A DNA stretch of 64,000 bases from Rhizobium sp. BK316 (GTDB taxonomy: Bacteria; Pseudomonadota; Alphaproteobacteria; Rhizobiales; Rhizobiaceae), in contig NZ_JACHZR010000003.1 of the NCBI RefSeq assembly GCF_014193695.1, positions 620,001 through 684,000 on the forward strand, written 5' to 3'. The notes under the pieces were generated by a model, which had not been told where the DNA came from, ran no database searches, and saw only the letters and a program-made list of their open reading frames with translations. Below are positions 1-64,000 of this stretch, in pieces. Both the position numbers and the translations under genes were made by a program. Numbering within the stretch: the first letter of the stretch is position 1; each line of letters starts with the position of its first letter.

Positions 1-13
1 CGGCCCGTCCAGC

Positions 14-35
14 GAGGCTCCCCCGGCGGAGCCTC
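14..35 (-). terminator. Stem-loop after the EF-hand gene
   Basis: Perfect 8-bp inverted repeat (14-21 with 28-35, 6-nt loop) starting 7 bp beyond the stop of the minus-strand EF-hand gene. It has no clear U-tract, so it is either a weak intrinsic terminator or a 3'-end stabilising hairpin. Confidence 0.5.
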
Positions 36-41
36 ATTGTA

Positions 42-539
42 TCAGGCCGTCTGGTCGCTGTCGCCGGTGGCGACGGGCGAAGCGCCGTAGGTCGTCTGGT
101 ATGCGCGAAGTGCCATCTTCATGTCGGTCAGGACTTTGGCCATCAGGCCGCTGTCATCATCGTCACCGCCGGCGGCGGCAATCTTCTGCGGGTCGGCCGC
201 AAGGATTTCCGAGGTGGTGAGCTTGCCGTCGCCATTCGAATCCAGAGCAGAGAGTGCGCCCTTGGACTTGTCGCCATTGTCATCGGTGCCGGACCGGCTG
301 TCGCTGTCATCGCTTTTCTGGAGCGAGAGCATGAGCGCCAGAATATCGGCTGTGATCTTCCGGACGACATCGGTACCGGAGGAGGAGTCATCGCCGTTGG
401 ACGAGGTACTGGCGGTCGAGGATTGGGAAGCGACGGCGAGTTCATCTGCAGAGACGACGCCGTCGCCATTCGTATCGAGGGGATTGAGGGGGGCTTTATA
501 CTGGGTCAGCGTGCTGCCCAGAGCTGAAACATTGGTCAC
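42..539 (-). CDS. EF-hand calcium-binding domain protein
   Basis: A 165-residue acidic, Ser/Asp-rich protein with two canonical EF-hand loops: DTNGDGVVSADEL near residues 22-34 and DSNGDGKLTTSEI near 99-111. Both have Asp at loop positions 1, 3 and 5 and Glu at the end of the first loop, so calcium binding is likely. The linker (about 40-95) is low complexity. It starts with GTG behind a strong AGGAGG (complement of 545-550). No signal peptide or membrane segment is evident, although many small rhizobial EF-hand proteins are exported. It stands alone, downstream of uvrD on the same strand with a 161-bp gap. Its partner is unknown. Confidence 0.85.
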   Translation of the reverse strand: MTNVSALGSTLTQYKAPLNPLDTNGDGVVSADELAVASQSSTASTSSNGDDSSSGTDVVRKITADILALMLSLQKSDDSDSRSGTDDNGDKSKGALSALDSNGDGKLTTSEILAADPQKIAAAGGDDDDSGLMAKVLTDMKMALRAYQTTYGASPVATGDSDQTA

Positions 540-700
540 TTGAACCTCCTCTGAAGGTCTTGTGAAGCCTGCCTTTCATGGGCGGGCAGTGACCGGGCTA
601 TGCCTGTTTGCGAGTCGGGTCAAAGCGGCGTTTTGTCATCTGGAGAACTGCGGGCTGCTGGGCCTGCGATTCCTGACAGCCGGCCAAGACAGTGGAGCGA

Positions 701-3196
701 TCAGACTCGCTCCACAAACCCATCGAGCACCCGCTTCTGGCCGGCGCGGTCGAAGTCGATCGTCAGTTTGTTGCCTTCGATGCCGGAGATGGAGCCGTTG
801 CCGAATTTGATGTGGAAGACGCGGTCGCCGAGGGCGAAGCGCGAGGGCTCGGTGGCGGTGGATTTCGCCACCAGTTCGCCCTCGATGGTGCGGCCGCGCG
901 GGCCGCTTTCACCATATCCGATGCGCTCCACCGCATGGCCGGAGCGGGTGCCCCAGTTGTCGCGGGTGGCGTCGGTCTTGTTCTGCTGGGCGCGCTTCCA
1001 GCCGGGGGTGGAATAGGAATTGGCGAAGGGGTCGGCCTTGTCGAAGCGCGATTGGCCGTAACCGCCGCCACGACCATAGCCGCCGTAATTCTGCTCCATC
1101 TCGGCCACCTCCACATGGGTTTCCGGCAGTTCGTCGAGAAAGCGCGAGGGAATGGTCGATTGCCACAGGCCGTGGATGCGGCGGTTGGAGACGAACCAGA
1201 TATGGCAGCGGTGCTTGGCGCGGGTGATGCCGACATAGGCGAGGCGGCGTTCTTCCTCCAGGCCGGCGCGGCCGGATTCATCGAGCGAACGCTGGTGCGG
1301 GAAGAGGCCTTCCTCCCAGCCGGGCAGGAAGACCGTGTCGAATTCCAGGCCCTTGGCCGAGTGCAGCGTCATGATGGAGACGGCGTCGAGATTTTCGTTG
1401 GTCTCAGTATCCATGACGAGCGAGACGTGCTCCAGGAAGCCGCGCATGGATTCGAAGCTTTCCATGGAGCGGATGAGCTCCTTGAGGTTTTCAAGGCGAC
1501 CCGGCGCTTCCGCCGTCTTGTCGTTCTTCCACATGTCGGTATAGCCGGACTCTTCGAGGATCTGCTCGGCAAGTTCGGTATGTGGTGTGTTTTCAAGCAG
1601 TTCCTGCCATCGGCGGAAAGATTGAATCACGTCGAAGAGGGCCTTGCGAGCCTTCGGTTTCAGCTCGTCCGTCTCGATCATGTCGGCGGCGGCTGCCAGC
1701 ATCGGGATGTCGCGCGCGCGGGCGTAATCGTGGAGCGCGCGCACCGTCGTATCGCCGAGGCCGCGCTTGGGGGTGTTGATGATGCGTTCGAAGGCGAGGT
1801 CGTCTGCCGGCTGGGCGACGAGGCGGAAATAGGCCATGGCATCGCGGATTTCGAGGCGCTCGTAGAAGCGCGGGCCGCCGATGACGCGGTAGTTCAGGCC
1901 GAGCGTGACGAAGCGGTCTTCGAATTCGCGCATCTGGAAGGAGGCGCGCACCAGGATCGCCATGTCGTTCAGCAGATGCTTCTTGCCGTCGGCATCGCCA
2001 CGCTGCAGGCGCTCGATTTCCTCGCCGATGGCACGCGCTTCTTCCTCGGAATCCCATGAGGCATGGACCTGCACCTTGACGTCGTCAGGATCGGAGCGAT
2101 CCGTGAAGAGCGTCTTGCCGAGGCGGCCTTCATTATGGGTGATGAGATGGGCGGCCGCACCCAAGATGTGGGCCGTCGAGCGGTAGTTACGCTCCAGCTT
2201 GATGACCTTGGCGCCAGGAAAATCCTTTTCGAAGCGCAGAATATTGTCCACTTCCGCGCCGCGCCAGCCATAGATCGACTGGTCGTCGTCACCGACGCAG
2301 CAGACATTCTGCGGCTCGCCCTTGGCACGCTGGGCGAGAAGCCGCAGCCACATGTACTGGGCGGTGTTGGTATCCTGATACTCGTCGACGAGGATATAGC
2401 GGAATTTCTGGTGATATTCCTTGAGCAGATCCGGCTGCTTGCGGAAGATCGCGATCGGATGCATCAGCAGATCGCCGAAATCGCAGGCGTTCAGCGTCGA
2501 CAGGCGGTTCTGGTACGCGAAATAGAGATCGCGGCCGCGGCCATTGGCAAAAGCGCGCGCGTCTCCCTCAGGAATATCGGCAGGGCCGAGGCCCTTGTTT
2601 TTCCAGGTATCGATCATGCCGGCGAACTGCTTGGCCGGCCAGCGCTTGTCGTCGAGGCCTTCGGCCTGGATCAGTTGCTTGATGAGGCGGATCACATCGT
2701 CGGTATCGAGGATGGTGAAATCGGAGCGCAGGCCGACGAGTTCGGCGTGGCGGCGGAGTAACTTGACACCGATCGAGTGGAAGGTGCCGAGCCACGGCAT
2801 GCCCTCGACGGCGCCGCCGACGAGAAGCGCGATGCGCTCCTTCATTTCGCGAGCGGCCTTGTTGGTGAAGGTCACGGCGAGGATCTGCGAGGGGAAGGCG
2901 CGCCCGGTCGAAAGAATATGGGCGATACGGGTGGTCAGAACGCGGGTCTTGCCGGTGCCAGCGCCGGCAAGCACGAGAACGGGGCCTTCCAGCGTCTCGA
3001 CCGCTTCGCGCTGTTCCGGGTTGAGGCCGGCGAGATAATCGGGGCGACCGCCATCACGAGCCGCCATGGCGCGGGCGGCAATGCCGCCGCCGGCAGCCGG
3101 CGCCCTTGGGGCAGGTGCTGCAGGTGCTTGCTGCTTGCGCGGCGCATCGCCCGGTTCCTCATCGAAGAAGGGCATATCGTCGAAACTATTGGTCAT
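701..3196 (-). CDS. uvrD: ATP-dependent DNA helicase UvrD/PcrA
   Basis: An 831-residue superfamily 1A 3'-5' DNA helicase that acts in nucleotide excision repair, mismatch repair and removal of stalled complexes. Visible motifs: Walker A GAGTGKT (about 78-84), the Walker B region VDEYQDTN, motif III GDDDQSIYGWRGA, and motifs V/VI in LHSAKGLEFD and VGITRAKH. A Pro/Ala-rich N-terminal extension of about 50 residues precedes the helicase core. The C-terminus has a Gly/Tyr-rich stretch and then a Tudor-like PcrA tail (FALGDRVFHIKFGNGSISGI) that in PcrA contacts RNA polymerase. It is transcribed alone on the minus strand. The length and tail fit rhizobial UvrD/PcrA, and choosing between the two symbols is a matter of convention. 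Confidence 0.97.
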   Translation of the reverse strand: MTNSFDDMPFFDEEPGDAPRKQQAPAAPAPRAPAAGGGIAARAMAARDGGRPDYLAGLNPEQREAVETLEGPVLVLAGAGTGKTRVLTTRIAHILSTGRAFPSQILAVTFTNKAAREMKERIALLVGGAVEGMPWLGTFHSIGVKLLRRHAELVGLRSDFTILDTDDVIRLIKQLIQAEGLDDKRWPAKQFAGMIDTWKNKGLGPADIPEGDARAFANGRGRDLYFAYQNRLSTLNACDFGDLLMHPIAIFRKQPDLLKEYHQKFRYILVDEYQDTNTAQYMWLRLLAQRAKGEPQNVCCVGDDDQSIYGWRGAEVDNILRFEKDFPGAKVIKLERNYRSTAHILGAAAHLITHNEGRLGKTLFTDRSDPDDVKVQVHASWDSEEEARAIGEEIERLQRGDADGKKHLLNDMAILVRASFQMREFEDRFVTLGLNYRVIGGPRFYERLEIRDAMAYFRLVAQPADDLAFERIINTPKRGLGDTTVRALHDYARARDIPMLAAAADMIETDELKPKARKALFDVIQSFRRWQELLENTPHTELAEQILEESGYTDMWKNDKTAEAPGRLENLKELIRSMESFESMRGFLEHVSLVMDTETNENLDAVSIMTLHSAKGLEFDTVFLPGWEEGLFPHQRSLDESGRAGLEEERRLAYVGITRAKHRCHIWFVSNRRIHGLWQSTIPSRFLDELPETHVEVAEMEQNYGGYGRGGGYGQSRFDKADPFANSYSTPGWKRAQQNKTDATRDNWGTRSGHAVERIGYGESGPRGRTIEGELVAKSTATEPSRFALGDRVFHIKFGNGSISGIEGNKLTIDFDRAGQKRVLDGFVERV

Positions 3197-3334
3197 GCCG
3201 CGTAATGTAGTGATTCGGGAGGGAAAGACCAGAAAGTTGTTCTGCTTTCATTCCCAGCGGCTCAGCTATCCTCAAGTCCTTGTTTTACACACGTCGTCAT
3301 AGCAAAACCGCTGCATCGTTATGCGCGGGATACT

Positions 3335-4012
3335 TCAGGCAGTTTTCGGACCGGCGAAGGCGAGGCAAACCGAAACCAGCGCAAGGAGCGGCGGCAGAGC
3401 AAAACACCAGGTGCCGACCGTGGCATACAGCAGGGCGGCAAGGCCGCAGCCGAGCGCGAAGGCGAAAACGGCGACCACCATGTGCGACAGGCGGCCCTTT
3501 ACAGGCTTTGCCTGATCGCCGGCGCTGCCATGGGCGAGGTCGGCGAGGTCGATCATGATCTGTGTCGTGGTGCCGGTCATCAGCGTGCTCGGCGGTGAGG
3601 CGCCGAGATGGATGCGGTGGGCGGCGTTCTGGATCGCCATGGCGATGACGAGCAGCATGCCGGTTGCGACCAGCGGCAGTCCATCGGGATTGGCGAAGGG
3701 GGAAAGCCAGATGGCGCAGGCGCCGCCGGCAATCAGAAAGAGAAGCTTTATGACGAGCAGGATGCGCAGGCCCTTCTCGTCGCCGGGCGGCACATTGTGC
3801 GTGAGGTAGCGCAGCAGGAGGATCGTCAGGCAGAAGACCGGCAGCGCCAGAAGCTTGGCGATGATGCCCGTCGTGCCGTGAGTCAGCGCTGCACCCAATG
3901 TCACGAAGTTGCCGGTGACATGGGCGGGGAAGAGGCCGCCGAGCGCCAGGAAACCGGCGGTATCGACATAACCGCCGGTAAGGCTCAGGAGTACGGGCAG
4001 GGCTGGGCGCAT
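3335..4012 (-). CDS. YoaK/DUF1275 family membrane protein
   Basis: A 225-residue integral membrane protein with about six hydrophobic helices and the DUF1275 hallmarks GGYVDTAGFLALGGLFPAHVTGN near the N-terminus and GTTTQIMIDL in the middle. The family is widespread and its function unknown; a transport role is usually assumed. The ATG at 4012 was preferred over an upstream in-frame ATG because the protein then starts with the family-typical MRPALPVLLSLTGG and has an AGGG-type ribosome-binding site. It is a single minus-strand gene beyond the strong terminator of the neighbouring hydrolase. Confidence 0.88.
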   Translation of the reverse strand: MRPALPVLLSLTGGYVDTAGFLALGGLFPAHVTGNFVTLGAALTHGTTGIIAKLLALPVFCLTILLLRYLTHNVPPGDEKGLRILLVIKLLFLIAGGACAIWLSPFANPDGLPLVATGMLLVIAMAIQNAAHRIHLGASPPSTLMTGTTTQIMIDLADLAHGSAGDQAKPVKGRLSHMVVAVFAFALGCGLAALLYATVGTWCFALPPLLALVSVCLAFAGPKTA

Positions 4013-4149
4013 CGTTTTTTCCCTTTGTAAGCCGCTCGGTTCATTCCGCCGCGACGGCGCGGATGTCGGCAATATGGCTGCCGCGGAATTCCCCTATGGC
4101 AATGTCCGCGTTGCTTGAAGCGGCTCGGACCTGGATGGTGTCGCAGGAG

Positions 4150-4188
4150 GCGCCAAGAGCGGCGGGCAGCTCTCGCCGCTCTTGGCGC
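4150..4188 (-). terminator. Strong stem-loop after the alpha/beta hydrolase gene
   Basis: A perfect 15-bp inverted repeat (4150-4164 with 4174-4188, 9-nt loop) begins 9 bp downstream of the minus-strand hydrolase stop codon. The stem is very stable but lacks a T-run, so it is probably a terminator or an mRNA 3'-end hairpin. It separates the hydrolase from the DUF1275 gene. Confidence 0.7.
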
Positions 4189-4197
4189 GTCGGATGC

Positions 4198-5019
4198 TTA
4201 GGCCTTGATGAAGGCGAGGACGTCGGCGTTGAACTTGTCGGCTTCGGTCTGGGCGAGGCCGTGCGGGGCGCCCGGATAGACCTTCAGCGTGCCGTTTTTC
4301 AGAAGCTTGATGCCCTTTTCGGCAGCGGCCTTGATCGGCACGATCTGGTCGTCATCGCCGTGGATGAGCAGGGCCGGAACGTCGATCTTCCTGAGGTCTT
4401 CGCTGTAATCGACCTCGGAGAATTCATGGATGCAATCGTAATGGCCCTTGATGCCGCCGGCCATGCCCATCAGCCAGAAGGTTTCGCGCAGGCCTTCGTT
4501 GACCTTGGCGCCGTCGCGGTTGAAGCCGTAGAAGGGGATGGTGAGGTCGCGGTAGAATTGCGAGCGGTCGCCGGCCGTGCCCTTGCGGATGCCGTCGAAG
4601 ACCTCGATCGGCGTGCCCTCGGGATTTTCAGGCGTCTTCAGCATCAGCGGGGGTACGGCGCCGACGAGCACGACCTTGGCGACGCGGTTCGTGCCATGGC
4701 GGCCGATATAATGGGCGACTTCGCCGCCGCCGGTGGAATGGCCGATCATGATCAGGTTCTTGAGGTCGAGCTTCTCGATGAGCTCGGCGAGGTCATCGGC
4801 ATACCGATCCATATTGTTGCCGTTCCACGGTTGGGAGGACTTGCCGTGTCCGCGGCGGTCATGGGCGATGACGCGGTAGCCCTGCTGGGCAAAGTAGAGC
4901 ATCTGGACTTCCCAGGCATCGCCCGACAGAGGCCAACCGTGGGAGAAGAGGATCGGCTGGCCGTTGCCCCAATCCTGGTAATAAATCGTCGTTCCGTCCT
5001 TGGTGGTGATCGTCGGCAT
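4198..5019 (-). CDS. Alpha/beta hydrolase (non-heme chloroperoxidase-like)
   Basis: A 273-residue cytoplasmic alpha/beta-hydrolase. The nucleophile elbow GHSTGGG puts the catalytic Ser near residue 95; the acid is probably in HGDDDQIVP and the base His in the C-terminal GAPHGL. The oxyanion region FSHGWPLSG and the motif [10 protein letters not shown] are typical of cofactor-free bacterial haloperoxidase/arylesterase proteins of about 275 residues. The ATG at 5019 was chosen because a longer reading frame has no homologous look and because the usual [10 protein letters not shown] start lies here. It is the last gene of a minus-strand series behind DoxX, with a 128-bp gap, so it may be a separate unit. 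The physiological substrate is unknown. Confidence 0.9.
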
Positions 5020-5147
5020 TGAATTTGTCCTATGCTGGGGTTGGGAGGATCTGTGCCCTGAGGCGGATGGGTTGCAGCGTGGTACTGACACGGTCAGAAA
5101 ACATGTTTGCAGGGGTCAGCGGAAGCGATGCTTTGGTGCAGGTTGCC

Positions 5148-5576
5148 CTATGCTTTTTCCCTGAGATCGAGCCAGGCGGCGAGCAGGAAGCCGCCGACGA
5201 GGCCCAGATGTTCAAAGAAGGAGTTGGCTGCCATGAAGCGCTCCATTCCCTGAGGCAATTCCCAGAAACGCAGGGCCAGGAAGGTGGCCATCAGCGTGAA
5301 GGAGCCGAGGGCGAGCGCGCCCAGCCATCGAAAAAAGCCGGTGAGAATCATGAGCGAGGCAGCAAGCTCCAGGGCAATGACGATCACCGCAAAGACCGGT
5401 GCGGGCGACAGGCCGAAATGGGTCATCTCGCCGATCGCACTCGGAAAATCTGTGAGCTTGTTGAGGCCGCCTTGCAGATAGGCTGCACAGAGGCCGAGAT
5501 AGGCAATGAAGCGCATCCACGGCGCGCCGAAAAGAGGACGGGCGAGGGATGCAAGTCGGATTTCAAGGGCATGCAT
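5148..5576 (-). CDS. DoxX family membrane protein
   Basis: A 142-residue protein with about four hydrophobic helices and the DoxX-like pattern FIAYLGLCAAYLQGGLNKLTDF near the N-terminus. DoxX proteins are small quinol-oxidase-like or redox-associated membrane proteins; for most, the function is inferred only. The ATG at 5576 follows a GAGG motif that overlaps the stop of the preceding amidohydrolase gene, with only 11 bp between them, so it is very probably co-transcribed and translationally coupled with it. A longer frame reaching into the amidohydrolase gene was rejected. Confidence 0.85.
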   Translation of the reverse strand: MHALEIRLASLARPLFGAPWMRFIAYLGLCAAYLQGGLNKLTDFPSAIGEMTHFGLSPAPVFAVIVIALELAASLMILTGFFRWLGALALGSFTLMATFLALRFWELPQGMERFMAANSFFEHLGLVGGFLLAAWLDLREKA

Positions 5577-5587
5577 CGGATCGATCC

Positions 5588-7474
5588 TCAGACGGCCCAG
5601 CAGGCGCAGCCGAGTGCGCCCCAGAAACTCTTCAGATCGGAGGCTGGTGCCTTCGAGCCCCAGGCATTGGCGTGCGCATGGCCGTGGACGTTGCAATCAT
5701 TGGCGCAGCCGCAGGACGAAATCAGGCGGCGATGCAGCGAGTTCTTGCCGGCACCCTCGGGTTCGCCCCAGGCGGCATAGCCTTTGAAGCTGCGCACCGG
5801 CGACCAGTCCGGCATGGCCGGTGGAACCGGGTTTTCATCGAGGCTCGCGAAAGTGCCTGATCCATAGACGATCTTGCCGCCAACCATGGTCAGCTCCGAC
5901 GTGAGGAAGGAGATCTCCTCTTCGGCGCAGGCGAAGAAATCCTTGTCCGGCACGATGAGATCGGCGAACTGGCCCTTCTCGATGCGCCCCTTCTTGCCTT
6001 CCTCGTTGGAGAACCAGGTGACGTTTTCCGTCCACATGCGCAGCGCCGTCTCGCGGTCGAGGCAGTTGCGGCGCGGATAGATCGCCATGCCGCCGACGGT
6101 GCGGCCCGTGATCATCCAGGAGAGCGAGACCCAGGGATTATAGGAGGCAACGCGGGTGGCATCGGTGCCGGCGGAAACCTTCACACCCTTTTCCAGCATA
6201 CGGGCCACGGGCGGGGTGGCTTCGGTCGCACCGACGCCATAACGCTCGACGAAATATTCGCCCTGATAGGCCATGCGGTGCTGCACGGCGATGCCGCCGC
6301 CAAGGGCTGCAATGCGGTCGATCGACTGTTCGGAAATCGTCTCGGCATGATCGAAGAACCAGTTGAGGCCTTCGAGCGGGATATCCTGATTGACCTTTTC
6401 GAAGACATTGAGCGCGCGTCTGATCGTCTCGTCATAGGTGGCGTGCAGGCGCCAGGGCCAGCGGTTTTGCGCAAGCACCCGCACGACCTCTTCCAGCTCG
6501 CCTTCCATTTCCGGCGGCATGTCCGGGCGCGGCTGTCGGAAATCCTCGAAATCGGCAGCGGAGAAGATCAGCATTTCGCCCGCGCCGTTGTGGCGGAAAT
6601 AGTCGGTACCCTGCTTGTATTTCACCGAAGCGGTCCAGTTCAGGAAATCTTCCTTCTCCGCCTTCGGCTTCTGGGTGAAGAGATTATAGGCGAGACGGAC
6701 GGTCATCTGGCCGTCATCGGCAAGTTTCTGGATGACAGCATAATCATCGGGATAGTTCTGGAAGCCGCCGCCGGCATCAATGACGCCTGTTACACCGAGG
6801 CGGTTCAACTCGCGCATGAAGTGGCGGGTGGAATTGACCTGATAATCGAAGGGCAGTTTCGGACCCTTTGATAGCGTCGAATAGAGAATGCCGGCATTGG
6901 GCTTGGCGAGCAGCAGGCCGGTCGGATTGCCGTTTGCATCTCGGGTAATCTCGCCACCGGGCGGGTTCGGCGTGTCCCTGGTATAGCCGACGGCGCGCAG
7001 GGCCGCGCCATTCAGCAGTGCGCGATCGTAGAGATGCAGGATGAAGACAGGGGTATCCGGTGCAATTGCGTTGATCTCTTCGATCGTCGGCAGGCGCTTT
7101 TCGGCAAACTGATGTTCGGTGAAGCCGCCGACGACGCGGACCCATTGCGGCGGCGGGGTGATCGCCACCTGGCGCTTCAGCATGTCCATGGCATCGGCGA
7201 GCGAACGCACGCCATCCCAGCGCAGTTCCATGTTGAAGTTCAAACCGCCTCTGATGACGTGGGTGTGGTTGTCGATCAGGCCGGGAAGGACGCGCTTGCC
7301 CTTGAGATCGACGACCTTCGTATTCGGTCCCTTGAGCGCCATGATCTCGGCGTCGTGGCCGACGGCGAGGAACCTGCCGTCCTTGACGGCGACGGCGCTC
7401 GCGGCCGGATTGGAGCGGTCGAGCGTGGTGATCAGACCATGGTGCAGGATGAGGTCGGCGGTCGTGTTTTCCAT
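5588..7474 (-). CDS. YtcJ-like metal-dependent amidohydrolase
   Basis: A 628-residue member of the amidohydrolase superfamily (YtcJ-like, amidohydrolase_3). The first metal ligands lie in IDNHTHV (His about 70 and 72), later ligand His residues in LHATYDE and FFDHAE, and the catalytic Asp in SAGTDATR. The N- and C-terminal segments form the usual composite beta domain (LILHHGLITTLD and FADLIVPDKDFF). It carries an extra C-terminal tail of about 45 residues rich in Cys and His (CGCANDC, HGHAHA, CAC) that looks like an added metal site. It starts with ATG after GAGGACG. It lies in a probable operon with the YcaC-like hydrolase, XapX protein and DoxX protein. The substrate is unknown. Confidence 0.9.
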   Translation of the reverse strand: MENTTADLILHHGLITTLDRSNPAASAVAVKDGRFLAVGHDAEIMALKGPNTKVVDLKGKRVLPGLIDNHTHVIRGGLNFNMELRWDGVRSLADAMDMLKRQVAITPPPQWVRVVGGFTEHQFAEKRLPTIEEINAIAPDTPVFILHLYDRALLNGAALRAVGYTRDTPNPPGGEITRDANGNPTGLLLAKPNAGILYSTLSKGPKLPFDYQVNSTRHFMRELNRLGVTGVIDAGGGFQNYPDDYAVIQKLADDGQMTVRLAYNLFTQKPKAEKEDFLNWTASVKYKQGTDYFRHNGAGEMLIFSAADFEDFRQPRPDMPPEMEGELEEVVRVLAQNRWPWRLHATYDETIRRALNVFEKVNQDIPLEGLNWFFDHAETISEQSIDRIAALGGGIAVQHRMAYQGEYFVERYGVGATEATPPVARMLEKGVKVSAGTDATRVASYNPWVSLSWMITGRTVGGMAIYPRRNCLDRETALRMWTENVTWFSNEEGKKGRIEKGQFADLIVPDKDFFACAEEEISFLTSELTMVGGKIVYGSGTFASLDENPVPPAMPDWSPVRSFKGYAAWGEPEGAGKNSLHRRLISSCGCANDCNVHGHAHANAWGSKAPASDLKSFWGALGCACWAV

Positions 7475-7502
7475 AATCTTCGTCCTCGAGCGGGAGCGGG
7501 TA

Positions 7503-7787
7503 TCAGACCTTGTCGGAAGGCTTGATGGCGGCGGCCTTGATGTCTGAGAGCTGGCCGCCCTTCGGCAGGTGGCCGAACATGTGCGGCTTGATCTGGTTCA
7601 GCCACGAGACAGCCGCCGGCTCCTTGTTGATCAGCGTCTTGGCGAACGGGATGACCTGCTCGCCGACGAGGATGCCGAGCAGGCCGACGAGCGCTATGAC
7701 CGGCGGGGCCGGCGAGCGGACGTTGAGCAGGCTGTAGACGATGCCGACGAGAAGGCCGGCTCCGAGGGAGAGGAGATAGATTTTCAT
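7503..7787 (-). CDS. XapX domain small membrane protein
   Basis: A 94-residue protein. The first 50 residues hold two hydrophobic helices with the XapX pattern LSLGAGLLVGIVYSLLNVRSPAPPVIALVGLLGILVGEQ. The rest is a short soluble tail. XapX proteins are small membrane proteins often found beside isochorismatase-like hydrolases and amidohydrolases; no biochemical role is established. It sits 28 bp upstream of the amidohydrolase gene and 68 bp downstream of the YcaC-like gene on the same strand, which supports one operon. Confidence 0.88.
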   Translation of the reverse strand: MKIYLLSLGAGLLVGIVYSLLNVRSPAPPVIALVGLLGILVGEQVIPFAKTLINKEPAAVSWLNQIKPHMFGHLPKGGQLSDIKAAAIKPSDKV

Positions 7788-7855
7788 GGTGTCCTCGATT
7801 CATTTCGGCATGCAGTGGTGGGCGGAAGCGGGCGCGCCGCTCCCGCCGATCAAGC

Positions 7856-8545
7856 TCACTTGGCAGGGTTCGGGCCGATGCGCTCGCCATGCTTGACGCG
7901 CTCGGGCGCCTTGTGGACATGGGTGTAGGCGTAATCGACGCCCATGCCGTAGGCACCGGAATGTTCCTTCACGATAGCAGTGACGGCGTCGTAGGTTTGG
8001 CGGCGTGCCCAGTCGCGCTGCCATTCCAAGAGCACTTGCTGCCAGGTGACGGGAACGCAGCCGGCTTGGACCATGCGGTCCATGGCGTATTTGTGCGCAT
8101 CGGCAGACGTGCCGCCCGAGGCATCGGCGACCATGTAGATCTCGTAATCGGTGTCGTGCATGCAGGAGAGCGCGAAGGTGGTGTTGCAGACTTCGGTCCA
8201 GAGGCCTGAGACGACGACCTTCTTGCGGCCGTTGGCGGCATTCTTCGCCAGGGCGTCACGGACGTTCTGGTCATCCCAGGAGTTCATCGAGGAGCGTTCG
8301 AGAATCGTGTTTTCGGGGAAGACGGCGAGCAATTCCGGATAAGTGTTGCCGGAGAAGGCCTCGGTTTCGACCGTGGTGATTGATGTCGGCACCTTGAAGG
8401 TCTTGGCGGCCTTGGCGAGGCCGACGACATTATTCTTCAAAGTCTGGCGGTCGATGGACTGCACGCCGAAGGCCATCTGCGGCTGCTGGTCGATGAAGAT
8501 CAGCTGGCTGTTCTGGGGTGTGAGGACTTCAAGATATTTGGACAC
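7856..8545 (-). CDS. YcaC-like isochorismatase family hydrolase
   Basis: A 229-residue cysteine hydrolase of the isochorismatase superfamily, closest in pattern to E. coli YcaC. The catalytic Asp is near residue 19 (IFIDQQPQM), Arg84 sits in ILERSSMNSWDD where YcaC also has Arg, and the nucleophile Cys is near residue 120 (WTEVCNTTFA). YcaC-type enzymes form large oligomers and their natural substrate is unresolved. It is the first gene of the minus-strand run YcaC-like, XapX, amidohydrolase, DoxX, so the promoter should lie in the roughly 320-bp region to its right. The hydrolase pairing hints at catabolism of an amide or imide compound (inference). Confidence 0.92.
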   Translation of the reverse strand: MSKYLEVLTPQNSQLIFIDQQPQMAFGVQSIDRQTLKNNVVGLAKAAKTFKVPTSITTVETEAFSGNTYPELLAVFPENTILERSSMNSWDDQNVRDALAKNAANGRKKVVVSGLWTEVCNTTFALSCMHDTDYEIYMVADASGGTSADAHKYAMDRMVQAGCVPVTWQQVLLEWQRDWARRQTYDAVTAIVKEHSGAYGMGVDYAYTHVHKAPERVKHGERIGPNPAK

Positions 8546-8865
8546 TATCGTTCTCCCTGGTCATGAGGCCTTGAAGGCAGGAATTGGACCGCCGAGCGCC
8601 CGCTATCGGAGCTTGCGGGCATCGGCCAGCATCGCTTTCCCGCAAGTGCAGGGGCGCGAATTGACGGCGAACCTACTTGGCAAAAGCCAAATCAGATTGT
8701 TGGTTCTGACCCTCTTTTGTCGAAAATTGCTCTCGGTTGCGGAGATATGCGGGAAGCCCCTGAGAGACCGGAAAGGGAGCCCAAAAAATATTGTGGTGCC
8801 TTGTCGGCATGGGCAGAGTTCACGCGTCCTAGAGCAGTGAACGACGACCAAAAGGAGGATGTTTC
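8546..8865. other. Intergenic region between divergent hydrolase operon and VOC gene
   Basis: About 320 bp without a credible gene. It must carry promoters for the leftward YcaC-like operon and the rightward VOC gene. A small hairpin-forming palindrome, TTGGC-AAAA-GCCAA, lies at 8677-8690, and an excellent ribosome-binding site, AAAGGAGG, sits just before the VOC start. The short open frames here show no family pattern. Confidence 0.5.
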
Positions 8866-9348
8866 ATGGTCAAGGTCATCTCGCATCTCTGGTTTGCCGA
8901 AGGCGCCCGCGAGGCGGTCGAATTCTATGTCTCGCTCGTTCCCAATTCCTCGATCGGTGAGATCACCATCGTGCCGGCGGAAACGCCAAGCGGCCCTCCC
9001 GGCAGCGTGGAGATCATCCAGTTCACGCTCGGCGGGCAAAGCTTCGTCGCCATGCGGGCCGGACCGTTCGAACCGTTCAATCATGCCTACTCGATACAGG
9101 TTATCTGCGAAGATCAGGCGGAGCTCGACCGCATCTGGGATGGTTTTCTTGCCAATGGCGGGACGACCGAACATTGCGGCTGGCTCAGGGATCGCTGGGG
9201 TCTTTCCTGGCAGATTGTGCCCAAGGCGCTGGCCGAGATGATGAGCGGCGCGCGCAAAGGCAATGCCAAAAAAATGACCGAGGCGATGCTGCAGATGGTC
9301 AAGCTCGATATCGCAACACTGGAAAAGGCGTTCCAGGAAGCAGCCTGA
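8866..9348 (+). CDS. VOC family (PhnB-like) protein
   Basis: A 160-residue member of the vicinal oxygen chelate superfamily, of the PhnB / 3-demethylubiquinone-9 3-methyltransferase-domain type. The N-terminal pattern HLWFAEGAREAVEFYVSLVPNSSIG and the later HCGWLRDRWGLSWQIVPKAL are diagnostic. Despite the domain name these are not shown to be methyltransferases; they are paired beta-alpha-beta-beta-beta folds with diverse roles. It starts at the ATG behind AAAAGGAGG with ideal spacing. It is probably monocistronic, with a stem-loop after the gene. Confidence 0.88.
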   Translation: MVKVISHLWFAEGAREAVEFYVSLVPNSSIGEITIVPAETPSGPPGSVEIIQFTLGGQSFVAMRAGPFEPFNHAYSIQVICEDQAELDRIWDGFLANGGTTEHCGWLRDRWGLSWQIVPKALAEMMSGARKGNAKKMTEAMLQMVKLDIATLEKAFQEAA

Positions 9349-9375
9349 ACCTGCGAGGCGGCGTGACCAGAGTGG

Positions 9376-9403
9376 ACGGCAGCTTCGGAGACGGGGCTGC
9401 CGT
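9376..9403 (+). terminator. Stem-loop after VOC gene
   Basis: Perfect 8-bp inverted repeat ACGGCAGC/GCTGCCGT (9376-9383 with 9396-9403) about 28 bp beyond the VOC stop, followed by a weakly T-containing stretch. It is a plausible intrinsic terminator. Confidence 0.5.
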
Positions 9404-9471
9404 TCAATTCTGTCAGTGGATTTTGAGGGGGAGTGATGTAATTGTGACAGCGGGAGGCAATTGAAAACGGG

Positions 9472-10326
9472 GTGATTGAATTGGCGTCTCGGCCACAGAT
9501 TTCATTGCTTCAGGCCGGTGCGGTGTCGATCGTGCGTGTGCGCAGCAACAGCTCCGATCATGATGAGAGCGGGCCGATTCCCCAGGCGGAGGCTTTCAGC
9601 GTCATCGCCCAGCTGAAGCCCTTCGACAATCATCGCCTCTGGCGCCGCGGCAAGCTCGTTCATGACGGCGGCCATCCGGCAGGTGCGCTGGCGATCACCG
9701 ATCTCGGGGAGGAGTGGCGCTGCCATCATCGCTCCTCCTTCGACAACATGCGTTTCAATATAACCCGGCAGGGGCTTTCCGATTTCAGCTACGAGGCGGG
9801 GCGTTCCGGCTTTAACGGGCTCGATTGCGGGCAGGGGCAGCTCGATCCGGTCGTGCAGGGGCTCGCAATGGCACTCCTGCCGGCGCTCAGCCAGCCGGCG
9901 CATGCAAGCGCTCTTTTCATCGATCATGTCCTGCTGGCGCTGCAGGCGCATCTGGTGACGCGCTACGGCAAGATCAATCTGCCGGTCGAACGCAGCAGCG
10001 GGCTTTCAGCACGCCAGCTCAACATGGCGACGGGGTTCCTCGCCTCGCTGACGGCGCGGGAGGCGACGATATCTGATGTCGCGGCGCAATGCGGGTTGTC
10101 GACCAGCTATTTCATCCGCGCCTTCAAGAAATCCACCGGCCGCACGCCGCATCGCTGGCTCATGGAATACCGGGCGGAGAAGGCGCGGCAGATGCTGCTC
10201 GGCACGGCCTCCATCGCCGAGATTGCGGTCGCCTGCGGCTTTGCCGACCAGAGCCATCTGACACGGGTCTTCACGGCGCTGCATGGGGTGTCGCCCGGCA
10301 CGTGGCGGCGGGAGAGGCGTATCTAG
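9472..10326 (+). CDS. AraC family transcriptional regulator
   Basis: A 284-residue regulator. The last roughly 100 residues form the AraC/XylS double helix-turn-helix: ISDVAAQCGLSTSYFIRAFKKSTGRTPHRWL and then IAEIAVACGFADQSHLTRVFTALHGVSPGTW. The N-terminal 170 residues are a divergent effector domain without a clear cupin pattern. It starts with GTG at 9472; the ribosome-binding site is poor, so an internal start is possible. The gene points toward the RND efflux pair 265 bp downstream and could regulate it, although the palindromes in between look more like TetR- or MarR-type operators. The target is not established. Confidence 0.88.
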   Translation: MIELASRPQISLLQAGAVSIVRVRSNSSDHDESGPIPQAEAFSVIAQLKPFDNHRLWRRGKLVHDGGHPAGALAITDLGEEWRCHHRSSFDNMRFNITRQGLSDFSYEAGRSGFNGLDCGQGQLDPVVQGLAMALLPALSQPAHASALFIDHVLLALQAHLVTRYGKINLPVERSSGLSARQLNMATGFLASLTAREATISDVAAQCGLSTSYFIRAFKKSTGRTPHRWLMEYRAEKARQMLLGTASIAEIAVACGFADQSHLTRVFTALHGVSPGTWRRERRI

Positions 10327-10448
10327 GGGACTATCTCTTTTCTTGCGCAGTTCCGGACGCAAAATCGCTGCGCACTTCCGCTGGAACTGCTCTCCCGGCA
10401 CCGCTCAAGTAAAAGTGAGCGGGCGGGTTATTTTCAATCTTTGCTGAT

Positions 10449-10537
10449 ATTACAATTCTGTAATGACGGGTGGTTACGCTTGCTGCCGGCCGGGGAAAGG
10501 TGCGATATTGTCGCACCTGACGGGACTGGTTGTCCCG
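10449..10537. promoter_or_regulatory. Three palindromes upstream of the RND efflux genes
   Basis: Three perfect dyads lie within 90 bp before the efflux operon: ATTACA-N4-TGTAAT at 10449-10464, AGGTGCGA-N5-TCGCACCT at 10498-10518, and CGGGAC-N5-GTCCCG at 10521-10537. The first two have the size and symmetry of operators for dimeric repressors. The third could be an operator or an mRNA hairpin. No TetR or MarR gene lies next to them. Confidence 0.5.
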
Positions 10538-10591
10538 CAACGCCTCTTTCGACCGACCCTGGTCTAACCTCGAGTCCCTCCGGAGACGTGG

Positions 10592-11818
10592 ATGCCCTTT
10601 TGGAAGCAGTTTTTACTTTGCGTTGTCGTGATTATCGCCGGCTTTGCCGCGTGGGTATACTTTGTGCCCGGCGCGGGCGATACGATGCGCAATGCCGGAA
10701 TTCCCGACAATCTCGTCTCCATGATCACCCCCAAGGCCAATGAAACGGCCGATCCCGGTGTGCGGCAGGCGCAGGGCGGCGGCGGCCAAGGTCAGGGCGG
10801 CCAGGGGCAAGGGCAGGGTCGTCGTAACGGCGGCGAAGGCGGTGGTGGACGCAATGCTTCCGTTCTCGTCGTCACCCAGGCCGTGGTACAGGGCGTCGTC
10901 AACGACCGGCTGAACGCGATCGGCACGGGCGACGCGATCCGCTCCGTCGCGGTCACGCCGCAGGCCACCGGCACGATCCGCGAAATCCTCATCAAGTCGG
11001 GCGATATGGTCAAGCAGGGTCAGGTTCTCGCCAAGCTCGACAGCGAGGAGCAGGTCATTGCCCAGGGGCAGGCGCAGGTGGCGCTGAACAGCGCGCTCGA
11101 GAAATCCAGCCTCTACCACAATATCAAGTCCAGCGTGTCGCGCATGGACGTCTTCGATTCCGAGATCGCCGAGCAGAATGCGCGGCTGCAGCTGCAGGCC
11201 GCCGAGCTCAATCTCACGCGCCGCAACATCGTCGCGCCCATCGACGGTATCGTCGGCATCGTGCCGGTCAATATCGGCGACAACGTCACGACCTCGACGC
11301 CGATCGTGACGCTCGACGACCGCACGGAAATCCTCGTCGACTACTGGGTGCCGGAGCGTTTCGCCAATACGGTTTCTGTCGGCCAGGCGGTCGAGGCAAC
11401 GTCCGTGGCGCGGCCGGGCAAGATCTTTTCAGGAGTGCTGGAAGCGGTCGACAACCGCATCGACGCGGCAAGCCGCACGCTGCGTCTGCGGGGACGGATC
11501 GACAACAGCTCTGACGAGCTGCGCGCCGGCATGTCCTTTTCGGTCAGCATGAAATTTGCCGGCGATAAATACCCGGCCGTCAACCCGCTCTCCGTGCAGT
11601 GGGATGCTCAGGGCTCCTTCGTCTGGCGGGTGACCGACGACAAGTCGCACAAGGTACGGGTCACGGTCGTGCAGCGCAATCCGGATTATGTGCTGGTCAA
11701 GGCTGACCTTGATGATGGCGACCAGATCGTCACGCAGGGCCTGCAGCGCGTGCGCGAGAACGGTGCTGTGCGTGTGGCGACCGATATCGCCGCCAATGGC
11801 AAGGTCGCCTCCCAATGA
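10592..11818 (+). CDS. RND efflux periplasmic adaptor (membrane fusion protein)
   Basis: A 408-residue HlyD/MexA-type adaptor that bridges the inner-membrane pump and the outer-membrane channel. An N-terminal hydrophobic helix (about residues 5-25) anchors or exports it. A Gly/Gln-rich linker (about 54-85) follows. Then come the lipoyl half-motifs (VTPQATGTIREILIKSGDMVKQGQVLAKLD and RRNIVAPIDGIVGIVPVNIGDNV), a short helical hairpin, and beta-barrel and membrane-proximal domains (VDNRIDAASRTLRLRG). It starts with ATG behind CGGAG. It overlaps the pump gene by 4 bp (ATGA), so the two are translationally coupled. The low-complexity linker is longer than in classical MexA. Confidence 0.93.
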   Translation: MPFWKQFLLCVVVIIAGFAAWVYFVPGAGDTMRNAGIPDNLVSMITPKANETADPGVRQAQGGGGQGQGGQGQGQGRRNGGEGGGGRNASVLVVTQAVVQGVVNDRLNAIGTGDAIRSVAVTPQATGTIREILIKSGDMVKQGQVLAKLDSEEQVIAQGQAQVALNSALEKSSLYHNIKSSVSRMDVFDSEIAEQNARLQLQAAELNLTRRNIVAPIDGIVGIVPVNIGDNVTTSTPIVTLDDRTEILVDYWVPERFANTVSVGQAVEATSVARPGKIFSGVLEAVDNRIDAASRTLRLRGRIDNSSDELRAGMSFSVSMKFAGDKYPAVNPLSVQWDAQGSFVWRVTDDKSHKVRVTVVQRNPDYVLVKADLDDGDQIVTQGLQRVRENGAVRVATDIAANGKVASQ

Positions 11819-14800
11819 CCGTGACCGAAATCCCTCACGACAGACCGGAATCCGGCAAGGCGACCTTCACTGCGCTCTTCGTGCGCCGCCCGATCCTGGC
11901 GCTGGTCTTCAACACGCTGATGGTGGTGGCCGGTCTTGCGGCCTATGTCGGCGTCGAAGTGCGCGAGTTGCCCGATGTCGACCGGCCGGTGGTAACCGTG
12001 CGCACGACCTTCGACGGCGCTTCGCCGCAGACGATCGACCAGGAGCTGACCAAGGTCATCGAAGGCGCGGTTGCGCGTGTCAGCGGTCTCAAATCCATCT
12101 CTTCCAGTTCCCAGTTCGGCCAGAGCCGTGTGACGCTGGAATTTTCCGATTCCATCGATCTGGCCGTTGCCGCCAACGACGTGCGCGACGCGATCGGACG
12201 CATCGCCCAGAACCTGCCCGATGAGGCGGATCCGCCGCAGATCGTCAAGGCTGACTCGGATTCCTCGGCGATCATGCGCCTTGCGGTGACGTCGGATACG
12301 CTCAACATGGACGATCTGACATTGCTCGTCGAGAACGAGGTGGTCGATCGCCTGGCCTCTGTCGATGGCGTTGCCGATGTCGAGGAATACGGCGATCAGG
12401 AAAAGGTCTTCCGCGTCGACGTCGATCAGGGCGCGCTTGCAAGCCGCGGGCTGACCATCGGCGATCTCACCAAGGCGCTCGACAATGCCGCGCTCGATGT
12501 GCCGGCCGGTTCGCTGAAGAGCCCGATGCAGGATATCGTGGTGCGCGCTACCGCCAGCCTGCAGACGCCCGAAGACTTCCAGAATGTCATCCTGCAACAC
12601 AATGTGCGCCTCGGCGACGTTGCGACCGTCACACTCGGACCGCGCGACGGAGAGACGGCGCTACGCTCCAACGGCAAGCCGGGCATCGGTCTCGGCATCA
12701 TTCGTCAGGCACAGTCGAATACGCTGAATATTTCCACCGGCATTCACGCGGCCGTCGACCAGCTTTCCAAGACGCTGCCGAAGGGCACGACGATCGCGAT
12801 CACCAGCGATGACGCCGTGTTCATCGAGGGTGCGATCCACGAAGTCGTGCTGGCGCTGCTTTTGTCGGCGGTCATCGTCACCGTCGTCATCTATCTCTTC
12901 CTGCGCGACTGGCGCGCGACGCTGATCCCGTCCGTCTCGATGCCGGTGGCGCTGATCGGGACACTCGCGGCGATCTATATGGTCGGCTTCTCGATCAACA
13001 TCCTGACGCTGCTTGCGATCGTGCTGGCGACCGGTCTCGTGGTCGACGACGCCATCGTGGTGCTCGAAAACATCGTGCGCCGCCGTTCCGAGGGCATGGG
13101 GCCGCGCGCGGCGGCCGTGCTCGGCACGCGCGAAGTGTTCTTCGCTGTCATCGCGACGACGGCCACGCTCGCTGCCGTCTTCATTCCGCTGTCCTTCCTG
13201 CCGGGGCAGGTGGGCGGCCTGTTCCGCGAGTTCGGCTTCGTGCTGGCCTTCTCGGTCGGCCTGTCGTCGATCGTGGCGCTGACGCTGTGTCCGATGCTCG
13301 CCTCGCGATTGCTGACCAAGCCGATGATCGAGGATCACGGGCTGCTCGGCCGCTTCGGCGAGGCCTTCGCCAGCATTTATAAATGGGCGCTGCATGCCTG
13401 CCTGGGCGCGCCTGTTGTCGTCATCGTCTTCTCGCTCATTTTCGGCGCTGCAGCCGTTGTCGCTTTCGGCACGGTCAAGAGCGAGCTGACGCCGGAGGAA
13501 GACCGCGCCATGGTGATGATGCGGCTGACGACGCCGCAGGGCTCCAGCCTCGAATATACGCGCGACAAGCTGCAGCTGGTGGAGGAATACCTTCAGCCGC
13601 TCGTCGACAGCGGCGATATCAGGAACGTCTTCTCGATCTCCGGCCAGGGCGGCGCTTCCAACAGCGGTTTCATGGTGCTGACGCTGGCCCCCTGGGGCGA
13701 GCGCCACCGCACGCAGGCCGAGATCGTGCGCGACATCAACCAGGCTGCGTCAAAGGTGCCGGCGCTGCGCGGCAATGCGATCTCGTCGAACAGCCTGCGC
13801 ATCCGCGGCGCCGGCAGCGGTCTTCAGATGGCGCTGATCGGCAACGACCACGAGGCGCTGACGGCGGCTGCCGCCAAGCTGGTGCAGCAGCTCGACGCCA
13901 GCGGCCAGTACGATACGCCGCGCCTGACCAACGAACCGTCGCAGGCGCAAGTCTCCGTCGCTGTCGACCGCGAACGGGCCTCCGATCTCGGTATCGATAT
14001 CACCGGGCTTTCGACCGCCATCCAGTCACTGCTCGAGGGACGATCGGTGGTCGATGTCTTCGTCAATGGTGAATCCTATCCGGTGCTTCTGACTTCGACG
14101 ATGCGGCCGATCGACGATCCGACCGATCTTGAAAACGTCTTCCTGAAGACGGGCGACGGCAAGATCGTGCCGATGTCGGTCATCGCTTCGCTGAAGGAAG
14201 GCTCGGTCGCCCCGCAGCTCAACCGCGAACAGCAGCTCGCGTCCGTGGCGATCACCGCCGGTCTCAAGGACGGCATGTCGCTCGGCGATGCGGTGAAGAA
14301 CGTCACGCAGATGGCAGCGCCGCTCTTACCGCCCGGCGCCCGCCTGCTGCCGCTTGCAGAAGCCGCAACGCTCGAAGAGAATTCCAGCGGCATGGCGCTG
14401 ACCTTCGGCTTTGCGATCGTCATCATCTTCCTGGTGCTGGCGGCCCAGTTCGAGAGCGTCCTGTCGTCGCTGATCATCATGTCGACGGTGCCGCTCGGCC
14501 TTGCCTGCGCCGTCTTTGCGCTCATCATCACCGGCTCCAGCCTCAACATCTACAGCCAGATCGGCCTCGTGCTGCTTGTCGGCGTGATGGCGAAGAACGG
14601 CATTCTCATCGTGGAATTTGCCAATCAGCTGCGCGATCGCGGCGAGGATGTGCGCTCGTCGATCGAAAAGGCCTGCGCGCTTCGCCTGCGTCCAGTCATG
14701 ATGACGATGATCGCGACCATTCTTGGTGGCGTTCCCCTGGTCTTTGCCCACGGTGCGGGTGCGGAAGCGCGTGTGGCGCTCGGCTGGGTCATCGTCGGCG

Positions 14801-14970
14801 GCCTCGGCTTCGCAACGCTGGTGACGTTGTTCATCACGCCCGTCGCCTATCTGCTGATTGCCCGCTTCGCCAAGCCGCATGCCCATGAGGAAGCGCGCCT
14901 GCACGAGGAAATGACGCATGCGACGCGTCCGAAGCCGGATCCGGAAGAACAGCTTCAGGCTGCGGAGTAA
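11815..14970 (+). CDS. RND family efflux transporter permease
   Basis: A 1051-residue inner-membrane proton-driven pump of the HAE1/AcrB type, with 12 predicted membrane helices in the usual 1+5 / 1+5 arrangement around two large periplasmic loops. Landmarks: the N-terminal FVRRPILALVFNTLMVVAGLAAY, the TM4 motif TGLVVDDAIVVLENIVRR with the two adjacent Asp residues used in proton relay, and LLVGVMAKNGILIVEFANQLRD in the second half. It is translated from the ATG that overlaps the adaptor stop. No outer-membrane channel gene follows, so the pump presumably recruits a TolC homologue encoded elsewhere. Substrates cannot be read from sequence. Confidence 0.95.
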   Translation: MTVTEIPHDRPESGKATFTALFVRRPILALVFNTLMVVAGLAAYVGVEVRELPDVDRPVVTVRTTFDGASPQTIDQELTKVIEGAVARVSGLKSISSSSQFGQSRVTLEFSDSIDLAVAANDVRDAIGRIAQNLPDEADPPQIVKADSDSSAIMRLAVTSDTLNMDDLTLLVENEVVDRLASVDGVADVEEYGDQEKVFRVDVDQGALASRGLTIGDLTKALDNAALDVPAGSLKSPMQDIVVRATASLQTPEDFQNVILQHNVRLGDVATVTLGPRDGETALRSNGKPGIGLGIIRQAQSNTLNISTGIHAAVDQLSKTLPKGTTIAITSDDAVFIEGAIHEVVLALLLSAVIVTVVIYLFLRDWRATLIPSVSMPVALIGTLAAIYMVGFSINILTLLAIVLATGLVVDDAIVVLENIVRRRSEGMGPRAAAVLGTREVFFAVIATTATLAAVFIPLSFLPGQVGGLFREFGFVLAFSVGLSSIVALTLCPMLASRLLTKPMIEDHGLLGRFGEAFASIYKWALHACLGAPVVVIVFSLIFGAAAVVAFGTVKSELTPEEDRAMVMMRLTTPQGSSLEYTRDKLQLVEEYLQPLVDSGDIRNVFSISGQGGASNSGFMVLTLAPWGERHRTQAEIVRDINQAASKVPALRGNAISSNSLRIRGAGSGLQMALIGNDHEALTAAAAKLVQQLDASGQYDTPRLTNEPSQAQVSVAVDRERASDLGIDITGLSTAIQSLLEGRSVVDVFVNGESYPVLLTSTMRPIDDPTDLENVFLKTGDGKIVPMSVIASLKEGSVAPQLNREQQLASVAITAGLKDGMSLGDAVKNVTQMAAPLLPPGARLLPLAEAATLEENSSGMALTFGFAIVIIFLVLAAQFESVLSSLIIMSTVPLGLACAVFALIITGSSLNIYSQIGLVLLVGVMAKNGILIVEFANQLRDRGEDVRSSIEKACALRLRPVMMTMIATILGGVPLVFAHGAGAEARVALGWVIVGGLGFATLVTLFITPVAYLLIARFAKPHAHEEARLHEEMTHATRPKPDPEEQLQAAE

Positions 14971-15004
14971 GAGGGCGAACAAGCCTTTTTCAATACTTTC
15001 GGAA

Positions 15005-15034
15005 GCGCCCGCCGGACCTCTCCAGCGGGCGTTT
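15005..15034 (+). terminator. Rho-independent terminator after the RND operon
   Basis: A GC-rich stem, CGCCCGC (15006-15012) with GCGGGCG (15025-15031), and then TTT, about 35 bp after the pump stop codon. It ends the adaptor-pump operon. Confidence 0.7.
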
Positions 15035-15253
15035 CTATGGTGTATGAAAGCTTGTGAAATAAGATAAATTACTTCTGAACTTTAGCCGTTTTTTAAGCAT
15101 GACCGGCAATGATTGCGATCAGTAACCGGTCGGTCTTCCCCAGTTTTTCCGAAGGCCATTGCGCTGATTTTCCAGCGACGGCGGACATGAACGTCCGTGT
15201 GATTTCGGTACATCCTGTTTAGTTGCGTCCTGTTGTGTTTTGGAGTTCGTACC

Positions 15254-16252
15254 GTGAGTATTTATCAGCGCACCTCCGTGGATGCGGCGCTTTACGTGCT
15301 GCGCGATATTAATCGGAATATGACGGTGACGCAGAACCACATTACGACGGGTCTGCGCGTCGAAAAAGCCCAGGACAATGCTGCTTACTGGTCGGTCGCA
15401 ACGACAGCGCGTTCCGACAACAAGGCCCTGTCTGCCGTTCAGGATGCCCTCGGCATGGCGGCTGCCACGATGGGAACGGCATCTGCCGGCGTCGACAGCG
15501 TCATCGATGTCGTCACCGAGATCAAGGCAAAGCTCGTCGCCGCTACGGAGCAGGGCGTCGACAAGACCAAGGTCGGCGAAGAGCTGGAGCAGTTGAAAGC
15601 GCAGCTACGCAGCGTTTCCGAAGGCGCGGGCTTCAACAACGACAACTGGATCATTCTCGACAACACCACCACGCCGACGCAGCCGCGCCAGATCCCGGCC
15701 TCTTTCATCCGTAATTCGGATGGCACGGTATCCGTCGGCATGCTGAGCTACCATATCGACATCCCGCCGAGCGGCGCGACTTCCTCCAAGGATGCGCGCT
15801 ATGTGATCGACGACCGGGCAGGCGGTACCGGCGAATATGGTGTGCTGACGTCCGCCTACTTCGCCACCGAACTCGGCACGACGCAGACCTGGGTGCTGAC
15901 GAAGAGCAAGAACGGCAATACGGCCGGCCAGGTGGAAATCGGCCTGACGGCCACTACGAGCAAAAAAGACCTGAGCGACATGATCAGCGTCGTCGATGCC
16001 GCGCTCGGACAGCTGACGACCGTCGGGTCTGCCTTCGGCGCACTGGAAAAGCGCATCAGCCTGCAGGACGAATTCGCCAAGAACCTGTCCGACAACCTCA
16101 CCTCGGGCATCGGCCGCCTCGTCGATGCCGATATGGAGGCGGAATCGAGCAAGCTCAGGGCATTGCAGACCCAGCAGCAGCTCGGCCTGCAGTCACTGAA
16201 TATTGCCAACGCCTCCTACGACAAGATTCGTCAGCTCTTCCAGAACTTCTAA
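15254..16252 (+). CDS. Solitary flagellin
   Basis: A 332-residue flagellin. The conserved N-terminal helical region is TSVDAALYVLRDINRNMTVTQNHITTGLRVEKAQDNAAYWSVA, and the C-terminal region is LVDADMEAESSKLRALQTQQQLGLQSLNIANASYDKIRQLFQNF, the parts that polymerise in the D0/D1 core of the filament. The variable middle is short. The GTG at 15254 follows GGAG with 8-bp spacing and gives the usual SIYQRTS-like start; an upstream ATG adds residues unlike the family. No other flagellar gene lies nearby, so it is an accessory flagellin outside the main cluster. A strong terminator follows. Confidence 0.9.
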   Translation: MSIYQRTSVDAALYVLRDINRNMTVTQNHITTGLRVEKAQDNAAYWSVATTARSDNKALSAVQDALGMAAATMGTASAGVDSVIDVVTEIKAKLVAATEQGVDKTKVGEELEQLKAQLRSVSEGAGFNNDNWIILDNTTTPTQPRQIPASFIRNSDGTVSVGMLSYHIDIPPSGATSSKDARYVIDDRAGGTGEYGVLTSAYFATELGTTQTWVLTKSKNGNTAGQVEIGLTATTSKKDLSDMISVVDAALGQLTTVGSAFGALEKRISLQDEFAKNLSDNLTSGIGRLVDADMEAESSKLRALQTQQQLGLQSLNIANASYDKIRQLFQNF

Positions 16253-16271
16253 GGCTGAATTCAAGAACATG

Positions 16272-16311
16272 ACCGCGCGGCAAGCCATGCTCGCCGCGCG
16301 GTTTTCTTTTT
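16272..16311 (+). terminator. Rho-independent terminator after flagellin
   Basis: A perfect 10-bp stem ACCGCGCGGC/GCCGCGCGGT (16272-16281 with 16293-16302) followed by a T-rich tract. Classic form, 19 bp past the flagellin stop. It may also insulate the convergent FMN reductase gene. Confidence 0.88.
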
Positions 16312-16326
16312 GGCAAAGCGCAGGTT

Positions 16327-16914
16327 TCAGGCGGCCTTGGCAGCCATCGTCGCTTTGGCCCACCAGACCAGTTCGTCGAGTGCCGCCTTTGCTGTCGGCA
16401 GCAGGTTCGCCTCGATCTCTTCGATCGGCTTGTTGCCGAAGGCCGGATGGATCGCCATGAAGTCGCCGCCGCCGATATGCACGGCACTGCGGGTGGAGAC
16501 CATATGAAGCTCGACGCCGATCCCACGCAGATGTTCGACCGCGCGCGTGGCGCCCGTGCCGCCATAGCCGATCGCGGTGAACGGCTTGCGCATCCATTCC
16601 TTGTAGGCCTGGTCGAGCGCGTTCTTGAGCACGCCGGTGATCGAATGGTTATATTCGGCGACGACGAAGATGTAGCCGTCGAAGCGCCCGATCGTTTCCT
16701 GCCAGCGGACCGCTTCCGGATTCTGGCTTGGCATCCAGAAGTTCGACGCCATTTCCTCGAAGAAGGGGAGCGGGTGGTCGCGCAGATCGATCAGCTCGAC
16801 ATCGAGGTCGTCACGCGCCTGAGCCTGTTTCAAAATCCATTGTGCCGGCGCATCGGCGAAACGGGTGGGGCGGGTGGAGCCGATAATAACGGCGATACGG
16901 GGCTTAGAATTCAA
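16327..16914 (-). CDS. NADPH-dependent FMN reductase family protein
   Basis: A 195-residue flavodoxin-like oxidoreductase. The N-terminal GSTRPTRFADAPAQW loop binds the FMN phosphate, and EYNHSITGVLKNALDQ is the family's hallmark flavin-contacting segment. Such enzymes reduce FMN, quinones, azo compounds or chromate using NAD(P)H. It starts with TTG at 16914 behind a strong AGGAGG. It is divergent from the HxlR-type regulator across a 77-bp gap containing an inverted repeat, so it is the likely regulatory target. Confidence 0.9.
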   Translation of the reverse strand: MNSKPRIAVIIGSTRPTRFADAPAQWILKQAQARDDLDVELIDLRDHPLPFFEEMASNFWMPSQNPEAVRWQETIGRFDGYIFVVAEYNHSITGVLKNALDQAYKEWMRKPFTAIGYGGTGATRAVEHLRGIGVELHMVSTRSAVHIGGGDFMAIHPAFGNKPIEEIEANLLPTAKAALDELVWWAKATMAAKAA

Positions 16915-16931
16915 AGTAACCTCCTGTATGC

Positions 16932-16950
16932 TGGTTTCCTACGGTAACCA
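16932..16950. promoter_or_regulatory. Candidate HxlR operator
   Basis: An inverted repeat, TGGTT (16932-16936) with AACCA (16946-16950), lies midway in the 77-bp gap between the divergent FMN reductase and HxlR genes. It is placed where an autoregulating HxlR dimer would be expected to bind. The assignment is by position and symmetry only. Confidence 0.4.
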
Positions 16951-16991
16951 GATTACGAATGGTTTGCGGCGGCGCACAAGGAGGCACTTTA

Positions 16992-17402
16992 TTGAAACCA
17001 GATAACCACGAGGAAACCGCTCCCTGTGAAGCCGTCGACGGCTGCGGACAGGTCCGCGCCTGCGATCACATCAGCCGCATGCTGGCGCGCATCAGCGACA
17101 AGTGGAGCCTACTGGTGGTGCGCGTGCTGGGTCACGGTCCGCTCCGCTTCAACGCTCTGCGCCGTGAAGTCGGCGAAATCAGCCAGAAGGTTCTGGCATC
17201 GACGCTCAGGGAGCTGGAGGAGAACGGTTTCGTTTCCCGGACCGTCACGCCTACAACGCCGCCGCAGGTCGAATATGCGCTGACGGATCTCGGCCGCGAG
17301 TTCCTGGATCCGGTTCGGGGGCTTGCCGAGTGGGTCGTCGCAAACTCCGCACGCATGGACGAGGCGCGGGCGGCCTATGCCAAACGCCGCAGGCTCGATT
17401 GA
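16992..17402 (+). CDS. HxlR family transcriptional regulator
   Basis: A 136-residue winged helix-turn-helix protein of the HxlR family. Core: CDHISRMLARISDKWSLLVVRVLGHGPLRFNALRREVGEISQKVLASTLRELEENGFVSR, then the wing and LTDLGREFL. Extra Cys residues near the N-terminus (CEAVDGCGQVRAC) could be redox- or electrophile-sensing, as in YodB/HypR-type members. It starts with TTG at 16992 after AAGGAGG; an upstream ATG lacks a ribosome-binding site. It is divergent from the FMN reductase, a standard regulator-target layout for redox stress. Confidence 0.9.
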   Translation: MKPDNHEETAPCEAVDGCGQVRACDHISRMLARISDKWSLLVVRVLGHGPLRFNALRREVGEISQKVLASTLRELEENGFVSRTVTPTTPPQVEYALTDLGREFLDPVRGLAEWVVANSARMDEARAAYAKRRRLD

Positions 17403-17566
17403 GGCAAGCTCTGCGGTTTGCCAATAAAGCTGGTGATATCGGTGCGCGGCTGCAACAGGGCCATGTTTCCCATGGGCAATTTGGCTTATCAGACTGATAT
17501 CTTCATCTTGTTGCCGCATTCCCTAATATCTGCTCGCACCAGCTTCGAACGGAGAACCTCCTGTCC

Positions 17567-18232
17567 ATGATCAAGAAATTCATCCTTCTGGCCGTTGCGG
17601 CGAGTTACCTCTCGGCTTGCACGACGACCGATCCCTATACTGGTGAGCAGAAGGTATCCAATACCGCCGGCGGTGCCGCTCTCGGCGCGCTCGGCGGTGC
17701 TCTCGTCGGTGTCGCCGTCGGCGGCGGTGGCCACGGCAAGCGCAATGCCGCGCTGATCGGCGCCGGCATCGGCGCTCTCGCCGGCGGCGCAATCGGCAAC
17801 TACATGGACCAGCAGGAAGCCGAGCTTCGTGCCCAGCTCGAAGGCACCGGCATTTCCGTCACCCGCCAGGGCGACAACATCATCCTCAACATGCCGTCGA
17901 ACATCACCTTCGATATCGACCAGGATGCGGTGAAGCCGGGCTTCTACCCGACGCTGAATTCGGTGGCGATCGTGCTGCGCAAGTTCAACCGCACGCTCAT
18001 CGACATTAACGGCCATACGGATTCCACCGGCAGCCTCCAGCATAACCAGGATCTGTCGGAGCGCCGCGCCTACTCGGTTGCGAGCTACCTGCAGGGCCAG
18101 GGCATCGATGGCCGCCGCGTTTCGGCAGTCGGCTTCGGTCCGTCGCAGCCGGTCGCTTCCAATGCGACCGAAGCCGGCCGCGCCCAGAACCGCCGTGTCG
18201 AAATCCAGATCGCACCGATCACCCAGGGCTGA
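17567..18232 (+). CDS. OmpA family lipoprotein (YiaD-like)
   Basis: A 221-residue outer-membrane lipoprotein. The signal peptide ends in lipobox LSAC with the lipidated Cys near residue 18. A glycine-zipper segment (about 36-82, repeats of GG, GAL and GAG) follows, then the C-terminal OmpA peptidoglycan-binding domain (about 118-218) with ITFDIDQDAVKPGF, the signature NGHTDSTGSLQHNQDLSERRA and VGFGPSQPVASNATEAGRAQNRRVEI. It tethers the outer membrane to peptidoglycan and is related to E. coli YiaD. Single gene with a terminator behind it. Confidence 0.93.
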   Translation: MIKKFILLAVAASYLSACTTTDPYTGEQKVSNTAGGAALGALGGALVGVAVGGGGHGKRNAALIGAGIGALAGGAIGNYMDQQEAELRAQLEGTGISVTRQGDNIILNMPSNITFDIDQDAVKPGFYPTLNSVAIVLRKFNRTLIDINGHTDSTGSLQHNQDLSERRAYSVASYLQGQGIDGRRVSAVGFGPSQPVASNATEAGRAQNRRVEIQIAPITQG

Positions 18233-18255
18233 CCGGAAGCTTTCCAAGCAAGAAG

Positions 18256-18287
18256 AGGCCAGGTCATTCACCCGGCCTTTTCTTTTT
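18256..18287 (+). terminator. Terminator after the OmpA lipoprotein gene
   Basis: Stem AGGCC (18256-18260) with GGCCT (18274-18278), extended by a GG/CC pair inside, then TTTCTTTTT. A good intrinsic terminator 24 bp after the stop codon. Confidence 0.75.
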
Positions 18288-18299
18288 CGTTCGCCTATC

Positions 18300-18707
18300 T
18301 CAATGCTGCATCGTCGCACCCTTGGTGATCTTGTCGACGATCTTCTTGTCAGCCCTGAGCGCAATGCCGACGACCTTGGCATCATCGGGGGCGTATTCGG
18401 CGAAGACGGCGCGGTTGGCCGCATCGTGGCCGGTTGCAAACATTTCCTCGATAAAGACGGATGAGGTCACCTCGCGCTCCAGCGCGCGGCGGTGGATGGT
18501 CGATATCGTCGTTTCGTCGGCCGACAAGACGATGATCGGCTGGATCGATAGCGGGTTATAGAGGTTGCCGGCGCGGTCCTTGTAGGGCTCGCCGATGATT
18601 TCGGGATATTGCCCGGCGATGCCCGTCGAAAGGAAGGCTGTGACATTCAGCTTCTGCCAGCCGGCAAGATTGTTTCGCAGGACGATCGCAATTTTGGTAT
18701 CAAACAT
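18300..18707 (-). CDS. DUF2000 family protein
   Basis: A 135-residue protein matching the DUF2000 pattern: FDTKIAIVLRNNLAGWQKLNVTAFLSTGIAG at the N-terminus and IGIALRADKKIVDKITKGA-like residues at the C-terminus. The function is unknown; the fold resembles peptidyl-tRNA hydrolase 2. The start at 18707 gives the family-typical MFDTKIAIVL; in-frame ATGs at 18722 and 18749 lack ribosome-binding sites. It is divergent from an AraC-type regulator that may control it. Confidence 0.82.
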   Translation of the reverse strand: MFDTKIAIVLRNNLAGWQKLNVTAFLSTGIAGQYPEIIGEPYKDRAGNLYNPLSIQPIIVLSADETTISTIHRRALEREVTSSVFIEEMFATGHDAANRAVFAEYAPDDAKVVGIALRADKKIVDKITKGATMQH

Positions 18708-18740
18708 TCCAGTGTCTTTCATCAGGGTATCGCAAACGCG

Positions 18741-19712
18741 TTGAGCCAAGATCTAACGCCGCAAGTCTTCGAGGGTCTTGAACGTTTGTGCGAGCCGCAG
18801 GTCGGCAGCGGCATGCTGTCCGCGCCTGGGGGCAGCGGCATGCTGGCCGCGCCCTCCGGTAGCGGCATCCTGACTGCGCCGGCTTTTCCGGGTATCGAGC
18901 GTATCGAGGCGCAGTTCTCCGGCAATATGTTCGAGCCACATCGACACGATACCTATGCACTCGGTGTCACCCTGCACGGCGTGCAGACCTTCACCTATCG
19001 CGGCGAACGGCGCTTCAGTCTGCCGGGGCAGGTGATCGTCTTGCATCCGGACGAAGAGCACGACGGCGGGGCGGGAACCGCAGACGGACTGCACTACCGC
19101 ATGCTCTACATGGAGCCGGCGCTGCTGATGGAATGCCTGGAGGCGGAAAAGATCGGGCTTCCCTTCGTCGACCAGCCTGTGATCGCCGATGGTGCGCTAG
19201 CGCAGGTGCTGCTTGCCGCACTCGGCGAACTCGACCGGGAGCTGGACGAACTCTTCGTCGATGATTTCGTGAGCCGCGTGGCGGGTAGCCTGTCACGGCA
19301 TTCGCAGGTGCGCCGACGGACCTTGGGCGCTGTTGCCTGGAAACAGGTGAGGGTGGCGCGCGATTATCTGGAAGCGCATGCGCTGAGGCCGGTGCGCTCG
19401 GGCGAACTAGAGGGCATTACCGGCCTCGATCGTTTCACCCTGTCACGGCATTTCCGCACGGCCTTTGCCACCAGCCCGCACCGCTACATGCTGATGCGGC
19501 GGCTGCAGCAGGCCAAGGCGCTGATGGGCGAGGGCGAAAGCTTTGCCGACGTGGCAGCCGCGACGGGCTTTGCCGATCAGGCGCATTTCATCCGGCATTT
19601 CAAGAAGGCCTATGGCGTGACGCCTGGTCGCTGGGTGGGGCTTCAGCGATTTAATGCGGTGGAGGCCAGCGATGGTGGGATATCACAGTCCTCGTTCAGA
19701 GAGCGGACTTAA
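18741..19712 (+). CDS. AraC family transcriptional regulator with cupin sensor
   Basis: About 323 residues. The N-terminal cupin-like ligand domain shows the AraC_binding pattern FEPHRHDTYALGVTLHGVQTFTYRGE and PGQVIVLHPDEEHDGG. The C-terminal AraC double helix-turn-helix includes GITGLDRFTLSRHFRTAFATSPHRYMLMRRL and FADVAAATGFADQAHFIRHFKKAYGVTPGRW. The start is uncertain: a TTG at 18741 is proposed because coding-like sequence precedes a 9-residue tandem repeat, but in-frame ATGs at 18813 and 18840 lie inside the repeat and the second has GGGGG seven bases upstream. It is divergent from the DUF2000 gene. Confidence 0.85.
   Translation: MSQDLTPQVFEGLERLCEPQVGSGMLSAPGGSGMLAAPSGSGILTAPAFPGIERIEAQFSGNMFEPHRHDTYALGVTLHGVQTFTYRGERRFSLPGQVIVLHPDEEHDGGAGTADGLHYRMLYMEPALLMECLEAEKIGLPFVDQPVIADGALAQVLLAALGELDRELDELFVDDFVSRVAGSLSRHSQVRRRTLGAVAWKQVRVARDYLEAHALRPVRSGELEGITGLDRFTLSRHFRTAFATSPHRYMLMRRLQQAKALMGEGESFADVAAATGFADQAHFIRHFKKAYGVTPGRWVGLQRFNAVEASDGGISQSSFRERT
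18804..18884 (+). repeat. Three 27-bp in-frame tandem repeats in the AraC gene
   Basis: Three adjacent 27-bp units (18804-18830, 18831-18857, 18858-18884) encode GSGMLSAPG, GSGMLAAPS and GSGILTAPA. Units 1 and 2 are nearly identical and unit 3 has diverged. Length being a multiple of three keeps the frame. The repeat sits just before the cupin domain and brings in-frame ATG codons with it. Confidence 0.85.
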
Positions 19713-19950
19713 ACAGAAGCCCAATCCGTGGTCCGACGTGATCTCATTTCCTACGTGGATTTCGATTCCGTCCGCGCTCAGCGGCGCGTAAAGGCGCGGC
19801 CGTCATGGCATTTATCCATAAAATGGCATTATCATATGCATTTCCCATGCCTACAGCAATTAAGTTTGATGGGATAACCTGCTCTCAGGCATCGGCCGAA
19901 TGGCTACGCAGCCGGCGGTCAATGACAGGAAAAAGGTTCAAGGCACAACT

Positions 19951-20904
19951 ATGTCAGCAAATGATAAGCCACTTATCGCAATTGTCGGCGCAACCAGTAA
20001 ACAGGGCCGCAGCGTTGCAGCGACGTTGCTTCGCAGCGAACGTTTCCGCGTACGCGCCTTAACCCGTAAAAAAGATTCGCCTGAGGCTTTAAGTCTGGAG
20101 AAACTTGGAGCTGAGATTGTCACCGTCCCTCTCCAGCTTGGCTTCCAGAAGGATCGCGTTGCTGCCTTCGAGGGCGCGGATGGGGCATTTCTGATGACGC
20201 CGCCCGTCATGCCGCCGGAGACAACAGAGGCTCCGATCGGCCGCCAACTGGCGGATGCAGCGGTCGAGGCAGGCGTCGGCCATATTGTTTTCAGCACGCT
20301 CGAGAATGTCGACGCCATCTCCGGCGGGACGAAGTATGCTCCGCACTTCACCGACAAGGCGCGCGTTGCGGACCATATTCGCGGTCTGCCGATCTCTCAT
20401 TCCTTCGTCATGCTGGCGTTCTTCTACACCAACCTTCTCGAATATTATCCGCCACGCATGGAAGGTGACACGCTCGTGATGCCGATCTATCTTCCTGAAG
20501 ATTTTCGAGCGCCCTTTGTCGATCCGCTCACGGCGACCGGGCCGGTCGTTCTCGAAATTTTCTCAAATCCCGAACGCTACAACGGGAAAACGCTGCCCAT
20601 CGTCGGCGATATCATCTCTCCGCGCGAGATGGTCGAAATTTTCCGAGAGGTAACCGGCCTCAGGGCAGAATATCGAAATGCTTTCACCAAGGGTGGCCTG
20701 CTGCAGTATTTTCCGGAGTTCGCCGCCAACGAGCTTTTCGTGCAAGAACTTCTGGGGATGGTCGAGTACGCTGTAGAATATGGTTATTTCGGTAGGGAGC
20801 GTGATCTGGAATGGAGCCGTCGCCTGAATCCCGATACTCTCGACTGGGAGCAGTATCTTCGGACTACGGGCTGGCGCGGCGACAAGCGATCTTTCGGGCT
20901 CTAA
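19951..20904 (+). CDS. NmrA-like NAD(P)-binding protein
   Basis: A 317-residue atypical short-chain dehydrogenase of the NmrA/HSCARG group. The Rossmann motif is IVGATSKQGRSVA near residues 10-22, with ALTRK after the second strand. There is no classical Tyr-x-x-x-Lys catalytic pair, consistent with a redox sensor or a reductase of unknown substrate. The ATG at 19951 is preceded by AAGG; an upstream ATG in the same frame gives an unrelated extension. It ends 1 bp from the end of the convergent LysR gene. Its base composition is slightly lower in GC than its neighbours. Confidence 0.87.
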   Translation: MSANDKPLIAIVGATSKQGRSVAATLLRSERFRVRALTRKKDSPEALSLEKLGAEIVTVPLQLGFQKDRVAAFEGADGAFLMTPPVMPPETTEAPIGRQLADAAVEAGVGHIVFSTLENVDAISGGTKYAPHFTDKARVADHIRGLPISHSFVMLAFFYTNLLEYYPPRMEGDTLVMPIYLPEDFRAPFVDPLTATGPVVLEIFSNPERYNGKTLPIVGDIISPREMVEIFREVTGLRAEYRNAFTKGGLLQYFPEFAANELFVQELLGMVEYAVEYGYFGRERDLEWSRRLNPDTLDWEQYLRTTGWRGDKRSFGL

Positions 20905-20905
20905 G

Positions 20906-21826
20906 TCACGATGGCCGGATTCCCGGCAGTTTGGAAATCTCGGCGACAAGAAAGTCGGTGAGGAGGCGAACGCGGGCAATGGCGGAACGCTCGGGCACGA
21001 TGAGCAGGCTTAGCGGGACCGGCGACGGATGATGGTCTTCGAGCACGACTTCGAGCCGACCGTTTTCCAAGAGGTCGTGGACCAGCCAAAGGTGGGCGGG
21101 ACCAATGCCGCGTCCTGCGGCCAAAGCTTCGCGCGCCGCAAGCCCGTGATCGACACGCAGCTTCCCGTTGACCGGAACCGTCAAATTCGCGCCATGGCGG
21201 GAGGAGAGAGCGATCTGATCGCTCCCGGCTATATTTGACATTATGATCGTTTCATGTCGCGAGAGATCGTCCGGGCGCTCCGGCCGCCCATGGATGGAGA
21301 AATAAGCGGGAGCGCCAACCAGCAGCCGATGGCTTTTTCCGAGCGCATGAAGCTTCATGGAGCTGTCGGTGAGAGGTCCAAGCCGGAGTGCCACGTCAAC
21401 GCCTTCACGAACCAGGTCGATGCGCTCGTCGGTCAAGTTGAGATCGACGCTGATGTCTGGATGCTGGTCCTGAAACTCGAAGATGAGGCGGGTGATGTGC
21501 ATCACGCCAAGCGCTGCAGTGCACGAAAGCCTGACAGCGCCCGAGGCCGCCCGACGGGCATTTCTGGCTTCCTCGGTAGCCTGCTCGACCAGGCGTAATA
21601 CCTGAAGGCAGTTCGCATAATAGCGGCTGCCTTCGTCGGTAAGGGTCACGCGACGCGTGGTTCGGCTGAGGAGAGGCACACCGACTGCGCCCTCGAGTTC
21701 GTTGAGGTGCCGTGTCACGGTCGATTGACCGACGCCGAGTTCCCTTGCCACCGTAGACAGGTTGCCTCGTTCGGCAACGCGAACAAAAGTGCGCATTCTG
21801 TCGAGAGACAGCCCTGTATTATCCAT
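20906..21826 (-). CDS. LysR family transcriptional regulator
   Basis: A 306-residue LysR-type regulator. The N-terminal winged helix-turn-helix (about residues 8-67) reads DRMRTFVRVAERGNLSTVARELGVGQSTVTRHLNELEGAVGVPLLSRTTRRVTLT. The remainder is the periplasmic-binding-like effector domain, ending with LTDFLVAEISKL. It is tail-to-tail with the NmrA-like gene and divergent, at a distance, from the ABC exporter. A 13-bp palindrome AATGA-CGT-TCATT at 21837-21849, just upstream of its start, is a candidate autoregulatory site. Confidence 0.92.
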   Translation of the reverse strand: MDNTGLSLDRMRTFVRVAERGNLSTVARELGVGQSTVTRHLNELEGAVGVPLLSRTTRRVTLTDEGSRYYANCLQVLRLVEQATEEARNARRAASGAVRLSCTAALGVMHITRLIFEFQDQHPDISVDLNLTDERIDLVREGVDVALRLGPLTDSSMKLHALGKSHRLLVGAPAYFSIHGRPERPDDLSRHETIIMSNIAGSDQIALSSRHGANLTVPVNGKLRVDHGLAAREALAAGRGIGPAHLWLVHDLLENGRLEVVLEDHHPSPVPLSLLIVPERSAIARVRLLTDFLVAEISKLPGIRPS

Positions 21827-22416
21827 TTTTCAGTACAATGACGTTCATTAGATCAATGTAAGGGATAACCGAGTTCGCGGCTAGCCAAGCATGGCCGGAA
21901 CGGCGGAAACTCTTCCGGTGATCGCGCATGTGGATGATTGTCCGACTTAGGTGGAATTTTTTGCCAAGCCTGGCGGGGCCTTCAGCGGCCTTACGCGGCC
22001 AAGGCCAATAAAAACATGCCGTTACACGCCTGATTTCAGGAGCGGACCCATGCAATGCAGGTGAGGGACGTGGTTCTTTTGGACGCCGTGATGTTGTGTC
22101 ATTCTCGCATCATTCTCCATAAAGTAGAAAAGATCCGGTTGGCAAAATCAAATTTGTCCGATACATAAACTCCACCGCTGCAGATCAAACAAAGGAGGCG
22201 TTGCATGGCATCAACATTCATCGAAGTCCTCCCGTCCGGAATGATCCGACACTAGGGCATTCCAATTCGCGGCCCGCCAGGGAAACGCGACATGCGGCTT
22301 TAATTTCGTTCACAGCTCGACCGATCTGCCGGGACCAGTTTGTCTCCCGCTCCGACTGTGCTCTTCAACTCTCAATTTTGGGGCCGGCCGCCGAAAACGG
22401 CGTCGGACTGGTTAAA
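21827..22416. other. 590-bp region without a convincing gene
   Basis: This lies between the LysR start and the ABC exporter start and is lower in GC than its surroundings. It contains the palindrome at 21837-21849 near the LysR start. The exporter frame stays open upstream to 22201, but those residues resemble nothing in the family. A 78-residue minus-strand frame overlapping the LysR start shows no recognisable pattern. Nothing else could be supported. Confidence 0.5.
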
Positions 22417-24207
<1,791 letters not shown>

Positions 24208-24210
24208 GCC

Positions 24211-24242
24211 GAAGCACCGGCGCGCTGAAGCGCCGGTGCTTC
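24211..24242 (+). terminator. Strong hairpin after the ABC exporter
   Basis: A perfect 12-bp inverted repeat GAAGCACCGGCG/CGCCGGTGCTTC (24211-24222 with 24231-24242, 8-nt loop) three bases after the exporter stop codon. No T-run follows. Confidence 0.7.
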
Positions 24243-24289
24243 ATCTCCGCTTGCTCGACGCATTTTCGCGCAGGCCCCATGCCAGGTTT

Positions 24290-24390
24290 TGCGCAAGCCT
24301 GTGCTCCGGCCGATCAGGGCATGGCTCGGCGCCGGACCCAGGTCGACAGCTCGATCCGCAGGAGGCCGAAGCCCTGGAATACGGTGCAGC
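24290..24390 (-). pseudogene. Decayed fragment of an AbrB-family transporter gene
   Basis: On the minus strand this stretch reads, in one frame, VFQGFGLLRIELSTW and, after a frameshift, ALIGRSTGLR. The intact AbrB gene 1.8 kb to the right encodes VLQGFGLLTIELPTW and ALIGWSIGLR in the same order. At DNA level 24290-24390 aligns by eye with 26176-26275 at roughly three in four bases. No start, stop or flanking AbrB sequence could be traced, so it is a short paralogous or rearranged remnant, not a gene. Confidence 0.75.
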
Positions 24391-24495
24391 GATTTGTGTC
24401 GTATCGGGCGGGTTCGCCCTCCAATCCGGCTGGACTCATCGCAGCGGACAAGGCTTAATGCTGTGCGGGGAAGGCGGGATTGCAGAGGGGCGATC

Positions 24496-25767
24496 ATGAA
24501 ATCACCGCAGCAGATGGATGATAGTGTCGATGTTCTTGATGCTGTCGTCATCGGGGCCGGCTGGGCCGGCCTCGGCGTCAGCTACTGGCTGGCAAGACGG
24601 GGCTTGCGCCACAGGGTGTTGGAGCGCGGCCGCATAGGGGAGACGTGACGCACGCAGCGGTGGGATACCTTTCGGATGAATACGCCCAATGTGCAGACCG
24701 TCATGCCCGGCGACCGCTATGACGGCCCGGATCCCGAAGGTGCCATGACCCGCGACGAGTTTGTCGCTCTCCTTGAGGATTTCGTAGGGCGTAACGTGCT
24801 GCCGATCGAACCGGACACCGACGTCAGCGAACTCATGCACGAGCACGGCGCCTATCGGCTAGCCAGCTCTCGCGGCACGTTTCGGGCGCGCAACGTGATC
24901 GTCGCGAGCGGCAGCCTGAATTGTCCGGTGCGTCCGGCTTGGGCAACCGCGTTGCCGCCCGCACTCCGCCAGATCGACGCTTCCGGTTATCGCAACGCTC
25001 AGGATCTGCCCGAGGGGGCTGTGCTGGTGGTCGGGAGCGGCCAATCGGGCGCGCAGATCGCCGAAGAACTGGCGGAGGCGGGCAGAACGGTCTTCCTCGC
25101 TACCAGCCGCGTCGGACGGTTGCCGCGGCGCTACCGGGGCCGCGATATCATGGTGTGGCTGCTTGAAAGCGGGTTTCTCGATGTGCGGCGAGAGGAGGTC
25201 ATTCGGCTTGCGGGACGTATCCCGCCGCGTGGCGTGCTCGGGTCGCTGCGGACGATCAGCCTTCAGGCGCTCAGCGCCCTGGGTGTAGTGCTGCTCGGGC
25301 GGTTCACCGGCGTAGAGGATGACGGCCGTCTCTCTTTCGCCGGCGACCTCGAGGCGAATGCGCGCTTCGCGGACGAATCCTCTGAAAACGTCAAACGTTA
25401 TATTGACGACTATATCAGCCGCGCCGGCATCGATGCACCCGCTGCCGAGCCCGATCCGGCGGAGACCGTCGCAATGCGTCAGACGAACCCGGCGATCGGC
25501 TCGCTCGATCTATCTCTGTCCGGCATAACAAGCGTGGTGTGGTGCGCAGGCTTCAGGGGCGATTTCAGCTGGATGAGGCTTCCCGGCGCACTCGACAGCG
25601 CGGGACAGCCCGTTCACGCCGATGGCGTGGCCGCCCTGCCGGGTCTCTACTTCGCCGGATTGGATTTCGCCTCCACGCGCAAGTCGGGCATCATATTGGC
25701 GGTCGCAGACGAACCGGCTCGCCTTGTCGAACACATAGCAGCACATTCGCGATTGCCTGCGGCATAG
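24496..25767 (+). pseudogene. Flavin-containing monooxygenase gene with one in-frame stop
   Basis: A 424-codon frame (stop included) for a two-dinucleotide-binding flavoprotein monooxygenase, interrupted only by TGA at 24646-24648. Before the stop: the FAD motif VIGAGWAGLGVSYWLARRG and VLERGRIGET. After it, in the same frame: RTQRWDTFRMNTPNVQTVMPGD, then the NADPH motif VVGSGQSGAQIAEELAEAGR and a C-terminal GLYFAGLDFAS. Relatives normally have Trp at the stop (GETWRxQRWDSF), so one TGG-to-TGA change explains it. The ATG at 24496 has GAGGGG upstream. An internal ATG at 24676 could yield a fragment lacking the FAD motif, unlikely to work. A sequencing error is the main alternative. Confidence 0.85.
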
Positions 25768-25774
25768 TCCCGAA

Positions 25775-25799
25775 GCGCCCGGCCGGGGACCGGGGGCGC
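25775..25799. terminator. GC-rich hairpin between convergent genes
   Basis: Imperfect inverted repeat GCGCCCGG (25775-25782) with CC-gg-GGGCGC ending at 25799, 8 bp after the monooxygenase stop. It could serve the convergent monooxygenase and AbrB genes; no T-run is present. Confidence 0.35.
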
Positions 25800-25860
25800 G
25801 GCCGCAGATCGCCTGCGGCCCGTTGCTGCGACCAAAAACACCGGCTGAAGGTTTCCAGAC

Positions 25861-26946
25861 TCAAGCCGCGTTCTCCGTAAGGCCGGAGCGGCGGGCGATA
25901 AAGCGGGCGAGCGCCGGCCCGATCAGCAAAATGATCAGGAAGCGGCCGGTCTGCATGGCCATGACGAAGGGTACGTCGACATCGCTCGACGCGGCGATGA
26001 TGGCGACGGAATCGGCGCCGCCCGGGCTGGTTGCGAGATAGGCGGTCAGCGGGTCGATGCCGGCGAATGTGTGAAGGGCGAACGCCATGCAGCCGCAGAG
26101 CGCCATCAGGATGATGATGGAGGCGGAAACGCGTGGCAGGGCGCGGGCGGCATGTTTGAGGATCGAGCGGGTGAAGCGCAGGCCGATGCTCCAGCCGATC
26201 AGTGCGTAGCTGAGCGCCAGGATCCAGGTCGGCAGCTCGATCGTCAAGAGGCCGAAGCCTTGCAGCACCGCGCCGGCAAACAGCGGCACCACGATGTTGC
26301 CGCCCTGGATGCGGAAGCGGAAGACGGCGTAGCAGCAGAGGGCGGCGAAGGCGATGGTCATGACGAAGGCCGGCCAGTCGACCGGCGGGAAGAAGATCAC
26401 CGGCGGCGGCGCCTCACCATCGGCGGCGACCCAGAGGCGGGAGATGACGGAGGCGCCGACGGCGACGAAGACGACGCGCAGATATTGCATGAAGGCGACA
26501 AGGCGGGCATCGGCGCCGTAGGCTTCCGACATGATGACCATGGCCGAGGCGCCACCGGGCGTCGAGCCCCAGACAGCCGTCGTGCCGGGCAGAACCTGCC
26601 AGCGCGTCAAAAGCCAGCCGAGGCCGGCGGCGATGGCGATGACCGAGACGATGAAGACGAAGAAGAGCGGCGCGTCCTTCGCCATGGTGCCGATGATATC
26701 GGGCGTGATGTTGCGCGCCATCAAGAGGCCGACCAGCACCTGGCCGAACTGCAGCGGCCAGTAGGGGATGCGTAACTGCCCCTTGCCGACGGTGAGCGCC
26801 AGCCCGATCGCCGCGACCATCGGGCCAATCAGCAGCGAGGCGGGCAGGGCGAAGAGTTCGAGGAAAAGGACTGATATGGCCGACAAAACAAGCAGCAATG
26901 CCCATTTGGGCAGGCTCGCTTTCTGATGGAAGCTGCTTGCGTCCAA
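25861..26946 (-). CDS. AbrB family membrane transporter
   Basis: A 361-residue polytopic membrane protein of the AbrB (old name ammonia monooxygenase) family, with two related halves of about five helices. Typical signatures are FALPASLLIGPMVAAIGLAL, TTAVWGSTPGGASAMVIMSEAYGADARLVAFMQYLRVV in the first half and DPLTAYLATSPGGADSVAIIAASSDVDVPFVMAMQTGRFL in the second. The function is uncertain; the misleading name derives from an early annotation. A TTG at 26946 with GGGGA upstream gives the family length. The frame runs further, to 27075, but that extension is Pro/Ser/Arg-rich and unlike the family. A decayed copy of part of this gene lies at 24290-24390. Confidence 0.87.
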   Translation of the reverse strand: MDASSFHQKASLPKWALLLVLSAISVLFLELFALPASLLIGPMVAAIGLALTVGKGQLRIPYWPLQFGQVLVGLLMARNITPDIIGTMAKDAPLFFVFIVSVIAIAAGLGWLLTRWQVLPGTTAVWGSTPGGASAMVIMSEAYGADARLVAFMQYLRVVFVAVGASVISRLWVAADGEAPPPVIFFPPVDWPAFVMTIAFAALCCYAVFRFRIQGGNIVVPLFAGAVLQGFGLLTIELPTWILALSYALIGWSIGLRFTRSILKHAARALPRVSASIIILMALCGCMAFALHTFAGIDPLTAYLATSPGGADSVAIIAASSDVDVPFVMAMQTGRFLIILLIGPALARFIARRSGLTENAA

Positions 26947-27107
26947 AACTGTGATCCCCGAACTTTTCGACCGGAGCAGACCCGAAGGCGGAGGTGGGAG
27001 GAGGCCCCGGCAATCTGAAGAGGCCGGCTGCGAGGGCCGGCAAGCGCAAGCCCGGTATAGGCGCGGGGCGCCCAAGGGGTCAATTGCGGAATCTGGCCTT
27101 TCTGGCT

Positions 27108-28010
27108 TTAAAGCCTGACGTGTCTTGCCAGGAAATCCAGCAGGGCACGAACGCGTGCCGGCAGTGGCCCGCCCTGGCCGATATAGACGGCGTAGAACTC
27201 TTCGACATCACCGGGATTGCGCTTTTCCAGCACAGGAACGAGGCGGCCGGCGGCGATATCGGCGCGCACGGTGAACTCGGTCATACGCGCAAGGCCGGCG
27301 CCCGAGAGCGCGAGATAACGCATGGCCTCACCATCGCCGACCTGCAGGCCTGATGTGAGCGGAAGGGAGATCGTCTCACCGCCATCGAGGATCGGCCAGC
27401 CCTCCAGCGCGCGGGCATAGGAAAAGCCAATGCGGCAATGATCGTGCAGATCGGTGGCTGAGTGTGGTTCGCCGCGTTGTTTCAGATAGTCGGGCGAGGC
27501 GACGATGGTCTTTCTGGCAGCACCCAGCTTGCGGGCAATCAGGCTCGATGTCTTCAGCGGGCCGGCGCGGATTGCGACATCGGCACGCTCTTCCAGAAGG
27601 TCGACCACCCTGTCGGTATGGGTGATATCGAGGGTGACATCCGGATGCTCGGCCATGAAAGCGGGGACCAGTGGCGCCAGAACATGATTGCCGAAGGAGC
27701 CGCTGGTGTTGATGCTGATGCGGCCGGCCGCCTGTTCGCCGGCCGAGGCAAAGCGTTCGGCCTCCGATATGTTGGCGAGGATTGCCACACTGCGCTCATA
27801 GAAGGCGCAGCCTTCAGGCGTGAGCTGCAGCTTGCGCGTCGAGCGGTTGACGAGGCGGGCGCCGAGCCTTGTTTCCAGCCGTGCGACCAGTTTGCTGACG
27901 GCGGATGGCGTCATGCGGCGCGCCAATGCAGCAGCAGAGAAGCCGCCGCGCTCGACGACGCTGACGAAGACTTCCATTTCGCCGGATCGATTGATGTCTT
28001 GACGGCTCAT
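27108..28010 (-). CDS. LysR family transcriptional regulator
   Basis: A 300-residue LysR regulator of the CrgA/YafC-like subgroup. The helix-turn-helix is GEMEVFVSVVERGGFSAAALARRMTPSAVSKLVARLETRLGARLVNRSTRKLQLTPEG (about 10-67). The effector domain begins GRISINTSGSFGNHVLAPLV and ends VRALLDFLARHVRL. It is divergent from the aldo/keto reductase across a 91-bp gap holding direct repeats, so it most likely controls that gene and itself. Confidence 0.93.
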   Translation of the reverse strand: MSRQDINRSGEMEVFVSVVERGGFSAAALARRMTPSAVSKLVARLETRLGARLVNRSTRKLQLTPEGCAFYERSVAILANISEAERFASAGEQAAGRISINTSGSFGNHVLAPLVPAFMAEHPDVTLDITHTDRVVDLLEERADVAIRAGPLKTSSLIARKLGAARKTIVASPDYLKQRGEPHSATDLHDHCRIGFSYARALEGWPILDGGETISLPLTSGLQVGDGEAMRYLALSGAGLARMTEFTVRADIAAGRLVPVLEKRNPGDVEEFYAVYIGQGGPLPARVRALLDFLARHVRL

Positions 28011-28021
28011 GATGAATTCAA

Positions 28022-28059
28022 ATCACAGATGATATGCTCTGAGGCAATCTATATCACAG
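28022..28059. promoter_or_regulatory. Candidate LysR binding region
   Basis: In the 91-bp divergent gap the heptamer ATCACAG occurs at 28022-28028 and again at 28053-28059, start-to-start distance 31 bp (about three helical turns). A GATAT/ATATC inverted repeat spans 28031-28055. This fits the two-site layout typical of LysR proteins. Confidence 0.45.
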
Positions 28060-28101
28060 CGCTGGCCGGGTCTATCTCTTCAGAAAACAGGAGATTGGAT
28101 C

Positions 28102-29154
28102 ATGGAATACAGAAATCTCGGCGCATCGGGGCTCAGGGTGCCGGTGCTGAGCTTTGGGGCCGGCACTTTTGGTGGCAGCGGGCCGCTCTTCGGCGCCTGG
28201 GGTACGACCAATGCCGAGGAAGCGCGCCGGATGGTGGATATTTGCCTGGAGGCAGGCGTGAGGCTGTTCGATACGGCGGACGTTTATTCGGCTGGCGCGT
28301 CAGAGGAGGTGCTGGGGCAGGCGATTTCCGGCCGGCGCGATGCGGTGCTGATCTCGACCAAGACGGCTCTGCCGATGGGCGAGGGGCCTGATGACTGGGG
28401 CACCTCGCGGGCACGGCTGATCCGCGCGACCGAGGATGCGCTGCAGCGGCTCGGCACCGACTATATCGACCTCTTGCAGCTTCACGCCTTCGATGCCTCG
28501 ACGCCGGTGGAGGAAGTGCTTTCGGCGTTCGACGCGCTCGTTGCGTCAGGCAAGGTTCGTTATGTCGGCGTTTCCAATTTCTCCGGCTGGCAACTGATGA
28601 AAGCGCTCGGTATTTCCGAGCGTTACGGCTACCCGCGTTATGTCGCGCACCAGGTCTATTATTCGCTCGCCGGGCGGGATTACGAATGGGAGCTGATGCC
28701 GCTTGCCGCCGACCAGCAGGTAGGGGCGCTGGTCTGGAGCCCGCTTGCCTGGGGCCGGCTGACAGGCAAGATCCGCCGTGGCGTGGCCCTGCCGGAGGGG
28801 AGCCGCCTGCACCAGACGGCTGAATATGGCCCGCCCGTAGATGACGAGAAGCTCTTCGATATTGTCGATGTGCTGGACGAGATTGCCGAGGAGACCGGCA
28901 AGACCGTCCCGCAGATCGCCATCAACTGGCTGATCGGCCGGCCGACGGTCTCAAGCGTCATCATCGGCGCGCGCAACGAGGATCAGCTCAGGCAAAATCT
29001 CGGATCCGTCGGCTGGAGTCTGACGGCGGAGCAGATCAGACGGCTGGATACGGTCAGTGCCGTGACGCCGCCTTATCCCTATTTTCCTTACTATCGGCAG
29101 GAGGGTTTTGCCCGGCTCAACCCGCCTGCTGTCCCTGCAACAAAGATGGGATGA
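28102..29154 (+). CDS. Aldo/keto reductase
   Basis: A 350-residue NADPH-dependent TIM-barrel oxidoreductase. Catalytic tetrad positions are visible: Asp and Tyr in LFDTADVYSAG, Lys in ISTKTALP and His in LLQLHAFD. NADP-binding residues lie in the C-terminal SSVIIGARNEDQLRQNL. It resembles the YhdN / general-stress and auxin-induced-protein-like AKR branch. The ATG follows AGGAGATTGG. The substrate is probably a small aldehyde or ketone, but this cannot be read from sequence. It is paired with a divergent LysR regulator. Confidence 0.93.
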   Translation: MEYRNLGASGLRVPVLSFGAGTFGGSGPLFGAWGTTNAEEARRMVDICLEAGVRLFDTADVYSAGASEEVLGQAISGRRDAVLISTKTALPMGEGPDDWGTSRARLIRATEDALQRLGTDYIDLLQLHAFDASTPVEEVLSAFDALVASGKVRYVGVSNFSGWQLMKALGISERYGYPRYVAHQVYYSLAGRDYEWELMPLAADQQVGALVWSPLAWGRLTGKIRRGVALPEGSRLHQTAEYGPPVDDEKLFDIVDVLDEIAEETGKTVPQIAINWLIGRPTVSSVIIGARNEDQLRQNLGSVGWSLTAEQIRRLDTVSAVTPPYPYFPYYRQEGFARLNPPAVPATKMG

Positions 29155-29254
29155 AATCTTCCCTAATCTTGGCTGGACAGCCGCTTTGACTTGCCTCATA
29201 CCCGGCCTGCTACAGATGCTGTAGCAGGCTGTGGAATGTAGGGAGATCAAGGGC

Positions 29255-30667
29255 ATGGCGCTGCGCGACGCAAAGGCCGGGGTGCGAAACGAGGTGGGCA
29301 TCGAAGCCGTCACCGGTATCCTGAAACAGCGCTTCGGAGAGCGCTTCCAGACCGGCCAGGCTTTTCGCGCCCAGCATGCACATACGACCACCTATATTCC
29401 CGCTCAGTTGCCCGACGGGGTGCTCTTTGCCGAGACGGCTGACGATGTGAAGGCCGCTGTGCGGGTCTGTGCCGATCACAAAGTGCCGGTCATCGGCTTC
29501 GGTACCGGCTCTTCGCTTGAGGGCCAAGTCAACGCGCCGAATGGAGGCATTTCCATCGATTTCAGCCGGATGAACCGGGTGCTCGAGGTCAATCCTGACG
29601 ATCTCGACTGCACGGTCGAGCCCGGCATCACCCGCGAGGCATTGAACATCCATCTGCGCGATACCGGCCTGTTCTTCCCGATCGATCCCGGCGCCAATGC
29701 CTCGATCGGCGGTATGACCTCGACGCGGGCTTCCGGCACCAATGCCGTGCGTTACGGCACGATGAAGGACAATGTGCTTGCGGTGACTGCCGTCACCGCA
29801 TCAGGCGAGGAAATCCGCACGGCGCGCCGCGCCCGCAAATCTTCGGCCGGCTACGATCTGACACGGCTTTTCGTGGGCGCTGAGGGAACGCTCGGCATCC
29901 TGACCTCGGTGACGCTGCGCCTGCACGGCATTCCGCAGAAGATCGCCGGAGGTGTGTGTGCTTTCCCGAGCGTGAAGGCGGCCTGCGATGCCGTCATCAT
30001 GACGATCCAGATGGGCATTCCGGTGGCACGCATCGAGCTCGTCGATGCGCTGCAGATGCGCGCCAGCATTGCCTATGCCGGCCTTCCCTATAAGGAGAGC
30101 CCGGCGCTTTTCCTCGAATTCCATGGCACGGATGAAACGGTGGCGCTGCAATCGGCCGCCTTCGCCGAGATCGCGGCCGAATGCGGCGGCGGCGAATTCA
30201 AGTGGACGGCAAGCCCGGAGGAGCGCACCAAGCTCTGGAAGGCGCGCCATGATGCCTATTGGTCGGTGCGCGCGCTCGCACCCGGCCTTGCCGTACTTTC
30301 GACCGATGTTTGTGTTCCGATATCGCGGCTTGCGGATTGTGTTGCCGAAACGCAGGCGGATATCGAAGCAAATGGTTTGCTGGCGCCGATCGTCGGTCAT
30401 GCGGGCGACGGGAACTTCCATGTGCAGCTATTGTTCGACGACAAGAGTGCCGCGGGAATCGCCACGGCTGAGGATTTTGTCGCCCGGCTGAACGCGCGGG
30501 CGCTGGCAATGGACGGGACATGCACCGGCGAACATGGGATAGGACAGGGGAAGATGGCATTTCTGGAGCAGGAGCTCGGCGGTACGGTGGATCTGATGCG
30601 CCAGATCAAACGCTCGCTCGATCCCGACAATATCTTCAATCCCGGCAAGATTTTTCATCTGGGCTGA
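29255..30667 (+). CDS. FAD-binding oxidase (D-lactate dehydrogenase / GlcD type)
   Basis: A 470-residue flavoprotein of the vanillyl-alcohol-oxidase fold. The N-terminal PCMH-type FAD domain has PVIGFGTGSSLEGQVNAP, VEPGITREALN, GANASIGGMTSTRASGTNAVRYGTM and GYDLTRLFVGAEGTLGI. The C-terminal oxidase domain ends with the signature GTCTGEHGIGQGKM. The family oxidises D-lactate, glycolate or D-2-hydroxy acids and passes electrons to cytochrome c or quinone. The ATG at 29255 has GGGAG upstream; a start at 29231 is less likely. No GlcE/GlcF partner is present, favouring a single-subunit D-lactate or 2-hydroxyacid dehydrogenase. Confidence 0.92.
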   Translation: MALRDAKAGVRNEVGIEAVTGILKQRFGERFQTGQAFRAQHAHTTTYIPAQLPDGVLFAETADDVKAAVRVCADHKVPVIGFGTGSSLEGQVNAPNGGISIDFSRMNRVLEVNPDDLDCTVEPGITREALNIHLRDTGLFFPIDPGANASIGGMTSTRASGTNAVRYGTMKDNVLAVTAVTASGEEIRTARRARKSSAGYDLTRLFVGAEGTLGILTSVTLRLHGIPQKIAGGVCAFPSVKAACDAVIMTIQMGIPVARIELVDALQMRASIAYAGLPYKESPALFLEFHGTDETVALQSAAFAEIAAECGGGEFKWTASPEERTKLWKARHDAYWSVRALAPGLAVLSTDVCVPISRLADCVAETQADIEANGLLAPIVGHAGDGNFHVQLLFDDKSAAGIATAEDFVARLNARALAMDGTCTGEHGIGQGKMAFLEQELGGTVDLMRQIKRSLDPDNIFNPGKIFHLG

Positions 30668-30756
30668 AAATGGAACAATCTCATGATCTTGGCCCTTGCC
30701 CCCTGCATGAATAGCGCTAGTGTCGGCAACAGAATCCCGAATGGAGAATCCCTGAC

Positions 30757-33700
30757 TTGGTAGGCCGGTTCCTCGTCTTTCTAGGAGGAGTGATCGTCGT
30801 AGTGCTCTTCGTGGCGCTGCTGGCACCGCTGTTCATCGACTGGACGGATTTCCGGATGAATTTCGAGGATCAGGCAAGCCGCATCATCGGCAAGAAGGTG
30901 ACGGTGCACGGCACGGTCGACGCACGGCTTCTGCCGTTTCCGTCCGTGACGCTGCATGACGTGCGCGTCGGCCAGGAGGAGGACGGCAAGCCGGTCGTGC
31001 AGGTCGAGCAATTCTCCATGGATGCCGAGCTTGCGCCTTTCCTTTCCGGCGAGGCGCTGATCTTCGACATGCGCGTCGTCAACCCCAAGGTGCGGCTGCG
31101 GCTTCTGAAGGACGGCTCGCTGGACTGGATGCGCGGCAGCCAGCCGGAAATTCCGGCCAAGACCGTCGTTCTGGAAAATGTGCATGTCAGCGGCGGCGAG
31201 ATCGAATTCGTCGACGACCAGTCCGGCCGTTCGCGGCATGTGACGGGGCTCAATGCCGAGATGTCGGCGAAGTCGCTCGCCGGTCCATGGCGCATCGAGG
31301 GCGACGGCGCGCTCGACGGCGAGCATGGCAGCTTTTCGATCTCCAGCAATCAGCCGGACGAAAACGGCGTGCTGCGCGCACGCACCCGGCTCGCGCCTGA
31401 CAAACATCCGGTTACCATCGATCTCGACGGCGAGCTGAAGCTGGTCGACAGCCGGCCGAACTATCAGGGCACGCTGTCTGCGGCGATTGAAAACCGCGAG
31501 GGCAAGACTGAAAAGGGAGAGGCACCGCCGCCGCGCCTCAAGGGCCGTTTCGAGCTCACCAACGACCGCATCCGCATTCCCGAATATCGCATGGAAGTCG
31601 GCTCGACCGACGACCCCTATGTGATCACGGGCGAAGCGACGCTGGACACCGGTACGGCGCCGGAATTCCTGCTGACCGCCGATGGCCAGCAGATCGACGT
31701 CAACCGTATCGGCAACCAGGGGGCGGCTGGCAAGACCAATCGCGATCCGGCGGTTTCGGCGCGCCAGAGGCTGAATTCGCTGATCGAAATCATCGGCCAG
31801 GTGCCGATCCCGCAGGTGCCCGGCAAGGCGACCGTGCGCCTGCCTGCCATCGTTGCCGGCGATACGACGATCCGCGACGTGGCATTGGAACTGCGGCCCG
31901 CCGGCAATGGCTGGATGATCGACAATGCCGTCGGCACGCTGCCCGGCCGCACGCAGGTGGAAGGCAAGGGCAAGCTGACGCTCATTGGCGATCCGTCCTT
32001 CAACGGCCAGATGGTCGTCGCCTCCAACCAGCCGACCGGACTTGCCTCCTGGCTGTCCGGATCGGTCGATCCGGCGATCCGCCAGCTCAGGCAGGCCGGT
32101 TTCTCCGCCAATGTCAGCCTGACGCATGATCTGCAGCGTTTCGAGAACCTGGAGATCGCAATCGGTGCTGCGACGCTGAAGGGACGGCTGGAGCGGCAGG
32201 CGATCGAGGGCCAGACACCGTCGCTTTCCGTCGCACTGAATGGCGATGCGCTCGATCTCGATGCGCTGCGCGCCCTGACCGGCCTTTTTACCGGGCAGGA
32301 TGTCGGCGACAACGTGCTCGACCACAAGATTGCTGCACAGCTCACGGCGGACAAGTTCACGGCCTTCGGCGTGCAGGCCGATAATGTCGAAACGACCTTT
32401 ACGCTTGCCGACGGGGCGCTTTCCGTCGACCATTTGTCGATCAAGAACCTTGCGGGTGCCGAACTGACGGCGACGGGCAAGGCGGAGGGATCGCTGCTTG
32501 ACTACAAGGGCACCGGCGAGATCACCTTCAAGGCCGCCGATCCCGGCCCCTTCTTCGCCATGCTGCGCGAGCACCTGCCGCATCACCCTGTGATGGATCG
32601 GCTGGTGCGCAATGCCGGCTGGTATGGCAACACGGCGCTGCGTGGCGCGGTGACGCTGGGCGGCGATGACGACAATGCGCTGGCGGTGACGCTGGCTGGC
32701 GTTTCGAACGGCAGCCGCGTCAATCTCGATTACCGCATGTCCGACCTTCTGGCGCTGACCGGCAACGGTACGACGACGCTGGAGGCGACGCTCGACAACG
32801 CCGTCCCGTCGATCCTCTTCGGCCAGGCGGGTCTCGATCCGCTGCCGGTCGATGCCGGCGCCAACGGCCGCATGACGCTGAAGGTAACGGCAGCGGGCAA
32901 TGATCCGGCCGATGCCGCGCTGACCTTCGCCACAGACCGGACCTCGTTCACGGCGAACGGCAAGGTCGATGTGCGGCCCGACAGCTTCATGAACGGCAAT
33001 GTCGCCGTCTCGCTCGAAAGTGCGGATCTCGACCCGTATCTCGTCATGATCGGTATTGCGCTGCCCGATCTCGGCACCGGACTGCCCTTCAAGCTTCAGA
33101 CCAATGCGACCATCGATGCCGACAAGGTGGTGCTGGCCGATCTCAACGGGCACGCGGCTGACAATGAGTTCGCCGGCGCTCTGACCTTCGACCGCAAGGC
33201 GGCAAAGACGGCGGCGAGCGGCACGCTTGCGCTTTCCAAGGCCGATCTCGGCTGGCTTGGCGAGGCTGTATTCGGCCAGATCAACGATCCATCCAACGGC
33301 CAGCTAACGACGGCAGCACTCGGCCAGCCGCTTTTCCGCGATCTCGACGTCAATCTGAAGCTCACCGCCAAGCAGTTCTGGCCGGGGCTTTTCAGTACGG
33401 CTGTCAATGATTTCACCTCCGATGTCGCCTACAAGGGCGACGAACTGCAGCTCAACAACATGGCCGGCAATTGGGACGGCGGCGCGCTTTCGGGCAATAT
33501 GCTCTTTACCAATGCCAACGGCACGGGTTTCCTGCAGACGCGGCTGGCGCTTGCCGATTCCGATCTCGCCGGTGTCGTCTGGTCGCGCGACGGTGCGCCT
33601 GTCGCCAACGGCAAGTTCGGCATGTCGCTGTCGCTCGAAGCTTCGGGCAAGACGGTTGCGGAAATTGCGAGCTCGCTGAACGGCTCGGGCGAAATCCGGC

Positions 33701-34461
33701 TCGGCGAGACGAGCGTTCGCGGGCTGAACCTCGCGATCCTGGCGCCGCTCTTGGCCGCCACCGATCCGATGCAGGATCAGATCAATGCCGGCAAGATACA
33801 TCCGATCGTCGAGACGCTGCTGAATAATGGCGAGGCGAAGCTGCCGCCGCTCGGCATTCCCTTCAACGTTACGGACGGCACGCTGCGGGTCCAGAATGTC
33901 AGCGTCGCCAACGATCTCGCGCGTCTGACAGCCGATGCGCAGATCGAGCTGCCGCAGGAGCGTATCAGCGCGACGCTTGGTATCAACCTCAATCCGGGCG
34001 CGGAGGCACTGTCGGGCGGGGAGCCGGGCATCCGGCTGAACTTCTCCGGCCTGCTCGCTTCACCCGGCAAGACGATGGATGTGACCGATATCACCAGCTT
34101 TCTCTCGCTGCGCGCCTTCGAACGCGAGCGGCGGCGTGTCGAGCGGCTGCAGGCCAATGTCCTGGAAAAGCAGCGACTGCGGCGCGAAGTGGCGCTCTAT
34201 CGCTTCAATGATGCCCAGCGCGTTGCGGCTGCTGAAATCGAGCGGCAGCGAAAGGCCGAGGAAGAGCGGCTGCGGGCGCTCGCACAGCAGGCTGCCGAGC
34301 GCAAGGCCGAAGCCGAGGCCAAGGCTGCCGCCGAAGCGAAGGCCAAAGCGGAAGCGGAGGCACAGGCGAGGGCTGCTGCAGAGGCCGAGGCCGCACGCCG
34401 TTCTGTGCCGCAGCCCGGGCAACTCAATTTCGACCAGGTGCCGGGCATCCAGGCACAATAA
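30757..34461 (+). CDS. AsmA family protein
   Basis: A 1234-residue inner-membrane-anchored periplasmic protein. One N-terminal transmembrane helix (about 5-27, VFLGGVIVVVLFVALLAPLFIDW) leads into the AsmA domain (DFRMNFEDQASRIIGKKVTVHG), a long beta-rich repetitive region and the C-terminal AsmA_2 portion (GEIRLGETSVRGLNLAILAPLL, KMDVTDITSFLSLRAFE-like end). The last 140 residues are a charged Ala/Glu/Lys-rich helix. AsmA-like proteins are thought to bridge inner and outer membranes for phospholipid transport. It starts with TTG at 30757 behind GGAG. Single gene. Confidence 0.9.
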   Translation: MVGRFLVFLGGVIVVVLFVALLAPLFIDWTDFRMNFEDQASRIIGKKVTVHGTVDARLLPFPSVTLHDVRVGQEEDGKPVVQVEQFSMDAELAPFLSGEALIFDMRVVNPKVRLRLLKDGSLDWMRGSQPEIPAKTVVLENVHVSGGEIEFVDDQSGRSRHVTGLNAEMSAKSLAGPWRIEGDGALDGEHGSFSISSNQPDENGVLRARTRLAPDKHPVTIDLDGELKLVDSRPNYQGTLSAAIENREGKTEKGEAPPPRLKGRFELTNDRIRIPEYRMEVGSTDDPYVITGEATLDTGTAPEFLLTADGQQIDVNRIGNQGAAGKTNRDPAVSARQRLNSLIEIIGQVPIPQVPGKATVRLPAIVAGDTTIRDVALELRPAGNGWMIDNAVGTLPGRTQVEGKGKLTLIGDPSFNGQMVVASNQPTGLASWLSGSVDPAIRQLRQAGFSANVSLTHDLQRFENLEIAIGAATLKGRLERQAIEGQTPSLSVALNGDALDLDALRALTGLFTGQDVGDNVLDHKIAAQLTADKFTAFGVQADNVETTFTLADGALSVDHLSIKNLAGAELTATGKAEGSLLDYKGTGEITFKAADPGPFFAMLREHLPHHPVMDRLVRNAGWYGNTALRGAVTLGGDDDNALAVTLAGVSNGSRVNLDYRMSDLLALTGNGTTTLEATLDNAVPSILFGQAGLDPLPVDAGANGRMTLKVTAAGNDPADAALTFATDRTSFTANGKVDVRPDSFMNGNVAVSLESADLDPYLVMIGIALPDLGTGLPFKLQTNATIDADKVVLADLNGHAADNEFAGALTFDRKAAKTAASGTLALSKADLGWLGEAVFGQINDPSNGQLTTAALGQPLFRDLDVNLKLTAKQFWPGLFSTAVNDFTSDVAYKGDELQLNNMAGNWDGGALSGNMLFTNANGTGFLQTRLALADSDLAGVVWSRDGAPVANGKFGMSLSLEASGKTVAEIASSLNGSGEIRLGETSVRGLNLAILAPLLAATDPMQDQINAGKIHPIVETLLNNGEAKLPPLGIPFNVTDGTLRVQNVSVANDLARLTADAQIELPQERISATLGINLNPGAEALSGGEPGIRLNFSGLLASPGKTMDVTDITSFLSLRAFERERRRVERLQANVLEKQRLRREVALYRFNDAQRVAAAEIERQRKAEEERLRALAQQAAERKAEAEAKAAAEAKAKAEAEAQARAAAEAEAARRSVPQPGQLNFDQVPGIQAQ

Positions 34462-34497
34462 TTCCGGCCAGCAAAAAGGTCGGCCTAACAGGGCTGT

Positions 34498-34716
34498 TCA
34501 AGCTCCTGCGGCGCCGTTTTTCAACCAGCACAGGACATGAAGGCGCAGTGCCGAGGAGAGATTGCTCTCAGCCGGCCTGTTATCGTCTATTTCCGATATC
34601 AACGCTGCAAGCGGCATGGAACGACTTGCTGCGATTGTCTTCAGCTCCATCCAGAATTCATCTTCCAACGAGAAGCTTGTGCGATGCCCATGCAGTGTCG
34701 CCGAATGTTTACGGAT
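34498..34716 (-). CDS. Ribbon-helix-helix domain protein
   Basis: A 72-residue protein with the RHH_4-type pattern MIRKHSATLHGHRTSFSLEDEFWMELKTIAASRSMPLAALISEID, a small dimeric DNA-binding fold. The ATG at 34716 (GGTGA upstream) was preferred to one five codons earlier. No toxin gene is adjacent, so a toxin-antitoxin role is not supported. It lies downstream of the DUF4169 and sspB genes on the same strand, a neighbourhood seen in other rhizobia (general knowledge). Confidence 0.8.
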   Translation of the reverse strand: MRKHSATLHGHRTSFSLEDEFWMELKTIAASRSMPLAALISEIDDNRPAESNLSSALRLHVLCWLKNGAAGA

Positions 34717-34801
34717 CATCGGGCTCACCATGTCTTATTGAGAAAGCGATTCACTTGGGAACCGCAACTGCTTGATCACGCATGCTTTTATGTCGGCACG
34801 A

Positions 34802-34990
34802 TCAAGTCTTGTCTTTTTCGAGCCTGCCCTGATCGAGCGCCTTTTCGGCTTTCTCGTTGAGGGCCTTGGTCAATTGCTTCTCGGCCTTGGTGCGCCCATG
34901 GGACACACGGTTCTGCTCAGCCCGTATTTCCTTTTCGGAACGGGCCTGCTTCTTGCGGAACTGGCGCAGATTGACGATTTCGGCGCTCAT
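34802..34990 (-). CDS. DUF4169 family small protein
   Basis: A 62-residue, highly charged protein matching DUF4169: MSAEIVNLRQFRKKQARSEKEIRAEQNRVSHGRTKAEK. It has no membrane or signal segment and the function is unknown. The ATG at 34990 has GGAGAG upstream; a longer frame beginning in the terminator region was rejected. It begins only about 15 bases after the hairpin-plus-U-tract that follows sspB, so its expression may need read-through. Confidence 0.82.
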   Translation of the reverse strand: MSAEIVNLRQFRKKQARSEKEIRAEQNRVSHGRTKAEKQLTKALNEKAEKALDQGRLEKDKT

Positions 34991-35004
34991 TCGGTTCTCT
35001 CCAT

Positions 35005-35033
35005 GAAAAAAGGGAGGCTTTCGGCCTCCCTTT
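35005..35033 (-). terminator. Rho-independent terminator between sspB and DUF4169
   Basis: On the minus strand a 10-bp perfect stem (35024-35033 with 35009-35018, 5-nt loop) is followed by a U-run. It starts 4 bp after the sspB stop codon and abuts the ribosome-binding site of the DUF4169 gene. Confidence 0.88.
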
Positions 35034-35037
35034 GACA

Positions 35038-35547
35038 TCACTGCTTCTTGCGGAAAGAGTCGAGTGAAACGACGGAGCCTGGTTTTTTTTCTTCGCCGTC
35101 GGCGGGCTTTGCGGCCGCATCCTCAGTCTTGGCCGCGTCAACGGGATAGGCGGTAATTTCGGCTGCCGGCAACTCCTCGCCGTCACTCAGTGGCACGTCG
35201 AATTCCAGCTCGAAATTGACCGAGGGATCGTAGAAGCCTCTGATGGCGTTGAAGGGGATGACGAGCTTTTCCGGCACGTCGGAAAACGACAGGCCAATTT
35301 CGAAATGGGATTCGGTGATTTTCAGTTCCCAGAACTGGTGCTGGATGACGATCGTCATCTGCTCGGGATATTTGGACTTCAGATGCTGCGAGATGCGCAC
35401 GCCGGGGGCGCCGGTCAGAAACGTGATGAAGAAATGATGGTCGCCGGGCAGCCGGCCCGTCGTTGCGACTTCAGTCAAGACTTTGCGGATGACGCCGCGC
35501 AACGCGTCCTGTGCCAGAATGTCGTAGCGGATGTGATCCTGCCCCAT
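35038..35547 (-). CDS. sspB: ClpXP adaptor SspB (alpha type)
   Basis: A 169-residue stringent-starvation-protein-B homologue of the alphaproteobacterial SspB-alpha type. Core: YDILAQDALRGVIRKVLTEVATTGRLPGDHHFFITFLTGAPGVRISQHLKSKYPEQMTIVIQHQFWEL. It binds ssrA-tagged proteins and delivers them to ClpXP. The C-terminal tail (about 125-169) is Pro/Ala/Glu/Lys-rich and ends SLDSFRKKQ, the part expected to dock on the ClpX N-domain. It lies about 140 bp downstream of the tmRNA gene on the same strand, so tag and adaptor are neighbours. Confidence 0.92.
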   Translation of the reverse strand: MGQDHIRYDILAQDALRGVIRKVLTEVATTGRLPGDHHFFITFLTGAPGVRISQHLKSKYPEQMTIVIQHQFWELKITESHFEIGLSFSDVPEKLVIPFNAIRGFYDPSVNFELEFDVPLSDGEELPAAEITAYPVDAAKTEDAAAKPADGEEKKPGSVVSLDSFRKKQ

Positions 35548-35665
35548 GCTTTTCCTGTCTTTCGTCGGTTTCGAAGTCTTTTCACGAACTTGTATGGCAC
35601 GAACAGGCGCTTTGGGAAAGGCGCAAGCCGATTCATACTTTCATCAAGCATACATGATTTCGTCG

Positions 35666-35707
35666 AAAAAGGGGAGAAGGTGAAGGCTTCTGTTGCCAGG
35701 TGCCTTC
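35666..35707 (-). terminator. Probable 3' end of the tmRNA transcript
   Basis: On the minus strand GAAGGC (35702-35707) can pair with GCCTTC (35682-35687) around a 14-nt loop, and UUUUU (complement of 35666-35670) follows about 11 bases later. A modest hairpin at the expected end of the tmRNA precursor. Confidence 0.4.
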
Positions 35708-36020
35708 GGACCCCGCCTTACGGGGCTAACCGTAAGGGCTTAGAGCGGAATTCCCGCACCGCCGTTAGGCAGCGAGAGCGTATTCCTTAGCGTTGTTGTC
35801 GTTTGCAACTACACTTGTGACCCGATAACGGCGGTATCATGCCGAGCGAAAAGTCGATCTTTACACCCTTGTCGATCCTATTTCGCCCCCATCAAAAGCA
35901 GGCCATTCTCCAAAAGGATATCCGCCTGCTTTTGGTGGAGGCGCCGGGTACCGCCCCCGGGTCCAATAGGTTTATTCCACCGCCCGTTTATCGCCATAGC
36001 CGGCCCGAAAGCCAGCATGG
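35690..36020 (-). ncRNA. ssrA: Transfer-messenger RNA, circularly permuted two-piece form
   Basis: tmRNA rescues stalled ribosomes and adds a degradation tag. On the minus strand the acceptor piece comes first and ends in CGCCTCC-ACCA (complement of 35933-35943), preceded by a T-stem CCGGG/CCCGG with a 7-nt loop. A 42-nt linker with a GC-rich hairpin (35891-35932) follows. The coding piece then starts GGGGGCGAAATAGGATCGAC (35890 leftward). GGGGGCG and CGCCTCC form the 7-bp acceptor stem with a G.U at pair 3, the alanine identity element. The tag frame at 35806-35765 encodes ANDNNAKEYALAA and a stop. The outer ends are approximate. Such genes are processed into two RNAs in alphaproteobacteria. 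Confidence 0.93.
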
Positions 36021-36169
36021 GTGATATAGTGTTTTTGTGATCGCAAGGGAAGGGGATACGTCACAAAAGCGTCGTGCTCTCCAGCGATTTAGCTTGGATA
36101 ATCAGCAAGACGCATTGGTTTGCGGCCGCTTTGCCCTTAAATTAGGTGCAAAAGGAATCAGTGGCGACC

Positions 36170-36964
36170 ATGAAGCAATATCTCGACCTCTTGAGCCATG
36201 TGATGGAAAACGGCACCGACCGCGGCGACCGCACGGGAACCGGCACGCGTTCGGTCTTCGGCTATCAGATGCGCTTTGATCTCGATGCCGGTTTTCCGGT
36301 GCTGACGACGAAGAAGCTGCATTTGCGCTCGATCATCTATGAGCTGCTGTGGTTCCTCAAGGGCGAGACCAATATCGGCTACCTGCATGAAAACGGCGTC
36401 AGCATCTGGGACGAATGGGCCGACGAGAACGGCGATCTCGGCCCGGTCTACGGCGCTCAGTGGCGCTCCTGGCCGGCACCGGACGGCGGGCATATCGACC
36501 AGATCGACAATCTCGTGAAGGGCCTCGTCAAAAACCCGAATTCCCGCCGCCACATCGTTTCGGCCTGGAACCCGGCAGAAGTCGATGACATGGCGCTGCC
36601 GCCCTGTCATTGCCTGTTCCAGTTCTACGTGGCCGACGGCAGGCTTTCCTGTCAGCTCTATCAGCGCTCGGCGGATATTTTCCTCGGCGTCCCCTTCAAT
36701 ATCGCTTCCTATGCGCTGCTGACGATGATGGTGGCGCAGGTGACCGGGCTGAAATATGGCGAGTTCGTCCATACGCTCGGTGATACGCATCTCTACCACA
36801 ATCATTTCGAACAGGCGAAGCTGCAGCTGGCGCGCCAGCCGAAGCCGCTGCCGCGCATGCTGATCAAGCGCGACGTGAAGGATATCTTCGATTTCGTCTA
36901 TGAGGATTTCGAACTCGTCGGTTACGATGCCGATGCCAATATCAAGGCGCCGATCGCCGTTTAA
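36170..36964 (+). CDS. thyA: Thymidylate synthase
   Basis: A 264-residue thymidylate synthase that methylates dUMP to dTMP using 5,10-methylene-tetrahydrofolate and releases dihydrofolate. The catalytic Cys is residue 146 in [13 protein letters not shown], as in the E. coli enzyme of the same length. Other signatures: [30 protein letters not shown]-like [12 protein letters not shown] and the dUMP-binding [12 protein letters not shown]. The ATG at 36170 gives the standard MKQYLDLL start; a GTG at 36161 closer to AAAGGA is also possible. It is divergent from ssrA and upstream of dihydrofolate reductase, which recycles its folate product. Confidence 0.97.
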
Positions 36965-37079
36965 ACCTTCTGATTTTAACTTGCAGTGCATGCGTCCGGG
37001 GACTATGGACGTTTGGTTCGTAGTCGACGGGTAGATTGTGCGGTCTAAGTTAATGAAAAAAAACGAGAAGAGGGTGCGG

Positions 37080-37748
37080 ATGCCTTCCGCCGCATCTATC
37101 GTTGCGCGCAGTTATCCCGACAAGATAATTGGTATCGAAAATACACTCCCGTGGCATCTGCGCACGGACCTGCAGCTGTTTAAGCAGCGCACCCAAGGTC
37201 ATGCTGTGATTATGGGGCGTAAAACCTTTGACTCTATCGGCAAACCCCTGCCTAAGCGAACCAATATAATCTTATCTCGCACGGAGCCGACGTTTCTCCG
37301 TGAGTTTCCTAGTCTAAAATGGGCGAGAGACCCTGAGACTGCGTTGCTTTTGGCTGATATCGAGTCGATAATTTCTGGCAATATGAAGTTTTTTGTTATT
37401 GGCGGAGATCAGATTTACAGGGTATTTGAGAAATTTATTAACAGTATATTTGTTACAGACGTATTTTGTGGAAATATAAACGGTGATGCCAAGTTTGAAC
37501 TTGATTTCGGTGAGAGAGATGACGGCGCAAAAACCGAATGGATTGTTAGATCGGAAGACGATTTTCCAAAGACAGAATTCGACCAGTATCCATTTCGGAT
37601 AACCCATTACGTTCGCCGTAAGCCTTTCCACCGATATCGTGTGAAAGAGGAGCTTATGGGGCGGGAGCCTGATTTTGCTGTCCTGCTTGAGCGATATGAG
37701 GCCAAGCTGGAGCTAGACGATACCAATCAGCTGGATTTTTTTGAGTAA
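37080..37748 (+). CDS. folA: Dihydrofolate reductase with C-terminal extension, foreign composition
   Basis: A 222-residue dihydrofolate reductase (NADPH reduction of dihydrofolate). Core signatures: IIGIENTLPWHLRTDLQLFK with the catalytic Asp at about 30, VIMGRKTFDSIGKPLPKRTNIILSR and FFVIGGDQIYRVF. The core ends near residue 178; about 44 extra residues follow, ending ELDDTNQLDFFE, which I do not recognise. The ATG at 37080 has AGGG upstream; in-frame starts at 37038 and 37053 are weaker. The central part (about 37340-37540) is strikingly AT-rich compared with thyA and hflK, so the gene was probably acquired and occupies the place where rhizobia usually keep their native enzyme. Substrate role is secure; origin is inferred. 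Confidence 0.88.
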   Translation: MPSAASIVARSYPDKIIGIENTLPWHLRTDLQLFKQRTQGHAVIMGRKTFDSIGKPLPKRTNIILSRTEPTFLREFPSLKWARDPETALLLADIESIISGNMKFFVIGGDQIYRVFEKFINSIFVTDVFCGNINGDAKFELDFGERDDGAKTEWIVRSEDDFPKTEFDQYPFRITHYVRRKPFHRYRVKEELMGREPDFAVLLERYEAKLELDDTNQLDFFE

Positions 37749-37941
37749 GCCGACTGGTGAGTTGTCCGGGCAATTGCACATGGCTAACGGTCCTAAAAGG
37801 AACTATTTTCCAATTATATTGACCAAGTTCCTGACACCGCGTTGAAAGCCGGTGCGGCGATACCTATAACGGTCGGATCGCATCCGCCGGCAGCCCCCAC
37901 GGCGGTCGGATGTGTATGACGTAACGAACAATGAGGTTTTG

Positions 37942-39039
37942 ATGCCCTGGAGCAATCAGAATGGCGGCGGCGGCCCTTGGGGCGGCGGCGGCGGTAACAA
38001 TCAGGGACCATGGGGGCAGGGGCCGAACCGTCCACGCGGCGGTGGCGGCGGCAAGGGCGGTCCGCCCGATCTGGAAGATATTATCCGGCGCGGGCAGGAC
38101 CGGCTGCGCGGCTTCATTCCAGGTGGTTTCAACGGCGGTGTCGTTGCGATCATCGCAGCGATCGTTGCGATCTTCTGGCTTTTCCAATGCATTTACGTCG
38201 TCCAGCCGGACGAACGCGGCGTTGAGCTGCGCTTCGGCGAGCCCAAGCAGGAGATTTCCCTGCCGGGCCTGCATTTCCATTTCTGGCCGGTTGAAACCGT
38301 CGAGACGGTCAAGGTGACGGTGCAGCAGTTGAACATCGGCGCGACCACGGCAGGCTCTTCGAGCGGGCTGATGCTGTCGAGCGACAAGAGTGTCATCAAC
38401 GTGCAGTTCGCGGTCTTCTATACGATCAGTGATCCCAAGGCCTATCTTTTCGGTGTCGAAAATCCGGCCGAAACGCTGCAGCAGGTTTCCGACAGCGCCA
38501 TGCGCGAAGTCGTCGGCCGGCGTCCGGCACTGGACGCATTCCGCAGCAACCGCCAGCCGATCGAGACGCAGGTTCTCAACATCGTTCAGGATACGATGAA
38601 CCGGTACGGTGCGGGCATTACCGTGACCGGCGTGACAATCCAGAACGTGGCGCCGCCACGCGAAGTCGCCGACTCCTTCGAAGAAGTGCAGCGTGCCGGC
38701 CGCGACCGCGACAGCACAATCGAGGACGCTAACCGCTATACGAACCAGAAGCTCGGTCAGGCACGAGGCGATGCTGCCCGTATCCGTGAAGACGCAGCCG
38801 CCTACAAGGATCGCGTCGTCAAGGAAGCGGAAGGTGAAGCCCAGCGCTTTACAGCCATCAATGACGAATATTCGAAGGCTCCCGACGTGACGCGCAAGCG
38901 CCTGTTCCTGGAAACGATGGAACAGGTCCTGAAGAACTCCAAGAAGGTCGTGATCGACGAGAAGCAGGGCGTCGTACCCTACCTGCCGCTCAACGAGATC
39001 AATCGACCGGCGGCAGCACCGGCACAACGGGGAGGTTGA
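37942..39039 (+). CDS. hflK: FtsH protease modulator HflK
   Basis: A 365-residue SPFH/band-7 membrane protein. The N-terminus (about 5-45) is Gly/Pro/Asn-rich, as usual for HflK. One transmembrane helix (about 72-92, VVAIIAAIVAIFWLFQCIYVV) is followed by the periplasmic SPFH domain and a coiled-coil. Together with HflC it forms the large cage around FtsH and restrains its proteolysis of membrane proteins. ATG at 37942 follows GAGG; an upstream in-frame ATG was not used. Three bases separate it from hflC, so the pair is co-translated. Confidence 0.96.
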   Translation: MPWSNQNGGGGPWGGGGGNNQGPWGQGPNRPRGGGGGKGGPPDLEDIIRRGQDRLRGFIPGGFNGGVVAIIAAIVAIFWLFQCIYVVQPDERGVELRFGEPKQEISLPGLHFHFWPVETVETVKVTVQQLNIGATTAGSSSGLMLSSDKSVINVQFAVFYTISDPKAYLFGVENPAETLQQVSDSAMREVVGRRPALDAFRSNRQPIETQVLNIVQDTMNRYGAGITVTGVTIQNVAPPREVADSFEEVQRAGRDRDSTIEDANRYTNQKLGQARGDAARIREDAAAYKDRVVKEAEGEAQRFTAINDEYSKAPDVTRKRLFLETMEQVLKNSKKVVIDEKQGVVPYLPLNEINRPAAAPAQRGG

Positions 39040-39042
39040 ACC

Positions 39043-40002
39043 ATGGTATCGAACAGACTTCCCTTTATCCTGATCGCGCTCGCGGTCCTTCTCGTCATTC
39101 TTTATTCGTCGATCTTCGTGGTCAATGCGCGCGAGCAGGCGATCGTCGTCCGCTTCGGCCAGATTCAATCGGTGAAGACAGAGCCCGGCATCTATTTCAA
39201 GCTGCCGTTCGGCTTCATGGATGCCGACCGCGTGCAGTTCGTGGAAAAGCGGGCGCTCAGGCTCGACCTCGATAATATCCGCGTTCAAGTTCAGGACGGC
39301 CAGACCTTCGATGTCGACGCCTTCGTGATCTACAATATCTCGGATGTACGCCGCTTCCGCGAAACGGTCTCGGGCGACCGCGACGCTGCCGAGGCGCGGC
39401 TGCGTGCGCAGCTCGATTCCTCGCTTCGTCGGGTCTACGGTTTGCGTGACTACAACGCAGCGCTTTCGGAAGAGCGCGTGGCAATGATGCTCGAAATCCG
39501 CGACGATCTTCGCACCGATGCCGAAAATCTCGGCCTGCATATCGATGACGTCCGCATCCGCCGGACGGATCTTTCGCCGGAAGTGGCTCCGAACACCTAC
39601 AACGCCATGCGCTCCGAGCGTCTGGCCGAGGCCGAGCGCATCCGCGCCGAGGGTAACGAAGAGGGCCAGCGTCGCCGGGCCGTCGCCGATCGTCAGGTCG
39701 TCGAAATCACCGCCGACGCGCAGCGCGATTCGGAAATCCTGCGCGGTCAGGGTGATGCGGAGCGCAACCGTATCTTTGCCGACTCCTTCGGCAAGGATCC
39801 GGCCTTCTTCGAGTTCTACCGCTCGATGGCCGCCTATTCCGCGGCACTTTCCTCGCAGGATACGACATTGGTGCTTTCGCCGACGTCGCAGTTCTTCCGC
39901 TACTTCGAGAATGCGGACGGCAATCCGGCCCCGGGCCAGACCGGTGGCCTCGTGCCGCCTGCGGCCGCGCAGCCGACCGCTCCGGCACAGCCGGCGAACT
40001 GA
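39043..40002 (+). CDS. hflC: FtsH protease modulator HflC
   Basis: A 319-residue SPFH-domain partner of HflK. The N-terminal membrane helix (about 5-26, LPFILIALAVLLVILYSSIFVVN) is followed by EQAIVVRFGQIQSVKTEPGIYFKLPF, the SPFH core, and the conserved C-terminal ILRGQGDAERNRIFADSFGKDPAFFEFYRSM. The last roughly 35 residues are Pro/Ala/Gln-rich. It starts at ATG with GGGGAGG upstream. It sits in the operon hflK-hflC-DUF2065-degP, which joins inner-membrane and periplasmic quality control. Confidence 0.96.
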   Translation: MVSNRLPFILIALAVLLVILYSSIFVVNAREQAIVVRFGQIQSVKTEPGIYFKLPFGFMDADRVQFVEKRALRLDLDNIRVQVQDGQTFDVDAFVIYNISDVRRFRETVSGDRDAAEARLRAQLDSSLRRVYGLRDYNAALSEERVAMMLEIRDDLRTDAENLGLHIDDVRIRRTDLSPEVAPNTYNAMRSERLAEAERIRAEGNEEGQRRRAVADRQVVEITADAQRDSEILRGQGDAERNRIFADSFGKDPAFFEFYRSMAAYSAALSSQDTTLVLSPTSQFFRYFENADGNPAPGQTGGLVPPAAAQPTAPAQPAN

Positions 40003-40013
40003 CGACAGGCTGA

Positions 40014-40199
40014 ATGCAGGACTTCCTCACCGGACTTGCATTCTTCCTTATCATCGAGGGGCTGGTCTACGCACTGGCCCCTCGTTTTCTTATCGAGATG
40101 GCGAAGCTTCTGCCCACCGTTCCGGAGCGCCAACTGAGGGTGTTTGGACTTGTGGCTGTGGCACTTGGGGTAGCCTCCGTCTGGCTTTTACGAGGCTAG
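40014..40199 (+). CDS. DUF2065 family small membrane protein
   Basis: A 61-residue protein with two hydrophobic helices and the DUF2065 pattern FLTGLAFFLIIEGLVYALAPRFLIEMAKLLPTVPERQLRVFGLVAVALGVASVWLLRG. Function unknown. It begins 11 bp after hflC and precedes degP, a conserved position that suggests a role alongside the HflKC-FtsH complex (inference). Essentially the whole protein is in the membrane. Confidence 0.88.
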   Translation: MQDFLTGLAFFLIIEGLVYALAPRFLIEMAKLLPTVPERQLRVFGLVAVALGVASVWLLRG

Positions 40200-40302
40200 A
40201 TCACATTCGCACGGGGATTTCTCGAAAAGGTGATTTCGCCCTCCATCATTCCGCCTTATGCTGGTGATGTATGTGCGCCTTTATCCCAGACGAGGAAGCT
40301 TG

Positions 40303-42057
40303 ATGGCCCCCACGAATCGCTCGCCCTTCAGACGAACGCTCGCGCTTTTGGCCGGCACTGCCCTTCTGGCAAATGTCGGTGCTGGCGGTGTTGCGCATGC
40401 GCAAACCGCCCCGGCGCCCGTTGCACCTGAACAGGCAGCACCTGCGGCACCTCGGCCCGCATCGTCACCCGTCTCACCGGCTGCAGTCGCACCCGCCGCT
40501 CCGCCCATGCAGATGACGGCTCCGGGCAATGGTCCGGCTTCCGTCGCGGATCTCGCCGAAGGGTTGCTCGATGCCGTAGTCAATATCTCGACCTCGCAGA
40601 ATGTGAAGGGTGACGAGGGTGCCGGTCCCGCACCGCGTGCGCCTGACGGCTCGCCCTTCCAGGAATTCTTCAACGACTTCTTCAACAAGCAGCAGGGCAA
40701 CCGCGGCCCCAACCACAATGTCAGCTCGCTCGGTTCCGGCTTCGTCATCGATCCCACCGGCTATATCGTCACGAACAACCACGTGATCGAGGGGGCCGAC
40801 GACATCGAGGTCAATTTCGCCAACGGCTCCAAGCTCAAGGCCAAGCTGATCGGCACCGATACCAAGACTGACCTTTCGGTGCTCAAGGTCGAGCCGAAGC
40901 AGCCGCTGAAATTCGTCAAGTTCGGTGATTCCAGCACGATGCGTATCGGCGATTGGGTCATGGCGATCGGCAACCCGTTCGGCTTCGGCGGATCGGTGAC
41001 GGTCGGCATCATTTCGGGCCGCGGCCGCAACATCAATGCCGGCCCCTACGACAATTTCATCCAGACGGATGCGGCGATCAACAAGGGCAATTCCGGCGGC
41101 CCGCTCTTCAACATGAAGGGTGAAGTGATTGGCATCAACACCGCGATCATTTCTCCCTCGGGCGGCTCGATCGGTATCGGTTTCTCCGTGCCGTCGGAGC
41201 TTGCATCGGGCGTGGTCGAGCAGCTTCGCGAGTATGGTGAGACGCGCCGCGGCTGGCTCGGTGTGCGCATCCAGCCGGTCACCGACGAAGTGGCCGACAG
41301 CCTCGGCCTCGATAGCGCCAGAGGCGCGCTGGTCGCCGGCATCATCAAAGGCGGACCTGTCGATGACGGTTCGATCAAGGCCGGTGACGTCATCCTGAAA
41401 TTCGACGGCAAGGCTGTCGCCGAGATGCGCGACCTGCCGCGCGTGGTGGCCGAAAGCCCTGTCGGCAAAGAGGTCGATGTCCTCGTGCTGCGCGACGGCA
41501 AGGAGCAGACCGTCAAGGTGACGCTCGGCCGTCTCGAAGACAGCGACCAAGCGGCTGCCGCCGGCGACAATTCGAGTGATGACGGTGTCATCAATCCCGA
41601 TCCCGGCGAGAACAACGACATGGATGAACCGGATCAGGATGGCGATCAGGGGCAGACCGCACCTGACGGCCAGGATCCGCACCAGCAGGATCAAGGGCAA
41701 GACCAAAAGAGCCCGGATCAAAAGGGGCAGGATCAGGCAACACCCGGCCAGGCTACCCCAGAGCATGTGCTCGGTCTTTCGCTCTCGCTGCTCAGCCCCG
41801 AAACCCGCAAGGCCTTCGGCATTGCCGAAAGCGTCGATGGTGTCGTCGTGACCGAGGTTGCACCCGGTTCGGCCGCTGCGGAGAAGGGTTTGAAGCCCGG
41901 CGATGTTATCGTCGAGGTGGCACAGGAATTCATGAAGTCGCCGGATGCAGTTGCCACCAAGGTGCAGACGCTGAAGCAGGAAGGCCGACGCAATGCGCAG
42001 ATGATGGTCGCTGCGGCGAATGGTGATCTGCGGTTTGTTGCAGTGCCGATGGAGTGA
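40303..42057 (+). CDS. degP: Do family periplasmic serine protease DegP/HtrA
   Basis: A 584-residue protease-chaperone. A Sec signal peptide ends near AHAQ (about 34), followed by a Pro/Ala-rich segment. The trypsin-like domain has His160 (TNNHVIEG), Asp190 (TKTDLSVLKV) and Ser264 (GNSGGPLFN). PDZ1 begins near RRGWLGVRIQPV. An unusual Asp/Gln/Pro-rich linker of roughly 65 residues (nt about 41570-41760) separates PDZ1 from PDZ2 (VLGLSLSLLSPETRKAFGI onward). It degrades misfolded envelope proteins. ATG at 40303 has GAGGAAG upstream. It is the last gene of the hflK-hflC-DUF2065 series, with a terminator behind it. Confidence 0.95.
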   Translation: MAPTNRSPFRRTLALLAGTALLANVGAGGVAHAQTAPAPVAPEQAAPAAPRPASSPVSPAAVAPAAPPMQMTAPGNGPASVADLAEGLLDAVVNISTSQNVKGDEGAGPAPRAPDGSPFQEFFNDFFNKQQGNRGPNHNVSSLGSGFVIDPTGYIVTNNHVIEGADDIEVNFANGSKLKAKLIGTDTKTDLSVLKVEPKQPLKFVKFGDSSTMRIGDWVMAIGNPFGFGGSVTVGIISGRGRNINAGPYDNFIQTDAAINKGNSGGPLFNMKGEVIGINTAIISPSGGSIGIGFSVPSELASGVVEQLREYGETRRGWLGVRIQPVTDEVADSLGLDSARGALVAGIIKGGPVDDGSIKAGDVILKFDGKAVAEMRDLPRVVAESPVGKEVDVLVLRDGKEQTVKVTLGRLEDSDQAAAAGDNSSDDGVINPDPGENNDMDEPDQDGDQGQTAPDGQDPHQQDQGQDQKSPDQKGQDQATPGQATPEHVLGLSLSLLSPETRKAFGIAESVDGVVVTEVAPGSAAAEKGLKPGDVIVEVAQEFMKSPDAVATKVQTLKQEGRRNAQMMVAAANGDLRFVAVPME

Positions 42058-42087
42058 GGGCTGTCGGCCTGCACAGGCCAGAAAAAT

Positions 42088-42112
42088 AAAAGGAGTGGTG
42101 GCCGCTCCTTTT
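42088..42112. terminator. Bidirectional terminator between degP and serB
   Basis: Inverted repeat AAAAGGAGTGG (42088-42098) with CCGCTCCTTTT (42102-42112), 3-nt loop, with A-rich sequence on the left and T-rich on the right. It can stop transcription from both convergent genes. Confidence 0.85.
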
Positions 42113-42135
42113 TCGTTTCAACAGTGCCTCATGGC

Positions 42136-43026
42136 TCACACCGTCACGAAATCAGTCTTCCGGTAGCCCTGGACATAAAGCAGCGCCGTCAGGTCGCCGT
42201 GGTTGATCTGGATGTCGGCTTCGGCAGCGACCGCGGGTTTGGCGTGCAGGGCGACGCCGGAGCCGGCGAGGTGCAGCATGCCGAGGTCGTTGGCGCCGTC
42301 GCCGACGGCGATGGCGTCTTCGGGGGAAATGCCGAGGCGGGCGGCGATGTCGTTGAGGGCGTCGACCTTGGCCTGCTTGCCGAGAATGGGTTCAGCGACG
42401 TGACCGGAGAGGAGGCCGCCTTCCTCAAGCAGGATATTGGCGCGGTTTTCGTCGAAGCCGATGACGGCAGCGATGCGGCTCGTGAAGACCGTGAAGCCGC
42501 CGGAGACGAGGGCGGTATAGTAGCCTTTCGACTTCATGGTGGCGATGAGTTCGGGGCCGCCGGGTGTCAGGGTGATCCGCTTGGCGATCACGTCGTCGAC
42601 GACCGAGATCGGCAGACCTTTCAGGAGGGCGACGCGTTCCCGCAGCGCCGGCTCGAAGGCGATCTCGCCGTTCATGGCGCGGGCGGTGATGGCGGCAACC
42701 TTTTCCTTGAGGCCGACTTCGGCGGCGAGTTCGTCGATGCATTCCTGGCCAATCATGGTCGAATCCATATCGGCGATCAGCAGCTTCTTGCGGCGGGTTT
42801 CCTGTTCCTGGATGACGAGATCGATCGGGGCGCTGGCGATGACGGCGAGCAGATTGGCCTTGGCCGCTTCGCCGTCCGCACCGTCGGCGAGCACGATATC
42901 GCAGGCAATACCGTCGGCCAGCCAGTAGAGCCCGGATGCCTTGACGGCCTCGGCCGCACGTTCGGCTATGGCAGGCGAAAGAACGGGGTTTGACGGATTG
43001 GCAACAAGCGTGGCAACGAGGGCCAT
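42136..43026 (-). CDS. serB: Phosphoserine phosphatase SerB
   Basis: A 296-residue HAD-superfamily phosphatase for the last step of serine synthesis (O-phosphoserine to serine). HAD motif I is DMDST (nucleophile Asp about 86, acid/base Asp about 88). Motif II lies in LVSGGFTVF, motif III near the Lys of GKQAKV, and motif IV is VGDGANDLGM. The N-terminal 80 residues are an ACT-like domain as in other SerB proteins. The start at 43026 overlaps the start of miaA on the other strand, so no intergenic DNA exists between the two genes. Confidence 0.95.
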   Translation of the reverse strand: MALVATLVANPSNPVLSPAIAERAAEAVKASGLYWLADGIACDIVLADGADGEAAKANLLAVIASAPIDLVIQEQETRRKKLLIADMDSTMIGQECIDELAAEVGLKEKVAAITARAMNGEIAFEPALRERVALLKGLPISVVDDVIAKRITLTPGGPELIATMKSKGYYTALVSGGFTVFTSRIAAVIGFDENRANILLEEGGLLSGHVAEPILGKQAKVDALNDIAARLGISPEDAIAVGDGANDLGMLHLAGSGVALHAKPAVAAEADIQINHGDLTALLYVQGYRKTDFVTV

Positions 43027-43027
43027 G

Positions 43028-43921
43028 ATGGAAAACCTTCTGAGCTCTGTGAACGCGATCCTGATAACCGGGCCGACTGCCAGCGGCAAGTCCGCACTGG
43101 CCGTGGAACTGGCCAAACAGCATGGCGGCGTGGTGATCAATGCCGACAGCATGCAGGTCTATGACACGCTGCGGGTGCTGACGGCGCGACCGTCCGAGGA
43201 GGATATGGGAGGCGTACCGCATCACCTTTACGGCCATGTGCCGGCGGGGGCGACTTATTCGACCGGCGCGTGGCTGCGGGATGTGGCGGCGCTCTTGCCG
43301 AGCATCCGTGCAGAGGGAAAGCTGCCGGTCTTCGTCGGCGGCACTGGGCTTTATTTCAAGGCGCTGACGGGCGGGTTATCGGAAATGCCCGTCATTCCCG
43401 AGAAGATAAGGCAGCGGCTGCGCGCCCGGCTTCTGGAGGAGGGATCGGAGGGCCTGTATGCGGAACTTGCGAAGGTTGATCCCGCCATGGCCGAGAGCCT
43501 GAACGTACAGGACGGGCAGAGGATCGTGCGGGCGCTTGAGGTTTTCGAGGCGACGGGCCAGTCGATCGCGGAATTCCAGGGGCAGGCGGGGCCTGTCGTC
43601 GTCGATCCGCACACGGCACGCAAGATCGTCGTGCTGCCGGATCGCGCCGTGCTGCATCAGCGGATCAACGGACGTTTCGAGAAAATGCTGGAGCAGGGGG
43701 CAGAAGACGAGGTGAGGGCGCTACTCGCGCTTGATCTTCCCCCGGAAATGCCTGTTGTGAAGGCAATCGGCGTGTCGCAGATTGCGGCGATGCTGCGCGG
43801 CGAGATGAACCGCGCCGAGGTGATCGAGCGCGGGGCGGCGGCCACGCGGCAATATGCCAAGCGGCAGATGACCTGGTTTCGCAATCAGATGGATGAAAGC
43901 TGGGAGCGGCTTTCGCCTTAG
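43028..43921 (+). CDS. miaA: tRNA dimethylallyltransferase MiaA
   Basis: A 297-residue enzyme that prenylates A37 of tRNAs reading codons starting with U, using dimethylallyl diphosphate. The P-loop is GPTASGKS (about 15-22). The conserved NADSMQVYDTLRVLTARPS, PVFVGGTGLYFKAL and YAKRQMTWFRNQ are present. Adjacent ATGs at 43025 and 43028 are both possible; the second has better spacing from GAGG. It is head-to-head with serB with the start codons overlapping, so its promoter must lie inside serB. Confidence 0.95.
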   Translation: MENLLSSVNAILITGPTASGKSALAVELAKQHGGVVINADSMQVYDTLRVLTARPSEEDMGGVPHHLYGHVPAGATYSTGAWLRDVAALLPSIRAEGKLPVFVGGTGLYFKALTGGLSEMPVIPEKIRQRLRARLLEEGSEGLYAELAKVDPAMAESLNVQDGQRIVRALEVFEATGQSIAEFQGQAGPVVVDPHTARKIVVLPDRAVLHQRINGRFEKMLEQGAEDEVRALLALDLPPEMPVVKAIGVSQIAAMLRGEMNRAEVIERGAAATRQYAKRQMTWFRNQMDESWERLSP

Positions 43922-44000
43922 CGCCAAAGCGACTCATGCTTTGCGCCCGCAAACAGCTAGAATGATCTTCGAATCATGACCAATGGAGCTATGGGCCGGC

Positions 44001-44258
44001 ATGAACAATTTTCTCGCAAAGACGCTTTCTTCGATCAACGCCTTGATCGCCATCGTCATCCTCGCCTTTTCCACGCTTTCGGGTGCGACCGCTGCTGCGG
44101 CGCAGGGCGGATCGGGCATGTTCATCGTCGGAGCAATTTTGGGCGCCATCGGCGGCATCGTGGTTGCGGCGCTGATCTGCGGCACCATCGCCTTTCTGGC
44201 CCTGATCGAGCGGCATCTCTCCGAAATCGCAGCGGCGACGCGCCAGCCGCGTTCGTAA
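44001..44258 (+). CDS. Small two-helix membrane protein
   Basis: An 85-residue protein with a first hydrophobic segment (NALIAIVILAFSTLSGATAAA) and a second, Gly-rich one (FIVGAILGAIGGIVVAALICGTIAFLALI), then a short charged tail. I do not recognise the family. The ATG at 44001 was chosen over one six codons earlier, with little to decide between them. It follows miaA on the same strand by 79 bp and converges with the HerA-like gene, with 7 bp between stops. Confidence 0.65.
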   Translation: MNNFLAKTLSSINALIAIVILAFSTLSGATAAAAQGGSGMFIVGAILGAIGGIVVAALICGTIAFLALIERHLSEIAAATRQPRS

Positions 44259-44265
44259 GGCGCAC

Positions 44266-46296
44266 TCAGTCCTTATTGTTGAGGCTGCTCAGCGGCTTCT
44301 TCAGGATGCTATCGCGCAGCGACATGCCGCCCTCGCGGCGTGGCGGGGACGTCTGTTCGCCGAAGGCCGGCTTTGGCTGCTCGTCGCGGCGCATTTCGCG
44401 GCGCAGTGCTTCCAGGCGCGCGTCGATGGAGGTCTGCGGCGAGAGCGGCGGGGGCTCAGGATGCGGCGCGCGGCTCTGCGGCAGCAGGGCGGGGCGATAG
44501 GGTTCGAGCGGCGCCTCTGCCGATGGAGCGGCATAGGGTTGATCGGCGGCTTCATCGGCGAAGTCGTCTTCCGGCTCGTAACTGTCTGCCATCGCTGCAC
44601 TGTAGCTCTGCTGGAAGGTGGAGATATCGGGGCCTGCTGTGATCGCCCGCATGCGGGTAACGATGCGGCGCAGGTCGACCGTATCGGGATCTTCCTCGGC
44701 ATGTTTGCTGGTGGCGCTGTGGGCCTTCGGCAGCAGGTTTTCATCGACGCGCAGGAAGCGCATGCGCATCGGCACCCGGATCGCTTCGCCGAAGGCGATT
44801 GCTTCTCCGTTGCCGATCGAGGAGATGAAGCTCGTCGTCGAGATCGAGGAGTTGGGAATGGCCGAGCGGATGATTTCCTGGTCGCGATCGTTGGCAAGGC
44901 GCATGGCAAACAGCGTCGAACACTGCGACAGGATCGTCTGGTCGAGTTCGCCGGGGCGCTGGGTGATGATGCCGAGCGAGACGCCGTATTTGCGGCCTTC
45001 CTTGGCAATGCGGGCGATGGCCTGGCGGGTCGGAACGAAGCCGAGGTTCGGATCCGACGGGATATAGCGGTGGGCCTCTTCACAGACGACCAGCATATGA
45101 ATGGCGCCTTCGCTCCAGAGCGCGATTTCGAAGGCCATGCGGCAGAGCACCGAAGCGACGGAGTTGACGACTTCGGAGGGGATGCCGGCGAGCTGGAAGG
45201 TGCAGATCGGCCTGTTGTCGCCGGGAATGCGGAAGATCTGCGCGATCGTCTCCGTGATCGTGTCGCTGATCGTATTGCTGGAGAACATGAAGTGATAGCG
45301 CGGATCGTTGATCGCGGCGATGATGCGCATCTTCAGCGAGCGCAGGAACGGCTTTTCAGCGCGGCCTTCCAGCCTGCCGATGCGCTCATCGATAAGGGCG
45401 AGCAGATCGGCGATGCGGTAGGGCACCGGTGTATCGGCCGTGATCGAACTCTTTTCTGTCTGGCGGCGCACCAGCGAACTGTCGCTGCCGCGGAAGGCGC
45501 GTTTGGCTTCCGGCAGGATGTCGCGCAGCATGTCGAGCTCTTCCGGCACCGGCGGGCGACCGCGGAAGACGACCTCGGCGAATTCTTCGAGCCGCATCAG
45601 CCAGAAGGGCAGATCGAGCGTATCCGTATCGATGGTGACGGCGTGCTTGGGAAAAGCCGCGGCAAATTCGTTGTGCGGATCGAGGATGAGCACGCGCAGC
45701 TTCGGATCGGCCTCGATCGCCTTGTGCAACAGCAGCGAGACGGCGGTCGACTTGCCGACGCCGGTCGAGCCGACGACGGCGAAATGTTTCGACAGCATCG
45801 AGGGGACATGGATTGCCGCGTCGATGCTTTCATCCTGCGTGAGATTGCCGATGACGGCGGTGGCGCCCTTGCCGGCATCATAGATGCGCATGAGGTCGGC
45901 GGCGCGGATGCGGTGGGCGATGGCGCCGAGATAGGGGTAGCGCGAGATGCCGGTCGAGAATTCCTCGCGGCCATCGTCCTCGACGCGGACTTCGCCGAGC
46001 AGTTCCGTCTCGATGCGGAAGATATTGTCCTGGCCTTCGCCCCAGCCCTGGTTGCCGGTATTCATGGAATAGACGAGGGCGACGACGCGGTTCCTGCCGA
46101 CGCTGATCGAAATCAGCCGGCCGACGGACCATAATTCCGTGAGATCGGTGCCGCCAGATTCTGCCACGGCGGCGATGGTGGCGCGCGATCCGCTGCATGC
46201 AACGACACGCCCGAGAAACCGATTTCCCGGTGCGAGGCTGTCGCGGCGATCCTGCTCGCCTGCTTTGCCTGTCGTCATCATGTCGTTGTTGAGCAA
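44266..46296 (-). CDS. HerA-like ATPase (DUF87 family)
   Basis: A 676-residue HerA/FtsK-class ATPase. An N-terminal HAS-barrel (about 25-140) precedes the RecA-like core with Walker A GSTGVGKST (about 176-184), Walker B MLVVCEEAHRYIP and the arginine-finger region FVPTRQAIARIAKEGRKYGVSLGIITQRP. The last roughly 130 residues are Pro/Ala-rich and probably disordered. HerA enzymes form hexamers that translocate DNA, in archaea with NurA; no NurA-like nuclease is adjacent. It starts with TTG at 46296 behind GGGAG. Its role in bacteria is unclear (DNA repair or segregation, inferred). Confidence 0.88.
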   Translation of the reverse strand: MLNNDMMTTGKAGEQDRRDSLAPGNRFLGRVVACSGSRATIAAVAESGGTDLTELWSVGRLISISVGRNRVVALVYSMNTGNQGWGEGQDNIFRIETELLGEVRVEDDGREEFSTGISRYPYLGAIAHRIRAADLMRIYDAGKGATAVIGNLTQDESIDAAIHVPSMLSKHFAVVGSTGVGKSTAVSLLLHKAIEADPKLRVLILDPHNEFAAAFPKHAVTIDTDTLDLPFWLMRLEEFAEVVFRGRPPVPEELDMLRDILPEAKRAFRGSDSSLVRRQTEKSSITADTPVPYRIADLLALIDERIGRLEGRAEKPFLRSLKMRIIAAINDPRYHFMFSSNTISDTITETIAQIFRIPGDNRPICTFQLAGIPSEVVNSVASVLCRMAFEIALWSEGAIHMLVVCEEAHRYIPSDPNLGFVPTRQAIARIAKEGRKYGVSLGIITQRPGELDQTILSQCSTLFAMRLANDRDQEIIRSAIPNSSISTTSFISSIGNGEAIAFGEAIRVPMRMRFLRVDENLLPKAHSATSKHAEEDPDTVDLRRIVTRMRAITAGPDISTFQQSYSAAMADSYEPEDDFADEAADQPYAAPSAEAPLEPYRPALLPQSRAPHPEPPPLSPQTSIDARLEALRREMRRDEQPKPAFGEQTSPPRREGGMSLRDSILKKPLSSLNNKD

Positions 46297-46424
46297 AGGG
46301 TTACTCCCTGCATTAACGGACAGGATATAACCGATCCTTTAACAAATCCTTCAGCCGCAGAATTGGACGGCCCATCGGACGGTGGGGCGGTTGACGGGCT
46401 TCCGATTTTTTATTGCGGAATGCG

Positions 46425-46453
46425 TTGACGCTGCGAAATTTTCTGTCTATCAC
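46425..46453 (+). promoter_or_regulatory. Probable ilv leader promoter
   Basis: TTGACG (46425-46430) and TATCAC (46448-46453) separated by 17 bp form a good -35/-10 pair. The predicted transcription start, about 7-9 bp after the -10, falls at or right beside the ATG of the leader peptide at 46462. Confidence 0.6.
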
Positions 46454-46461
46454 TTCCGCCC

Positions 46462-46518
46462 ATGACAATTTCGAACGTTCTTATCGTGGTGGGAAAGCGC
46501 ATGGGCAGGATGGTGTAA
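46462..46518 (+). CDS. ilvL: ilv leader peptide
   Basis: An 18-residue frame, MTISNVLIVVGKRMGRMV, ending in TAA. Six of its first ten residues are Ile, Val or Leu (I3, V6, L7, I8, V9, V10), and Val18 comes just before the stop. It lies between a sigma-70-like promoter and a hairpin-terminator pair, 118 bp before ilvI. No Shine-Dalgarno sequence precedes the ATG, and the expected transcription start is at the ATG itself, so translation may be leaderless. Stalling at these codons when branched-chain aminoacyl-tRNAs are scarce would favour the antiterminator. Confidence 0.85.
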   Translation: MTISNVLIVVGKRMGRMV

Positions 46519-46574
46519 CCATCCGGCGATAGCCACCCATGCGCTAGACGAAGGCTCCTCGGGGGCCTTTTTTT
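46497..46574 (+). promoter_or_regulatory. Transcription attenuator upstream of ilvI
   Basis: Two structures follow the Ile/Val/Leu codons. The first is a long hairpin: 9-bp stem GCGCATGGG (46497-46505) with CCCATGCGC (46536-46544), plus an inner GGATGG/CCATCC stem (46508-46513 with 46519-46524) whose loop holds the leader stop codon. The second is a terminator: AAGGCTCC (46551-46558) with GGGGCCTT (46562-46569) running into seven T residues. This is the classic pause-hairpin plus terminator order. The antiterminator pairing was not resolved by eye. Confidence 0.85.
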
Positions 46575-46636
46575 ATGCCCGAAATCAGGGTTTCCGACCA
46601 CAAACTCAAATCCTCAGCATCAAACGGAACAGACAC

Positions 46637-48430
46637 ATGGCGAGCACGGACAATCAGGCGGACAGCAATCGGATGACGGGAGCGGAAATCGTTCTGCGTG
46701 CGCTGAAGGATAATGGCGTCGAGCACATCTTCGGCTATCCCGGCGGTGCCGTTCTGCCGATCTATGACGAGATCTTCCAGCAGGAGGAGGTCAAGCACAT
46801 CCTCGTTCGCCATGAGCAGGGGGCCGGCCATGCGGCCGAAGGTTATGCCCGCTCGACCGGCAAGGTCGGCGTCATGCTGGTGACCTCTGGTCCCGGTGCC
46901 ACCAATGCGGTTACGCCGCTGCAGGATGCGCTGATGGATTCCATTCCGCTCGTCTGCCTGACGGGGCAGGTTCCGACCTCGCTCATCGGTTCGGACGCCT
47001 TTCAGGAATGCGATACCGTCGGCATCACGCGCCCCTGCACCAAGCACAACTGGCTGGTCAAGGATGTCAACGAGCTCGCCGCCGTCATCCATGAAGCCTT
47101 CCGGATTGCGCAGTCGGGCCGTCCTGGCCCCGTCGTTGTCGATATCCCGAAGGATGTTCAGTTCGCCACAGGCACCTACACGCCGCCGGCCGATCACGCG
47201 ATCCAGAAGAGCTACCAGCCGAAGATCCAGGGCGACCTAAACCAGATCCATGCAGCAATCGAAATGATGGCGAATGCCCGGCGGCCGATCTTCTATACCG
47301 GTGGTGGCGTCATCAATTCCGGTCCGGAAGCCTCCCGCATGCTGCGCGAGCTGGTCGAGCTCACAGATTTCCCGATCACCTCGACGCTGATGGGTCTCGG
47401 CGCCTATCCGGCATCCGGCAAGAACTGGCTGAAGATGCTCGGCATGCACGGCTCCTACGAGGCCAACATGGCGATGCATGATTGCGACGTCATGGTCTGC
47501 ATCGGCGCCCGCTTCGACGACCGGATCACCGGCCGCCTGAACGCCTTCTCGCCGAACTCGAAGAAGATCCATATCGATATCGACCCGTCTTCGATCAACA
47601 AGAACGTTCGCGTCGATCTCGGCATCCGCGGCGATGTCGGCCATATCCTGGAAGATATGATCCGCCTGTGGCGGGCGCTGCCGAAGAAGCCGGAAAAGAA
47701 CCGTCTCGATGCATGGTGGGGCGATATCGCCCGCTGGCGCGCGCGCAATTCCTTCGCCTATACTAGGAGCAGCGACGTTATCATGCCGCAATATGCGCTG
47801 GAGCGTCTCTTTGCCCTGACAAAGGACCGCGACACCTACATCACGACGGAAGTCGGCCAGCACCAGATGTGGGCGGCCCAGTTCTTCGGCTTCGAACAGC
47901 CGAACCGCTGGATGACCTCGGGGGGGCTCGGCACGATGGGTTACGGCCTGCCGGCAGCGCTCGGCGTGCAGATCGCCCATCCGGAAAGCCTCGTCATCGA
48001 CATTGCCGGCGATGCCTCGATCCAGATGTGCATCCAGGAAATGTCGGCGGCGATCCAGCACAATGCGCCGATCAAGATCTTCATCATGAACAACCAGTAC
48101 ATGGGCATGGTGCGCCAGTGGCAGCAGCTCCTGCACGGGAACCGGCTGTCCAACTCCTACACGGAGGCGATGCCCGACTTCGTGAAGCTCGCCGAAGCCT
48201 ATGGCGCGGTCGGCCTGCGCTGTGAAAAGCCTGACGATCTCGATGCGACCATCCAGGAGATGATCGACGTCAAGAAGCCCGTCATCTTCGATTGCCGCGT
48301 CGCCAATCTCGCCAACTGCTTCCCGATGATCCCCTCGGGCAAGGCTCATAACGAAATGTTGCTGCCGGACGAAGCCACGGACGAAGCGGTCGCCAATGCG
48401 ATCGACGCCAAGGGCCGTCAGCTCGTATAA
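46637..48430 (+). CDS. ilvI: Acetolactate synthase large subunit
   Basis: A 597-residue thiamine-diphosphate enzyme that condenses pyruvate with pyruvate or 2-oxobutyrate, the first common step in valine, leucine and isoleucine synthesis. The catalytic Glu is in LVRHEQGAGHAAEGYAR. The ThDP/Mg motif is GDASIQMCIQEMSAAIQHNAPIKIFIMNN. The FAD-binding middle domain includes RFDDRITGRLNAFSP. The ATG has GGAA upstream. It is co-transcribed with ilvH 24 bp downstream and controlled by the leader-peptide attenuator. Confidence 0.97.
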   Translation: MASTDNQADSNRMTGAEIVLRALKDNGVEHIFGYPGGAVLPIYDEIFQQEEVKHILVRHEQGAGHAAEGYARSTGKVGVMLVTSGPGATNAVTPLQDALMDSIPLVCLTGQVPTSLIGSDAFQECDTVGITRPCTKHNWLVKDVNELAAVIHEAFRIAQSGRPGPVVVDIPKDVQFATGTYTPPADHAIQKSYQPKIQGDLNQIHAAIEMMANARRPIFYTGGGVINSGPEASRMLRELVELTDFPITSTLMGLGAYPASGKNWLKMLGMHGSYEANMAMHDCDVMVCIGARFDDRITGRLNAFSPNSKKIHIDIDPSSINKNVRVDLGIRGDVGHILEDMIRLWRALPKKPEKNRLDAWWGDIARWRARNSFAYTRSSDVIMPQYALERLFALTKDRDTYITTEVGQHQMWAAQFFGFEQPNRWMTSGGLGTMGYGLPAALGVQIAHPESLVIDIAGDASIQMCIQEMSAAIQHNAPIKIFIMNNQYMGMVRQWQQLLHGNRLSNSYTEAMPDFVKLAEAYGAVGLRCEKPDDLDATIQEMIDVKKPVIFDCRVANLANCFPMIPSGKAHNEMLLPDEATDEAVANAIDAKGRQLV

Positions 48431-48454
48431 CAATCAGGTAGGAAACCCAGGATC

Positions 48455-49027
48455 ATGAACGCACACCTTCAACCGACCGGCTCTGCCTACTTCATCTCGC
48501 CGGAAACGGCAGCCGTCGAGAGCCATACGCTCTCGGTGCTCGTCGATAACGAGCCGGGCGTGCTCGCCCGCGTCATCGGCCTGTTTTCCGGTCGCGGCTA
48601 CAATATCGAAAGCCTCACGGTTTCGGAGACGGAGCATGCGGCGCACCTGTCGCGCATTACCGTCGTCACCCGCGGCACGCCGCAGGTGCTGGAGCAGATT
48701 AAGGCGCAACTCGAGCGCATCGTGCCGGTGCACCGGGTAGTAGACCTGACGGTACGTGCCCGCGAACTCGGCCAGGACCGGCCGATCGAGCGGGAAGTGG
48801 CGTTGCTCAAGGTGATCGGCAATGGCGAGACGCGTGCCGAAACGCTGCGCCTTGCCGACGCCTTCCACGCCAAGGTGGTGGATGCGACGGTCGACCACTT
48901 CATTCTGGAGATTACCGGCAAGTCCTCGAAGATCGACCAGTTCATCGCGATCATGAAGCCGCTCGGCCTCATCGAAGTCTGCCGCACCGGCATTGCGGCG
49001 ATGAACCGCGGCGCGCAGGGCATGTAA
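48455..49027 (+). CDS. ilvH: Acetolactate synthase small (regulatory) subunit
   Basis: A 190-residue regulatory subunit. The N-terminal ACT domain (about 25-100) reads HTLSVLVDNEPGVLARVIGLFSGRGYNIESLTVSETEH and binds valine for feedback inhibition. The C-terminal domain (EREVALLKVIGNGETRAETLRLADAFHAKVVDAT) stimulates the catalytic subunit. The first 20 residues extend beyond the E. coli start, which is usual for rhizobia. It is the second gene of the ilvIH operon. Confidence 0.97.
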   Translation: MNAHLQPTGSAYFISPETAAVESHTLSVLVDNEPGVLARVIGLFSGRGYNIESLTVSETEHAAHLSRITVVTRGTPQVLEQIKAQLERIVPVHRVVDLTVRARELGQDRPIEREVALLKVIGNGETRAETLRLADAFHAKVVDATVDHFILEITGKSSKIDQFIAIMKPLGLIEVCRTGIAAMNRGAQGM

Positions 49028-49083
49028 AGAGACATCCCGGGTATGTAAGGATTATGGCCCGGGCAGGTGATCACTCTTGTGTA

Positions 49084-49112
49084 TGCGGGCGTCGATCTGT
49101 CAGACGCCCGCA
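49084..49112. terminator. Stem-loop between ilvH and a convergent gene
   Basis: Perfect 10-bp inverted repeat TGCGGGCGTC/GACGCCCGCA (49084-49093 with 49103-49112, 9-nt loop). It touches the stop of the minus-strand hypothetical gene and lies 57 bp after ilvH, so it may serve both. There is no strong T-run on either side. Confidence 0.6.
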
Positions 49113-49586
49113 CTATCTGCGATCATTGATTTTCAACAATTCTGGTGCTGTCGACCGGTAGCTGATTGTCAGCTTTCCGAAGCGCGATGCGCTTCGCATT
49201 TCCAGTCCATTGGGCGCCTTCCCACGGCGAATATCGAAGGATGTTGGTGCCGCACCGAACCGGATGTAGCTCTTGCCGTTATCAAAAAAACATTCGGCTG
49301 GAGAACAGTCGATTGAGACTGTGTTGGAAAAGCCTTCATCCTCCTCAATGTGTATCTTGATCTGCATTTCGTCGTTGTCGCTGCGATAGATCACGCAATC
49401 CCGAGATCGCTCGCATCTGGTTTCCGCAGAGATTTTCGCGCCTCCTTCAGGAAGCAATATGTACCTGACCCTAAGCGCCTCATGCGTCAGGCCTTCGGCG
49501 AAGGTGACGTCGGGAACGAAACTGATCAGCATTGCGATACCGACCAGGAAATGACGGGAGAGCCGGAAACTTCGGTTGATGTTCAT
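49113..49586 (-). CDS. Hypothetical secreted protein
   Basis: A 157-residue protein I do not recognise. The N-terminus (RSFRLSRHFLVGIAMLISFVPDVTFA) looks like a Sec signal peptide with cleavage near residue 31. The mature part has two closely spaced Cys pairs (CERSRDC and CSPAEC), suggesting disulfides in the periplasm. Base composition is lower in GC than in flanking genes, hinting at later acquisition. The start at 49586 is tentative; a start five codons upstream is possible. Confidence 0.65.
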   Translation of the reverse strand: MNINRSFRLSRHFLVGIAMLISFVPDVTFAEGLTHEALRVRYILLPEGGAKISAETRCERSRDCVIYRSDNDEMQIKIHIEEDEGFSNTVSIDCSPAECFFDNGKSYIRFGAAPTSFDIRRGKAPNGLEMRSASRFGKLTISYRSTAPELLKINDRR

Positions 49587-49665
49587 CCGCGGCGACCACA
49601 ATCAGTGTTGAGGGCGATCGCTGGTTTGTTTCAGCTTTATGGCGAAATTCATGCCGCCACTGGCG

Positions 49666-50511
49666 CTAGAGCATCTCCAACGGCGTTTTCTTCGCCGGGG
49701 GCGGGAAGACCTCGTCGAGGGCTTCCCAGTCCTCGTCGGTAATGTCGAGGGAGACACAGCCGCGGTTTTCGCGGGCGCGCTCGATGTTCGACGTCTTGGG
49801 GATGACGAAGACACCGTCGCGTTCCAGCAGGAAAGCGAGCGCCAGTTGCGCCGGGGTCGCCTGATAGGCCTTGGCGATATGGATCAGGTCGGGATGGTGC
49901 AGGATGCGGCCCTGTTCGATCGGCGAATAGGCCATGATCGGGATGTTGCGGCCCTGGCACCAGGGCAGGAGATCGTATTCGATGCCGCGGCGGGCGAGAT
50001 TGTAGAGAACCTGATTGGCGGCGACATTCTGCCCGCCGGGCACAGAGAACAATTCCTGCATGTCGTCGGTATCGAAATTGGAGACGCCCCAGGCGCGGAT
50101 CTTGCCGGCGGCTTTCAGCGTCTCGAAGGCTTCGACAGTCTCGGTGAGCGGATAGTTGCCGCGCCAGTGCAGGAGATAAAGGTCGATGCGGTCGGTGCCG
50201 AGGCGCTCGAGGCTGCCTTCGCAGGCGGTGATCGTGCCGGTGCGACTGGCATTCCAGGGATAGACCTTGCTGACGATGAAGGTTTCGTCACGGCGGCCCT
50301 TGATTGCCTGTCCGACGATTTCTTCGGCGCCGCCGTCGCCGTACATTTCGGCGGTATCGATCATCGTCATGCCGAGATCGAGGCCGGCCTGGAGGCTTGC
50401 GATCTCTTGCTTCGCATGGCCGGCATCCTCGCCCATGCCCCAGGTGCCCTGGCCGAGCGCGGGGACTTCGGTGCCGTCGGGGAAGGTGATGGTGGGGATG
50501 GGGTCGTCCAT
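49666..50511 (-). CDS. Aldo/keto reductase
   Basis: A 281-residue NADP-dependent oxidoreductase of the AKR superfamily. Tetrad positions: Asp and Tyr in [18 protein letters not shown], Lys in [10 protein letters not shown], and His in [30 protein letters not shown] forms the cofactor-binding end. It resembles the 2,5-diketo-gluconate reductase / YeaE-like branch. The start at 50511 was chosen over an upstream frame because [28 protein letters not shown] is the family-like N-terminus. Single gene; substrate unknown. Confidence 0.92.
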
Positions 50512-50662
50512 GGCAGTTCTGGTCCTACAAGTGCTCAGCAGACTATCAGGTAATCCTGTCACCATGACAACAATGTTATGGCCGCTGTGGTTTAGGGCAG
50601 TTATGCTGACCTAAATCCAATAGACCGCCGCATCATCGACAAGCGCGGTGTGGGGAGGTTTC

Positions 50663-51256
50663 ATGCCGCTGGATACGTTTCTGGCACTGCTGCTTTTTGC
50701 CTTTACGACCTCGATCACGCCGGGGCCGAACAACATGATGCTCTTCACCTCGGGTGTGAACTTCGGCTTCCGCCGCACGATCCCGCATATGCTGGGCATC
50801 GGGGCGGGTTTCCTGTCTCTGCTGCTCGGCGTGGGGTTGGGGCTCGGCGCGCTGCTGCATACGGTGCCGGCGGTTTATATCGCGCTGAAATTTGCCGGCG
50901 GGGCCTATCTCGTCTGGATCGCCTGGAAGATCGCGACCTCGCGCTCCCTCAGCGAAGGCAAGAGCGGGGTGAAGCCCATGTCCTTTCTCGGCGCTACAGC
51001 TTTCCAGTGGGTCAATCCGAAGGCCTGGGTCATGGCGGTGACGGCCATGGCGACCTACACCAACCCGCAGCTCTATATGATCAGCGTGCTGCTCGTCGGC
51101 CTCGCCTTTGCGGCGGTCAACGTGCCCTCCGTTTCTACCTGGGCAGGCTTCGGCTCGGCGCTGCGTGAGTGGCTGTCCGACCCGGCGAGGCTCAAATGGT
51201 TCAATATCACGATGGCGGTGCTGCTCGTGCTCAGCCTCTGGCCGATGCTAAAATAG
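50663..51256 (+). CDS. LysE family amino-acid exporter
   Basis: A 197-residue inner-membrane protein with about six helices and the LysE/RhtB hallmark TSITPGPNNMMLFTSGVNFGFRRTIPHMLGIGAGF near the N-terminus and FQWVNPKAWVMAV in the middle. The family exports amino acids or related metabolites. The ATG at 50663 follows GGGGAGG with good spacing. Its last 9 bp overlap the end of the convergent DUF2269 gene. Confidence 0.92.
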   Translation: MPLDTFLALLLFAFTTSITPGPNNMMLFTSGVNFGFRRTIPHMLGIGAGFLSLLLGVGLGLGALLHTVPAVYIALKFAGGAYLVWIAWKIATSRSLSEGKSGVKPMSFLGATAFQWVNPKAWVMAVTAMATYTNPQLYMISVLLVGLAFAAVNVPSVSTWAGFGSALREWLSDPARLKWFNITMAVLLVLSLWPMLK

Positions 51257-51718
51257 CGTCGGCTTGATCAGCATCAACAAGAGAATGCCTGTTACCGCGA
51301 AGAAGGCCGGGAAGCCGAAGGCGAACCAGATGCGGTAGAGGCTGAAATAGGCCGGCGGCAGGGCCGTGCCCGCGGCGGCGGCGGTGCGCGCCAGATTGCG
51401 CAGCCGGATCTGGATCCAGACGACCGGCAGCCAGAAGATGCCGGTCACGACATAGAGCAACAGCGACAGCACAATCCAGCTTTCCGTCAGGTCCCAGCCG
51501 ATGATGCGGGCGAGAAGATAGCCTGTCACCGGCTGGAGGATGGCGGCTGTCGCCGTAAAGATCGTATCGGCGACGACGACAGTGCCGGCGACGTGTGCGA
51601 TCAGCGCGGGTTCGCGGGTGCGGTGGGCCATCACCATGAAGAAGGCGATGCCGGCACCGGTGCCGAAGAGCACGGTTGCGCCGACCACATGGGCAAGAAG
51701 CAGCAGCTCGGCGAGCAT
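51248..51718 (-). CDS. DUF2269 family membrane protein
   Basis: A 156-residue integral membrane protein with four hydrophobic helices and the DUF2269 pattern LLLAHVVGATVLFGTGAGIAFFMVMAHRT and LQPVTGYLLARIIGWDLTESWIVLSLLLYVVTGIFWLPVVWIQIRLR. Function unknown. Its ATG shares one base with the stop codon of the upstream SDR-DoxX gene (TGATG), so the two are translationally coupled and probably act together in the membrane. Confidence 0.87.
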   Translation of the reverse strand: MLAELLLLAHVVGATVLFGTGAGIAFFMVMAHRTREPALIAHVAGTVVVADTIFTATAAILQPVTGYLLARIIGWDLTESWIVLSLLLYVVTGIFWLPVVWIQIRLRNLARTAAAAGTALPPAYFSLYRIWFAFGFPAFFAVTGILLLMLIKPTLF

Positions 51719-53001
51719 CAGCGTTCATCCAGAATGGCAAGGGCTGCCAGCGCCAGCAGCAGGGACGGCAGCACCTTGACGAGCGGGCCGAGCGGATCGA
51801 GCCAGAGGGCGGGCTTCAGCACCGTGCCGCCCAGGAGATAGACGAGCGAGACGGCGAGCATGCCGATGATGGCGCGGCGAGCAAAGGGTCGGAAGAGCAC
51901 AGCGGCGCCGAGCGCCATATCGATCAGACAGGTTGTCATCGTCAACGCCATCGCGGCACTCAAGGGCATCAAGGGCAGGAAGTGGGCGCTCGCCTGGCTC
52001 GGAGCCAGAAGCGGGATCAGGCCAGAGAGAAGCCAAAAGAGCGACAGGCCGGCAATGATGGGCGCCTTCAGCAGATAGAGGCGAGCGAACCACAAGTCCT
52101 GAACGCCCGAGGGATTGGCGGCGAGCGTTGCGGCGGCCGAGAGTGCGGGAAGGCCTGACGGCGTCCGGCGGTTCATGCTGACACCTTCGGACATGACGGT
52201 CATGGCGGTGGAGCGCAGCGGCGAGCGCCAGCCGAGATGGCCGGCGATATCGGCAAGCCATGTGACCGGCCTTGCCAGCGCCGGTGGGACGGAAAGGACC
52301 GGAGCATCCGGCAGGCCGAGCCAAGCGCGGTGCAGCCTGACGAGATCAGCGAGCGTGTGCCGCTCTTCGGCGGCCAGTTCGATATCGCTGCCGGAGGGCA
52401 GCGTTCCGGAGATTGCGGCTGAGACTGCGGCGGCGACATCTTCGGCGGCGACGGTTTCGACTGGGCTATCGGCATGGATGAGCGGCAGGGCAAGCGGGAA
52501 GGATGAGAGTGCGCGCAGAAGTGCGGTGCCGCCATGGGCGTTGCGGCCGAGCACGAGGGACGGACGGACGATGACGTAAGGCAGGCCGGATGCCGCAAGC
52601 GCCATATCGGCGGCGCGCTTGGTGGCGAGGAAGGGCAGGTCGCTGCCGGCGCCATCCGTTCGGGCGGAGATCTGGACGATGAGCGTCACGCCGGCCGGTT
52701 TCGCCGCTTGCTGAAGCGCGATCATTGCGCGTTGCTGGGTGGCTGCGAGATTGTCTGAAAGACCGTCCTGGAGGGCGCCGGCACTGTTGACGACCACGTG
52801 CTGGCCTTCCAGCACGGAGGCCCAGTCGGCCACATTGGTCATCTTCTCCAGGTCGGCCAGGATCCAGCGGATAGCGGGCTGGCGAACCCGCGCCCGGTCG
52901 GGATTGCGGGCAAGCCCAGTCACTGCGTAGCCGTCCGCAAGCAACCGTGCTGCGATCGCCGAGCCGATGAAGCCTGTGGCACCGAGAATCAGGATGTTCA
53001 T
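51718..53001 (-). CDS. SDR-DoxX fusion protein
   Basis: A 427-residue two-domain protein. The N-terminal part (about 1-280) is an extended/atypical SDR with Rossmann motif ILGATGFIGSAIAARL, NAD(P)-contacting GLARNPDRAR and VRPSLVLGRN. The C-terminal part (about 300-427) is a DoxX-like four-helix membrane domain (LYLLKAPIIAGLSLFWLLSGLIPLL onward). The combination suggests a membrane-tethered NAD(P)-dependent enzyme or sensor. It is coupled to the DUF2269 gene. The function is not established. Confidence 0.88.
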   Translation of the reverse strand: MNILILGATGFIGSAIAARLLADGYAVTGLARNPDRARVRQPAIRWILADLEKMTNVADWASVLEGQHVVVNSAGALQDGLSDNLAATQQRAMIALQQAAKPAGVTLIVQISARTDGAGSDLPFLATKRAADMALAASGLPYVIVRPSLVLGRNAHGGTALLRALSSFPLALPLIHADSPVETVAAEDVAAAVSAAISGTLPSGSDIELAAEERHTLADLVRLHRAWLGLPDAPVLSVPPALARPVTWLADIAGHLGWRSPLRSTAMTVMSEGVSMNRRTPSGLPALSAAATLAANPSGVQDLWFARLYLLKAPIIAGLSLFWLLSGLIPLLAPSQASAHFLPLMPLSAAMALTMTTCLIDMALGAAVLFRPFARRAIIGMLAVSLVYLLGGTVLKPALWLDPLGPLVKVLPSLLLALAALAILDER

Positions 53002-53100
53002 AGTGAGAGACTACCGAAAAACGGCATATCGAGCAGGGGGCGGCCATATAACGCCCGCGTATCGCTTGCAAGAAACGGTCTTGCTTTCATGCCCGATAGC

Positions 53101-53862
53101 TCACGCGATAAGGCGGGGATCGAGTTTCGCCATGGGAATAGCGCATTCGGTGACGATCCGCGCCGCCAGAGACGGGTCGAGCGGCGGCCTGACGTGGAAG
53201 AAGGCAAGTTCCAACGCCAGGCCGATCGCGAAAGGTCGCCTGCTGATAGGCACGAGATTTCGATCGAGAGCATCGGCCAACTTCGGCCACAGGCGGCGAA
53301 CGTAGGCAAGGGGCGTATCGCCTGGCCGGTGCTCATCCATCAATCGCGGTATTCCGAACTGCGCATGTCCGATGGTTGAAACCACGTAACGAAGCGTTTC
53401 CGTCGCCATTTCTTGCGGGATCACAGCACCGGACCTTCTTGCCGCGCCGTATGTCAGGTTGAGCAGGGCATCATGGCTGTCCAGAAGGAAGGCGTTCGGC
53501 AGATTGCCGGTATAATAGCGGGAGCCATCCTCCGTTTCCATGGCGATGAGATCGGCGTCGTCACTGAGCTGTCCGGCGGAAGCAATATCAAAGGCGGTGA
53601 GGACGCACGAAAAACCGCCAACCGATCCCAGGGCTGCAAACAGGTCGATCGAATGAACGTTGCCGTCCGTCGCCATTTCCTGAAGCAGGTGATTGAGGAG
53701 TGCGCTTGCAACCAGCCCCGGGCTCTGCACGGTATCTTCGATCTCACGCCAGCGCGGATCGGCAGATGCCGAGCCGTCCGCAAGGCTCTCCATCTCCTCA
53801 CGCGGAGGGGCGGACGGAGGCACGGGCGATCTGGTCGTGCGGCCGAATGTCGGAACTTTCAT
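53101..53862 (-). CDS. Hypothetical protein
   Basis: A 253-residue soluble protein I do not recognise. There is no signal peptide or membrane segment. It has a Pro/Ser-rich N-terminus (about 1-45) and a mixed alpha/beta-looking body containing LVASALLNHLLQEMATDGNVHSIDLFAALGSVGGFS and, near the C-terminus, RLWPKLADALDRNLVPISRRPFAIGLALELAFF. The codon pattern looks like its neighbours, so it is probably a real gene restricted to rhizobia. It is divergent from the nitrile hydratase operon. Confidence 0.65.
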   Translation of the reverse strand: MKVPTFGRTTRSPVPPSAPPREEMESLADGSASADPRWREIEDTVQSPGLVASALLNHLLQEMATDGNVHSIDLFAALGSVGGFSCVLTAFDIASAGQLSDDADLIAMETEDGSRYYTGNLPNAFLLDSHDALLNLTYGAARRSGAVIPQEMATETLRYVVSTIGHAQFGIPRLMDEHRPGDTPLAYVRRLWPKLADALDRNLVPISRRPFAIGLALELAFFHVRPPLDPSLAARIVTECAIPMAKLDPRLIA

Positions 53863-54047
53863 GTGTGCAATGGTGAGATGAAGCCATTAACGTTTGGTTA
53901 GGATGACAGCGAAAAATAAGGAGTTGCTTAATTAGCCTCTTCTTCAACCCTGCCGATGGCATTTATTGCGGCAATTCTTGACGAGAAATACGCTTGGCGG
54001 TCCTCCGATCGGCGCATAAGATCGAGCGCTCTACCTTGGGGAGCGCC

Positions 54048-54698
54048 ATGCGGCACAGAGACGACCACGCAGATCATGACCACGATCACCATGATCATCA
54101 CCACGACAACCACTATTCGGATATGCAGGCGCGCGTGAAAGCGCTGGAGACGCTGCTGACGGAGAAAGGGCTCATCGATCCGGCGGCAATCGATGCGATT
54201 GTCGAAACTTATGAGACGAAGGTCGGGCCGCGCAATGGCGCGCGTGTCGTTGCGAAGGCTTGGAGCGATCCGGACTTTGCCGAATGGCTGAAGCGAGACG
54301 CGACGGCGGCGATTGCCAGCCTCGGTTATACCGGCCGGCAGGGCGAGCATATGCGTGCCGTCTTCAATACGGCTGACACGCACAATCTCATCGTCTGCAC
54401 GCTCTGCTCGTGCTATCCGTGGTCGGTGCTCGGCCTGCCGCCGGTTTGGTACAAGGCACCGGCCTATCGCTCGCGTGCCGTCATCGATCCGCGCGGCGTG
54501 CTGGCAGAATTCGGGGTGACGCTGCCTGAGAGCAAGAAGGTTCGCGTCTGGGATTCGACGGCGGAGCTGCGCTACCTCGTCATTCCCGAGCGGCCAGAAG
54601 GCACCGAGGGTCTGGACGAGGAGGCGCTTGCCGATCTCGTCAGCCGCGATGCGATGATCGGAACGGCGATAGCTGGCAGGCCGGAGGTCACCCCATGA
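54048..54698 (+). CDS. nthA: Nitrile hydratase alpha subunit, cobalt type
   Basis: A 216-residue catalytic subunit that hydrates nitriles to amides. The metal-binding claw CTLCSC is at about 117-122, with Thr at the second place as in non-corrin cobalt enzymes (iron enzymes have CSLCSC). The next stretch, [23 protein letters not shown], is typical. The first 25 residues hold ten His and eight Asp residues, unlike the short N-terminus of most homologues, and may bind metal. The ATG at 54048 has GGGGAG upstream. It overlaps nthB by 4 bp (ATGA). No amidase gene is adjacent. Confidence 0.94.
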
Positions 54699-55354
54699 AC
54701 GGTCCACACGATCTCGGCGGGCAGATGGGCTTCGGGCCTGTCGCGCCTGAAGTGAACGAGCCCTATTTCCATGCCGAATGGGAGAAGCGGGCGCTCGGCA
54801 TCACGCTTTCCTGCGGCGCTTTCGGCGCCTGGACGATCGACGAGAGTCGTCATGCGCGCGAGAACATTCCGCCGGCCGATTATCTGGCGGCGAGCTATTA
54901 CGAGATCTGGATCCGCGGCGTAGACATGCTGCTGGAGCGTCACGGCTTTGCAAGCCACGAGGAGCTGCTGTCTGGCCACAAGCAGCACGACGGCACGGTG
55001 CCGAAGCGGGTGCTGAAAGCGGATATGGTGGTTGGCGTGCTCGCCAAAGGCGCTCCCTGCGACCGGCCAGTCGAGACTGCGCCGCTCTTCGTCGTCGGCG
55101 AGCGAGTGAAGACGAAGAATTTCAATCCCACGACCCATACGCGGCTGCCGCGTTACGCGCGCGCCAAGATGGGTGTCGTCGAGGCGGTGCAGGGCTCTTT
55201 CGTCTTTCCCGATGACAATGCCCATGGCAAAGGCGAGAATCCGCAGTGGCTCTATACCGTCGTCTTCGACGGAGCCGAGATCTGGGGCGAGGGTGCCGAT
55301 CCGTCGCTGACGGTGTCGATCGATGCATGGGAGAGCTATCTTGAGCACGTGTGA
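54695..55354 (+). CDS. nthB: Nitrile hydratase beta subunit
   Basis: A 219-residue partner subunit. Typical features: N-terminal [21 protein letters not shown]-like SGHKQHDG in the middle, and the C-terminal SH3-like barrel [36 protein letters not shown] with [18 protein letters not shown]. The subunit contacts the alpha-subunit metal site and in many cobalt enzymes helps hold the post-translationally oxidised cysteines. It starts in the alpha-subunit stop codon and overlaps the accessory gene downstream. Confidence 0.95.
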
Positions 55355-55712
55355 GATGCCGTCCGAACTGGCGCAATTGCCCGGCCTGCCGAAGTCACTG
55401 CAGGGTGATCCTGCCTTTCCCGAGCCCTGGGCGGCGGAAGCCTTCGCCATGACCGTGCATCTGCATGAGAAGGGGCTGTTTACCTGGAGCGAATGGGCCG
55501 AGACCCTGTCGCGGGAATTGCACAGGCACGGCCGGGCCGAGGATGGCAGCGATTATTTCGACTGCTGGGTGGCGGCACTTTCCGATCTGCTCGTCAGCTG
55601 TGGCGTGGCGGATGCTGACGCGATCCTCGACCTGCAGGGGAGCTGGCAGCGCGCGGCGGAGGCGACGCCGCACGGCAAGCCGATCGAGCTTGCCAACGAT
55701 CCCTTGCGCTGA
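55341..55712 (+). CDS. Nitrile hydratase accessory (activator) protein
   Basis: A 123-residue protein of the nitrile hydratase accessory family, related to the beta-subunit N-terminal half and to the p14K/NthE activators that mediate cobalt insertion through self-subunit swapping. Pattern: LPGLPKSLQGDPAFPEPWAAEAFAMTVHLHEKGLFTWSEWAETLSRELHR. A TTG at 55341 with GGGAG seven bases upstream overlaps nthB by 14 bp; an ATG at 55356, just past the nthB stop, is the alternative. The operon therefore has alpha, beta and activator in the usual cobalt-type order. Confidence 0.88.
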   Translation: MSTCEMPSELAQLPGLPKSLQGDPAFPEPWAAEAFAMTVHLHEKGLFTWSEWAETLSRELHRHGRAEDGSDYFDCWVAALSDLLVSCGVADADAILDLQGSWQRAAEATPHGKPIELANDPLR

Positions 55713-55732
55713 GTTTTATTACGGTTCCCGCT

Positions 55733-56515
55733 TCACGATGGAAACTGCCGGTAACATTCCTCGGCGACCTTGCGCAGCATGTCGCGGGAGATTTCGCCGG
55801 TGACCGCATAGCCGAGTTCGCCGTCGATCCAGTAGAAGGTCTCGACATCTTTTGCGGAGGCGAAGCGGAAGCTCGTCGTCCTGTTTTCCTTGTTGCGGCC
55901 GACGATGACGGTCAGGCGTTCGCCGCCCTGATCCTCATACATGAACATGGCGCCCGGTCTTCCATCGACCGGCAGCAGGCGGCCGCCGACGAGGTGGAAG
56001 CCGAGGGATTTGAGGTCTGGCACCTTGAGGTCGGGGATCGCCAGCCGTTTGCCGAGCCAGGTCGCCAGATGCGCCTCCTCATTGGCAAAGACTTCGACCG
56101 GGTGGCGCACTTCGCTCGCATAGACGAGGAAGGCGGTTTCGGCCTGTTTCGGCAGGGTTTCGGATTCGGCAAGCTGTAGCGGCGGGCGTTCGAAGAGCGG
56201 CGGGATGAAGCGGTCGCTGAGCGCGCCGAGCGCAAAGAGCGCGACGGCGGCAGCCGCGAGTGCGGAGCGCATCTTCCAGGGGGAGGCGGGCTCTGCCGGT
56301 GTCACCAGCTGGAGATCGGTGTCGCGGCTCTTATCGTAGCCTGCAAACAGGGATTTGATGCCGGCATTCTGCGTCCGCCAGCCGGCGACCATGGCGGCTT
56401 CATCGGGGTTTTCGGCGAGATAGGCTTCCACGCGGGCACGGGCTGCCTCCGGCAATTGCCCATCGGCGTAAGCGTGCAGGTCCGCTTCGGTCACGGTGGG
56501 ATTGGTCTCGTTCAT
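55733..56515 (-). CDS. Anti-sigma factor, membrane-anchored
   Basis: A 260-residue protein. The N-terminal cytoplasmic part (about 1-80) contains TEADLHAYADGQLPEAARARVEAYLAENPDEAAMVAGWR, the zinc-finger-less anti-sigma pattern typical of alphaproteobacterial transmembrane regulators. One helix (about 84-102, ALAAAAVALFALGALS) spans the membrane and the C-terminal part is periplasmic. It overlaps the ECF sigma gene by 4 bp and presumably holds that sigma factor inactive until an envelope signal arrives. Confidence 0.88.
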   Translation of the reverse strand: MNETNPTVTEADLHAYADGQLPEAARARVEAYLAENPDEAAMVAGWRTQNAGIKSLFAGYDKSRDTDLQLVTPAEPASPWKMRSALAAAAVALFALGALSDRFIPPLFERPPLQLAESETLPKQAETAFLVYASEVRHPVEVFANEEAHLATWLGKRLAIPDLKVPDLKSLGFHLVGGRLLPVDGRPGAMFMYEDQGGERLTVIVGRNKENRTTSFRFASAKDVETFYWIDGELGYAVTGEISRDMLRKVAEECYRQFPS

Positions 56516-57027
56516 TTCGGTCTCCGAAGCGTAATCACGTTGTCGGCTTTCATATGCTCGCCCATGCGCTGGCGTGCGCGCGACAGGCGCGACATGACGG
56601 TGCCGATCGGGATGTCCAGCATGGTTGCCACTTCGCTGTAGCTGTAGCCCTCGATGACGACGAGCATCAGCACGGCGCGGTATTCCTCCGACAGGCTGTC
56701 GAGGGCCTGTTCCAGCCGCAGGCGCTCCAGCGGATCGGCCTGAGCTTCGGGATTGGCCATTTCCTCAGCAGCATCGAGATCGACCAGCCGGTCGCGGGGG
56801 CCTGCGCGGCGGGTGTTGCGATAGAGGTTGGTCATCGTCGTCAGAACCCAGCCGCGCAGGTTGATGCCGCGCCACTGGCCGCGCCGGGCCAGAACCTTTT
56901 CCACGCAATCCTGAAGCAGATCCTCGCCTTCGGCATCCGAGCGGGTGAGGCTGCGGGAATAGCGGCGAAGGGAGGGGAGGAGGGCCAGGATCTGGCCCTC
57001 GAACGTGTCGGGTGGGGGCGTCTTCAC
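56512..57027 (-). CDS. ECF sigma factor
   Basis: A 171-residue extracytoplasmic-function sigma-70 factor. Region 2 reads LLPSLRRYSRSLTRSDAEGEDLLQDCVEKVLARRGQW and NLRGWVLTTMTNLYRNTRR. Region 4 reads LSEEYRAVLMLVVIEGYSYSEVATMLDIPIGTVMSRLSRARQRM. The GTG at 57027 with GAGG five bases upstream is preferred to an ATG at 57063 inside the preceding gene. It is coupled to the anti-sigma gene downstream and follows a secreted Yx(FWY)xxD protein by 10 bp, so the three probably form one operon. Confidence 0.92.
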   Translation of the reverse strand: MKTPPPDTFEGQILALLPSLRRYSRSLTRSDAEGEDLLQDCVEKVLARRGQWRGINLRGWVLTTMTNLYRNTRRAGPRDRLVDLDAAEEMANPEAQADPLERLRLEQALDSLSEEYRAVLMLVVIEGYSYSEVATMLDIPIGTVMSRLSRARQRMGEHMKADNVITLRRPK

Positions 57028-57037
57028 ACTTGCCTCA

Positions 57038-57418
57038 TCAGGGCTTTGCGAGGTCCCAGACACCGCCGACGCCGTCGCCGGTGATGTCGCCGGACTTCAT
57101 GTCCTTCACCCAATAATAGAGCGGCATGCCGTCCTTGGCCCACTGCTTCTTTCCATCCTTGCGTTCGACGAGCGAGTATGCACCATCGGCCTTGGCGTCG
57201 GAAGCGGCGAGGAAGGGCGGCCAGTTGGTGGCGCACTTGTCGTAGCAGTTCGAGACGCCCTTTTCGTCCTTCTTGTAGGTGTAGAGCGTCATGCCCTTTT
57301 CGCCGGCAAGAACCTTACCCTTGGCCGATTCGACTGACGTGACGGCGGGGGCGGCGAAGGCTGCGGTGGCGGTGGCAGCGACGAGCGCCAGCACGGACAG
57401 GAATTTCACGGACTTCAT
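57038..57418 (-). CDS. Secreted protein with Yx(FWY)xxD motifs (COG4315 type)
   Basis: A 126-residue exported protein with a clear Sec signal peptide (VKFLSVLALVAATATAAFAA, about 1-23). The mature part carries two Yx(FWY)xxD motifs, LYTYKKD and LYYWVKD, and a Cys pair in NCYDKCATNWPPF. The function of the family is unknown. The ATG at 57418 is preceded by GAGGAGAGAG. It is the first gene before the ECF sigma/anti-sigma pair and may be both part of and a target of that regulon. Confidence 0.88.
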   Translation of the reverse strand: MKSVKFLSVLALVAATATAAFAAPAVTSVESAKGKVLAGEKGMTLYTYKKDEKGVSNCYDKCATNWPPFLAASDAKADGAYSLVERKDGKKQWAKDGMPLYYWVKDMKSGDITGDGVGGVWDLAKP

Positions 57419-57706
57419 AGTCTCTCTCCTCGGGTTAGGCACGCATTCTTGCGTTACCGGACATGAGACACGGCAGGCTGCCGATTTATTCCCGCTTTCT
57501 TTTTCCCGATCCGCAGCTCCCGTTGAAAGCCACATGGGGTCGCGGCGGAGCGGTTTCGATGACGCTTCGAAGGCTAGGCAGGGTCTCGGAATATGCTAGT
57601 GTCGGCCCGCCTGCGTGACTGGCGAGACAGATGGAGAACCATCGGGAAGCGCAGGTTGTCGATGCCGCTCGCCTGGGCACAAAATGAATCCTTGTAGCCG
57701 TGTACC

Positions 57707-59008
57707 ATGCCCATGCAGAACCAGAATCCTCGCCTTATCGAAGCCCTTTCGCAACTTGATCAGCTCACCAACTGGGAACAGCGTCCGCGCGGCGAAATGC
57801 GCGTCGGACTGGAGCCGATCATTGATCTCTCCGCCCGTCTCGGCAATCCGCACCACGCCTTCCGCTCGATCCATGTGGCGGGCACCAAGGGCAAGAGCTC
57901 GACCTCGGCGCTGCTCGAAGCGGGGCTGCGCCATGCCGGCATTTCCGTCGGGCGTTATGCGTCGCCGCATGTGGAGCACATTTCCGAGCGTGTCAGCATC
58001 AACAGCCGGCCGGTTGAGGAGGCTGTGCTGGCCGAGGCGCTCTTCCTGGCGCTCGATGCCTTGCGCGCTGCAAGGACGGAAGGGACAGCGGCAGAGGCTG
58101 CGACATGGTTCGATATGCTGACGGCGGCCGGCTTCCTGATCTTCCGGGATGCGGGCGTAAAATGGGCCGTGGTCGAGACGGGTCTCGGCGGGAGGCTGGA
58201 TTCCACCAATATCGTTGCGAGCGACGTTTCCATCATCACCAATATCGGCCTCGAACATACGGAGATATTGGGCAAGACGCGCGCCGCCATCGCCTTCGAA
58301 AAGGCCGGCATCATCAAGCCGCATTCGACGGTGGTGACACCGGTTGAGGCCGACGATGAGGCGGGCGCGGTCATTGCCAAGCGCGCTGTCGAAATCGAAG
58401 CGCGGCTTATCCGGCCGGATTTTTCCGGGCTGAAGACGATTGCCGAGCGCAATGTCGCCGTTGCAGGTGCCGCACTCGACGTGCTGGGCGAACTCGGCGT
58501 GGAGGCGCAGGATGGCCGGAAGGTCGGCGGATGGCTGATCGACAAGGCGGCCGAGCAGGAATCACAATTGCCGGGTCGGTTGGAGCATTTCGTCGTGCCC
58601 GTCGCGGGCAGGGGCGTTTCCGTCGCGCTCGACGGGGCGCATGTGCCCTTCAATCTCGAAGCTGTGCTGGACGATCTCTTCGGCATGGAGGGGTTTGCCG
58701 GACCGGGTATCGCGGTCGTTGCGATTGCGGCGGATAAGGATGCCGCCGGGCTCCTCGAAGTGATGGGCGGTTACGGTGTCTCGCCGATCTTCACGTCGGT
58801 TTCGGACCGTTTTCGTTCGCCTGCCGAACTGCGAGAGCTTGCCGACACGATCGGCCTTGCCAGCGAAGTGATCGACGATCCGCAGAAGGCTTACGAGAAG
58901 GCGCTCGAGCGGGCTGCCGGCACCGGCGCCTGGGTGATCCTCACGGGGTCGCTTTATCTCGTTGGGGTTCTACGTGAGCGGATCATTCGGGAAGCCGCGA
59001 AAAGCTAG
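57707..59008 (+). CDS. folC: FolC-like folylpolyglutamate/dihydrofolate synthase
   Basis: A 433-residue Mur-ligase-fold enzyme. The P-loop is HVAGTKGKSST (about 57-66), followed by GRYASPHVEHISERVSIN, WAVVETGLGGRLDSTN and NIGLEHTEILGKTRAAIAFEKAGIIK, all FolC hallmarks. FolC adds glutamate to dihydropteroate and/or folates. It stands alone here, whereas rhizobia usually have folC behind accD, so this could be a second, diverged copy; the P-loop has Lys where many FolC proteins have Asn. ATG at 57707 lacks a good ribosome-binding site. Confidence 0.82.
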   Translation: MPMQNQNPRLIEALSQLDQLTNWEQRPRGEMRVGLEPIIDLSARLGNPHHAFRSIHVAGTKGKSSTSALLEAGLRHAGISVGRYASPHVEHISERVSINSRPVEEAVLAEALFLALDALRAARTEGTAAEAATWFDMLTAAGFLIFRDAGVKWAVVETGLGGRLDSTNIVASDVSIITNIGLEHTEILGKTRAAIAFEKAGIIKPHSTVVTPVEADDEAGAVIAKRAVEIEARLIRPDFSGLKTIAERNVAVAGAALDVLGELGVEAQDGRKVGGWLIDKAAEQESQLPGRLEHFVVPVAGRGVSVALDGAHVPFNLEAVLDDLFGMEGFAGPGIAVVAIAADKDAAGLLEVMGGYGVSPIFTSVSDRFRSPAELRELADTIGLASEVIDDPQKAYEKALERAAGTGAWVILTGSLYLVGVLRERIIREAAKS

Positions 59009-59167
59009 CGGCGCGAAATAGGGCCGATTGCGATCATCCTCGGTCGGCTTGCGATCCTGAAATTTCAGTCTCACGGAAGAGTGAAGCCTTCGTGCGTTCT
59101 ATTTCTATTGCGCACAATTAAATTGTGCATTATTGATTTTAGCGTTGGCATTCGAAAGGAACACAAC

Positions 59168-59947
59168 ATGCGTAATTTTCTGAAGATTGCACTGGTTGCC
59201 AGTGCGCTAGCCGCGATGGCTTCTCCTTCGTTTTCGGCAGATGCGAAGCCGACGGTGGTTCTGGTGCATGGCGCTTTTGCCGATGCGTCGAGCTGGAACG
59301 GCGTCATCGAAAAGCTCGAAAAGGATGGCTACTCGGTGGTCGCTGCTGCCAATCCGCTTCGCGGGGTTAAGTCTGATGGCGATTATATCAGGCGCGTCGT
59401 TGCGGGCATCAAAACCCCTGTCGTACTCGTCGGCCATTCCTATGGCGGCTCTGTGATAACAGAGGCTGCGTCTTCGTCAACAAACGTGAAATCGCTGGTC
59501 TACGTCGCCGCTTTCGCACCCGATAGCGGTGAAACGGCGGCGGCGCTCTCGGGCAAATTTCCGGGCGGCACGCTGGCAACCGCGCTTGCCGAGCCCGTTG
59601 CGCTCGATGGCGGCGTCAAGGATCTTTATATCGATCAGGCCAAGTTCCATGATCAGTTTGCAGCCGACGTGCCGGAAGACGAGGCCAAGCTGATGGCGGC
59701 GACGCAGCGCCCGATCACCGACGCCGCGCTTAACGAGGCAAGCGACAAGGCAGCCTGGAAGACGATCCCGGCCTATTTCGTCTATGGCGATGCAGATAAG
59801 AACATTCCGGCAAAGGCTCTGCAGTGGATGGCCGACCGCGCGCATTCGAAGGATACCGTCGTGGTATCGGGCGCATCCCATGTCGTGATGGTCTCACATC
59901 CCGACAAGGTCGCAAAGCTGATCGAAGAGGCGGCTTCGAGCAAGTAA
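59168..59947 (+). CDS. Secreted alpha/beta hydrolase
   Basis: A 259-residue protein. A Sec signal peptide (FLKIALVASALAAMASPSFSA, about 1-24) precedes an alpha/beta hydrolase domain: VLVHGAFADASSW (oxyanion region), nucleophile elbow GHSYGG, acid in VYGDADKNIP and His in SGASHVVMVSHPD. It resembles salicylate-esterase/acetone-cyanohydrin-lyase-like small hydrolases found in many proteobacteria. ATG at 59168 follows AAAGGAA. Monocistronic, with a strong terminator. Confidence 0.9.
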   Translation: MRNFLKIALVASALAAMASPSFSADAKPTVVLVHGAFADASSWNGVIEKLEKDGYSVVAAANPLRGVKSDGDYIRRVVAGIKTPVVLVGHSYGGSVITEAASSSTNVKSLVYVAAFAPDSGETAAALSGKFPGGTLATALAEPVALDGGVKDLYIDQAKFHDQFAADVPEDEAKLMAATQRPITDAALNEASDKAAWKTIPAYFVYGDADKNIPAKALQWMADRAHSKDTVVVSGASHVVMVSHPDKVAKLIEEAASSK

Positions 59948-59984
59948 GCGATGATGCTGCTCATTGGAGCCAGCGCGAATAAAG

Positions 59985-60011
59985 CGTGCCGGAGATTTTC
60001 GCTCCGGCACG
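59985..60011 (+). terminator. Terminator after the secreted hydrolase gene
   Basis: Perfect 10-bp stem CGTGCCGGAG/CTCCGGCACG (59985-59994 with 60002-60011, 7-nt loop), then TCTGCGTTT, 37 bp after the stop codon. Confidence 0.75.
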
Positions 60012-60072
60012 TCTGCGTTTGAGGTGAATTTCCGCCTTGCCTACGCGATGCGAATCCTGCCAAGTCGCTTCC

Positions 60073-61200
60073 ATGCAATTCGCCCCTCAACAGGATGAAG
60101 CTCTGAAGGCCGTTTCGAACTGGCTGAAGGAAGGTAGGTCTCCGCTCTTCCGTCTGTTCGGCTATGCCGGAACGGGCAAGACGACGCTTGCCAAGCATTT
60201 TGCCGAGCATGTCGATGGCGATGTTCTGTTTGCCGCCTTCACCGGCAAGGCGGCGCAGGTGCTGCGCTCGCGCGGGGCATCGAATGCCAAGACCATCCAT
60301 TCGCTGATCTACCGGCCGCGCGGCGAGGAAGAGGTGGAGGACGAGGAAACCGGCAAGACCTCGATCGCGCCGATGTTTTCCATCAACCGCCAGAGCCCGG
60401 TCGCCAAGGCGGCGTTGATCATCGTCGACGAGTGCTCGATGGTGGACGAGGCGCTCGGCAAGGACCTGATGAGCTTCGGCACGCCGATCCTGGTGCTCGG
60501 CGATCCCGGCCAGCTGCCGCCGGTGTCGGGCGGCGGCTATTTCACCAATCAGGAGCCGGATTATCTGCTGACGGATATCCACCGGCAGGCACGCGACAAC
60601 CCGATCATCAAGCTTGCCATGCAGGTGCGTGAGGGCAACGAGATCATGTATGGCGACTATGGCACGGCGCAGGTGATCTCGAAGAACGAGGTGACGCAGC
60701 CGCTGGTCATGGATGCCGATCAGGTGCTCGTCGGCACCAACAAGACGCGGCGACGCTATAATCAGCGCCTGCGGGAACTCAAAGGTTTTACGACCGAACA
60801 TCCGCAGACCGGCGACAAGCTGGTCTGCCTGCGCAACGACCCGGCCAAGGGCCTGCTCAACGGCTCGCTCTGGCAGGTCATGACCTCGTCCAAGGAAACG
60901 ACGAAGCCCGGCATCAACCTGCTGGTCCGCCCTGAAGACGACGACATGGATCGGGGGGCTGCGAAGATCAAGCTCCTGAAGCAGGCCTTCGAGAATGTGG
61001 AAGGCGAGATTCCCTGGAACACGCGCAAACGCTATGACGAGTTCGACTACGGCTATGCGCTGACGGTGCATAAGGCGCAGGGTTCGCAGTGGAACAATGT
61101 CGTGCTGTTCGACGAAAGCTGGGCCTTCCGCGACACGCGCGAGCGCTGGCTCTATACGGCGATCACACGCGCGGCAGAGACGCTTACGATCGTCCGCTGA
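60073..61200 (+). CDS. RecD-like ATP-dependent helicase
   Basis: A 375-residue superfamily 1B helicase (AAA_30/UvrD_C_2 type, similar to phage Dda and the C-terminal half of RecD2). Walker A is GYAGTGKTT (about 30-38), Walker B LIIVDECSMVD, motif III LVLGDPGQLPPV, and motif V/VI GYALTVHKAQGSQWNNVVLFDES with TAITRAAETL. It would move 5'-3' on single-stranded DNA. It has no nuclease domain and no RecBC partners nearby. A TTG at 60037 is an alternative start. Common in rhizobia; its role is uncharacterised. Confidence 0.9.
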   Translation: MQFAPQQDEALKAVSNWLKEGRSPLFRLFGYAGTGKTTLAKHFAEHVDGDVLFAAFTGKAAQVLRSRGASNAKTIHSLIYRPRGEEEVEDEETGKTSIAPMFSINRQSPVAKAALIIVDECSMVDEALGKDLMSFGTPILVLGDPGQLPPVSGGGYFTNQEPDYLLTDIHRQARDNPIIKLAMQVREGNEIMYGDYGTAQVISKNEVTQPLVMDADQVLVGTNKTRRRYNQRLRELKGFTTEHPQTGDKLVCLRNDPAKGLLNGSLWQVMTSSKETTKPGINLLVRPEDDDMDRGAAKIKLLKQAFENVEGEIPWNTRKRYDEFDYGYALTVHKAQGSQWNNVVLFDESWAFRDTRERWLYTAITRAAETLTIVR

Positions 61201-61300
61201 AGGTTGGCGTCCGCTAGGGATTGGCGTCGGCTGACGGGCCTTGCCGAAGAATAATGTTCGCGCGCAGGAAAGCGGTGGCGGCCGCTGACGGAGATGGGAA

Positions 61301-61993
61301 TCAGGCCTGCACAACGCCGAGGAGAACCGCCTTGGCGATGGCCTGGAAGCGGTTGTTGGCGTGGAATTTCAGAATGATATCGGCTTCGAGCGCGCGTGCT
61401 TCCTCATGCTTGAGGTCGAGGGCGCGGGCGATGCGCGGCGTCGAATATCCCTCGGCCATCAGCTCCAGGCACTGGCGTTCCTGATCGGTCAGGCTTGCCG
61501 GATCCCTGTTGTCGTTGATCGGCGGCAGGTCGAGGCTGCTGTCGTAATCGAGAAGGTCGCTCACCTGCTGCAGCTGTCGATGCAACGTCGACATCTCGGC
61601 CGTCAGCTCGCGCCTGCGCTGGGAAAGGGCCTCGTGGAAGATCGACTCGGCCTCTTCCTGCGAGGCCGCGCCGCGCAAAACATCCATCAATTCCTGGATG
61701 ACGGCGATCGGCATGCCGGTTTCGCGGCAGGCGGTGATGACTGCCATGCGCATGACGTCATCCTGATCGTAAACGCGCATCAGGCCGATGCGGTTTGCGG
61801 AAATCAGGCCCTTCTCTTCGTAGAAATGCAATGTCCTGTGCGTGACGCCGAAAGCGTTCGCCATGTCGGCGATCGGAACGGGACCGTGTGGGAGATCCGG
61901 CGGCAAAGCGGCCGAAGGCAGGAACCGGTATTTCGACCGGGCCTCCGAAGCGATACCGGCGGCAGCAAACAAACGCTTGGAACCGTCTGGCAT
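61301..61993 (-). CDS. MerR-LuxR fusion transcriptional regulator
   Basis: A 230-residue protein with two DNA-binding motifs. The MerR domain (about 40-110) reads IADMANAFGVTHRTLHFYEEKGLISANRIGLMRVYDQDDVMRMAVI, followed by a helical region (about 110-165). The C-terminal 65 residues match a LuxR/GerE helix-turn-helix: LTDQERQCLELMAEGYSTPRIARALDLKHEEARALEADIILKFHANNRFQAI. There are no metal-binding Cys residues of the classic MerR sensors. The ATG at 61993 has AGGAGGG upstream. It is divergent from pdxJ across 447 bp. The target is unknown. Confidence 0.85.
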   Translation of the reverse strand: MPDGSKRLFAAAGIASEARSKYRFLPSAALPPDLPHGPVPIADMANAFGVTHRTLHFYEEKGLISANRIGLMRVYDQDDVMRMAVITACRETGMPIAVIQELMDVLRGAASQEEAESIFHEALSQRRRELTAEMSTLHRQLQQVSDLLDYDSSLDLPPINDNRDPASLTDQERQCLELMAEGYSTPRIARALDLKHEEARALEADIILKFHANNRFQAIAKAVLLGVVQA

Positions 61994-62440
61994 GAACCCT
62001 CCTGGGGCAGATAGTTGCACCTCATGCGGCTTTGCCAGTTGCTTCCGGAGCGCGGCGAGCGGGGTTTTCCTCTAGCGTTCTTATCGTTGGAAGAAGCAGG
62101 ACTCGGCGTACTTACTCGTTACGCGACGTCCACATTAGGCGCGGACGTGTTCTTTTGTAAGTGCTAAAAATAACCGTTTTTAAATGGGATAGCAATGTTG
62201 CGGCATCTCAATCCGCCTCTTGCTTGACGTGTGGTATGATGAAACCACACTGTTCGCCGTCGTTGACCAATGATCTTCGACGGGAGCGAGAATTACTGTT
62301 TTTCGGTCCGCCCTGACTTCAATCATCGTGGCGTGCAGCCATCAAGGCCAGGCATGAATGCATGCGCGAATCTCATTGGCCTTCGCGGGCTGCTTGGCTT
62401 AAAAGCAGGGCCAGTTTTTCAAGCGCTGATGGATCTCGCC
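61994..62440. other. 447-bp divergent intergenic region before pdxJ
   Basis: This lies between the MerR-LuxR gene and pdxJ. The right half keeps an open frame in phase with pdxJ back to 62270, but those residues resemble no family, so it is treated as a leader. It contains an AT-rich patch near 62150-62200 and the palindrome at 62229-62250. No structured RNA was recognised. Confidence 0.45.
62229..62250. promoter_or_regulatory. Palindrome upstream of pdxJ
   Basis: Inverted repeat GTGTGGT (62229-62235) with ACCACAC (62244-62250), 8-bp spacer, in the gap between the MerR-LuxR gene and pdxJ. It is of a size and symmetry that a dimeric regulator such as the neighbouring MerR-type protein could bind. 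Confidence 0.45.
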
Positions 62441-63193
62441 ATGCCCGCCAAACTTTCCGTGAACCTCAATGCCATCGCCATGCTGCGCAACCGGCGCGAT
62501 CTGCCCTGGCCAAGCGTGGAAGGGCTCGGGCGCATCGCGCTTGCCGCCGGCGCTTCGGGGCTGACCGTGCATCCGCGGCCGGACCAGCGGCATATCCGCT
62601 TTTCCGACCTTCCGGTCATCCGCAATCTGATCGACGACGAATTTCCGGAAGCCGAATTCAATATCGAAGGTTATCCGACCGAGGAATTCCTGGAGCTTTG
62701 TGCTGGTGCTGCGCCGGAGCAGGTGACGCTGGTGCCTGACGATCCCTCGCAGGCGACCTCCGACCATGGCTGGGATTTCCGCAAGCATCAGGCGTTTCTC
62801 ACCGATGTCGTGGCGCGGCTGAAAAAGATGGGATGTCGCGTTTCACTGTTTGCCGACGGCGATGGCGACGCGGAGGCGGTGAAAGCCGCGAAGGCGACGG
62901 GCGCCGATCGAATCGAGCTTTACACCGGTCCCTATGGCGGCTGCTACGATGCGCCGGAGCGGGTAGGGCCGATTCTCGAGGGGCTCGGCCAGACGGCGGA
63001 TGCGGCGATAGCGCTCGGCCTTGCCGTCAATGGCGGCCATGACCTGACAGTGGCAAACCTGCCCGCGCTTGTGAAGCGCATTCCTGCTCTCGCCGAAGTT
63101 TCGATCGGTCACGGGCTGACGGCGGATGCGCTGGAATATGGCATGGCGGAAACGGTGCGCCGTTTCTGCCGGGCCTGCGGCCAGAAGATCTGA
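62441..63193 (+). CDS. pdxJ: Pyridoxine 5'-phosphate synthase PdxJ
   Basis: A 250-residue TIM-barrel enzyme for the last ring-closing step of the DXP-dependent vitamin B6 pathway, joining 3-amino-1-hydroxyacetone phosphate with deoxyxylulose phosphate. Signatures: [90 protein letters not shown] and [17 protein letters not shown]. The ATG at 62441 gives the family length; upstream in-frame ATGs would add unrelated residues. pdxJ usually neighbours acpS or recO in other proteobacteria, but here it stands alone. Confidence 0.95.
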
Positions 63194-63204
63194 AAGGAGA
63201 GGCC

Positions 63205-63227
63205 CGCCCTCGGTGGACGCGAGGGCG
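63205..63227. terminator. Hairpin between convergent pdxJ and oxidoreductase genes
   Basis: Perfect 8-bp inverted repeat CGCCCTCG/CGAGGGCG (63205-63212 with 63220-63227, 7-nt loop) in the 49-bp gap between the two stop codons. It can act in both directions; no T-run. Confidence 0.5.
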
Positions 63228-63242
63228 AGCCTTGAGGCCGGC

Positions 63243-64000
63243 TCAGGCGGTGAGAGCGGCCTTGTTGGCGACGAAATAGTCCTTGAGCGGCTGTGGCTCC
63301 TTGCCCGTCAGCTTGGTGAAATCGTCGGTGACGATGTCGAACTTGCCGGCGCGGATCGTGGCGTCGGCAGAAACCAGCATGTCGGCGACGAAGCCCGGCA
63401 GGCCGGCGCCGCGGATGCCCTGGCCGAGCTGTTCGTCGGTCACATCAACGACATCAAGCGGTTTGCCGGTGGCCTCGGTAACGAGGGTGGCGATTTCCTT
63501 TGAGGTCAGCGACTGCTTGCCGGTCAGCGTGTAGGTGCCGGTGCTTCCGGCGGCGAGGACCGAAGCGATGGCGAGTGCGCAGTCGTCACGCGAGATGGTC
63601 GAGATCTTGCCGTCGCCGGCCGAAGTGAACCATTTTCCGGTCTGCAGATTGTGCGGCATGCCGTGCAGATAGTTGTCGTGATACCAGGCGTCGCGCACGA
63701 TCGCGTAGGGGATGCCGCTTTCCTTGATGGCGTTTTCGGTGCCGAGATGATCGGGCGCGAAGGTGACGAGCGAATTATCAGGGGCGGGCATGGAGGTGTA
63801 GCTGATGTGCTTCACACCGGCCTTTACGGCAGCGGCGACAGCAGCCTTGTGCTGGGTCAGGCGCTTGCCCGGCGTGTCGAGGGCGTCAGTGCTGATGATC
63901 AGCAGACGGTCGACACCGGCGAAAGCGGCTTCGAGGCTGGCGGCATCATCGAAATCTGCCTTGCGGGTTACGACACCCGTGGCGGCGAGGGTCGCGAGCT
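63243..64000 (-). CDS. QorB-like SDR/NmrA oxidoreductase (partial)
   Basis: The gene runs off the right edge of the window; the part present covers about 252 codons to the stop. It is an atypical SDR of the NAD(P)H:quinone oxidoreductase 2 (QorB) / azoreductase type: ADFDDAASLEAAFAGVDRLLIIST, HKAAVAAAVKAGVKHISYTSM, GIPYAIVRDAWYHDNYL and the C-terminal GKEPQPLKDYF. The N-terminal Rossmann GxxGxxG motif lies outside the window. It reduces quinones or azo dyes in characterised relatives. A shorter frame starting at an internal GTG (63815) is not the real start. Confidence 0.87.
   Translation of the reverse strand, partial: LATLAATGVVTRKADFDDAASLEAAFAGVDRLLIISTDALDTPGKRLTQHKAAVAAAVKAGVKHISYTSMPAPDNSLVTFAPDHLGTENAIKESGIPYAIVRDAWYHDNYLHGMPHNLQTGKWFTSAGDGKISTISRDDCALAIASVLAAGSTGTYTLTGKQSLTSKEIATLVTEATGKPLDVVDVTDEQLGQGIRGAGLPGFVADMLVSADATIRAGKFDIVTDDFTKLTGKEPQPLKDYFVANKAALTA

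Follow-up and report, generated by a model that had tools for sequence, protein, structure and literature searches.

The ilvIH operon of Rhizobium sp. BK316 is preceded by a short reading frame rich in isoleucine, leucine and valine codons, and the locus raises the question of whether this frame governs the operon and, if so, from where on its message it is translated. The window that we analysed is a stretch of 64,000 nt (contig NZ_JACHZR010000003.1, positions 620,001 to 684,000), and all positions below refer to it unless another stretch is named. In our judgment, the locus is very likely a branched-chain amino acid attenuator of the ilvIH operon whose leader peptide is made from a leaderless message. 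The RNA and the kind of control are already known, from Rfam family RF02502 and from an alpha-proteobacterial ilv leader in print since 2004. What we add is the leaderless layout, which hardly varies across the family, and the finding that the leader is used again in front of transporters. Our analysis shows the ORF with its conservation and codon choice, the RNA structure through covariation, and the promoter-to-ATG geometry.

Table 1. Features of the ilvIH leader locus, and leader copies that precede transporters elsewhere.
Feature	Position	Strand	Details
-35 element TTGACG	46425..46430	+	begins 37 nt before leader ATG; TTGAC at 34-38 nt in 106/106 fetched family ilvI leaders
-10 element CTATCA	46447..46452	+	begins 15 nt before leader ATG; final T absent; same spacing in own trpL
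Leader ORF ilvL, MTISNVLIVVGKRMGRMV	46462..46518	+	18 codons, ATG 46462-46464, TAA 46516-46518; without Shine-Dalgarno; predicted transcription start 46462
Control codons GTT CTT ATC GTG GTG (V L I V V)	46477..46491	+	Ile/Leu/Val run of at least 4 in 92/93 distinct family ORFs before acetolactate synthase
Rfam RF02502 Atu_C8 match	46464..46584	+	121 bits, gathering score 50
1:2 branched structure	46496..46545	+	outer stem 46496-46505/46536-46545; MFE fold, covariation in relatives
Intrinsic terminator and T-run	46550..46574	+	stem 46550-46558/46562-46570, T-run 46568-46574; MFE fold, terminator scan
ilvI, acetolactate synthase large subunit, 597 aa	46637..48430	+	NF006581 1229 bits, cut-off 974
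ilvH, acetolactate synthase small subunit, 190 aa	48455..49027	+	TIGR00119 168.8 bits, cut-off 56.9
Transporter-leader copies	L012, L023-L026, L029, L035, L038, L040, L041		valine-rich run before Bcr/CflA-like MFS transporter
Transporter-leader copies among relatives, with valine-rich run	L206-L240, L243, L244, L246-L249, L251-L254, L257-L259, L261, L263-L266		

The first-pass annotation had placed an 18-codon frame with clustered Ile, Val and Leu codons between a -35/-10 pair and a hairpin plus terminator, and this is the arrangement found. Its proposal of an ilv leader peptide with an attenuator before acetolactate synthase is borne out as attenuator-like anatomy, by ilvI and ilvH, which both exceed their NCBIfam cut-offs, and by the RF02502 match of 121 bits. 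Isoleucine, leucine and valine occupy 7 of the 18 codons, five of them consecutive (V6-V10); of the 342 window ORFs that begin with ATG and are 12-25 codons long, 3 contain a run of at least five, ilvL being one of the three. The stop codon lies where it had been predicted, in the loop of the first hairpin: the MFE fold puts the TAA at the apex of an inner hairpin (46508-46514/46518-46524), which is followed by a small hairpin at 46525-46534. Upstream, a divergent ORF starts at 46296, and 165 nt separate that start from the leader ATG. A terminator scan of 46300-46700 made one call, at 46550-46570 (shuffled sequences average 0.5), and a simple sigma-70 scan of the same interval returned no promoter-like site, leaving the TTGACG/CTATCA pair uncalled.

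Relatives retain this frame. The 195 leader copies that we fetched came from the top of the hit lists rather than at random, and the tests made on them ignore relatedness. Among them are 106 copies from the family (Rhizobiaceae) with acetolactate synthase downstream, and 106/106 carry an Ile/Leu/Val-rich short ORF; one of the 195 (L081) has no synthase because its contig ends. Under the Ile/Leu/Val filter, L029 yields no ORF and L026 a shortened one, but reading either copy from its first ATG places TTGAC at 35-36 nt. In the 93 distinct family ORFs before acetolactate synthase, the longest Ile/Leu/Val run averages 4.6 codons in frame versus 0.7 in the two other frames. The run and its place before the synthase are preserved across many families. 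The control codons are nearly devoid of CTG and GTC, and ATC is under-used. With leaders drawn from many genomes and five window ORFs from one genome as the reference, leucine is CTG in 2/106 versus 83/188 cases, valine GTC in 4/205 versus 84/133, and isoleucine ATC in 43/119 versus 139/158; CTC is common in both sets.

The RNA structure is likewise supported by comparison. In an alignment of 73 of 83 picked divergent leaders (L026, L072, L080, L081, L082, L095, L103, L106, L110 and L140 were omitted), 95.6% of the cells of the outer 1:2 stem are paired and 7 of its 9 pairs have changed on both sides; for the terminator the corresponding figures are 89.8% and 6 of 7 pairs, and the inner hairpin is paired in 70.6% of cells. 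Overall, 18 of 21 pairs show two-sided changes, and the covariation score is 0.367, compared with 0.180 in shuffles (0/500 reach 0.367) and at most 0.167 when the structure is slid along the alignment. Covariation within the family alone is weak because the RNA is too conserved there. Two other candidate elements were set aside: a 5' hairpin over the Ile/Leu/Val codons, seen in the MFE fold of the window, is missing from the consensus fold, and the closing pairs that Rfam draws between the ORF end and bases past the T-run are in part non-standard in the window and were not used.

The covariance model of RF02502, "Rhizobiales sRNA Atu_C8", is matched end to end in the window, at 121 bits against a gathering score of 50. 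By our own reading of the model, its consensus with AT prefixed encodes MKNTMIILVVGPRMGRAV, an 18-codon ORF rich in the same three residues. At E <= 0.001 the model is found in 290 of the 297 family genomes searched, the 7 misses being genomes of 1.2-2.0 Mb, in 217 of 397 genomes drawn from the order, and in 4 of 190 genomes of the class, which include our own genome and one of the same order. The Atu names reportedly originate with Wilms 2012. Among the matches listed in a literature search, the word Atu_C8 was not found. The control itself has a longer record: an alpha-proteobacterial "ilvB leader peptide" is attributed to Vitreschak et al. 2004 in a passage of PMC1273637, and an "ilvIH cis regulatory" element of S. 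meliloti is attributed to the same paper in a passage of PMC2573895. Elsewhere in the window, a ZMP/ZTP riboswitch (RF01750, 57605-57685, 65.9 bits) lies shortly upstream of a 433-aa ORF (57707-59008) that by eye resembles a folylpolyglutamate synthase, and an alpha-proteobacterial tmRNA (RF01849, 300 bits) occupies 35679-36055 on the minus strand.

Membership of a catalogued sRNA family, together with the presence of two copies in our genome, favors the idea of an additional trans activity of the leader RNA or peptide after release, for which rnTrpL and peTrpL set a precedent in the accounts given in PMC7298713 and PMC10117765. Such action would be compatible with attenuation of ilvIH in cis. 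Nevertheless, structure and codons in cis account for the conserved parts, and we regard an additional role in trans as rather unlikely.

How translation of ilvL begins is best approached through the distance between promoter and start codon. Each of the 106 fetched Rhizobiaceae ilvI leaders has an ATG in frame that TTGAC precedes by 34-38 nt (34 nt in 1, 35 in 6, 36 in 11, 37 in 73 and 38 in 15). Because our start rule picks ATG whenever one is in frame, this figure speaks for the presence of the codon in every leader and does not demonstrate its use. As background, 10 of 2106 ATGs in the window have TTGAC at this distance. Other positions, counted from the ATG, are also largely constant in the 106 leaders: C occupies -1 in 101 and -2 in 94 of them, position -14 is T in 91 and -13 is A in 84, and the start context is ATGA in 104. 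The first-pass annotation had noted no Shine-Dalgarno sequence before ilvL; indeed, a tetramer search found no SD-like tetramer upstream of the leader ATG, and only 2 of the 106 family leaders have one. The trpL of the same genome (MKKSLNIAVWWWAR), located beside trpE, is built alike, with TTGCGC at -37, CTAACA at -15 and CCC directly before ATGA. A search with a pattern for a trpL-like leader of fixed spacing gave no match.

The leaders with and without this geometry differ in their starts. Where TTGAC abuts (34-38 nt; 133/194 leaders), a GTG start occurs in 0/133 and an SD-like motif in 3/133, whereas the remaining 61/194 have GTG in 16/61 and an SD-like motif in 40/61 (Fisher p 2e-9 for GTG and 2e-22 for SD-like motifs, with relatedness ignored and a start rule that prefers ATG). 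For S. meliloti, the 5' end of rnTrpL is placed at the AUG of trpL, making it leaderless, in the descriptions of PMC10117765 and PMC7298713, and all 171 leaderless transcripts reported in the relevant part of PMC3616915 begin with AUG, partly by definition there. Among the points against a leaderless ilvL is the edge of the RF02502 model, which falls on the G of the leader ATG (46464), the third base of the start codon; were this edge to reflect a mapped 5' end, the transcript would lack its AUG. The suggestion of the first-pass annotation that ilvL may be leaderless nonetheless gains from comparison, through a constant promoter-to-ATG distance equal to that of the genome's own trpL, the missing SD sequence and the confinement of GTG starts to leaders without an abutting promoter. 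On this comparative footing, ilvL is probably read from the first base of its mRNA.

If transcription instead began upstream of 46462, the message would carry a short 5' untranslated region and the locus would be an ordinary attenuator. The 165 nt up to the divergent ORF would accommodate such a start, and SD-like motifs are frequent in the leaders that other families have before acetolactate synthase (40/78). Within our own family, their near absence (2/106), a TTGAC whose place at -37 suits a start at the ATG and repeats the geometry of trpL, and the lack of GTG in all 133 leaders with abutting TTGAC make an upstream start improbable.

The leader shows no evident antiterminator. The first-pass annotation had proposed comparing relatives for covariation and for a 2:3 antiterminator; the 1:2 stem and the terminator covary, whereas no conserved 2:3 helix emerged from 191 distinct leaders or from the alignment of 73, by a test that E. 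coli ilvL also fails. Across the 191 leaders, the stretch that a stalled ribosome would free pairs with the 5' arm of the terminator more weakly on average than in shuffled sequence, with mean z values of the duplex energy of +0.96 in 108 family leaders and +0.58 in 83 others, and among eight segment pairs tested the 1:2 stem alone gives a negative mean z. The best helices average 4.3 and 4.9 bp, lie below the shuffled expectation and share no common position. The same helix test finds 5-8 bp in E. coli thr, trp, his and leu and in the genome's own trpL, whose antiterminator helix is the 6-bp GGCGGC:GCCGCC, and 4 bp (z -0.43) in E. coli ilvL; since that leader too reaches only 4 bp, a missed helix does not disprove attenuation. 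In C. glutamicum ilvBNC, antiterminator and terminator overlap by three nucleotides, according to the account of that leader in PMC11857589. A count of MFE folds just before the terminator closes, made with no requirement of conservation and no shuffles, has at least 5 bases of the 5' arm paired upstream in 53/108 family and 68/83 other leaders, and 5-12 such bases in the controls. The free-energy difference "no terminator minus MFE" (12.3 kcal/mol for the window leader) was dropped because it lay at a similar or higher level in the six controls (13.7-28.0 kcal/mol).

That the terminator works at a fixed level, with a leader ORF of no effect on read-through and an RNA that is mainly a stable sRNA or small mRNA, would fit the Rfam class of Atu_C8 and the lack, in 191 leaders, of a conserved 2:3 helix such as the 5-8 bp of E. 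coli thr, trp, his and leu and of trpL, yet is quite improbable given the Ile/Leu/Val run and position preserved before the synthase in many families, the unusual codons within the family, the failure of E. coli ilvL in the same helix test and the upstream pairing of the 5' arm in the pre-terminator folds, a count made with no shuffles.

The leaderless attenuator that we prefer would work as follows. Transcription would start at, or 1-2 bases from, the A of the leader ATG at 46462, and such a start would make the ilvL message leaderless. As long as charged tRNAs for Ile, Leu and Val are available, the ribosome would travel on to the stop codon, at the 1:2 apex, and the polymerase would halt at the terminator, yielding, as is usual for such attenuators, an RNA of ~110 nt of the Atu_C8 kind. 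When charged tRNA for V-L-I-V-V runs short, the ribosome would stall, masking the 5' side of the 1:2 stem, and a larger number of polymerases would then continue into ilvIH. The way in which the stall would defeat the terminator is not visible in the sequence, and the missing evident antiterminator raises a question of mechanism.

The leader is not confined to ilvIH. A second copy in our genome, MKIAMVLVVVISRMGRTV (G000:C3:855824-855946; L004 3825-3947), also has its TTGAC 37 nt before the ATG and precedes a second gene for an acetolactate synthase large subunit (L004 3983-5800; NF006581, 1026 bits). No small subunit was recognised by eye beside it among the listed ORFs of at least 100 aa in the 8-kb stretch. 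Elsewhere, leader matches come in pairs ~2.7 kb apart, each with an acetolactate synthase match downstream, in two genomes (L088 and L106 in G260, L098 and L111 in G306).

Five family genomes and five genomes of another family of the order carry the leader before an MFS transporter, whose best family is TIGR00710 Bcr/CflA (cut-off 200.9): one protein scores above it, at 210.8 bits, and another below, at 178.9. The leader accompanies 53 of 64 named relatives of the transporter. By record title, 57 of the 64 are alpha-proteobacterial; two of these lack the leader and two (L241 and L262) have upstream sequence of 2 and 52 nt and cannot be judged. The 7 others, from Variovorax (twice), Rhizobacter, a gamma-proteobacterial MAG and three Thermoplasmata, have no leader; the misses with upstream sequence are L242, L245, L250, L255, L256, L260, L267, L268 and L269. 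Transporter leaders occur in Rhizobium, Mesorhizobium, Phyllobacterium, Devosia and Pelagibacterium. The TTGAC-to-ATG distance is 35-38 nt for 50 of the 53 copies, and VVV appears in the control run of 42/53, versus 2/106 family leaders before the synthase. The transporter itself is without a close relative in our genome, where its matches show 23-32% identity. The titles and abstract openings of the literature matches listed held nothing on a leader before a Bcr/CflA-like transporter.

The five genomes of that other family hold both leaders (L023 and L054, L024 and L092, L025 and L051, L026 and L064, L029 and L049). In all five, the transporter copy has TTGAC at 35-36 nt, an ATG and no SD-like motif, whereas the ilvI copy has no TTGAC at 34-38 nt and an SD-like motif, with GTG in 4/5. 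This coexistence points to two modes of translation start in one cell. Taken together, these observations incline us, with some reserve, to see the leaderless ilv attenuator as a reusable module. Before the Bcr/CflA-like transporter of the five genera, its control codons would have moved to a valine run, with the presumed exporter answering to valyl-tRNA supply or to ribosome-stalling drugs; our second copy would drive an orphan acetolactate synthase; and paralogous control ORFs would start translation in two ways within one cell.

These findings may be relevant in several respects. First, a family catalogued as "sRNA" becomes linked to a leader peptide, and Atu_C8 reads may accordingly reflect attenuation at ilvIH. 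Second, ilvL would join trpL as a second probable leaderless leader peptide of rhizobia, and it is conserved in the family. Relatives with an SD-like motif, and sometimes GTG, lend themselves naturally to the question of what leaderless initiation requires. Finally, the transporter copies, if functional, would represent an amino acid attenuator co-opted for export or drug response.

It is useful to compare this leader with known systems. One of them is RF02502 itself, whose whole model the window matches and whose consensus likewise encodes an Ile/Leu/Val-rich ORF; the entry, however, is named as a small RNA, and its name carries no leader peptide or attenuator role. The ilv leader described for alpha-proteobacteria is likewise a leader peptide attenuator before ilvB or ilvIH, but the passages on it in PMC1273637 and PMC2573895 mention no leaderless start, unlike our reading of ilvL. 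A leaderless leader peptide with a terminated leader RNA, as proposed for ilvL, is what PMC10117765 and PMC7298713 describe in their accounts of S. meliloti trpL/rnTrpL. The trpL of our genome shares the promoter distances of ilvL and has a CCC-ATGA start; it differs in its Trp codons and in having a 6-bp antiterminator helix, where the ilv leader has none evident. By description, ilvL also resembles the Caulobacter ilvL of another alpha-proteobacterium, a leader CDS with attenuation before an acetolactate synthase operon as outlined in PMC4117421, and the actinobacterial C. glutamicum ilvBNC leader, which the corresponding section of PMC11857589 treats as leaderless, with a start that lies a single nucleotide away from the start codon of the leader and with CUU and GUA as control codons.
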